A stretch of DNA of 32,112 bases, from the NCBI GenBank assembly GCA_018335675.1, contig JAGXRQ010000018.1, forward strand, positions 66,608 through 98,719. Direction: 5' to 3'. Source of the DNA: Bacteroidota bacterium. GTDB lineage: Bacteria > Bacteroidota > Bacteroidia > Bacteroidales > UBA7960. The stretch's first letter is position 1. The number at the start of each line of letters is the position of its first letter. Below are positions 1-32,112 of this stretch, piece by piece. The translations under genes and the position numbers were made by a program. A model generated the notes under the pieces. That model was not told the DNA's origin and did no database searches. It was given only the letters and a program-made list of their open reading frames with translations.

Positions 1-220
1 TGAGCTTATTAAATTTATTGCATGGCGGACAAACTCCACAAGAATCAGTCTCAGAAGGGTTTTGGCAATTAAGATATTGCGCGTATGCAAGAGCAAGGGC
101 AAGTTTTCCACTACCCTCGGCACCTAAAAACATTTGAGCATGAGAAACTCTTTTGTTTCTTATGTTGTTGATAAGTTTATTTTTTATAACTTCCTGGCCT
201 GCAATATCTTGAAATAACAT
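1..220 (-). CDS. holB: DNA polymerase III delta' subunit, N-terminal part
   Basis: The reading frame starts at the ATG at 220-218 and runs off the left edge, giving 73 residues. It opens MLFQDIAGQEVIKNKL, followed by SHAQMFLGAEGSGKLALA, which contains a Walker-A type GxxGxGK loop at about residues 34-41. A cysteine cluster (C52, then CGVCPPC near residue 62) matches the zinc module of clamp-loader subunits. Family knowledge: delta' is part of the clamp loader that places the sliding clamp on DNA. The opening and the cysteine spacing fit Bacteroidota HolB better than DnaX, whose N terminus usually contains a RPxxFxxVVGQ stretch. It diverges from the mltF gene across a 254-bp gap. Only the N terminus is visible, so delta' versus another clamp-loader ATPase is not fully settled. 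Confidence 0.8.
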   Translation of the reverse strand, partial: MLFQDIAGQEVIKNKLINNIRNKRVSHAQMFLGAEGSGKLALALAYAQYLNCQNPSETDSCGVCPPCNKFNKL

Positions 221-430
221 TTTTCTAATGGTACTATTTAGACTGACAACCGGTAAAGTTAAGTTTTTTTCAACAAATACAATATTAAAAATTCATTGAT
301 GTTAAAGCAAAGGAGCACTTATTAACATAAAGAGCAACAACAGCTAAGGGTTTCACCTAAACAATTTGGTTATTAATGCGTTACCTTTGCTGATTGATAA
401 AAGCCGCAATAATAAACAAATAATAACCAC

Positions 431-459
431 TTTGATTTTTTTAAAAAGTATTATCTTTG
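431..459 (+). promoter_or_regulatory. Bacteroidota-type promoter for mltF
   Basis: TTTG at 431-434 is followed after 17 bp by TATCTTTG at 452-459. This fits the Bacteroidota sigma-ABfr pattern (TTTG near -33, TANNTTTG near -7) with slightly short spacing. It ends 15 bp before the start codon. A second -7-like TACCTTTG lies at 382-389 without a well spaced -33 box. The rest of the 221-474 gap shows no gene. Confidence 0.5.
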
Positions 460-474
460 CAGCTTGCTTAAAAA

Positions 475-1938
475 ATGACACATAAAATGAAAATGAAGCG
501 TGAAAATTTGAAGAAACTTTTAATAAGATTTCTTCCTTATTTGCTGCTTGTAGGTTTGTTTGCGATATTAATTCCTTTAAGCCTCGACAATAGTATTGAA
601 GAGGAAGACAGTATGTCTGACCTTGATAGAATTAAGCAAAAAGGAGTATTAAGAGCAACAACAAACTATAATTCAACAAATTACTTTATTTACCGCGGTG
701 AGCCAATGGGTTTTCACCTTGAGTTATTGAAAATGTTTACAAAACATATAGGTGTAGAGCTTGAAGTGTATGTAACAAATGACCTTAGTGAAAACTTTGC
801 GTGTTTGCTGGCAGAAGATGAATGTGATGTAATTGCACTTGACCTTACAGTAACAAGAGATAGGTCGAAAATGTTTGAATTTACTGTTCCTCATAGTCAA
901 ACCAGGCAGGTATTAGTTCAAAGAAAGCCAAATGATTGGTACAACATGAGGTTTTCAGAAATTGAAGACAATATGATTAGAAATCATCTTGACCTTGCCG
1001 GTAAAACTATTTACGTTCAGAGTAAATCTGCTTTTGCAACAAGATTAAACCATCTAATGGAAGAAATTGGCGATACAATTTATGTTGTAGAAGTTGACAT
1101 GGAGATTGAGCGGTTAATTGAAAGAGTTGCCAACGGAGAAATTGAATTTACAGTTAGTGATGAGCATCTCGCTAATGTAAACTTAGGATTTTATTCTAAT
1201 CTTGACATAAATACTCCTTTGAGTTTTTCTCAAAATCTTGCCTGGGCGGTTAGAAAAGAATCGCCTGAGCTTTTAAGTGCTATAAATGAGTGGTTTGAAA
1301 CTTTTAAACCCACTCGTCAGTATGCAAGCCTCTACAACAAGTATTATAATAATCCGCGTACTGCAGATATTGCCCGCAGCCAGTATCATTCGCTAGGAGG
1401 TGGGAAGATTTCAGTTTATGACGATTATTTTAAAAGATGGGCAGAGCGTTACGACCTTGACTGGCGATTAATTGCTTCAGTTGCATTTCAGGAGTCGAGA
1501 TTTAATCCACAGGCGGTGTCTTGGGCAGGTGCATTCGGAGTTATGCAGCTAATGCCAAATACTGCAGCAATATATAATGTTGATGAAAATTCTTCTGTAG
1601 CAGAAAACATAAGAGCAGGCGTTAGCTACCTTTATTATCTTAATGAAAGACTTAGAGATGTAATTACAGATGATAATGAAAGAATTAAGTTTGTTCTTGC
1701 ATCATATAACGTTGGATTGGGCCATGTTTTTGATGCTCGTAAACTTGCTGAAAAGCATGGTAAAGACCCAAATATCTGGAAAGATAATGTTGATTATTAC
1801 ATCCTCAATAAATCAAAGCCAAAATATTACCTTGACCCTGAGGTTAAGCATGGGTATTGTCGAGGATTAGAGACTTATATGTATGTTATTGAAGTACTAG
1901 AACGCTACGAGCATTATAAGAATGTGGTAGAGTCTTAA
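475..1938 (+). CDS. mltF: Membrane-bound lytic murein transglycosylase F-like protein
   Basis: This 487-aa protein has two modules. After a membrane segment or uncleaved signal (about residues 15-37) comes a periplasmic solute-binding fold of the SBP_bac_3 type (about 50-295; GVLRATTNYNSTNYFIYRGEP and DVIALDLTVTRDRSK). An SLT lysozyme-like domain follows (about 315-480). The catalytic glutamate is E340 in VAFQESRFNP, followed by GAFGVMQLMPNTA and the ASYNVGLGHV motif. MltF cleaves the MurNAc-GlcNAc bond of peptidoglycan to give 1,6-anhydro products, and the binding module is thought to regulate it. The start at 475 gives MTHKMKMKREN; the ATG codons at 487 or 493 would serve equally well. The last two codons and the stop lie inside a heptad repeat array. 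It is convergent with polA, 99 bp away. Confidence 0.88.
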   Translation: MTHKMKMKRENLKKLLIRFLPYLLLVGLFAILIPLSLDNSIEEEDSMSDLDRIKQKGVLRATTNYNSTNYFIYRGEPMGFHLELLKMFTKHIGVELEVYVTNDLSENFACLLAEDECDVIALDLTVTRDRSKMFEFTVPHSQTRQVLVQRKPNDWYNMRFSEIEDNMIRNHLDLAGKTIYVQSKSAFATRLNHLMEEIGDTIYVVEVDMEIERLIERVANGEIEFTVSDEHLANVNLGFYSNLDINTPLSFSQNLAWAVRKESPELLSAINEWFETFKPTRQYASLYNKYYNNPRTADIARSQYHSLGGGKISVYDDYFKRWAERYDLDWRLIASVAFQESRFNPQAVSWAGAFGVMQLMPNTAAIYNVDENSSVAENIRAGVSYLYYLNERLRDVITDDNERIKFVLASYNVGLGHVFDARKLAEKHGKDPNIWKDNVDYYILNKSKPKYYLDPEVKHGYCRGLETYMYVIEVLERYEHYKNVVES

Positions 1939-2037
1939 GTCAACAGTCGTAAGTCGTAAGTCGTAAGTCGTAAGTCAACAGTCGAAAGTCGTAAGATATT
2001 TGCTTATAAAGTTACTGTCGACTGCCGACTGTCGACT
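1931..2037. repeat. Convergent AGTC heptad arrays between mltF and polA
   Basis: On the plus strand nine consecutive 7-bp units of the form AGTCNNN fill 1931-1993 (AGTCTTA, AGTCAAC, AGTCGTA four times, AGTCAAC, AGTCGAA, AGTCGTA). The mltF stop codon is in the first unit. On the minus strand three units (AGTCGAC, AGTCGGC, AGTCGAC) run from 2037 to 2017, starting directly after the polA stop codon. The two arrays face each other and can pair imperfectly, so the region could fold into a long hairpin and act as a two-way terminator. That role is inference. Confidence 0.85.
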
Positions 2038-4839
2038 TTAATGTGCTTCCAGCCAATTATTTCCGGTATTCATATCAACAACAATTGGAACTTCAAGCTT
2101 CAGGGCATCTTTCATGCATTTTTCCACCATAGGCTTTAGTTTTTCGAGCTCAGAAATATGAGCGTCGAAAACTAATTCATCATGTACCTGCATAATCATT
2201 TTTGATTTCAGGTTTTGGTTCTCCAATTCTCTATGAATTTTTATCATAGCAACCTTAATCATATCTGCTGCTGTACCTTGAATTGGTGCATTAATGGCGT
2301 TTCTTTCGGCATATCCTCTGACAGTAGCATTAGCACTATTTATGTCGGGCACATATCTTCTTCTTCCCATCATTGTTTGAACATAGCCATTTTTACGAGC
2401 AAACTCTATAGTTGTATTCATATAATCCTTCACTCCGGGATATTTTATAAAGTACTGGTTTATAATTTCTGCAGCTTCTGCGCGAGGTATATTAATTCTT
2501 TCTGACAATCCAAAAGCTGATATGCCGTATACTATTCCGAAATTCACAGTTTTTGCACGCCGTCTCATTTCTTTGGTTACATCATTAATATCTACCTCCC
2601 AAACTCTTGCTGCAGTAGCTGTATGAATGTCGTAGCCTTTATTAAAAGCATCAATCATTGATGGGTCTTTGCAAAGCGATGCAATAATTCTTAATTCAAT
2701 TTGTGAATAGTCGGCAGCAAGCAGGACAAAATCTTTTTCTCTTGGCACAAAAGCTTTTCTTATTTCCCTGCCTCTTTCCGTACGAATAGGGATGTTTTGC
2801 AAGTTAGGATTGTTCGACGACAATCGTCCAGTGGCAACTATGGCTTGGTTGTATGAAGTGTGCAATCGTCCTGTCTTTTCACTAACAAGCTTGGGGAGAG
2901 CATCTACATAAGTTGATTTAAGCTTAGTAAGGCTTCTATAATCGAGTATTTTCTCCACAATTGGGTGTTTATCAACTAGTTTGATGAGAATTTCTTCACC
3001 TGTGCTATACTGTTTTGTTTTTGTTTTCTTAGGTTTTGCTACAATTTTTAATTCATCGAATAATATTTCTCCCAACTGCTTTGGAGATGAAATATTGAAG
3101 GTTTTGTTTGCCAATTGGAATATTTCCAATTCAATTTCTTTGATTTCCTTGTCTAATACTGCCGAGTAGTCGTTAAGAGCTTTCTCGTCAACTTTTACTC
3201 CTTGGTGCTCTAGCTCTGACAAAACGTAAACAAGAGGAGCCTCAACTTCTTCAAGAAGTTGAGTAAGGTTTTGTTCTTTAAGCAGTGGTTCAAAGTGTTT
3301 TCTAAGTTGTAATGTAATATCGGCATCTTCGCAAGAGTATGCAGCTGCAATATCGATTGGTATAGAACGCATACTTTTTTGATTGCCTCCTTTTTTGCCA
3401 ATAAGATCTTCGATGCTTACGGTAGAATAATCAAGATAAGTTTCGGCCAGCAAGTCCATATTGTGTCTCATATCCGGCTGCAACAAGTAATGCGCAAGCA
3501 TAGTGTCAAAAAGTTTTCCTTTAACATTTACCCCATAACTTTTTAAAACACTGATATCGAATTTAAGATTTTGGCCTGTTTTTTCAATGTTGGGATTTTC
3601 GAAAACAGGCTTAAACTGATTAACAATGTCAACTGCTTGTTTTCTGTTTTCAGGAATAGGCAGATACCAAGCTTCTCCCTGATTAATGCAGAATGCTATT
3701 CCAACAAGTTCTGTATCTATACTGTCGAGACTGATTGTTTCAGTATCAAAGCAAAAAGAGTTTGAACTATCGAGAGTTGTGATAAGGCTGTTTATTTTCT
3801 CATTTGTGTCAACAATATGGTATGATTTCTCTTTTAATAATTGCTGAAGTTTTCCAACAGCAACCTCATAAGGATTAGAAAATGCTTGAGAATCGGAAAA
3901 CATATCCATTTGTCCGGAAAAGCCAGTAGGTTCATCTTCTTTCTTAACTATCACTTCTTCAACTCCAAAAAGTCTTTTAGACAAAGTTCGGAATTCAAGC
4001 TCCTCGAATACAGGAATAAGAAGGCTTTTGTCAGGACTTTTTACTTTAAATATTTCTTCATCAAAATCTACCGGCACATCAAGAATAATAGATGCTAATT
4101 TTTTTGAAAGCAGCGCCTGATCGGCGTACTTTTTAAGGCTTTCGCGGCTTCTGTTTTCTTTGACGTCTTCAACATTCTCGAGTAAATTTTCAATAGAATG
4201 AAACTGAGCAATCAGGTCTCTGGCCTTTTTTTCACCAATACCAGGCACTCCGGGAATATTGTCTGATGAGTCGCCCCAAAGTCCAAGCATATCTTTTACC
4301 TGTTCGGGTTTTTCAATCCCAAATTTTTTACAAACTTCTTTAATTCCCCATATTTCAATCTCATTTCCCAGCCTTGCCGGTTTATACATAAAAACATTGT
4401 CTGAAACTAGCTGTCCAAAATCTTTATCGGGAGTCATCATATAAACCTTAAATCCCTTTTTCTCAGCTTGCTTAGCAAGTGTTCCTATTATATCATCAGC
4501 TTCATATCCATCAAGCTCAATAACAGGAATATTAAACCCTCTAATAATTTCCTTTATAACAAAAAGAGAACTTACAATATCTTCTGGTGTTTCTTCTCTA
4601 TGGCTTTTATACTCCGGGAACTCTTGGTGCCTTTGAGTTGGAGCATAAGTGTCGAATGCAACTGCAATATGAGATGGTTTTTCTTTGGCTAATACTTCGA
4701 GTAGAGAATTAGTAAATCCGAACGCAGCAGAAGTATTAGTGCCTTTTGAGTTAATTCGGGGGTTTCTGCTGAACGCGTAATAAGCGCGATATATCAACGC
4801 CATGGCATCGAGAAGAAACAGCTTTTTTTGATTTTCCAT
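2038..4839 (-). CDS. polA: DNA polymerase I
   Basis: The 933-aa protein has the full three-domain layout. The N-terminal 5'-3' exonuclease/flap nuclease (about 1-300) includes LLDAMALIYRAYYAF, ELDGYEADDIIGTLA and LGLWGDSSDNIPGVPGIGEK. The 3'-5' proofreading exonuclease (about 345-530) keeps the DxE pair (D365, E367 in FDTETISLD). The family-A polymerase (about 560-933) shows motif A (D710 in ADYSQIELR), the O-helix RRRAKTVNFGIVYG and motif C (H886-D887-E888 in MQVHDELVFD). PolA removes RNA primers and fills gaps in replication and repair. Length and motifs are normal and nothing is missing. A TATATTTG box lies 24 bp upstream. The stop codon abuts an inverted AGTC heptad array. Confidence 0.97.
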   Translation of the reverse strand: MENQKKLFLLDAMALIYRAYYAFSRNPRINSKGTNTSAAFGFTNSLLEVLAKEKPSHIAVAFDTYAPTQRHQEFPEYKSHREETPEDIVSSLFVIKEIIRGFNIPVIELDGYEADDIIGTLAKQAEKKGFKVYMMTPDKDFGQLVSDNVFMYKPARLGNEIEIWGIKEVCKKFGIEKPEQVKDMLGLWGDSSDNIPGVPGIGEKKARDLIAQFHSIENLLENVEDVKENRSRESLKKYADQALLSKKLASIILDVPVDFDEEIFKVKSPDKSLLIPVFEELEFRTLSKRLFGVEEVIVKKEDEPTGFSGQMDMFSDSQAFSNPYEVAVGKLQQLLKEKSYHIVDTNEKINSLITTLDSSNSFCFDTETISLDSIDTELVGIAFCINQGEAWYLPIPENRKQAVDIVNQFKPVFENPNIEKTGQNLKFDISVLKSYGVNVKGKLFDTMLAHYLLQPDMRHNMDLLAETYLDYSTVSIEDLIGKKGGNQKSMRSIPIDIAAAYSCEDADITLQLRKHFEPLLKEQNLTQLLEEVEAPLVYVLSELEHQGVKVDEKALNDYSAVLDKEIKEIELEIFQLANKTFNISSPKQLGEILFDELKIVAKPKKTKTKQYSTGEEILIKLVDKHPIVEKILDYRSLTKLKSTYVDALPKLVSEKTGRLHTSYNQAIVATGRLSSNNPNLQNIPIRTERGREIRKAFVPREKDFVLLAADYSQIELRIIASLCKDPSMIDAFNKGYDIHTATAARVWEVDINDVTKEMRRRAKTVNFGIVYGISAFGLSERINIPRAEAAEIINQYFIKYPGVKDYMNTTIEFARKNGYVQTMMGRRRYVPDINSANATVRGYAERNAINAPIQGTAADMIKVAMIKIHRELENQNLKSKMIMQVHDELVFDAHISELEKLKPMVEKCMKDALKLEVPIVVDMNTGNNWLEAH

Positions 4840-4862
4840 TAAATTTTCCTTAATAATTAGGG

Positions 4863-4892
4863 CAAATATATGAATAAATATCGTCGGGACAA
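4863..4892 (-). promoter_or_regulatory. Probable polA promoter
   Basis: On the minus strand TTG (4892-4890) is followed after 19 bp by TATATTTG (4870-4863), a fair match to the Bacteroidota promoter pattern. The -33 box lies in the arm of the 4886-4908 palindrome, so this repeat may have supplied or altered the promoter. Confidence 0.4.
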
Positions 4893-4908
4893 GGCAGTGC
4901 CTTGTCCC
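4886..4908. repeat. Perfect palindrome GGGACAAGGCA
   Basis: The 11-bp arms GGGACAAGGCA and TGCCTTGTCCC flank a single base. A degenerate half copy (ATGCCTTGCCCC) follows at 4915-4926. The frame upstream of the glycosyltransferase is open through this element, which produces a false N-terminal extension there. Confidence 0.8.
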
Positions 4909-4980
4909 ATCGCAATGCCTTGCCCCAACCGTTTCGTTAATTCAAAAAATCTCCTTAATTTAGCTAAAAAATCAGAAGAG

Positions 4981-6141
4981 ATGCCTACAGTATTTCATTT
5001 TGTAAGACGATATTTACATTACACGGCTACTTTCATTGGAAATCAAATAAGTAATCATAAAAACTACCATTCAGTCCTCTTTTATAAAGAGCATATTCCA
5101 AACCCTGCATTTACGTTTGCAAACATTTTCAACATTGATGATTCAAAGAAGATTAGGTCTGTATTTCATAAATTGATTTATAAAATTTCGCGTCATATTA
5201 CAAGGTCACAGGTTAATTATATCTTAAAAAGGATTGACGAAGAAAAGCCAAACATTTTGCATTTTCATTATGGAACTGACGCCGGTATGTTTTATAAGAT
5301 CCTTAAAAAAGCAAGAGTGCCAAAAGTGGTTTCCTTTTATGGCTGGGATTACTCATATTTCCCAAAAAGATATTTTGGCATAGGCAAAAAGTATTTGCAA
5401 AAGAGAGTATTTGAACATGCAGATTTAATTTTGGCCATGAGTATGAATATGAAAAAAGCTCTAATATCGCTTGGAGCAAGGGGCGAGAAAATAAAAATTC
5501 ATTATCATGGATTAGATACTTCGCTATTCAACATAGAAAGAGATTATGCTGAGAAAGATGAGGTGAATATTTATTTACTTAGCAGCCTGGAACCAAAAAA
5601 GGGGCATTTATTTCTTCTTAAAGCTTTAAAAAGAAGCATTGAAAAGACATCTAAACCTCTAAAACTTCATTTTACCGGAAAATTTGGAAAATTTAGTTCT
5701 ATCAATAATAGTATTAAAAAGTTGGGGTTGGAGAAAAACGTAATATGGCATGCCCCCTATCAATATGGCAGTGAAAGGCATTTGAAGATGCTTTCAAAGG
5801 CTGATTTCTTTGTACATCCAAGCATTACCGACAAAAAGGGCAATAAGGAAGGAATCCCTGGAACACTTCTGGAAGCCATGAGTTCCGGATTAGCTGTAAT
5901 AAGCACTTACCATGCAGGAATACCGGAAATAATAACAGACGGACAAACCGGCTTTTTGGTTAAGGAGTGGGATATTGAAGCATTATCAGAAAAAATTATT
6001 CTGCTGGCAGATAACCACAAATTAAGAAAAGAAGTGGGATTAAGAGCAAAAGAGTATGCAGTAGCCAACCTCGACATACATAAGAAGCAGAAGGAATTGG
6101 AGGGGATATATGAGTCCCTAGTCCTGAGTCCTGAGTCCTGA
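4981..6141 (+). CDS. Family 4 glycosyltransferase
   Basis: This GT-B fold retaining glycosyltransferase is 386 aa from the chosen start. The frame is open back to 4870, but those 37 residues translate the GGGACAAGGCA palindrome and the following repeat, so the ATG at 4981 (MPTVFHFVRRYLHY) is preferred. The N-terminal half carries HFHYGTDAG and SFYGWDYS, as in acceptor-binding domains of this family. The C-terminal half (Glycos_transf_1) has LLSSLEPKKGH and the donor-binding EGIPGTLLEAMSSG followed by HAGIPEII, the E-x7-E type signature. The probable role is sugar transfer during polysaccharide or LPS synthesis in the cytoplasm; donor and acceptor cannot be read from sequence. There is no operon partner. 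The last nine residues (ESLVLSPES) are encoded by the AGTC heptad array that contains the stop codon. Confidence 0.87.
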   Translation: MPTVFHFVRRYLHYTATFIGNQISNHKNYHSVLFYKEHIPNPAFTFANIFNIDDSKKIRSVFHKLIYKISRHITRSQVNYILKRIDEEKPNILHFHYGTDAGMFYKILKKARVPKVVSFYGWDYSYFPKRYFGIGKKYLQKRVFEHADLILAMSMNMKKALISLGARGEKIKIHYHGLDTSLFNIERDYAEKDEVNIYLLSSLEPKKGHLFLLKALKRSIEKTSKPLKLHFTGKFGKFSSINNSIKKLGLEKNVIWHAPYQYGSERHLKMLSKADFFVHPSITDKKGNKEGIPGTLLEAMSSGLAVISTYHAGIPEIITDGQTGFLVKEWDIEALSEKIILLADNHKLRKEVGLRAKEYAVANLDIHKKQKELEGIYESLVLSPES

Positions 6142-6249
6142 GTCCTGAGTCAAAAGTCCTAAGTCAAAAGTCAAAAGATTGAGAAGATTGTAGGGATTGT
6201 GCGGATTGAAGGAAATTAGCCAATGTGATAATGTGCCAATGTGCTAATG
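6113..6249 (+). repeat. Three successive degenerate arrays (7, 9 and 8 bp periods)
   Basis: Three arrays with exact but different periods follow one another. Positions 6113-6175 hold nine AGTCNNN heptads (AGTCCCT, AGTCCTG four times, AGTCAAA, AGTCCTA, AGTCAAA twice). Positions 6177-6212 hold four GATTGNNNN nonads. Positions 6218-6249 hold four octads resembling TGCCAATG (AGCCAATG, TGATAATG, TGCCAATG, TGCTAATG). The glycosyltransferase stop codon (6139-6141) lies in the heptad array. All three read in the same orientation as the gene. Confidence 0.85.
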
Positions 6250-6260
6250 GCATTTATCAA

Positions 6261-6642
6261 CGGGACCTCTCGCTAACGCTCGAGGTGACGGGTGCATGGA
6301 ACAACGGGATTGCCTTCGGCGAGCTCGCGAAAAGCTCGGTTTCTCCCTTGCGGTCGGAATGACGGCGCTTTTATCCCTCATTATCAATACATTGCACGTC
6401 ATCTCGAACGGAGCGATAGCGGAGTGAGAGATCCCGTGGATAAAATGCTCCTGCTAGCCAGAAAAACCGCTTTACCCAACCGTTTCCTAATATCAGCGGG
6501 ATTCCTCCCTTACGGTCGGAATGACGGTGCACTCATCAACGGGACCTCTCGCTAACGCTCGAGGTGACAGGTGCATGGAATCACGGGATTGCCTTCGGCG
6601 AGCTCGCGAAAAGCTCGGCTCCTCCCTTACAGTCGGAATGAC
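6261..6642. repeat. Cluster of REP-like palindromic elements (block A)
   Basis: Related imperfect palindromes are packed together. CGGGACCTCTCG...GAGGTGAC occurs at 6261-6289 and 6540-6568. Longer versions with an inner palindrome (GGCGAGCTCGCG) occur at 6305-6363 and 6584-6642. CGGGATTCCTCC...GGAATGAC is at 6497-6525. An opposite-strand copy GTCATCTCG...GAGATCCCG is at 6398-6436. All share ends of the form CGGGA and ATGAC/GTGAC. These are non-coding; open frames in the block have repeat-derived composition. No RAYT (REP-associated transposase) gene is visible in the window. Confidence 0.85.
6369..6568 (+). repeat. 200-bp direct repeat, copy 1
   Basis: By eye this is identical over 200 bp to 13442-13641, at a constant offset of 7073 bp with no gap or substitution seen. 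It contains the GTCATCTCG, CGGGATTCC and CGGGACCTC palindromes and the unique stretch between them. The two copies bracket the toxin-antitoxin remnant, the whole DGR and the T9SS gene. Homologous recombination between them would delete about 7 kb. Confidence 0.9.
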
Positions 6643-6670
6643 GCTCAAACCCCATTATCTCATTGGCACA

Positions 6671-6799
6671 TTATCTCATTTGCACATTTTCATATCGAGG
6701 CACATTTAACAAATTGCACCAGTAGCCCGAGAGATGTTTACTTACCATTGTTTTGCGAATTTTGTAAGTTTTATAATGTTTTAGAATGCCCATGTATGA
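6671..6799 (-). pseudogene. Duplicated 3' end of the DGR reverse transcriptase
   Basis: Translation on the minus strand gives SYMGILKHYKTYKIRK-type residues through to YENVQMR and a stop. This matches residues 355-396 of the RT at 7676-8866 except for K371T and V385L. DNA similarity spans 6660-6799 against 7665-7804 at a constant offset of 1005 bp, with a few substitutions. No start or catalytic motif is present, so this is a remnant left by duplication or by recombination with a second RT copy. The sequence upstream of it (6800-6871) does not match the RT. Confidence 0.85.
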
Positions 6800-6871
6800 A
6801 CTAGCAAAAAAAGAATCTCCAAAGCATCTATAAACCAGACAAATTCGTTTTTTTTGTAAAAAGCAAAGAAA

Positions 6872-7129
6872 ATGGATGGAATGATAAAAGTAGAATATCC
6901 CGAATCTTTGGCTAACACTCTAAGATTAAGCGGGAAAGATTTTGAATTTGAGATAAAAAAGACTTCTCTGGTTAAGCTTTACGAACTAGGAAAAATATCA
7001 TCAGGCGTTGCGGCACAAGTACTGGGAGTTTCAAGGCTAGATTTTTTGGAATTGCTCGCAAATTACAACGTTTCAGTTCTGGGGGCTAACGATATAAATG
7101 ACTTAAATGAAGATATCGCAAATGCCTAA
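6872..7129 (+). CDS. UPF0175 family antitoxin-like protein
   Basis: An 85-aa protein with the layout of UPF0175 (COG2886): a short beta-strand start (IKVEYPESLANTL), then EIKKTSLVKLYELGKISSGVAAQVLGVSRLDFLELLANYNVSV. The segment KISSGVAAQVLGVSRLDFLELL is the family's helix-turn-helix-like core. These proteins are usually the antitoxin partner of a PIN-domain (DUF3368) ribonuclease toxin encoded directly downstream. Here the next frame is such a gene but has lost its central part, so the antitoxin is probably an orphan. The second ATG at 6881 (MIKVEYPES) fits family starts slightly better than 6872. The gene overlaps the toxin start by 8 bp, as in a coupled operon. The 80 bp upstream, back to the RT fragment, show no other gene. 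Confidence 0.8.
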   Translation: MDGMIKVEYPESLANTLRLSGKDFEFEIKKTSLVKLYELGKISSGVAAQVLGVSRLDFLELLANYNVSVLGANDINDLNEDIANA

Positions 7130-7272
7130 AGTTGTTTCAAATACTACACCAATAATTTCTCTTCTAAAGCTAAATCAACGTCATCTATTTGCTTGAAGAA
7201 TTAATAAAAAAAGAAGTTTGGATTAGTGATAAGCTGAAAATTGAAATACTTAAGAAAATCGGAGAAGAATAA
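7122..7272 (+). pseudogene. PIN-domain (DUF3368) toxin gene with internal deletion
   Basis: From the ATG at 7122 the frame reads MPKVVSNTTPIISLLKLNQR and stops after 24 residues. The VSNTTPIISL stretch carries the first conserved position region of PIN/DUF3368 toxins. In another frame, from about 7195, the sequence reads EELIKKEVWISDKLKIEILK and ends IGEE-stop at 7270-7272, which resembles the usual C terminus of these proteins. The middle, about 100 residues of the family with the remaining acidic catalytic residues, is absent and the two parts are out of frame. A deletion at about 7190-7197 explains this. The product cannot be an active nuclease. The assignment of the two ends rests on remembered family patterns, not a search. 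Confidence 0.75.
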
Positions 7273-7342
7273 TTACGCTACCTTTTGTATTAGCCGGGCT
7301 TGACCGTCCATAATATAATAACCGGGAAGACTTGTAGGCAGG

Positions 7343-7372
7343 ACTTGACCTGTGCGAACTTGACCTGTGCGA
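7343..7372 (+). repeat. Tandem 15-bp duplication
   Basis: ACTTGACCTGTGCGA occurs twice in direct tandem, and a shorter relative (GCTTGACC) lies at about 7298-7305. Function is unknown. The 7273-7594 stretch holds this repeat, the 7384-7421 hairpin and an AT-rich part (7430-7490) that shares motifs with the right end of the window. No gene is seen there. Confidence 0.8.
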
Positions 7373-7383
7373 AAAAAATATTG

Positions 7384-7421
7384 AAAATAAGGTTTTTATG
7401 TTTTTTAAAAAACCTTATTTT
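7384..7421. terminator. 14-bp stem with T tract
   Basis: AAAATAAGGTTTTT (7384-7397) pairs perfectly with AAAAACCTTATTTT (7408-7421) around a 10-nt loop, followed by two more T residues. It lies about 110 bp after the toxin remnant and is plausible as a terminator. The stem is AT-rich, so strength is uncertain. Confidence 0.5.
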
Positions 7422-7594
7422 TTCGTCAAACCTTAGTAGAAAGGGTAACAGGAGAAAACCAACCTTATTACCTTATTAATTAAAAATGAAAACCTTCTGA
7501 AAAATCGCTGCCATTGCGAGAGCGTTTTTTTTCTGTGGTTCTCTATGCTCTCCGTGTTTATTTATCGATCACCAATCTGTACAATCCTCAACAT

Positions 7595-7623
7595 CGGGAT
7601 TCCTCCCTTACGGTCGGGGTGTC
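7595..7623. repeat. REP-like palindrome, single copy
   Basis: CGGGATTCCTCCCTTACGG... ends GGGGTGTC instead of GGAATGAC. It is a diverged member of the family seen at 6497-6525, located downstream of the RT and next to the octad array. Confidence 0.75.
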
Positions 7624-7633
7624 GCTCAACCCC

Positions 7634-7697
7634 CATTGGCACATTGGCATATTAGCACATTAACTCATTGGCACATTATCTCATTTGCACATTTTCA
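7634..7697 (-). repeat. Octad array containing the RT stop codon
   Basis: Eight units of exactly 8 bp (plus-strand form CATTNNCA; coding-strand form TGCCAATG) run without a break. The RT stop codon (7678-7676) and its last residues (ENVQMR) are encoded within the array. The duplicated RT tail has the same array at 6653-6692. Confidence 0.85.
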
Positions 7698-8866
7698 TAT
7701 CTAGGCACATTAACCAAATTGCACCAGTAGCCGGAGAGATGTTTACTTACCATTTTTTTGCGAATTTTGTAGGTTTTATAATGTTTTAGAATGCCCATGT
7801 ATGAGTTCATGCTGCTTATAAATTTATCTTTTTCTTCTTTTGTGGGTTTATGGTTTCTGGCAATTTGATTTTGTTTTTCAATAGCTTCAAAAAAATTGCC
7901 TTTGGTTCGGTTGGCAATATATATTCTGTAAGGTTTTATTACTGTGCCTAAATACTGAACACCTTTGGTATAATGTTGAAGATAAATTTTATTGGGGTGT
8001 AATGTTAATTTTAAATTTGATTGTAAAAAGTTTGCCATTTTTGGAATAAGTGACTGTAAATAAGATTTATCAGGATATATTAGTACAAAATCATCAACAT
8101 ACCTTCCATAATATTTTACACCCAATTTTTGCTTAACCCAGTGGTCAAATTCGTTCATATACACATTGCCGAATAACTGAGATGTGAGGTTGCCAATAGG
8201 TAAACCACAGCCGGGCTGAGCATGAAACAGGGTTTTGCTGTTTGGAAGACCTTGCCAGTCTGATTTTTTGCCTTTGATGATGCAGTTTTGCTTAGGATCG
8301 TTAAAAATTGTTTTTTCTATGAGGTATAACACAAGAGATAAATCAAAAGTGTGTTTATGTTTTGTTTTTAATAACTCGTTTTTTACTTTTTCATAAAGCA
8401 GATTTTTGTTCATCGACATAAAATATCCTCTTATATCAAGTTTCAGGATATAGCAATCTTTGGTGTAATTTTGGGAGCATGAGCGCATAAAGTGGTCAAT
8501 TCGTTTTATACCGTAGTGCGTACCCTTGCCTTTCCTGCAACTATAGCTATCATTGATAAAGGTTTTCTCGAATATAGGTGAGATGTAGTTATAAATAAAG
8601 TGGTGAATTATCCTATCACGAAAATCGGCGGCAAAAATCTCACGTTTTACTGGCTTATCAACAATAAAGCAGATACTTGGTTTTGGTATGTATTTGCGTT
8701 CAATTATTTCATTTGCAAGAGCAAACAGATTTGCTTCCAGATGCTTTTCAAAAGCGAGGGCATTAATAGTTTTTCTTTTATTTTTCCGGGCATCAAAATA
8801 GGCCTGAAACAAATCGAGTGTAATTCTATCCCTGTCTATTTCTGAAAATAAATTGAGTTTTTGCAT
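7676..8866 (-). CDS. Diversity-generating retroelement reverse transcriptase
   Basis: A 396-aa reverse transcriptase from the ATG at 8866 (MQKLNLFSEIDRDRITLDLF). RT motifs: IPKPSICFIVDKPVKREIFA (about 60-79), the first catalytic aspartate D144 in LKLDIRGYFMSMN, LPIGNLTSQ (222-230) and YVDD (256-259). The form (I/V/L)GxxxSQ in place of the QGxxxSP of group II intron RTs is the recognised hallmark of DGR enzymes. There is no maturase or endonuclease domain, as expected. It copies the TR transcript into cDNA with adenine-specific errors, which then replaces the VR of the target gene; Avd is the usual partner. The frame is open upstream through the TR to a TTG at 9124, but that part simply translates the template, so the ATG at 8866 is preferred. 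The C-terminal codons lie in an octad array. Confidence 0.95.
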   Translation of the reverse strand: MQKLNLFSEIDRDRITLDLFQAYFDARKNKRKTINALAFEKHLEANLFALANEIIERKYIPKPSICFIVDKPVKREIFAADFRDRIIHHFIYNYISPIFEKTFINDSYSCRKGKGTHYGIKRIDHFMRSCSQNYTKDCYILKLDIRGYFMSMNKNLLYEKVKNELLKTKHKHTFDLSLVLYLIEKTIFNDPKQNCIIKGKKSDWQGLPNSKTLFHAQPGCGLPIGNLTSQLFGNVYMNEFDHWVKQKLGVKYYGRYVDDFVLIYPDKSYLQSLIPKMANFLQSNLKLTLHPNKIYLQHYTKGVQYLGTVIKPYRIYIANRTKGNFFEAIEKQNQIARNHKPTKEEKDKFISSMNSYMGILKHYKTYKIRKKMVSKHLSGYWCNLVNVPRYENVQMR

Positions 8867-8879
8867 TTTTTTTTGTAAA

Positions 8880-8906
8880 AGCCACAGGGAACTAATCCCC
8901 GTGGCT
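8880..8906 (-). promoter_or_regulatory. Hairpin in the TR-RT spacer
   Basis: AGCCACAGGGA (8880-8890) pairs with TCCCCGTGGCT (8896-8906) across a 5-nt loop with one A/C (or G-T wobble in the other strand) mismatch: an 11-bp stem. It sits in the 54-nt spacer between the TR end (8921) and the RT start (8866). In the Bordetella phage DGR the spacer RNA after TR is required for cDNA priming, so this hairpin is a good candidate for the equivalent. It could also attenuate RT expression. Confidence 0.65.
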
Positions 8907-8920
8907 GTGTTTCCCTTCAA

Positions 8921-9114
8921 ATCCCTGACACAACGAACAGAAAAACCTAACTCCTTATTGTTGTTGTTTCTGTTTACATTGCTGTTATTGTAGTTAATGT
9001 TACGGTTCCATGCGATTGTTGCATTGTTCTCCGTAGCACTCCACCAGTTACCGTTGTTTCCAATGTTGTTGAATGTTCCATTGTTGTTACGGTTGCCACC
9101 CGGAAGGGCTGAAA
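8921..9114 (-). repeat. DGR template repeat (TR)
   Basis: 194 bp that align without gaps to 10171-10364. The coding strand is rich in AAC/AAT codons and would translate as a FISUMP C terminus in which asparagine fills most variable positions. AAY codons can mutate at their adenines to many amino acids without making stops, the usual design of TR sequences. Against VR, 32 adenines have changed (20 to T, 11 to G, 1 to C), and one T (plus-strand A8996) reads G. The 37 bp nearest the RT (8921-8957) are unchanged between the copies, as expected for the IMH side. Confidence 0.97.
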
Positions 9115-9124
9115 GTGTAACCAA

Positions 9125-9285
9125 TCAATTTGTTGCACCACCATTTGCAGGAAATACAATCTTTTATAGCTAACATCAACCTGTTTTGGATATTGCAGGT
9201 AATTACAATGCCAGCGGGTTACCGGATTTAAAATTGCTCGCTCGTCTATGCCGTAGCATTCACGACTCTGGCGGAAAACGAATTT
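9125..9285. other. Gap upstream of TR without recognised gene
   Basis: About 160 bp between the TR and the S23-flanking inverted repeat. It is less AT-rich than the surroundings around 9240-9280. No open frame of protein-like composition and no clear promoter was seen. It may hold the promoter for the TR-RT transcript, but no TANNTTTG box is evident. Confidence 0.4.
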
Positions 9286-9321
9286 AGTTAAAAGTTTGTA
9301 AAGTTGAAAGTTTATAAAGTT
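9286..9321 (+). repeat. Left inverted repeat flanking the S23 gene
   Basis: AGTTAAAAGTTTGTAAAG... is built of AAAGTT units spaced 7 or 9 bp. It is the inverse of 9657-9691: the two share 26 positions apart from one extra 9-bp unit in the right copy. The stop codon of the S23 gene (9314-9312) lies within it. Confidence 0.8.
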
Positions 9322-9656
9322 TTGATTAAGCCTGAAAGTATTTTAGATATTTCTTCTGATAAAGAAAAAAGAAATACAAAATCTTTTTCTGTTATTCTTT
9401 TCATTTCCTTTGCTAAATATAGCATTGAACGAACTTCACCGCATGAACCTTTGGCTATAAACAAAAACTGTTTAAACTCATTATTTGTTTTTCGTTCAAA
9501 GCCTTCGGCAATGTTATTCATTATAGAAACAGATGCTCTTTGTATTTGGTCTTTGAAGCCAAAATCCTTACTTCCTTCAAATAAACTATATATTTGAATG
9601 GTAAGTTCTTTAGCTTTTTGCCATGCAATAATATCCTCAAACCTCTCTATCCTCAT
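9312..9656 (-). CDS. Four-helix-bundle protein, S23/IVS type
   Basis: 114 aa from the ATG at 9656 (MRIERFEDIIAWQKAKELT). The frame is open back to 9707, but the extra residues translate the flanking repeat. It has the family pattern: FEDIIAWQKAKELTIQIY, then FGFKDQIQRASVSIMNNIAEGFERKTNNEF and FLFIAKGSCGEVRSMLYLA. This is the S23 ribosomal-protein-like family, first found in intervening sequences of 23S rRNA genes and structurally akin to DGR Avd. Many Bacteroidota genomes carry it outside rRNA. It lies between avd and TR, and inverted repeats bound it on both sides. It could be a second Avd-like partner of the RT or a hitch-hiking insertion; the flanks favour insertion. Function unproven. Confidence 0.85.
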   Translation of the reverse strand: MRIERFEDIIAWQKAKELTIQIYSLFEGSKDFGFKDQIQRASVSIMNNIAEGFERKTNNEFKQFLFIAKGSCGEVRSMLYLAKEMKRITEKDFVFLFSLSEEISKILSGLIKTL

Positions 9657-9691
9657 ACTTTCAACTTTACAAACTTTATGAACTTTTAACT
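9657..9691 (-). repeat. Right inverted repeat flanking the S23 gene
   Basis: On the minus strand this reads AGTTAAAAGTTCATAAAG..., three AAAGTTNNN nonads ending directly at the S23 start codon. It overlaps the 3' end of avd, encoding its last residues and stop (9678-9676), and mirrors 9286-9321. Confidence 0.8.
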
Positions 9692-10023
9692 GATTTATGC
9701 CATCCACTTAGTTGTTTTGATACATTTTCTACTGCTTGATTTATTTTTACGAATTTATCAAGGCTTATTTGTTTAATGTCTTTCATTACACGAATGAGCA
9801 AACGGATTACTTCAATCTGCTCTCGTGCTATTTGAAGCACATCTGCTTTTTGATGCCTTGTATTAGCACGGTATATTAACGTAAGCAGTTCTATAGTTTC
9901 TTTCTTCAAACTCTCTCCAACCGTATATTTATATTCCTTGCTAAACTCCTTTGTAAACTGGAAAATAGCCAAAAGCAAGTCGTAAGTTGCTTTATATACT
10001 GGTAGTTCATTATAATGTGCCAA
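9676..10023 (-). CDS. avd: DGR accessory variability determinant (Avd)
   Basis: A 115-aa, almost fully helical, lysine- and arginine-rich protein (MAHYNELPVYKATYDLLLAI...). Four predicted helices: about 8-30, 36-57 (GESLKKETIELLTLIYRA), 62-85 (ADVLQIAREQIEVIRLLIRV) and 91-108 (LDKFVKINQAVENVSKQLSG). ELPVYKATYDLLL and the GWxKS end are typical of Bacteroidota Avd proteins. Avd forms a positively charged pentameric barrel that binds the RT and template RNA and is needed for mutagenic homing. It sits between the target gene and the TR, the commonest DGR order. Its last residues (KSVKSS) come from the repeat flanking the S23 gene, so the original C terminus may have been altered. There is no upstream box that would suggest separate transcription. 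Confidence 0.9.
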   Translation of the reverse strand: MAHYNELPVYKATYDLLLAIFQFTKEFSKEYKYTVGESLKKETIELLTLIYRANTRHQKADVLQIAREQIEVIRLLIRVMKDIKQISLDKFVKINQAVENVSKQLSGWHKSVKSS

Positions 10024-10111
10024 AATTCAAGAAAATTTCTTACGTGATTTTGATTAGGCTTGGCAAAGTTCTAACAAGTTAGGCCCTGCTCTCGCCTTTC
10101 GCAAAAATTCG

Positions 10112-10126
10112 ACCGCCTAAGGCGGT
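10112..10126 (-). promoter_or_regulatory. GC-rich hairpin downstream of VR
   Basis: ACCGCC (10112-10117) and GGCGGT (10121-10126) form a perfect 6-bp stem with a 3-nt loop, 44 bp past the VR boundary. Several characterised DGRs need a hairpin or cruciform just downstream of VR for efficient retrohoming; this is the obvious candidate. It could also work as a terminator, although no T run follows directly. Confidence 0.55.
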
Positions 10127-10130
10127 AAAT

Positions 10131-10170
10131 AATCAAATAAATCAAATTGTCAAATGAATCAAATAAATTA
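10131..10170 (-). repeat. TCAAAT array after the DGR target stop
   Basis: TCAAAT occurs at 10133, 10142, 10150 and 10159 (spacing 9, 8, 9), ending at the stop codon of the target gene (10170-10168). It resembles the other arrays that begin at stop codons in this window, with less regular spacing. Confidence 0.6.
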
Positions 10171-12474
10171 ATCCCTGACACAACGAACAGAAAAACCTAA
10201 CTCCTTACCGAGGTAGTATCTGTCCACATTGCTGTCATAGTAGTTCATGATACGGAACCACGCGACCGAAGCATCGTACTCCGTAGCACTCCACCAGTAA
10301 CCGAAGTATCCAATGAAGTAGAATGTACCATTGCTGAAACGGCTGCCACCCGGAAGGGCTGAAAAGCCAAAATCGTCAGTAGCTGCTGTATTAGGGCTTT
10401 CCCATCTTGGGTGTGCATCTGGCGATGTTCTTGTGCTTTTTAACTTGCCACCTGCTACACCCTCTCCACCTAAATAGTTTGTAAGAGTAGTCCATTCCTC
10501 GTCAGTGGGTACTCTCCATCCCACAGGGCATAAACCCCTTGAATCATCAACTGCGTACCAGTTGTAAAGTGCGCCGTAGGCTGCGAGAACCTCGGCATCC
10601 GAGTTAAGTCCGTCAAGCTCAGAATGTGGGTAAATAGCATATGCACCATTAGTAGTGTTTCCCCAATCTGTATTATTCAATCCTGTGGGTATAGCATCGC
10701 CATTAAGGTATTTGGTAACTCTGAGGTTTTTTGCCATCCATTCCTGGGTGCCTATGATTACGGTTGGATAGATATTGCCGTCAAAGTCTTCTACTGTGCC
10801 ACCGCCGCCCTCAGCCACAAAGTTGGCGGTAAGGGTTATGTTTTGTGCGGGCATGTTTACTGTGGTGCTTGAAGCATCGGTGTTGGCTATATGGTCAGTA
10901 TCACCTGTCCAGTTTACAAAGGTGTAGCCCTCGTTTGGGGTTGCAGTGATGGGAACTACTGCAACTTCTGAGTAATTACCTGCTCCGGTAACAGCGCCAC
11001 TGCTGGCGGGGGATACGTTAAGATTGAGGGTGTGGGTGGTGGGGGGTGCAGCTAATGTTGAAAACTGTAGTTGATTGCCATAACCGTTTCCTGCTGTATT
11101 GGTGGCATAGGCACGGACAAAATAATTGGTTTCGGGCGTGAGACCGGTTAGTTCACTTTCAAATACGCCCAAACCGGTTTGATTGGCAGTAAACCCTATG
11201 TTGTTATCGAGTGTGGGCAACTCTTCGGTATGCCAAACAACGCCTCGGGCTGTAATATCTGTCCCTCCATTATTGAGGACAATACCACCGCTTAGAGCCG
11301 TAATATCGGTAATTGCACTTATCGCAGCGGTCGTAACCAATGGTGGATTTTGGAAACTTTCGTAATAAGCTAAAAGGGCATTTACTTTTGTTTCCAATAA
11401 ATCAACATAAGCTTTTGTGGCTGCATCATAATCATCTGTTGGATCTGCAATATTTTTTATTTGTACAGAATTTCCATCATTCCCCAAAGCTAGTACATCT
11501 CCCAAATTTTGTATTTCTATATATTCAGTTAAAAAGTCAGGAGTAAACTTCATCCACTTTTCACCATCAAATCTTAATAGGTCGTTTTCTGTAACACCCG
11601 TAAAATCAAAATTTTCAGTAAAAAATGGGTCAGATTCTAAAATTATATATCCTTCAGCAGAATGGTCGCCCCATGAGTGTGCTTCGTCCCAATCATCAGT
11701 ATTTAGCACAGGTAAATTATCAAGGCTGTTATAATCGCCATCAAATAATAGTCCGTCATCATCTGATAAATCTGCTATATCAGCAGGTATGTCGGGAGTA
11801 CCTTCAAGGCTGCTGTATTGGCCATCGAACAATACAGGTTTATCTTTAAGGTCGTTGTAGCTTCCACTTATTGCTACATCAGCAAAGTTAGGCTTGCCGG
11901 TTATTTCTGTCCAGTTGGGGGCATAATCACTATCAAGGTATAAGCCGTTATGGTCGCCCCATGAGTGTGCATTATCCCAATTACTAATATCACCACCGGT
12001 AATGCCTGCGGCAGGGCTTGCACCAAAAACAGGATCTGTTTCTGTAATACCACCTAATATATCATTAGCAGTTTTTGCATGCAAAGCATAAGGTACGCTC
12101 AGCATCTGGCTTGTGCCCGAAATGGTGTAATTTGTGCCTCCTGTGGGGTCGGTTTCTATCTTTAAAAAGTAAATGCCATCTGCCCAATTTATTGCAGAAA
12201 ATCCGGTGCCTCCGCCAATCTCTATGCTTATCAAACCATTCTTATTGGTAGTAGGCGTTTTGGTTTCTGTATATACAACATCGCCCGTGGCACTGCCCTT
12301 TAAAATGCTAATTTTCATACCTATTGTACCTTCTGATATTAATTTTCCAGAAGCATCCCTAATTACAGCATTGTAGCTGAATTTTTCCGGCACCTGCGCC
12401 GATGTATTGTTTGTGCTTTGATATGCGATTGCTATTATTAGCAATACGAATAATGTTTGTAATAATTTTTTCAT
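10168..12474 (-). CDS. DGR target: secreted fibre-like protein with C-terminal FISUMP domain
   Basis: 768 aa. Signal peptide 1-26 (MKKLLQTLFVLLIIAIAYQS, cut near SAQ). An N-terminal beta domain (27-135) ends SVPYALHAKTAN. A fibre-like region (165-320) has repeated modules: NWDNAHSWGDH and DWDEAHSWGDH, plus three YxDL/YxSL...P units at about 206, 220 and 248. Next come NLGDVLALGNDGNSVQIKN and a coiled coil (350-372), an Fn3-like domain (378-474), an InlB/Flg_new-type repeat (480-552) and a FISUMP (Fib_succ_major) domain (561-768) with QEWMAKNLR and GWRVPTDEEW. Residues 704-768 are the DGR variable repeat; 22 positions differ from the TR-encoded version, mostly Asn to Tyr, Phe, Asp or Ser. FISUMP has a C-type-lectin-like fold used for ligand binding. 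The likely role is a trimeric surface fibre presenting a diversified tip. There is no T9SS sorting domain, so its anchoring is unclear. Confidence 0.93.
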   Translation of the reverse strand: MKKLLQTLFVLLIIAIAYQSTNNTSAQVPEKFSYNAVIRDASGKLISEGTIGMKISILKGSATGDVVYTETKTPTTNKNGLISIEIGGGTGFSAINWADGIYFLKIETDPTGGTNYTISGTSQMLSVPYALHAKTANDILGGITETDPVFGASPAAGITGGDISNWDNAHSWGDHNGLYLDSDYAPNWTEITGKPNFADVAISGSYNDLKDKPVLFDGQYSSLEGTPDIPADIADLSDDDGLLFDGDYNSLDNLPVLNTDDWDEAHSWGDHSAEGYIILESDPFFTENFDFTGVTENDLLRFDGEKWMKFTPDFLTEYIEIQNLGDVLALGNDGNSVQIKNIADPTDDYDAATKAYVDLLETKVNALLAYYESFQNPPLVTTAAISAITDITALSGGIVLNNGGTDITARGVVWHTEELPTLDNNIGFTANQTGLGVFESELTGLTPETNYFVRAYATNTAGNGYGNQLQFSTLAAPPTTHTLNLNVSPASSGAVTGAGNYSEVAVVPITATPNEGYTFVNWTGDTDHIANTDASSTTVNMPAQNITLTANFVAEGGGGTVEDFDGNIYPTVIIGTQEWMAKNLRVTKYLNGDAIPTGLNNTDWGNTTNGAYAIYPHSELDGLNSDAEVLAAYGALYNWYAVDDSRGLCPVGWRVPTDEEWTTLTNYLGGEGVAGGKLKSTRTSPDAHPRWESPNTAATDDFGFSALPGGSRFSNGTFYFIGYFGYWWSATEYDASVAWFRIMNYYDSNVDRYYLGKELGFSVRCVRD
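10171..10364 (-). repeat. DGR variable repeat (VR)
   Basis: The last 194 bp of the target gene, aligned with TR at a constant offset of 1250 bp. 33 mismatches (83% identity), 32 of them at template adenines. The 3'-most 37 bp on the coding strand (10207-10171) are identical to TR and probably contain the initiation-of-mutagenic-homing (IMH) region. Similarity ends just past the stop codon's last base. Confidence 0.97.
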
Positions 12475-12533
12475 GAGTTTTTGTTTTTAAATGTTTTGCG
12501 TTTGGCGTTCCACCAAAATGCTGTAAATGTTTC

Positions 12534-12546
12534 GGTGCTCTGCACC
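12534..12546. other. Small hairpin in the target gene 5' region
   Basis: GGTGC (12534-12538) pairs with GCACC (12542-12546) around a 3-nt loop, about 60 bp upstream of the target start codon. It would lie in the leader if the target is transcribed from further up. No convincing promoter is seen in 12475-12579, which suggests co-transcription with the T9SS gene. Confidence 0.4.
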
Positions 12547-12579
12547 TTGTGATTTGTTTATCCTTCCTCATGTTTTTCA

Positions 12580-12698
12580 AACCCTGAACCCCAAACCCCA
12601 AGCCTAACACCCCAAACCTAACACCCCATTGGCATATTGGCACATTAACTAATTAACCAATTAACTAATTAACTAATTAACCAATTAACTAATTAACT
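12580..12698 (-). repeat. Heptad and octad arrays downstream of the T9SS gene
   Basis: Seven 7-bp units (12580-12628; AACCCCA, AGCCTAA, CACCCCA and similar; coding strand TGGGGTT/TTAGGTT) meet nine 8-bp units (12627-12698; AATTAACT, AATTAACC, CATTGGCA and similar). The stop codon of the T9SS gene (12699-12697) is in the last plus-strand octad. Periods are exact but the units vary. Confidence 0.85.
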
Positions 12699-13173
12699 AA
12701 TTCTTAACAATCTTAAACGTTTTAACCTCTTTCTTACCTTCAATCACTTTGAGGAAGTAAATTGAGGGTAAAAGGTTGGCCATGTTTATTGCGGTTTCAA
12801 TGTCTGTAATCTTTTTGCTATCTATAAGCCTTGCGTTCATATCATATAGATAATACCAAAGATTTTCAATCTCGTAGCTTTCAACTTTTAAAGTTAGTAC
12901 ATCCCTTGTGGGATTTGGGTAGGCTGAAACTAGCAATTCAATGCCAAATGCTTCTTCAATGCTTGTTTCTTCGTAAGTTTCGTAAGGTTGCTGCACGCCT
13001 TCGGAAACAGAGCCTCCGGTGCCGGTATGTATTGCATAGCTAACCTGACCAACAGAGTAACTCACAGTGCCACCGCTTCCGGATGCTTCTCCGCCTGTGG
13101 GCAGGATCACATTTTGTGCATGAATAAAAAACGAGACAAGCATAAACAATAACAGTAATGGTAATTTTTTCAT
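12697..13173 (-). CDS. Small secreted protein with T9SS sorting domain
   Basis: 158 aa with a signal peptide (MKKLPLLLLFMLVSFFIHAQ, cut after HAQ). A glycine/serine-rich section (ILPTGGEASGSGGTVSYSVGQ and YAIHTGTGGSVSEGVQQPYE) is common in short Bacteroidota surface proteins. The C-terminal T9SS type A sorting domain (about 82-158) shows AYPNPTRDVLTLKVE, LYDMNARLIDSKKI and IYFLKVIEGKKEVKTFKIVKN. It would be exported by Sec and then by T9SS to the cell surface. It lies 222 bp upstream of the DGR target on the same strand, with no clear promoter between, so the two may be co-transcribed. It could be a surface partner or anchor of the target; this is inference from position only. Its stop codon lies in an octad array. 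Confidence 0.87.
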   Translation of the reverse strand: MKKLPLLLLFMLVSFFIHAQNVILPTGGEASGSGGTVSYSVGQVSYAIHTGTGGSVSEGVQQPYETYEETSIEEAFGIELLVSAYPNPTRDVLTLKVESYEIENLWYYLYDMNARLIDSKKITDIETAINMANLLPSIYFLKVIEGKKEVKTFKIVKN

Positions 13174-13234
13174 AAATACTGGTTTTTGTGTAAGTAAATA
13201 ATTGGTTTATGTATGTTTTTTTCCCATAAGGCTT

Positions 13235-13242
13235 CAAATATA
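13235..13242 (-). promoter_or_regulatory. -7 box of a probable T9SS/DGR operon promoter
   Basis: TATATTTG on the minus strand, 61 bp upstream of the T9SS gene start, matches TANNTTTG. No good -33 TTTG is found at the right distance, so the call is tentative. Confidence 0.35.
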
Positions 13243-13410
13243 ATCAAAATATATGTTTTGAAACACCGTATTTTTACGGAAGTTTTTTTTGAAATCGGAT
13301 GACGGTGCTCTCATCAACGGGACCTCTCGCTAACGCTCGAGGTGACGGGTGCATGGAACAGCGGGATCCCTCCCTTACGGTCGGAATGACAGCGCACTTT
13401 ACAAAGGGAA

Positions 13411-13451
13411 AGGGATAAAAAAGGGCAGCTGCGCCGCCCCTTTTTATCCCT
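13411..13451. repeat. Long hairpin AGGGATAAAAAAGGG
   Basis: AGGGATAAAAAAGGG (13411-13425) pairs with CCCCTTTTTATCCCT (13437-13451) with one mismatch, and the 11-nt loop can partly pair too. In block A the left arm is missing and the right arm begins the 200-bp repeat, so block A looks like a collapsed version of block B. Confidence 0.75.
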
Positions 13452-13641
13452 CATTATCAATACATTGCACGTCATCTCGAACGGAGCGATAGCGGAGTGA
13501 GAGATCCCGTGGATAAAATGCTCCTGCTAGCCAGAAAAACCGCTTTACCCAACCGTTTCCTAATATCAGCGGGATTCCTCCCTTACGGTCGGAATGACGG
13601 TGCACTCATCAACGGGACCTCTCGCTAACGCTCGAGGTGAC
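13442..13641 (+). repeat. 200-bp direct repeat, copy 2
   Basis: Identical by eye to 6369-6568. The right neighbour differs: copy 2 goes straight into an octad array, whereas copy 1 continues into another palindrome. Confidence 0.9.
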
Positions 13642-13651
13642 GCTCAAACCC

Positions 13652-13707
13652 CATTGGCACATTGGCACATTATCACATTGGCATATTATCACATTTGCAC
13701 ATTAACT
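13652..13707 (-). repeat. Octad array after the PG0541-like gene
   Basis: Seven exact 8-bp units (CATTGGCA three times, CATTATCA, TATTATCA, CATTTGCA, CATTAACT on the plus strand), ending 2 bp from the stop codon of the gene at 13710-14006. Confidence 0.85.
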
Positions 13708-13709
13708 TC

Positions 13710-14006
13710 CTACCCTACACTTGCCACAACATCCCACACAAACGCTCTGATTCCTTGCATTTCGGCGGTTTCATTAATTTTTTCGATACCCGACAAAAGC
13801 GCAGTTACCTGATGGTCTTCAACAATTGCGATAGTAGCAGAGTTCATTGCCGGCCATGTATGTGTGCCCATGTGAGGTTCGCCCTTTTTGGAGCCTCTGC
13901 CCATAACATCTTTCCACTGAGAAAATCCCCTTACATTGTTATGGTCGAGCAATTCCTGAATGCTTTCAGTTAATGCCTGATTATATATTATAAATACTGA
14001 CTTCAT
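13710..14006 (-). CDS. PG0541-family transporter-associated protein
   Basis: 98 aa (MKSVFIIYNQALTESIQELL...). It has a beta-alpha-beta layout like a P-II or ferredoxin fold, with FSQWKDVMGRG, GTHTWPAMNSATIAIVE and a C-terminal GIRAFVWDVVASV. This matches the small proteins found beside RND efflux permeases in Bacteroidota (PG0541 type). The role is probably regulatory or structural for the adjacent transporter; no biochemical function is established as far as I know. It is the last gene of the efflux operon, 52 bp after the permease. Full length and intact. Confidence 0.75.
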   Translation of the reverse strand: MKSVFIIYNQALTESIQELLDHNNVRGFSQWKDVMGRGSKKGEPHMGTHTWPAMNSATIAIVEDHQVTALLSGIEKINETAEMQGIRAFVWDVVASVG

Positions 14007-14058
14007 TATTTTGGTTTTTATGATTTTTCAATTAAAAACTAATTCAAAATTATCTTAA

Positions 14059-17000
14059 CTAACGCGCATTTGCAAGTTTTCTCTTTTGTTTTCTTACTTT
14101 CATTGCGCCAAGCAATGCGTAGGCAACCGGCACAAACACCATCGTAATAATGGTTGAGAATGTTAAACCTCCAATTACAGCAACTCCCATTGGCTTCCAT
14201 ATCTCGGAGCCTTCTCCTGTTGACATTGCCATTGGTATCATAGCCAAAACTGTGGTCAGAGTGGTCATTAACACCGGCCTCAAACGAGATCTTCCGGCTT
14301 GAACAACAGACTGTACAACAGTATAGCCTCTTGCCCTCAGCAGATTTGTATAGTCAATAAGTACAATAGAGTTTTTCACAACAATACCCACCAGAATAAC
14401 AGCACCAATGAGAGCAATTACAGAAAGCTCCGTTCCCGTTATATAAAGAGCAAGCATTACACCTGTAAAAGCAAAAGGAACAGCAAGCATAATGATAAAC
14501 GGAGTTCTGAATGATTCAAACTGAGCAGCCATTACAATATAAACAAGAAAAATAGCCAACGCCAACAATAATAGCAAATCTGAAAAAGCTTCCATTTGAT
14601 CTTTCACCTGTCCTCCATAGGCAATATCAATACCTTGAGGTATATCCATCTTAGCTACCTCAGCCTGAATATCGGCGGTAACATCGCCAAGAGATATGTT
14701 GTGCAAGGCACAATTAACAGAAAGATACCTAACCCTGTTTTTTCTCTCAATATTTGGTGGTGCAAAAAACTCTTCAACAGTTGCAAATTCTTTAACTTTC
14801 ACCATTCTACCCATAGGATTTCTGACAGAAATATTTTCTATATCGGAAATTGTATTTCTAAACTCCTCTTTATGCCTTATAACTACATTGTACTCGTATC
14901 CATCTTCCCTAAATCGTGTTGCAGTCATGCCCTCAACGCGATTTCTGATAGCATTGGATACAGTATGAGTGTTAAGTCCGAAGAGAGACATTTTCTCCTG
15001 ATCCGGAATAATTCTTAGCTCCGGTCTTTCTTCGCCCCTGCTTATACTAATATCTCTAACACCGGGAATGTTTTGCATTCTCTGAGACAACTCATATGCA
15101 AAAGTGTTGGTTTCATTAAAATCCTGTCCGTAAATTTCAACAGACACAGGAGCACCACCCATATTTGGGCCACCACCGGTTGTGGCAACAGAGTACTTTA
15201 CAATTTCAGGAAAGCTTTTAAAATCTTCACGAAGCGACTCTGCAATTTGCCATACATCTCTATCTCTTTCTTTAATAGGTTTAAGACGCATTAATATGTC
15301 AATTACATTAGAGCCTGAAGACCCTGCCATCAGAAACATAGCTGAAGTGCTGTATCCGCTGCTAACATAATACATATATGCTTCGGGATACTTTTCCACA
15401 ATAATATCTTCAATAGCTCTTGCGGTTTTGCTTGTTTCCTCCAGCCTTACACCAATAGGCAATTCTATTTTTGCACTAACAACGTTTTGGTCGGCTTCAG
15501 GCATAAAGCCTGTTCCAATATATCTCATAAGAAACATGCTACTCGCAAATATTGCAAAAGCAAGTACTACAACCAACCACTTATTCCTCATTGACTTTCT
15601 GAGAGTACTAACATACATATTGTCTAAGCCGTCCAGAATTCTGTTAATAAAATCTCGAATACTTTTGCCAATTCCATTTTTACTATTGCTTTTTTTGGTT
15701 AGCAACTTAGAAGACAACATAGGTGTAAGAGAGAGGGCAGCTATTGTAGATATGCTAACTGTGATTGTTACTATATAACCAAGTTGTCTGAAAAACAATC
15801 CTGTAAGTCCGGTTATCATAGTTAATGGCAAAAACACTGCTACTACTGTGAGTGTTGAAGCAACAACAGCCATACCAACTTCATTGGTTGCATATACTGC
15901 AGCTTCTTTGGGTCGGCTGCCTCGATTAATATGTTTTGCAATATTCTCAAGAACCACAATTGCATCATCCACAACCATGCCCATAGCAATTGCAAGACTC
16001 GACAATGAAATCATGTTTAACGTATTGCCGCTAAGATAGAGATAAATAAATGCTGCAATTAATGATACGGGAATTGTTATAATGATAATGAATGTAGCTC
16101 GCCATCGGCCGATAAAGAATAGAACAACTACCAAAACAAATAATGCGGCATAGTATAATATGCTTGTAAGGTTATTAATAGCACCAACAATAAACTGCGA
16201 AAGGTCAACAATTACTTTAAGTTCAACATCAGGTGGGAGGCTTTCTCGTATTGCCGGCAATTGTTTTGTAACTTCTTTGGCAATGTTTACGGTATTTGAG
16301 CCCGACTGACGTTGAATAACCATCCTCAAGCCCTTTCTTCCCTCAATCCTTTCTTCAATGGTCATTTCCCTAAGGGTGTCTTTAACTTCAGCGATATCTG
16401 AAACAGAGACAGGCTTACCATTGAAGTTGCCAATCACTATCCTTTTAATTACATCGCTTTCCTGAAATTCGCCGGTAAACCTTAAAGGATATTCACTTTG
16501 TCCCATTTTTAAACTTCCGGAAGGAAGGTTAATGTTTTCGGCTGCCAAAATACCACCAATTTGTTCTACAGTAACATTGTATGCTTCAAGCTGTCGGGGA
16601 TCAACATTTACCTGAATCTCCCTGATAGGCTCTCCATAAAGAACAACTGTACCAACACCATCAATTCTGTTTAGAGGGTTTACAACATAATAGTCTAGAA
16701 TTTTAGCCAAAGCAGGATAGCTCTCCTCGGCAGTTGCAGAAAGAACCATAACAGGAATCATAGAAGAGCTAAACTTAAAAATTGTTGGCTGCTCAATGTC
16801 TTCCGGCAAAAACCTCTGAATTCTACCAATAACATCACGTATCTCATTGGTAGCCTCGTCGAGATTGGTTTCATATTCAAATTCAATCGTTATAGCTGAA
16901 ATATTATCTCTGGATACAGATGTAATATTTTTAAGATTAGTGATTGTGCTAAGATTGTCTTCAAGAGGACGAGTAATATTCGTTTCAATATCCGACGCCC

Positions 17001-17163
17001 CTGCTCCCGGATAAATAGTAAACACGCTAATAAATGGCGGTTCAATTTCAGGATATAAATCCAATGGAATATTGCGAAGACTGTATAAACCTACCACTAT
17101 CATTGCAACAAACACCATAAGTGTTGTGATTGGTCTTTTTACTGATGTGCTATATAAACTCAT
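14059..17163 (-). CDS. RND-family efflux permease (AcrB-like)
   Basis: 1034 aa, the normal length for an inner-membrane proton-driven RND pump. Twelve membrane segments in two halves: TM1 near residue 12-30 (ITTLMVFVAMIVVGLYSL), TM2-6 at about 330-480, TM7 at about 528 and TM8-12 at about 860-1020. Large periplasmic loops lie in between, including GAGASDIETNITRPLE (porter domain) and GGPNMGGAPVSVEIYG. The proton-relay Asp pair is D399-D400 in AMGMVVDDAIVVLENI. It works with the lipoprotein adaptor and TolC-like channel encoded upstream. Substrates cannot be inferred; drugs, bile salts or metabolites are all possible. HAE1-type rather than metal type, because the TM4 motif carries Asp-Asp. Confidence 0.93.
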   Translation of the reverse strand: MSLYSTSVKRPITTLMVFVAMIVVGLYSLRNIPLDLYPEIEPPFISVFTIYPGAGASDIETNITRPLEDNLSTITNLKNITSVSRDNISAITIEFEYETNLDEATNEIRDVIGRIQRFLPEDIEQPTIFKFSSSMIPVMVLSATAEESYPALAKILDYYVVNPLNRIDGVGTVVLYGEPIREIQVNVDPRQLEAYNVTVEQIGGILAAENINLPSGSLKMGQSEYPLRFTGEFQESDVIKRIVIGNFNGKPVSVSDIAEVKDTLREMTIEERIEGRKGLRMVIQRQSGSNTVNIAKEVTKQLPAIRESLPPDVELKVIVDLSQFIVGAINNLTSILYYAALFVLVVVLFFIGRWRATFIIIITIPVSLIAAFIYLYLSGNTLNMISLSSLAIAMGMVVDDAIVVLENIAKHINRGSRPKEAAVYATNEVGMAVVASTLTVVAVFLPLTMITGLTGLFFRQLGYIVTITVSISTIAALSLTPMLSSKLLTKKSNSKNGIGKSIRDFINRILDGLDNMYVSTLRKSMRNKWLVVVLAFAIFASSMFLMRYIGTGFMPEADQNVVSAKIELPIGVRLEETSKTARAIEDIIVEKYPEAYMYYVSSGYSTSAMFLMAGSSGSNVIDILMRLKPIKERDRDVWQIAESLREDFKSFPEIVKYSVATTGGGPNMGGAPVSVEIYGQDFNETNTFAYELSQRMQNIPGVRDISISRGEERPELRIIPDQEKMSLFGLNTHTVSNAIRNRVEGMTATRFREDGYEYNVVIRHKEEFRNTISDIENISVRNPMGRMVKVKEFATVEEFFAPPNIERKNRVRYLSVNCALHNISLGDVTADIQAEVAKMDIPQGIDIAYGGQVKDQMEAFSDLLLLLALAIFLVYIVMAAQFESFRTPFIIMLAVPFAFTGVMLALYITGTELSVIALIGAVILVGIVVKNSIVLIDYTNLLRARGYTVVQSVVQAGRSRLRPVLMTTLTTVLAMIPMAMSTGEGSEIWKPMGVAVIGGLTFSTIITMVFVPVAYALLGAMKVRKQKRKLANAR

Positions 17164-17233
17164 AATTTCTTGATTTCAGATTTAATATTTTTTTTGCGCA
17201 GATTGACAATCTGACATAACTGATCTGCAAAAA

Positions 17234-18277
17234 TTAATTCACAATATGTACTTCGGATAAATGCATTAGATTACTTTGTCCTACAACAACAAGCTTTTCA
17301 CCTGTCTTCAAACCAGACAATATTTCGAAATTGTCATCTATCTTACGTCCGAGCTGAACGGTTTTTCTAATAGCTTTTCCATCTTCAACAACAAAAACGA
17401 ATCTTTCATTAGATCCAACCTGTTTCATAACAGCTCTTGCAGGAATAATAAGACCTTCAATTTCTCCAAGATTTAGAGCAACTCTAGTAAACATTCCCGG
17501 AAGAAGTTCGCTGCCTCTATTTTCTAAACGTAGTTCAACATTAAATGTACCTGAAGCGCGATCAATAGTTGGATGTATTTTTGCAACCTTTCCTTCAAAA
17601 GTTTTATCACTGAATATTTCGGAAGTAACAGATGCGGTTTGCCCTATTTTTACATTATTGAAATACCTTTCAGAAACGCCAACCAAGATTTTCACAGGCT
17701 GAATTTGCTTCACTGCAACAATAGCAGGCTTGCCCGCAGGAGAAGGTGACATAGAAAAAATCTCACCATCACTATAATACCTTCCGGTAACTATCCCATC
17801 TAGAGTAGATCTAATCTCTGTATTAATCGCTAAATTTTTAATATTGCTAACGGCAACATCATATTGCGTTTTTATCTGATCGTAGCTTTGCTGAGTTACA
17901 GCTCCTTCTTTCAGAAGAGTTTCGATTCTGTTTAGTTCATTCTTCAAATTGTCGAGTTGCACATTTGCCTGATACAATATGGTTCTGTCCATTTGCACAA
18001 TAAGCTGACCCTTTGAAACCTTATCTCCAATATCAACAAAAATCTTTTCGATTCTTGCAGGTGTTGCAGCTCCGATGTATGCCTCTTCCCAAGCCTGAAC
18101 AACTCCTGTAAATTCAATCTGATTGAGCAGTTTAGTTGTTTTTGTTTGCGATACTTCAACAAGAACTTTTGAAGCCTCAACAGTTTCAGGTTGCTTCTCT
18201 TCTTTTTTACTGCTGCATGCTTGAGCAATAATCGTAATTGCTGCGATTGCAATTATTAAATATCTATTAATTTTCAT
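17234..18277 (-). CDS. RND efflux membrane fusion lipoprotein
   Basis: 347 aa from the ATG at 18277 (MKINRYLIIAIAAITIIAQAC). The frame is open to 18307, but the lipoprotein signal begins cleanly at 18277. The lipid-attachment cysteine is in IIAQACSSK. The classical adaptor layout is present: barrel-sandwich halves VVQAWEEAYIGAATPARIEKIFVDIGDKVSKGQLIVQMD and ISTEIRST-like return strand, with a helical hairpin between them (about 95-140), then beta-barrel (ILVGVSERYFNNVKIGQ) and membrane-proximal domains. It bridges the RND permease and the outer-membrane channel in the periplasm. It is 70 bp upstream of the permease and 54 bp downstream of the TolC-like gene on the same strand. Confidence 0.92.
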   Translation of the reverse strand: MKINRYLIIAIAAITIIAQACSSKKEEKQPETVEASKVLVEVSQTKTTKLLNQIEFTGVVQAWEEAYIGAATPARIEKIFVDIGDKVSKGQLIVQMDRTILYQANVQLDNLKNELNRIETLLKEGAVTQQSYDQIKTQYDVAVSNIKNLAINTEIRSTLDGIVTGRYYSDGEIFSMSPSPAGKPAIVAVKQIQPVKILVGVSERYFNNVKIGQTASVTSEIFSDKTFEGKVAKIHPTIDRASGTFNVELRLENRGSELLPGMFTRVALNLGEIEGLIIPARAVMKQVGSNERFVFVVEDGKAIRKTVQLGRKIDDNFEILSGLKTGEKLVVVGQSNLMHLSEVHIVN

Positions 18278-18331
18278 GGTTGTTAATTTTATGCTGTTAT
18301 AATTCATCTTGAATGTTTGTGTTTTTTTGAA

Positions 18332-19678
18332 TTAATCTATTTGGAGTTTTGAGCTTTCCCCAACAAATTTGTCGTAATCTGTTTTTGCTTTCAAAATTTC
18401 ATGAGTAGCCTGTAGCAAATTAAATTTTGCCTGAGCCATTGCCATTTCACTGTCGTTAACCTCCAGTAAAGTTCCCTGACCTGAGTTGTATCTTGTAAGA
18501 GCGATATTATATGCCCTTTCCGCAAGTTTTACATTTTTTTCGGCATTAGCCGACTTCTCAATGGCGAGACTCATTGTTTTAAAAATATCATCGAGCTGAA
18601 CCTTTAGGTTATCTTCAAGGTATTCTCTTTGTAAAGCAATCTGCTCTCCTGCAATTTGCACTTGCCTAGCGCGATTTCTAACCGTAAAACCGTTAAAAAC
18701 AGGAATGTTAATTTGAAGCCCAATAGCAGAAGTTTGTACCCAATTATAATCAGCGAAATCAAAATTATTAGTCTGAGTCTGGAATTGATAGTTTCCAATT
18801 GCAGTTACACTCGGAAGATTTGATGCTTTAATAGTTTTAACCTGCTTATTCAATAACGCTCTTTGCAAATCAAGTTGCAACAGATTAGTGTTCTGACTTA
18901 AGCTGCGCTGCGATTGAAGCAGATTTACGTCATTCATCATTATTTTAGCTGTTTCGAAAATATTGCTATCCAGTTCTATTTCAACATTCTTATCAAAACC
19001 TATAAGAACTTTAAGATGATTAACTGCCAGATTATAAAAATTTTCTGTCTGCAAAACTGAAGGGTGAAGGTTTTCAGTACTTACCTCTGCTCTAAGAAGG
19101 TCAAACTCCGAAACCATTCCTTGCCTTTGCATAAGTTTAATATTGTTAAGATTTTTTTGAGCATTTTCAAACCTTTGCAACATAATATCATAAGATTCTT
19201 TAGCGAGCAGAGAATTATAAAAAGCCATTTTAACATTATACTGTAAGTCAATTTTTGCAGCTCTGTATTGCTCCTCGGCTATTTCTTTTTGTACTTTAGT
19301 TGCATTTAAAGTTGCAATAATTGCAGCATTATAAATGGGCAAATTTGCCGAAAACCCGGCATTATAGCTATTTTCAGAGCCAATTTCCAAAACCTGACCA
19401 AAAAACGGAGGACCATCCGGCATGAAAATTACAGGATTTTTAAGGTTTCTCATGTAAGATCCACTTGCATTTATTCCCGGCATAAACCTTCCCAAAGCTT
19501 CGTAATATTGAGCCTCAGCATTGTCAATTCCAAGCTTTGATATATGGATTTGAGGGTTGTTTTCCATAGCATAACTTAAAGCTTTATCAACCGTAAGCCT
19601 TATGGATTCAACATTCTCCTGGGCTGAAATGCCGATTGCCCAAGTTAGAATTAGTGTAAAAATCAAATATTTCCTCAT
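18332..19678 (-). CDS. TolC-family outer membrane channel
   Basis: 448 aa. Signal peptide MRKYLIFTLILTWAIGISAQ. Two repeats of long alpha-helical hairpins and beta strands follow, as in TolC/OprM: SIRLTVDKALSYAMENNPQI at the start, SYNAGFSANLPIYN and IGLQINIPVFNGFTVRNRARQ as the strand regions, and AERAYNIALTRYNSGQGTLLEVNDSE near the end. It trimerises to form the exit duct of the tripartite pump. It begins 11 bp after the TetR gene, so the two are surely co-transcribed. Length is usual for the family. Confidence 0.92.
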   Translation of the reverse strand: MRKYLIFTLILTWAIGISAQENVESIRLTVDKALSYAMENNPQIHISKLGIDNAEAQYYEALGRFMPGINASGSYMRNLKNPVIFMPDGPPFFGQVLEIGSENSYNAGFSANLPIYNAAIIATLNATKVQKEIAEEQYRAAKIDLQYNVKMAFYNSLLAKESYDIMLQRFENAQKNLNNIKLMQRQGMVSEFDLLRAEVSTENLHPSVLQTENFYNLAVNHLKVLIGFDKNVEIELDSNIFETAKIMMNDVNLLQSQRSLSQNTNLLQLDLQRALLNKQVKTIKASNLPSVTAIGNYQFQTQTNNFDFADYNWVQTSAIGLQINIPVFNGFTVRNRARQVQIAGEQIALQREYLEDNLKVQLDDIFKTMSLAIEKSANAEKNVKLAERAYNIALTRYNSGQGTLLEVNDSEMAMAQAKFNLLQATHEILKAKTDYDKFVGESSKLQID

Positions 19679-19689
19679 AGTGTTAATAA

Positions 19690-20289
19690 TTAATCATTTT
19701 TCTCATTTTCAAATAATTTCTCTATCATTTTGTGGCCTTTTTCCGTAGCCATGCCACGGATAAAATTCATTACAATGTGCTCAAAAACCTCTTTTTTAGG
19801 AAATTGTTCAAGAGGTGAATCATCAATGTGATGAAACTGATTGTGAGCAATTAATGCCATTATTTCAGGGTTAATATCATCGCGAAAGTAACCCTGAGCA
19901 ATACCTCTCTTTATAATATCTTTAGTAAAGTCAATGTTTTTATCTCTTTTAGGCACAAAAAACTCATTCCATATTTTTGGATGAAATTTTTTAATATCCT
20001 TAATGAAATTTGGATGAATACTACTTAAAGCCTTAGATGTATTTGTAATATGAATGTGGATAATTTCCAAAGGATTTTCAACAGTTGCAAATAGCTGCAT
20101 TAAATGTGATAAGTATGTATTGTGATGAAACTCAATACATTCTTTTAGCAGCTCCTCCTTATTACTATAATGCTCATAAAGAGTTCGCTTTGAAATACCA
20201 AGGCTTTCTGAAATATCGTCCATAGTAATAGAGCGAATTCCCGATTTCAGGAATAATTCCGTTGCTTTTTCAAGTATTCTTTGTTGCAT
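19690..20289 (-). CDS. TetR/AcrR-family regulator of the efflux operon
   Basis: 199 aa. N-terminal TetR helix-turn-helix: ILEKATELFLKSGIRSITMDDISESLGISKRTLYEHYSNKEELL (about 5-48, quoted in short parts: FLKSGIRSITMDDI, SKRTLYEHYSNKEELL). The C-terminal helical domain (about 60-199) is unlike others, so the ligand cannot be guessed. As first gene of the operon it probably represses its own promoter and the pump, relieved by a pump substrate. A TACCTTTG box lies 72-79 bp upstream. Confidence 0.9.
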   Translation of the reverse strand: MQQRILEKATELFLKSGIRSITMDDISESLGISKRTLYEHYSNKEELLKECIEFHHNTYLSHLMQLFATVENPLEIIHIHITNTSKALSSIHPNFIKDIKKFHPKIWNEFFVPKRDKNIDFTKDIIKRGIAQGYFRDDINPEIMALIAHNQFHHIDDSPLEQFPKKEVFEHIVMNFIRGMATEKGHKMIEKLFENEKND

Positions 20290-20298
20290 ATCTCAATA

Positions 20299-20338
20299 GA
20301 TTCAAGATTTTTAAGATTCAAGATTTTTAAGATTGAAA
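20299..20338. repeat. Octad-phase repeat upstream of tetR
   Basis: GATTCAAGATTTTTAA occurs twice in tandem (20299-20314, 20315-20330), followed by GATTGAAA. It can be read as five 8-bp units. It lies between the tetR start and its putative -7 box, so it would be in the leader RNA. It shows no obvious dyad typical of a TetR operator. Confidence 0.65.
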
Positions 20339-20360
20339 AAAATGTATTCTATTTCGACAG

Positions 20361-20368
20361 CAAAGGTA
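20361..20368 (-). promoter_or_regulatory. -7 box of a probable efflux operon promoter
   Basis: TACCTTTG on the minus strand matches TANNTTTG. The -33 region has only a weak match (GTTTT). This is the best promoter candidate for the five-gene operon. Confidence 0.4.
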
Positions 20369-20420
20369 GAAAACTTTTAAAACGGAAATAGTTTTTTGGG
20401 TTGTTTTAACAAAAATTTTG

Positions 20421-20500
20421 AGTATGGAGGTGTGGGGTAAGGGGAATTAGGGCATAGAGGTATAGGGGTATAGGGGTATAGGGGTATAGGGGTATAGGAA
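20421..20500 (+). repeat. Octad array NNTAGGGG
   Basis: About ten 8-bp units in exact phase: diverged ones first (GGTGTGGG, GTAAGGGG, AATTAGGG, CATAGAGG), then TATAGGGG four times and TATAGGAA. One end is degenerate and the other homogeneous, a sign of local expansion. It is in the non-coding stretch between tetR and the ORF6N gene. Confidence 0.85.
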
Positions 20501-20521
20501 ATACGGTTAAAGGATATTTGT

Positions 20522-20656
20522 AGAGACGCAAAGCATTGCGTCTCTCTTTGCGTCTCCAATGCTTTGCGTCTCCAGCGTCCTCTTAATTAAACATTGTGTC
20601 TCAAAATTAACCATTGCACCTCTAAATCCTAAAGAGACGCGAAGCATCGCGTCTCT
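20522..20656. repeat. GAGACGC palindrome family between tetR and ORF6N
   Basis: AGAGACGCAA-AGCA-TTGCGTCTCT (20522-20545) and AGAGACGCGA-AGCA-TCGCGTCTCT (20633-20656) are perfect palindromes with 10-bp arms. Half sites (TTTGCGTCTCC) lie at about 20547-20574. The same family is at 31405-31480. Together with the arrays, these fill most of the 20290-20760 gap; no gene is seen there. Confidence 0.85.
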
Positions 20657-20760
20657 ACCAGAAAATCCCTAAAAAATTCTAATGTATTTTTCCTGTTTTG
20701 TCTTTGTGTGTTGTTTTTTTTCTTTGTTGGGTTTTGTGTTGTTTTTATATGTTTTATCCG

Positions 20761-21621
20761 ATGAGCGAAATAGAAATAGTAGTCACAAGTAAAATACATA
20801 ATATTAGAGGCAAACAAGTTATGCTAGATAGTGATTTGGCAGAGCTGTACAGTGTTGAAGTGAAATTTTTAAACAGGGCTGTTAAAAGAAATATTGAACG
20901 CTTTCCTGAGGATTTCATGTTTCAATTAAACAATGAAGAATCTTTAAGGTTCCATTTTGGCACCTTAAACAAAGGGAGGGGTCAACATAGAAAGTATCTG
21001 CCTTTTGCATTCACAGAACAAGGTGTAGCTATGCTTTCAAGCGTTCTTAGAAGCAATAAAGCAGTTGAAGTAAACATTCTTATTATGCGTGCTTTTGTCG
21101 AAATGCGTAGGTTTTTGTCTCAGAACTTCGAGGTTTTTGAAAAATTTCAAACAATAGACAAAAAGTTATTAGTCTATGACCAAAATTTCACCAAGATTTT
21201 TAAAGCAATGGAGCAAAAAAGACTAACACCTAAACAAGGAATTTTCTTTGAAGATAAGGTGTTTGACGCATTCATTTTCGTTTCCGACTTAATCAAAAAA
21301 GCAAATAACACAATCATTCTCGTTGATAATTATGCAGATGAAAATACTTTGACGTTGTTTTCTGATAAGCGAAAAAGCATATCTGTAAAGCTTTATACAA
21401 AGAACTTAACTGAGAAACTACTATTAGCTGCAGATAAATTTAATAAGCAGTATCATGGGTTAGAAGTTTTTAGATTTGAAAAAAGTCATGATAGGTTTTT
21501 AATCATTGATGATGATTTGTATCACTTTGGTGCTAGTTTAAAAGATTTGGGTAAAAAATGGTTTGCGTTTTCTAAATTAACTTTGAAAACAGATGTGATA
21601 ACGTCAGAACTGCCGCAATAA
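20761..21621 (+). CDS. ORF6N-domain protein with PLD-like C terminus
   Basis: 286 aa from the ATG at 20761 (MSEIEIVVTSKIHNIRGKQV). The frame is open back to 20698, but that part is hydrophobic filler from T-rich DNA. The N-terminal ORF6N domain (about 5-95) shows VMLDSDLAELYSVEVKFLNRAVKRN, PEDFMFQLNNEE and YLPFAFTEQGVAMLSSVLRS. This DNA-binding-like domain is widespread in phage and Bacteroidota genomes. The C-terminal part (about 165-280) contains LIKKANNTIILVDNYADENT and EKSHDRFLIIDDDLYHFGASLKDLGKKWF. It resembles a phospholipase-D-like half domain, in which HDRFLI replaces the catalytic HxK, so activity is doubtful. It may be a phage-derived regulator; the palindromic repeats around it suggest a mobile neighbourhood. 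The exact role is unknown. Confidence 0.85.
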   Translation: MSEIEIVVTSKIHNIRGKQVMLDSDLAELYSVEVKFLNRAVKRNIERFPEDFMFQLNNEESLRFHFGTLNKGRGQHRKYLPFAFTEQGVAMLSSVLRSNKAVEVNILIMRAFVEMRRFLSQNFEVFEKFQTIDKKLLVYDQNFTKIFKAMEQKRLTPKQGIFFEDKVFDAFIFVSDLIKKANNTIILVDNYADENTLTLFSDKRKSISVKLYTKNLTEKLLLAADKFNKQYHGLEVFRFEKSHDRFLIIDDDLYHFGASLKDLGKKWFAFSKLTLKTDVITSELPQ

Positions 21622-21661
21622 ACCTGCCGGCCGCCGGGTTCTATAATAATCTTTAAAACAA

Positions 21662-21690
21662 CGGGATCTCTCCCTTACGGTCGAGATGAC
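21662..21690. repeat. REP-like palindrome, single copy
   Basis: CGGGATCTCTCCC...GAGATGAC, the same family as at 6398-6436 in the opposite orientation. It is 41 bp after the ORF6N stop. Confidence 0.8.
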
Positions 21691-21769
21691 CGGGAACCCA
21701 GAACTTCCAGTTTCGGAATACCAAAAAACAATAACTCCTTTAAACAAAAGCCAACCTATTTAGTTTTAT

Positions 21770-21777
21770 TATATTTG
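21770..21777 (+). promoter_or_regulatory. -7 box upstream of the DUF3078 gene
   Basis: TATATTTG, 41 bp before the start codon, matches TANNTTTG. No convincing -33 element was found at the proper distance. Confidence 0.4.
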
Positions 21778-21818
21778 TTGTCACAAATGACTCATTTGAA
21801 ATCTTAATCTAAGAAATT

Positions 21819-22742
21819 ATGAAAAAATTATACGCCTTTTTAATTGCATTTGCATTTGCTTTCGGCACCTATGCTCAAGTTACAGAAACTGATGCCGACT
21901 TAAAAGAAATTCACAAAGAAGAAGTTAAAAGTGGATGGAAAACCGGAGGTTTGTTTTCGGTTGGATTTAACCAGGTGTCTCTTACAAACTGGGCTGCCGG
22001 CGGACAAAATTCTATTTCCGGAAACGGGCTGATGAATGTCTTCGCCGCATATGGCAAGGGTTCACTATCATGGGAAAACACTCTTGATATGGGCTATGGT
22101 ATGATGAAGCAAGGCAAGGAAGATCTAATAAAAACAGATGATAAAATAGACTTTATGTCGAAATTCGGACTTAAAGCATTCGATAATTGGCATTATGCGG
22201 GATTGTTGAACTTTAAAACGCAAATGACTCCGGGCTACAATTACCCAAACACAACAGACAAGATTTCAGACCTTTTGGCCCCTGCATATTTGCTTTTGGC
22301 GGTAGGGATGGACTACAAAGCATTTGAAAACTTCAGCCTTTTCATTGCTCCTGTTACAGGGAAAATTACTATCGTAAATGATGATGTTTTGTCGCAAGCC
22401 GGTGCTTTTGGTGTTGAACCGGGAGAAACTATCAAAAGTGAATTTGGTGGTTATATAAGAACATCATACAAGATCAACATAACTGATGATATTTCATTCC
22501 AAACAAAACTCGACTTGTTTTCAAACTATCTGGACAAACCACAAAACCTCGATGTAAACTGGGAAACGCTAACAATGATTAAGGTTAGCAAATACATTAC
22601 AGTTAGCTTTGCTACTCATCTGATTTATGACGAAAACATAATGATTGGCGTTGACACAACAGGCGATGGCGAAGTTGATACCATTGGACCAAGAACTCAG
22701 TTCAAACAATTGCTTGGGGTTGGATTGTCATTTAAGATCTAA
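21819..22742 (+). CDS. DUF3078 family outer-membrane-type protein
   Basis: 307 aa with a signal peptide (MKKLYAFLIAFAFAFGTYAQ). The mature part shows GWKTGGLFSVGFNQVSLTNW, AAGGQNSISGNGLMN and alternating amphipathic strands. They are rich in aromatic and Asn residues (WENTLDMGYGMM, WHYAGLLNFKTQMTPGYNY, FSLFIAPVTGKIT) and end in QLLGVGLSFKI, like a beta-barrel. This matches DUF3078, a Bacteroidota family of unknown function often seen in the envelope. A small outer membrane barrel is the best structural guess. It has its own -7 box. It ends 4 bp from the convergent KamA-family gene. Confidence 0.82.
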   Translation: MKKLYAFLIAFAFAFGTYAQVTETDADLKEIHKEEVKSGWKTGGLFSVGFNQVSLTNWAAGGQNSISGNGLMNVFAAYGKGSLSWENTLDMGYGMMKQGKEDLIKTDDKIDFMSKFGLKAFDNWHYAGLLNFKTQMTPGYNYPNTTDKISDLLAPAYLLLAVGMDYKAFENFSLFIAPVTGKITIVNDDVLSQAGAFGVEPGETIKSEFGGYIRTSYKINITDDISFQTKLDLFSNYLDKPQNLDVNWETLTMIKVSKYITVSFATHLIYDENIMIGVDTTGDGEVDTIGPRTQFKQLLGVGLSFKI

Positions 22743-22746
22743 CCAA

Positions 22747-24939
22747 CTATGTTGAAATATTAGTAAACTTCTCAGTAAGTTTGAAGTCATATTGTGGATA
22801 TTCATAAACAGGATGCCTGGGTTCAGTTTCGCCTATTGAATAACCCCAGATAGATTCATAATCTTTTCTGTCTTCACCCATTTCTTCGAGCTGCTGAAGA
22901 TAATTGTAAATAGATTTTGATTCTATTATAACGAATTTCCCGATTTTTTCAACAACAGGACTGTGAGATCGTGTAAAATCATGGTCGAACTCAAGTATTC
23001 TTCTGCCTCCCCTCGTTATACCTATAACCCTAAAGGTAAGGCTTTTGCCAACTCCGGGAAGGTTCATAACATTACGGTCGGTAGCTAGAAAAGGAACATT
23101 CAATTTATCCCTCAGATTATTGATGTTTTCAACAAGGTTTTCAGCATTCTGAGGAAATTTCCTTATTTCGGAATCGTACTCATTTGGCACACTGCCTATT
23201 ACTTTCTCTTCAATTTGCTCCTGCACTGCTCTGGCGTTTGTGGCAAACTTATAACTGTTTTCCCTGTATCCTTTCACAGAGAAGGTATAATATGTAAGCA
23301 CCCCAATGTCGTTTAGGGCCTTACGAAGCTTAGCCGTATGTCCTCTCCTTGATGATGGTGCAGTAAAAACCAACTGATTTGTAACAGTCCATCCGGCACT
23401 AATTATCATTTGAATGCCAAGCTTTGCTTCAGGTGTTATTTCAAGCGGCGACTGAAAGTGAGTTTGCAGCACAAACTGCTTTATCCCAATTTTTGATGCT
23501 TTTTCTTTAAAATCCTTAAGAATTTTTGTCAGCTCGGGAGTAATCCTCTGTGGCAGATAAGCCGGCAACCTCGACCCAAGCCTTACTCTCAAAATCTCAG
23601 CATATTTTTCTCCTTCTTTGCGCTGTTCATTGGCCTCTTTTTTGGCCAAAGCCATTTTATATATCTCATTAAAAATGTTTTTCAGCGTTTTGTCAGCGCT
23701 CATTAGAGCATCTCCCCCTGTAACAAGTATATCTCTAAGCTTTGAGTCATTTTCCCAGTATTTCATTATACGGGTAAGCTTTTCTCCCCATTTTTCGCTT
23801 GGTCGTAGTTTTTCAAGATTGAAATTCAGGTTTCCTCTTTGAAAATCGTACATTCTCTGGCAGCTTGCACAAAGACCTCCACAAGCCCTGCCCATAGTGT
23901 CGGGGATAAGTATGGCAACCTCAGGATATCTCCTGTGAATGTTGTGTTTTGTGGGAAGAATCCACCCTGCAGCATTCGGTTTTCCGGGCTCAACAAGGTC
24001 TTCCTTTTCCCATGCAACAATATGTCCGAATTCTTCAACAAGCTGTTTGGAATAAAAAACATAATACCTTATTGCCAAATCAGCTCCACGAGCAACCTTT
24101 GGAGTATCTACATTAAGAAGTGACAAATAATAGGGATTTATAAAAAACGGAATTCCTCTTTTTTCAGCTTTATATAAAATGTCAAGAGTTTCTTCATCCA
24201 AAGAATTGTCGAGCATTTCGTTTAATATATCAGGCTTTCTTATTGCAAAATCCAGATGAAACTGATAATCGTTCCACCAGTTTTTAATAATCTTTGCTTT
24301 TTCTTCCCGGGAAATTCCATCAGCAAATGTATAGTGTGGACTATGCATTTCTCCGCTGTCAATCTTTTTTATAATAACTGATGTAATTCTGTCAATATTG
24401 CTATTTCTCACTTCAACAATTCGGGGGTCAGTTCCAACAGGATATTTATCCATCCATTTTATAATAGATTCTTTTGTTGGAATATCGTGAGATACTCTTC
24501 CGTAGAATTGTCTGAAAAGGTATAACATATCTAGAAAGAAGCCTGTTTTAGCTTTGCCTGTGCCAAATTTTGCGGCCTCCCAAAGCATTGCAAAAGGGTT
24601 GTTGGGAATTTTCTTCCCTCTAAGGTTTAAGTCTTTATAAATTCGTCCGGCATTACTAACATAATCAACAATTCTTATGGCTGCATAATCTTGCCAATCG
24701 AGCCGTTCCATTGCTTTTCTACCTTTGTCTTCGTTATAACAAAACTTTCTTGCAACCGGATTTTTACTTAAATAGTTATCGGCAAGCTTTTTAAACTTTT
24801 TCAGAACCTCATCAATAGATTCAGATGATATTAATATTTCTTTAACCTGAGGATTTTCAATAAGAATTTTGTTGAGAATTCTTCTGCTTTTTTCGGATAT
24901 AATATTGTCGTTAGAAATTTTTGGGATGTTATCTTGCAT
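22747..24939 (-). CDS. Long KamA-family radical SAM protein (lysine 2,3-aminomutase-like)
   Basis: 730 aa, far longer than the roughly 420 aa of classical lysine 2,3-aminomutase. The radical SAM cluster motif CxxxCxxC is present as C353-GGL-C357-AS-C360 in GRACGGLCASCQRM. It is followed by the SAM-binding GGD-type motif in ILVTGGDALMS and by LRVGSRLPAYLPQRITPEL-like KamA sequence and QTHFQSPLEITPEA. The N-terminal 250 or so residues (FCYNEDKGRKAMERLDWQDY and KAEKRGIPFFINPYYLSLL) have no motif I recognise. KamA enzymes use a [4Fe-4S] cluster, SAM and PLP to move an amino group. The PLP lysine usually sits in the C-terminal region and I could not place it with certainty. The substrate may differ from lysine. 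A good promoter lies upstream. Confidence 0.8.
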   Translation of the reverse strand: MQDNIPKISNDNIISEKSRRILNKILIENPQVKEILISSESIDEVLKKFKKLADNYLSKNPVARKFCYNEDKGRKAMERLDWQDYAAIRIVDYVSNAGRIYKDLNLRGKKIPNNPFAMLWEAAKFGTGKAKTGFFLDMLYLFRQFYGRVSHDIPTKESIIKWMDKYPVGTDPRIVEVRNSNIDRITSVIIKKIDSGEMHSPHYTFADGISREEKAKIIKNWWNDYQFHLDFAIRKPDILNEMLDNSLDEETLDILYKAEKRGIPFFINPYYLSLLNVDTPKVARGADLAIRYYVFYSKQLVEEFGHIVAWEKEDLVEPGKPNAAGWILPTKHNIHRRYPEVAILIPDTMGRACGGLCASCQRMYDFQRGNLNFNLEKLRPSEKWGEKLTRIMKYWENDSKLRDILVTGGDALMSADKTLKNIFNEIYKMALAKKEANEQRKEGEKYAEILRVRLGSRLPAYLPQRITPELTKILKDFKEKASKIGIKQFVLQTHFQSPLEITPEAKLGIQMIISAGWTVTNQLVFTAPSSRRGHTAKLRKALNDIGVLTYYTFSVKGYRENSYKFATNARAVQEQIEEKVIGSVPNEYDSEIRKFPQNAENLVENINNLRDKLNVPFLATDRNVMNLPGVGKSLTFRVIGITRGGRRILEFDHDFTRSHSPVVEKIGKFVIIESKSIYNYLQQLEEMGEDRKDYESIWGYSIGETEPRHPVYEYPQYDFKLTEKFTNIST

Positions 24940-24996
24940 TTAGTAGATTTTTATGTTGAAAAAAAATTGCTCTGAATAGAGAACATTCTTAACCAA

Positions 24997-25028
24997 CAAA
25001 GATAGTACTTTTTGCAGGGAAATCCAAA
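24997..25028 (-). promoter_or_regulatory. Promoter of the KamA-family gene
   Basis: On the minus strand TTTG (25028-25025), a 20-bp spacer and TATCTTTG (25004-24997): a close match to the Bacteroidota consensus. It ends 57 bp before the start codon. It lies just past the 3' end of the flippase gene. Confidence 0.6.
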
Positions 25029-25038
25029 TTACCAATGC

Positions 25039-26556
25039 CTATACAGACCTGCGGCTTCCAAACAATCTCTTTTTTATAGTCTTAAAATCTTGAGAAAAAG
25101 ATTTATCAGATGCAACTGCAATAACTAAAAACGACACTAGAAGAATTGTATTAACAAAATGAGAAATGAGGCTTAAACTAATATTAATCTGAGTGCTTGC
25201 GAAATATATAATTAAAGCAAGAGCAATCATAAAGAAAATTTTACCCCAAGGATAAGGAACTTTAAAGTATTTTTGTCCGAAATACAAGCACATTACAGTC
25301 ATAGAGAAATAACATATAAGCTGCACCCAAGCCGAGCCAAAATAGCCGTATATTGGAATGAGCCATATATTTAGTCCAATCGTTATTGCTGCGCCTACTA
25401 TTGTAAAAATTGCACCATACTTAGTTTGTCCGGTTATTTTATACCATATACTAAGGTTAAAATATATTCCAAGGAACATTTTCCCCATAAGTAAAACGGG
25501 CACCACATCAAGTCCTTCGCGATATTCCCTACCTATAAAGTGTTGCACAACATCCATAAAAAGCATAATTCCTAAAAAGATAACCAGACAAGCAAACACG
25601 AAATACTTCATAACATTCGCATATAGTTCGGGAGCCTCCTTTTTTTCAGAATTCGAAAAGAAAAACGGCTCTGCAGCAAACCTAAATGCCTGAATGAAGA
25701 TGGCCATTATAATAGCAATCTTGAAGCATGCTCCATAAATACCAACGTGCTGCATAGCAATATCTTCAGGCAGAATGAATTTGAGAAGAAGCTTATCCAA
25801 AGCTTCGTTAGCAACACCTGCCAATCCTGCAATAAGCAATGGCAATGCATATACAAGCATCTTTTTTAAAAGAGGAACAGATAGCTTAAGTTTGCTTGAA
25901 ATTATTGAAGGCAATAAAAGCAACAATGTAATAACGCTTGCAATAAGGTTTGCAATAAACACATATCCCACTCCTACTGAAGGGTTGTATATTGTATTTA
26001 TTAAAGATTTAGAAAAATCACTACCATTTTCTGCAATCCACGGACATAATAAAAGGAAGAATAAATTTAATCCTATATTGATTCCAATATTTATAAGCTT
26101 TATAACTGCAAACTTCACTGGCTTATTTTCAGCTCTAAGTTTTGCAAAAGGAATTGCAGTAATTGCATCAAATCCTATTATAATTGCAAACCATACAACA
26201 TATTCAGCATGCTGAGGATACCTTAATAATTCAGCCAGATTATTGCGGAAAATTATCACAAAAATTATAAAAAGAATAGAACTTGTAATAATTGAGGTTA
26301 CAGAAGTTCCAAAAACTTTATCCCTGTCTTCTTTTTCAGTTTGGTAGAATCGAAAAAGAGCTGTTTCCATTCCGTAGGTGAGCAATACTATAAGGAAAGC
26401 GACATAAGAGTACATTTCCACTATTACGCCAAACTCCCCGGTAAGAAACACCCTTGTATAAAGGGGCACAAGCAGGTAATTAAGAAGCCTTCCAATTATG
26501 CTGCTGAGTCCGTATATTGCAGTTTGTCCTGCTAATTGTGAAATTTGAGTTGACAT
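25039..26556 (-). CDS. Polysaccharide flippase-like membrane protein
   Basis: 505 aa with about 12-14 hydrophobic segments, starting MSTQISQLAGQTAIYGLSSI. The GQTAIYGLSSIIGRLLNYLLVPLYTRVF opening (residues 10-36, in two parts: QTAIYGLSSIIGRLL and NYLLVPLYTRVF) is typical of Wzx/RfbX/MurJ-like exporters of the MOP superfamily. Later segments include GVANEALDKLLLKFILP and KMFLGIYFNLSIWYKITGQTKYG. It probably flips a lipid-linked glycan across the inner membrane for O-antigen, capsule or peptidoglycan assembly. No sugar genes are adjacent, so the substrate is unknown. It stands alone and diverges from the M1 peptidase gene. Confidence 0.87.
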   Translation of the reverse strand: MSTQISQLAGQTAIYGLSSIIGRLLNYLLVPLYTRVFLTGEFGVIVEMYSYVAFLIVLLTYGMETALFRFYQTEKEDRDKVFGTSVTSIITSSILFIIFVIIFRNNLAELLRYPQHAEYVVWFAIIIGFDAITAIPFAKLRAENKPVKFAVIKLINIGINIGLNLFFLLLCPWIAENGSDFSKSLINTIYNPSVGVGYVFIANLIASVITLLLLLPSIISSKLKLSVPLLKKMLVYALPLLIAGLAGVANEALDKLLLKFILPEDIAMQHVGIYGACFKIAIIMAIFIQAFRFAAEPFFFSNSEKKEAPELYANVMKYFVFACLVIFLGIMLFMDVVQHFIGREYREGLDVVPVLLMGKMFLGIYFNLSIWYKITGQTKYGAIFTIVGAAITIGLNIWLIPIYGYFGSAWVQLICYFSMTVMCLYFGQKYFKVPYPWGKIFFMIALALIIYFASTQINISLSLISHFVNTILLVSFLVIAVASDKSFSQDFKTIKKRLFGSRRSV

Positions 26557-26695
26557 AATTATAGTATCAACTGCAAATTTGCAAATTTTATTTTTTAAAA
26601 TGCTTATTCATTAATTAATAAATTCATTTTACATGAAAATCTTAACAATCGTCTGTTCAAACTTTATGTAACTTTACAAACACAAAATACTTATT

Positions 26696-28663
26696 ATGAA
26701 GATATCATCTTTGGCATTTATTCTTTGCTTTTTAAGTTATTCAGCAATATCGCAATTTGCGGAACCACATGTATGCAAATCATTGCCTGATTGTGCGCAT
26801 ACAAAAATTAACGCTTCAATAAAAAGCGGCACCTACGAACAAAATCCGGGACTATGGGATTATGATGTTAGCTTTTATGGCATTTCACTAGATGTTGAAC
26901 CTACTTCAACAGACTTAATTGGCAGCACAAGAATTAAAGCAAAATCTAATAAAAACAACTTAAGCAGCTTTGTTGTTGAGCTAATGAATGACTTAACTGT
27001 TGATAATGTGAAATATACAGGAGGCAGCGATTTAAGCTTCAATCACACCAATAATGAAATAATTATTTCACTCACAACACCTGTAAACATCGGTCAAATT
27101 ATTGATATAACTATTGAATACAGCGGAACTCCGGAACCTTCCGGATTCTTTTCAGGAATACAAAGTGCCTATTCGAATACCGGTCATCCGGTATTGTGGA
27201 CGCTTAGCGAGCCATTGAATGCGAGAAAATGGTTTCCTGTAAAACAAGTGCTAGAAGATAAAGCAGACAGCGTGTATGTTTTTATTACAACACCAAACGA
27301 ATATATTGCAGCCTCAAACGGGATTTTGTACAATGTTATTGATGCTGGAGGCAACAAAATGCGGTACGAATGGAAATCGTATTATCCAATTGCATATTAC
27401 CTTATTTCTATTGCAGTTTCAGATTATCAGGAATACAATTTCTACGCCCCTTTGGCAACAGTGGGAGAAGAAGTTTTTGTGCAGAACTTTCTTTATAATG
27501 ATGACAATTATATAAACGCCATAATGAATAATTTGATGCTGACAAAAGACTATATGTCGGCTTTCTCCATATTATACGGCAATTATCCTTTTGCAGAAGA
27601 GAAATACGGACATGCCAGTGCACCTATGGGAGGAGCTATGGAACATCAAACTATGAGCACAATGGGCAGTTTTAATCCGGATATTATCAGCCATGAATTA
27701 GCACATCATTGGTTTGGAAATAACGTAACTTGTGCAACATGGAGCGATATATGGATAAATGAGGGGTTTGCATCATATAGTGAATATTTGGCAAGAGAAT
27801 TTGTGTTTGGGAAAGAACATGCTAATCTGTGGATGGAATCTGCCCACACCTCAATACTTGCTCTGCCAGGCGGAAGTGTTTATGTGCCTCCGCTAGAAAC
27901 AGTAGATGTTTGGCGAATTTTCAGCGGAAGACTATCTTATAAAAAAGGAGCCGCTATCTTACATATTCTCAGGAGTGAAATTAATGATGATGATTTGTTT
28001 TTTGAAGTTCTAAGATCGTTTAATGAAAGCTTTAAAGATAGTGTTGCAACAGGTGATGACTTCAGAGAAGTACTTGAAAACATAACAGGGCAACAGTGGG
28101 AATGGTTTTTTAACCAATGGTACTATGGTGAAGGTTATCCTATTTTTCAAATAATTTGGTACCAACTGGAAAATACACTGTTTATAAACAGTATTCAATC
28201 GGGAAGCGTTGAATATCCCGAATTTTTTAAAGCCACTTTAGAGTTTGATGTTGTATATGACGACTACTCAACACAAAAAATAAGATTACTTCAGGAAACC
28301 AACGGACAGATTCTTTCCCATGCAGTTAGCGGCAATGTAATAGATATCATTTTCGACCCAGGAAAAATCTTATTTAAGCAATTTTCTATTTCAACTATTA
28401 ATGAAAATATTCAAGATGCTAAAACTCTAATATTTCCAAATCCATTTTCAAATGAATTAAGAATTATACTGCCCTATGATTCAATGAATATTGAATGTAA
28501 GATTTATAATATAGAAGGAATAAACTTTATCAGCCAAAAACTTGATAAAAACATCAATTCAGTGAATACAGATTTCCTCCCCGATGGAATATTTCTCGTC
28601 AAAATTATTAGTAGTGACGGGAAAACAATTCACCGGCAGAAGGTAATTAAAATCAATAAGTAA
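26696..28663 (+). CDS. Secreted M1-family metallopeptidase with T9SS sorting domain
   Basis: 655 aa. Signal peptide MKISSLAFILCFLSYSAISQ. An N-terminal beta domain (about 45-235) leads to the gluzincin catalytic domain with zinc ligands H333 and H337 and catalytic E334 in HELAHHWFGN, and third ligand E356 in INEGFASY. The exopeptidase loop, normally GAMEN, reads GGAMEHQT here, so Asn is replaced by His. A catalytic-type tyrosine may be in RLSYKKGAAILH. A C-terminal T9SS sorting domain (about 575-655) has IFPNPFSNELRIILP, IYNIEGINFISQKLD and GIFLVKIISSDGKTIHRQKV. It would be secreted to the surface to trim peptides. The loop change makes the exact specificity uncertain. It is 11 bp from the convergent small gene. 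Confidence 0.92.
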   Translation: MKISSLAFILCFLSYSAISQFAEPHVCKSLPDCAHTKINASIKSGTYEQNPGLWDYDVSFYGISLDVEPTSTDLIGSTRIKAKSNKNNLSSFVVELMNDLTVDNVKYTGGSDLSFNHTNNEIIISLTTPVNIGQIIDITIEYSGTPEPSGFFSGIQSAYSNTGHPVLWTLSEPLNARKWFPVKQVLEDKADSVYVFITTPNEYIAASNGILYNVIDAGGNKMRYEWKSYYPIAYYLISIAVSDYQEYNFYAPLATVGEEVFVQNFLYNDDNYINAIMNNLMLTKDYMSAFSILYGNYPFAEEKYGHASAPMGGAMEHQTMSTMGSFNPDIISHELAHHWFGNNVTCATWSDIWINEGFASYSEYLAREFVFGKEHANLWMESAHTSILALPGGSVYVPPLETVDVWRIFSGRLSYKKGAAILHILRSEINDDDLFFEVLRSFNESFKDSVATGDDFREVLENITGQQWEWFFNQWYYGEGYPIFQIIWYQLENTLFINSIQSGSVEYPEFFKATLEFDVVYDDYSTQKIRLLQETNGQILSHAVSGNVIDIIFDPGKILFKQFSISTINENIQDAKTLIFPNPFSNELRIILPYDSMNIECKIYNIEGINFISQKLDKNINSVNTDFLPDGIFLVKIISSDGKTIHRQKVIKINK

Positions 28664-28674
28664 GAATAGGCTTG

Positions 28675-28887
28675 TTATTTCTTTTTCTCTGCAGCTCTGG
28701 CTTTGGCTTTAAATTCTTCGTAACCGGCTTCAAACTTTTCAGTTTCATTAACCCTTATCCATGTGCCATATTTAACATAGTCAGGAATCCTGCCCCCATT
28801 TGATTTCCTGTCATTCTCAGGAACGCCAAGCTGGTTAAGATGCCTTTCATATGCTATCTTGCTTGGTCTTTGATCTTTTCTGTTCAT
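28675..28887 (-). CDS. Small conserved Bacteroidota protein, function unknown
   Basis: 70 aa, highly charged (MNRKDQRPSKIAYERHLNQL), with GVPENDRKSNGGRIPDYVKYGTWIR and a lysine/alanine-rich helical C terminus. The pattern KIAYERHLxQLGVPExDRxSxGGRIPD recalls short uncharacterised proteins found widely in Bacteroidota; I know no function for them. No signal or membrane segment. Upstream, towards the tRNA gene, no TANNTTTG box is clear. Confidence 0.7.
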   Translation of the reverse strand: MNRKDQRPSKIAYERHLNQLGVPENDRKSNGGRIPDYVKYGTWIRVNETEKFEAGYEEFKAKARAAEKKK

Positions 28888-28964
28888 TATTTGGAATTTA
28901 TTTATTATTGTATTAGTATTTCTGAATTAAACAATTGTTAAATTTTCTCTTCAAACAAAACTTG

Positions 28965-29036
28965 TAGCCCCGACAGGAATCGAACCTGTATTTAAAGTTT
29001 AGGAAACTTCCGTTCTATCCGTTGAACTACAGGGCC
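28965..29036 (-). tRNA. tRNA-Arg (anticodon CCU)
   Basis: On the minus strand a 72-nt cloverleaf: acceptor GGCCCTG with CGGGGCT (one G-T at the end and a T-G pair), D stem GTTC/GAAC, anticodon stem GAAGT/ACTTT around the loop TTCCTAA (anticodon CCT), T arm ACAGG-TTCGATT-CCTGT and discriminator A. CCA is not encoded. It reads AGG codons. Confidence 0.95.
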
Positions 29037-29180
29037 TTTAAAAGGAAGGGCAAATATATTCAAACTATCTTATGGTAAACTTACGCAAAACACTGATTTA
29101 TGTTAAATTATGCAAAGTAAATATAAGACGGCAAATATTTGCATTTAATGTTACAAATATAGGCGATAAATTTGAAATTG

Positions 29181-31244
29181 TTAAGAAATTTTACAGCCTT
29201 TTTCAACATCATCGCCCGCGCTGACAAAGTAGAGGCTTCCATCTCTTCTTTCTGCCATCAGAATCATGCCGTGGGATTCAATATCTTTGATTAGTCTAGG
29301 CTGTAGATTTGCAAGTATCAAAACTTTTTTGCCTATTACATCCTCTGGATTGAAGTATTCTGCAATACCTGAAACAACAGTTCTAATATCAACACCGGTG
29401 TCCACTTCCAACTTTAAAAGTTTTTTGGTTTTTGCGACTTTTTCTGCTTTTAATACAATCGCAGTTCTGATATCCATTTTTTGGAAATCATCAAAACTAA
29501 TTTCCGGCTTTAGTGGGTCAGCTTTTGCATTGATAATATTTTGTTGTTTTGTGTTTTGAAGTTTATCTATTTGTTTTTGGATAGTTTCGTCCTCAATTTT
29601 TTCAAACAGCAGTTCCGGTTGATTTATCAGATCATTTTCTTTTAAAAGGTCTAATCTGCCTGCATCATCCCACAACAATTCTTTAATATTGAGCATTTTA
29701 GACATTTTTTCTGCGGTAAAAGGTATAAAAGGAGCGCATACCAAGCTAAGGTTTGCGCAAATTTGCAAGCTAATATTTAAAACTGTTTTAACTCTTTCAG
29801 GATTGGTTTTAATAACCTTCCATGGTTCCTCATCGGTAAGATATTTATTCCCCAGTCTGGCAAGATTCATCATTTCGCCCACGGCTTCTCTAAATCTATA
29901 CTTGTCAAGAGAATTTGCAATAATGCCGGGGAAAGCTTTGATTTGTTCTATTACAGCTTTGTCCTGTTCGGTAATTTCTCCCAAAGATGGGACTTTCCCC
30001 TCATAATATTTATGAGTAAGCACAAGAGTTCTGTTCACAAAGTTGCCAAAAATCGCAAGTAATTCGCTGTTATTTCTCGACTGAAAATCTTTCCAAGTGA
30101 AATCATTATCCTTTGTTTCAGGAGCAGTAGCACACAATGCATATCTCAAAACATCCTGCTTACCCGGGAATTCTTCCAAATATTCATGAAGCCAAACTGC
30201 CCAGTTTCTTGATGTAGAAATCTTATCGCCTTCCAGATTTAGGAATTCATTAGCAGGTACATTTTCAGGCAGAATATAAGAACCTTCGGCCATTAATATT
30301 ACCGGAAAAATAATACAATGGAAAACAATGTTATCTTTTCCAATAAAATGAACAAGCTTTGTGTCGTCAGATTTCCAATATGGCTCCCAATCTTTTCCGT
30401 TTTCTTTTGCCCATTCTCTCGTTGCAGATATATAACCTATAGGAGCATCAAACCAAACATATAATACTTTCCCCTCAGAGTCTTCAACAGGCACTTTTAC
30501 TCCCCATTCAAGGTCTCTTGTAACAGCCCTTGGTTGCAGCCCATGGTCAAGCCACGACTTACATTGCCCGTAAACATTAGTTTTCCAATCAGATTTATGT
30601 CCATCGAGTATCCATTTACTCAAAACATCTTCATATTTATTTAGAGGAAGATACCAATGTTTGGTTTTTTTCAAAACAGGCTTATTTCCGCTTAACACAG
30701 ATTTTGGCTCAATAAGGTCTTGTGGGTTTAATGAAGTTCCGCAGTTTTCGCACTGATCGCCATAAGCTTTCTCGTAGCTGCAATGAGGACAAGTTCCGGT
30801 TATATATCTATCGGCAAGAAATTGATTCTCTTTTTCGTCAAAATATTGCTCAGAATCATTTTCTTCGAAAATGCCTTTATCATAGATTGTTTTGAATATC
30901 TGTGATGCAGTTTCGTGGTGCAAAGGAGCAGTAGTTCTGTGATAAATATCGAAAGAGATTCCTAGTTTATTGAAAGCATCGCCATTGATTTGATGATATT
31001 TGTCAACTACTTGCTGGGGTGTAATATTTTCCTGGCGGGCCTTAATTGTTATAGGCACACCATGCTCATCGCTACCACAAATAAAAACAACATCTTCCTT
31101 TTTCATTCTCAGATATCTTACATATATATCTGAAGGTACATAAACGCCTGCAAGATGACCAATGTGAATGGGTCCATTAGCGTATGGAAGAGCTGAAGTT
31201 ACAGTATATCTTTTAAATGCTTTTGTTTGATGATGGTTATTCAT
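29181..31244 (-). CDS. metG: Methionyl-tRNA synthetase
   Basis: 687 aa class I enzyme that charges tRNA-Met. The nucleotide-binding signature is HIGH at 27-30 in [15 protein letters not shown] zinc knuckle holds CPHC and CENC (about 151-172). The second signature is KISTS starting at K341 in [12 protein letters not shown], a common variant of KMSKS. An anticodon-binding helical domain (about 395-555) follows. The C-terminal OB-fold tRNA-binding domain (about 585-687) shows [17 protein letters not shown] and [20 protein letters not shown]; it helps dimerise the protein and bind tRNA. The length is the usual one for the long bacterial form. A TATCTTTG box is upstream. Confidence 0.97.
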
Positions 31245-31279
31245 ATATAATGTGCTTTTACGTTCTTATCTAAAACTTG

Positions 31280-31287
31280 CAAAGATA
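31280..31287 (-). promoter_or_regulatory. -7 box of a probable metG promoter
   Basis: TATCTTTG on the minus strand, 36-43 bp before the metG start. No TTTG is at the right distance upstream, so only the -7 box is claimed. Confidence 0.4.
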
Positions 31288-31404
31288 ATCAAATACAAAA
31301 AATTTGGTTTCTCTTTTTGATGAAAATCAATGTTTTATTTAATCTAGCAGGATTTGAAATAATTGAATCGAACAATGACAATGCAAAGAGGGTTTTTAAT
31401 CTGT

Positions 31405-31480
31405 AGAGATGAAATGCAGAGACGAAATGCAGAGACGAAATGTAGAGACGAAATGTAGAGACGCGATGCATCGCGTCTCT
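31405..31480. repeat. 13-bp tandem repeat ending in a perfect palindrome
   Basis: Five units of 13 bp (AGAGATGAAATGC, AGAGACGAAATGC, AGAGACGAAATGT twice, AGAGACGCGATGC) run from 31405 to 31469. The last unit is the left half of a perfect 24-bp palindrome (31457-31480; half site AGAGACGCGATG). It belongs to the GAGACGC family at 20522-20656. Confidence 0.9.
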
Positions 31481-31564
31481 ACTTGCGCAAACAATTGCCC
31501 CCATAATTAAAAAATACCTTTAGAATCATACGGATTTACAGCCCTATTTTGGCTCTTTATTGTG

Positions 31565-31604
31565 AAATACCCAATTATACGTTCATTGTTAATTAGGGGT
31601 ATTT
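31565..31604. repeat. Inverted repeat AAATACCC
   Basis: AAATACCC (31565-31572) pairs with GGGTATTT (31597-31604), and the adjoining ATTA/TAAT extends the stem. It could be a terminator or the end of a mobile segment. No gene is seen between 31288 and 32096. Confidence 0.55.
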
Positions 31605-31747
31605 CCATATTTGATACGCTGGGTGTTTTTTGTTTTAATTTCGCGCAAAGTTGCAATCAACAATTAACCATATAAAAATATACTTTTTAGATTTGTTTCT
31701 TTTTAATCATTTACCTGCAGTTATGTGATTCAAGACAAACCTTATCC

Positions 31748-31771
31748 TTTTCTACTAACCTTAGTAGAAAA
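31748..31771. repeat. Perfect palindrome TTTTCTACTAA
   Basis: TTTTCTACTAA and TTAGTAGAAAA flank CC (11-bp arms). The right half with its flank (ACCTTAGTAGAAA, then ACCTTATTANCTTATTA about 20-25 bp on) also occurs at 7433-7480 downstream of the DGR. A further 19-bp match, CTTATTACCTTATTAATTA, lies at 7464-7482 and inverted at 31848-31866. It could be an operator or a recombination site. Confidence 0.6.
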
Positions 31772-31919
31772 CATTCAAGCCACGTTAACCAGTAACCTTA
31801 TTAGCTTATTATACTTTATTTTCGTTGGAGTATTTATTGCAATATCGTAATTAATAAGGTAATAAGTCCCTCAGTATACCCAATATTGCCCCTAAACGAA
31901 TAACTGGAGAAAAATTATT

Positions 31920-32089
31920 AAATTTAGGCATTGCCCATGCATTTTATGTCGTAAGAACCATGATGTAAAACATCACTAATAAGTCTGACACTAGGTGGTT
32001 TAAAGAGTCCCAATTGGCAGTTGGATGCCGTATAAGAGAGTTTACAATCTAAACCACCAGGCATAGGGCAATGATAAACCCCTAAATTT
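31920..32089 (+). ncRNA. Candidate structured RNA upstream of the truncated right-end gene
   Basis: A nested set of perfect stems spans 170 nt. AAATTTAGG (31920-31928) pairs with CCTAAATTT (32081-32089); CATTGCCC (31929-31936) with GGGCAATG (32066-32073); ATGC (31937-31940) with GCAT (32061-32064). Inside are a hairpin TGATGT-AAA-ACATCA (about 31960-31974) and GGTGGTTTA (31994-32002) with TAAACCACC (32050-32058) enclosing 47 nt. The element ends 7 bp before an ATG. A retron ncRNA has this layout (a1/a2 ends, msr hairpins, a long msd stem, then the RT gene). An RNA-guided nuclease RNA, a riboswitch-like leader or a recombination site are other options. Confidence 0.5.
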
Positions 32090-32096
32090 ATAAACT

Positions 32097-32112
32097 ATGA
32101 GTAAAATTAAGA
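32097..32112 (+). CDS. Start of a gene cut by the right edge
   Basis: ATG at 32097 begins MSKIK and runs off the window. It follows the structured element by 7 bp. Nothing about its product can be read; a reverse transcriptase here would support the retron idea. Confidence 0.5.

Follow-up and report, generated by a model that had tools for sequence, protein, structure and literature searches.

Intervening sequences (IVSs) within 23S rRNA are the closest described relatives of the element studied here. An IVS with an S23 ORF is present in the 23S rRNA of Leptospira, according to Ralph and McClelland (1993) as cited in PMC4990558. In the 23S rRNA IVS of Coxiella, a variable number of tandem heptamers precedes the S23 ATG, and the element is closed by a 28-bp terminal stem that is cut by RNase III (PMC4990558). 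The purpose of the S23 intervening sequences and the way they move have been open questions for more than 25 years (PMC4990558). S23 is also structurally similar to Avd (PMC10053308). A further relevant group is the heptanucleotide repeats of Nostoc, Xanthomonas and Beggiatoaceae (PMC4692102, PMC4679880). As far as the cited parts of these reports go, these repeats resemble the arrays described below in being intergenic, built of 7-nt units and patchily distributed across Cyanobacteria and Bacteroidetes, but unlike S23 cassettes they are described without S23 genes or inverted pairs around a gene.

The window, i.e. the whole stretch of 32,112 nucleotides from a Bacteroidota bacterium that was analysed, contains a DGR in which an S23 gene is located between avd and the template repeat (TR). 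The features of the locus are:

7676..8866, minus strand: DGR reverse transcriptase (RT; RVT_1, E=1.7e-17)
8920..9114, minus strand: DGR template repeat (TR), an 83% direct repeat with VR
9281..9322, minus strand: downstream arm of the cassette, inverted array (inverted repeats; TRF array 9286-9321)
9312..9656, minus strand: S23 / four helix bundle gene, loop of the cassette (114 aa; PF05635, E=5e-34)
9657..9696, minus strand: upstream arm of the cassette, AAAGTT-type array (inverted repeats; sequence), encoding the last codons and the stop of avd
9676..10023, minus strand: avd, with a TTG start (bAvd PF22296, E=1.5e-14)
10170..10364, minus strand: DGR variable repeat (VR), direct repeat with TR, at the 3' end of the target gene 10168-12474

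The DGR is genuine, since 32 of the 33 differences between TR and VR are at TR adenines. The avd gene, which matches the Avd model NF033474 below the cut-off of that model, ends at 9676, and its final residues KSVKSS are encoded by the array. The gap between avd and TR is 561 nt, or 171 nt when the cassette is subtracted. An isolated second copy of the 3' end of the RT gene (6653-6805; residues 351-396, 91% identical) was observed downstream of the RT, and similar lone C-terminal RT fragments occur in the relatives G027 and G029.

A first-pass annotation of this DNA had described an S23 gene bounded by inverted AAAGTT-type arrays inside a DGR, with the repeats supplying the ends of both avd and S23. 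These claims are confirmed, as the S23 gene, the inverted arrays, the arm-encoded gene ends and the DGR could all be verified. The S23 protein belongs to the PF05635 family, with a score of 117 bits against a cut-off of 33.8, and also scores above the cut-off of TIGR02436 (23S_rRNA_IVP; 113 bits, cut-off 24). Its nearest solved structures are 2gsc and 2rld. Inverted repeat analysis of the window revealed that the 21 nt at 9291-9311 are a perfect (100%) complement of those at 9657-9677, and that the repeats extend imperfectly over 9281-9322 and 9657-9696. The partner of the 26-nt arm at 9286-9311 carries an extra 9-nt unit. The S23 ATG follows directly after the upstream arm, which also holds the avd stop and the codons just before it, and the S23 stop TAA (9312-9314) lies within the downstream arm. 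In the predicted RNA fold of the cassette the arms are paired (MFE -108.6 kcal/mol, z=-6.7 against shuffles). Furthermore, because dN/dS is about 0.1 against relatives, the S23 protein shows strong purifying selection and is maintained.

The cassette thus has terminal inverted repeats that can form a stem around an S23 ORF, as an IVS does. As in the 23S rRNA IVSs, the ORF is placed in the loop between the repeats and the distribution is sporadic, and as in Coxiella, short tandem units stand just before the S23 ATG. The cassette differs from the rRNA IVSs in that it is found between protein genes, here avd and TR, and not in an rRNA helix, and in that its arms are array-like, with lineage-specific units. 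A further difference is that S23-less arrays with the units of the cassettes are scattered through the host genome. An Rfam screen placed none of 80 other S23 loci within rRNA, and the link to the rRNA IVSs is therefore drawn from their published anatomy. The earlier suggestion that the cassette is built like the rRNA intervening sequences is borne out by the match in S23 ORF, heptamers and stem with the Coxiella IVS (PMC4990558). In our judgement the window feature is probably an intercistronic S23/IVS element, consisting of a heptamer-type array, an S23 ORF and the same array inverted, that was inserted between avd and TR. We read it as an intercistronic element of the IVS type because the published IVS of Coxiella 23S rRNA has the same parts.

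Inverted arrays are a general feature of S23 genes and not peculiar to the DGR. Inspection of the host genome revealed ten S23 genes, all of which have short-unit repeats on both sides that are inverted relative to each other; the unit varies from locus to locus but is matched within each locus. When 426 ORFs from 546 kb of this genome were ranked by inverted-flank score, the top six were all S23 genes. The same trend was found at 39 loci from the order of the host, the host included, and at 80 S23 loci from more than 20 phyla; as the window S23 was part of the query that these 80 loci matched best, they favour its part of the family. Of 78 loci that were scored, again spanning more than 20 phyla, 70% were significant at p<0.05 against swapped arms. 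With a single alignment scheme and mechanical ORF calls, the median score was 24 for S23 genes (n=107, more than 20 phyla, most of them in this kind of cassette) versus 12 for 365 other ORFs from the same loci (p=1e-41), and a score of 22 was attained by 66% of the S23 genes versus 3.6% of the other ORFs. The units are degenerate, have a period of 7, 8 or 9 nt, and form arms that abut the ORF; G outnumbers C in the upstream arm of 64 of the 73 strong cases. Cyanobacterial S23 loci, which were sampled via plasmids, had inverted arrays around most of the S23 genes examined. In the open-access literature we found no earlier description of a link between arrays and S23 beyond the heptamers of the Coxiella IVS, although earlier work may have been missed.

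Two of the plasmid cassettes illustrate the variety of locations: one, from an Anabaena plasmid, is flanked by cas6 and cas4 (L273, 1483-1851), and the other, from a Nostoc plasmid, lies in antisense orientation between nrdB and nrdA (L272, 1483-1851). A strict orientation with the host operon was considered and rejected. The cassettes were co-directional with both neighbours in 76 of 100 cases, against 65–67% in controls, which is a weak bias, and some are antisense, as exemplified by the nrdB/nrdA cassette. A search with an S23 query gave no match in 50,697 phage records, and PADLOC gave no match for S23 as a defence system.

Comparison of orthologous sites between species supports mobility of the S23 cassette. 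Of 30 genomes from the family, 3 carry a cassette in the gap that separates ruvA from its upstream neighbour; the remaining 27 ruvA sites have no S23, and no such array is visible within 260 nt upstream. The two closest filled ruvA sites have upstream flanks that are 97% identical, whereas their S23 proteins are 58% identical and their arrays are different. A chromate-transporter gene site is occupied by unrelated cassettes in two genomes, with S23 proteins 46% identical and units GGGGTAT and GGAGACC, and is empty in two others. Occupied and empty orthologous sites, as expected of a mobile element, thus exist at ruvA, at the chromate-transporter gene and, as described below, in sister DGRs. 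The first-pass annotation had proposed a small mobile cassette inserted as a unit and had pointed to empty sites and to AAAGTT flanks elsewhere as ways to check it. Empty sites were found at all three of these places, AAAGTT flanks are present on related S23 genes at other loci, and at orthologous sites the arrays are gained and lost together with the gene. Inspection of the cassettes and of the ruvA boundaries revealed no transposase or other mobilising enzyme and no target-site duplication.

As judged from the loci compared, the type of array unit goes with the S23 lineage, also between phyla. The more similar two S23 proteins are, the more similar their arrays tend to be (Mantel r=0.25, with 0 of 2000 permutations as high), and three S23 lineages have the units AAAGTT, AGTCCTG and GGGGTATA. 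Nearly all of the nearest relatives of the window S23, from Bacteroidota and Patescibacteria, have AAAGTT-like arms, and GAGTGCT-like units are common to S23 loci of Planctomycetota, Thermodesulfovibrionales and Chloroflexi. MAG binning errors may inflate single cross-phylum cases, but hardly the whole pattern of unit and lineage. These data bear on the idea that the arms originate independently at every site through slippage, with their complementarity kept by selection on RNA structure only and with no mobility. The unequal copy number of units in the two arms and the variation of arms between loci would fit such an origin, but related S23 genes in Bacteroidota and Patescibacteria carry the same unit, and filled and empty orthologous sites exist; we consider it highly improbable.

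Arrays are also found on their own. In genome samples, the host had 42 S23-less arrays in 546 kb. Scored against the ten S23 cassettes of the host itself, these arrays had a mean best match of 24.2, versus a mean of 11.4 and a maximum of 13.1 for random sets of ten foreign cassettes (300 draws). The density of arrays was 1 in 341 kb for five S23-free genomes versus 50 in about 748 kb for six S23-bearing genomes, samples that differ in GC; with samples above 0.40 GC, it was 1 in about 342 kb versus 9 in about 264 kb. REP/REPIN sequences go together with RAYT transposases. The S23 system is like REP/REPIN (PMC3116915) in that small dispersed repeats share a genome with a copy of a related gene, but unlike it the S23 cassettes are without a transposase and their units form short tandem arrays.

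The window itself has S23-less arrays of 7–9-nt units at 1927-2037, 6111-6151, 6219-6249, 7634-7711, 12578-12702, 13652-13703, 20298-20334 and 20434-20498, and the stretches 1927-1995 and 2014-2037 are an apparent inverted pair of arrays between two convergent genes. In addition, arrays with an 11-nt unit of the AAAGTGACAGG type form a dispersed family in the host genome that is unlinked to S23 genes in the sample (L075 12840-12906, L083 3029-3106, L094 10920-10983, L096 2155-2231 and L097 2320-2364).

One might suppose that the dispersed hairpin arrays came first, as ordinary terminator-like intergenic features of the host, and that S23 inserts into their loops. The many S23-less arrays with the same units, some of them inverted pairs at gene ends, speak for this order of events. 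However, the orthologous empty sites are without arrays, which weakens the case for arrays as pre-existing targets; arrays are far denser in S23-bearing than in S23-free samples, GC differing between the two; and the unit tracks the S23 protein across phyla. We therefore find this order unlikely.

The presence of S23 next to avd had also led to the proposal that it serves the RT as a second four-helix partner, which would make it a stable DGR component retained between avd and TR. This is consistent with a DGR from another family (G290), which has the order avd-S23-TR-RT, with S23 directly after avd, 79% identical to the window S23 and flanked by AAAGTT arrays, and with further S23-less hairpins nearby. 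At a second locus (L112), an S23 of the window subfamily precedes a DGR target gene, and purifying selection acts on S23. Sister DGRs with 60–64% RT identity are, however, without S23: in two of them the avd-TR gap is 133 and 200 nt, and in the third avd lies directly before RT. Window avd, for which a comparison with C termini in DGRs lacking the insertion had been suggested, has normal length and differs in the last few residues. By the same model, just two of the roughly 49 DGR loci with an avd contain S23, the window and G290, and S23 is thus not conserved in related DGRs as an accessory gene would be. Most close relatives of the window S23 are far from any DGR, none was found within the 8–15 kb context of the other close relatives inspected, and the same cassette build occurs at unrelated sites.

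On the evidence of the sister DGRs and the DGR survey, we rejected a DGR-fixed gene as the main reading and regard a stable DGR component as quite unlikely; the role as second RT partner is unsupported. Most likely, S23 is a passenger in the window DGR. Since G290 carries a related S23 with arrays at the same place, S23 may have been inherited with the DGR, and the two occurrences may be either one insertion or separate events. The suggestion that the locus could shed light on the origin of Avd found no support, as nothing was found that bears on how Avd arose. Avd (PF22296) does have a remote sequence relation to PF05635, but the window S23 scores 148 bits with the S23 model and 21 with an Avd model, and it stands in its own cassette. 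Among the ideas of the first-pass annotation, the mobile cassette thus ranks strongest and the DGR role weakest. Two further observations were made at these loci. In the G290 DGR, the RT has an apparently in-frame insertion containing the palindrome CCCTCTCCAATTGGAGAGGG (L334, around 2380-2440), and in L112, AACTTTC-type arrays flank the avd gene on both sides in the same orientation (4475-4565 and 5023-5073).

For an intercistronic S23/IVS element, a mechanism can be proposed. Once transcribed, the two arrays would base-pair with each other and form a stem that holds the S23 ORF in its loop, like the IVS of 23S rRNA. By analogy with the rRNA IVS, RNase III would cut this stem, and so the neighbouring cistrons would be parted from the S23 message at little cost. 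The S23 protein is a four-helix bundle and a relative of Avd. It probably recognises its own array, in RNA or DNA form, and probably helps both the cassette and the S23-less arrays that share its unit to spread. To our knowledge S23 has no catalytic site, and the cassette may be moved by an outside enzyme supplied in trans.

A wider speculation is that S23 proteins are sequence-specific for their own heptamer arrays and drive a transposase-free mobile element, of which the S23-less arrays, the heptanucleotide repeats of Bacteroidota and Cyanobacteria and the rRNA IVSs are products. The full cassettes would then carry the gene, and the S23-less arrays would be derivatives moved or expanded in trans. 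We put this forward tentatively, as a possibility that is rather more doubtful than it is probable.

Proximity to avd alone is not enough to count an S23 gene as part of a DGR. The S23 cassette is a widespread and apparently mobile hairpin of IVS-like build, which is found across bacterial phyla and inserts between ordinary genes. If S23 cassettes with lineage-tied units are the rule, array binding, mobility and the origin of heptanucleotide repeats become testable, and if true, the tests would be feasible in hosts that can be cultured, for example Flavobacterium or Nostoc.
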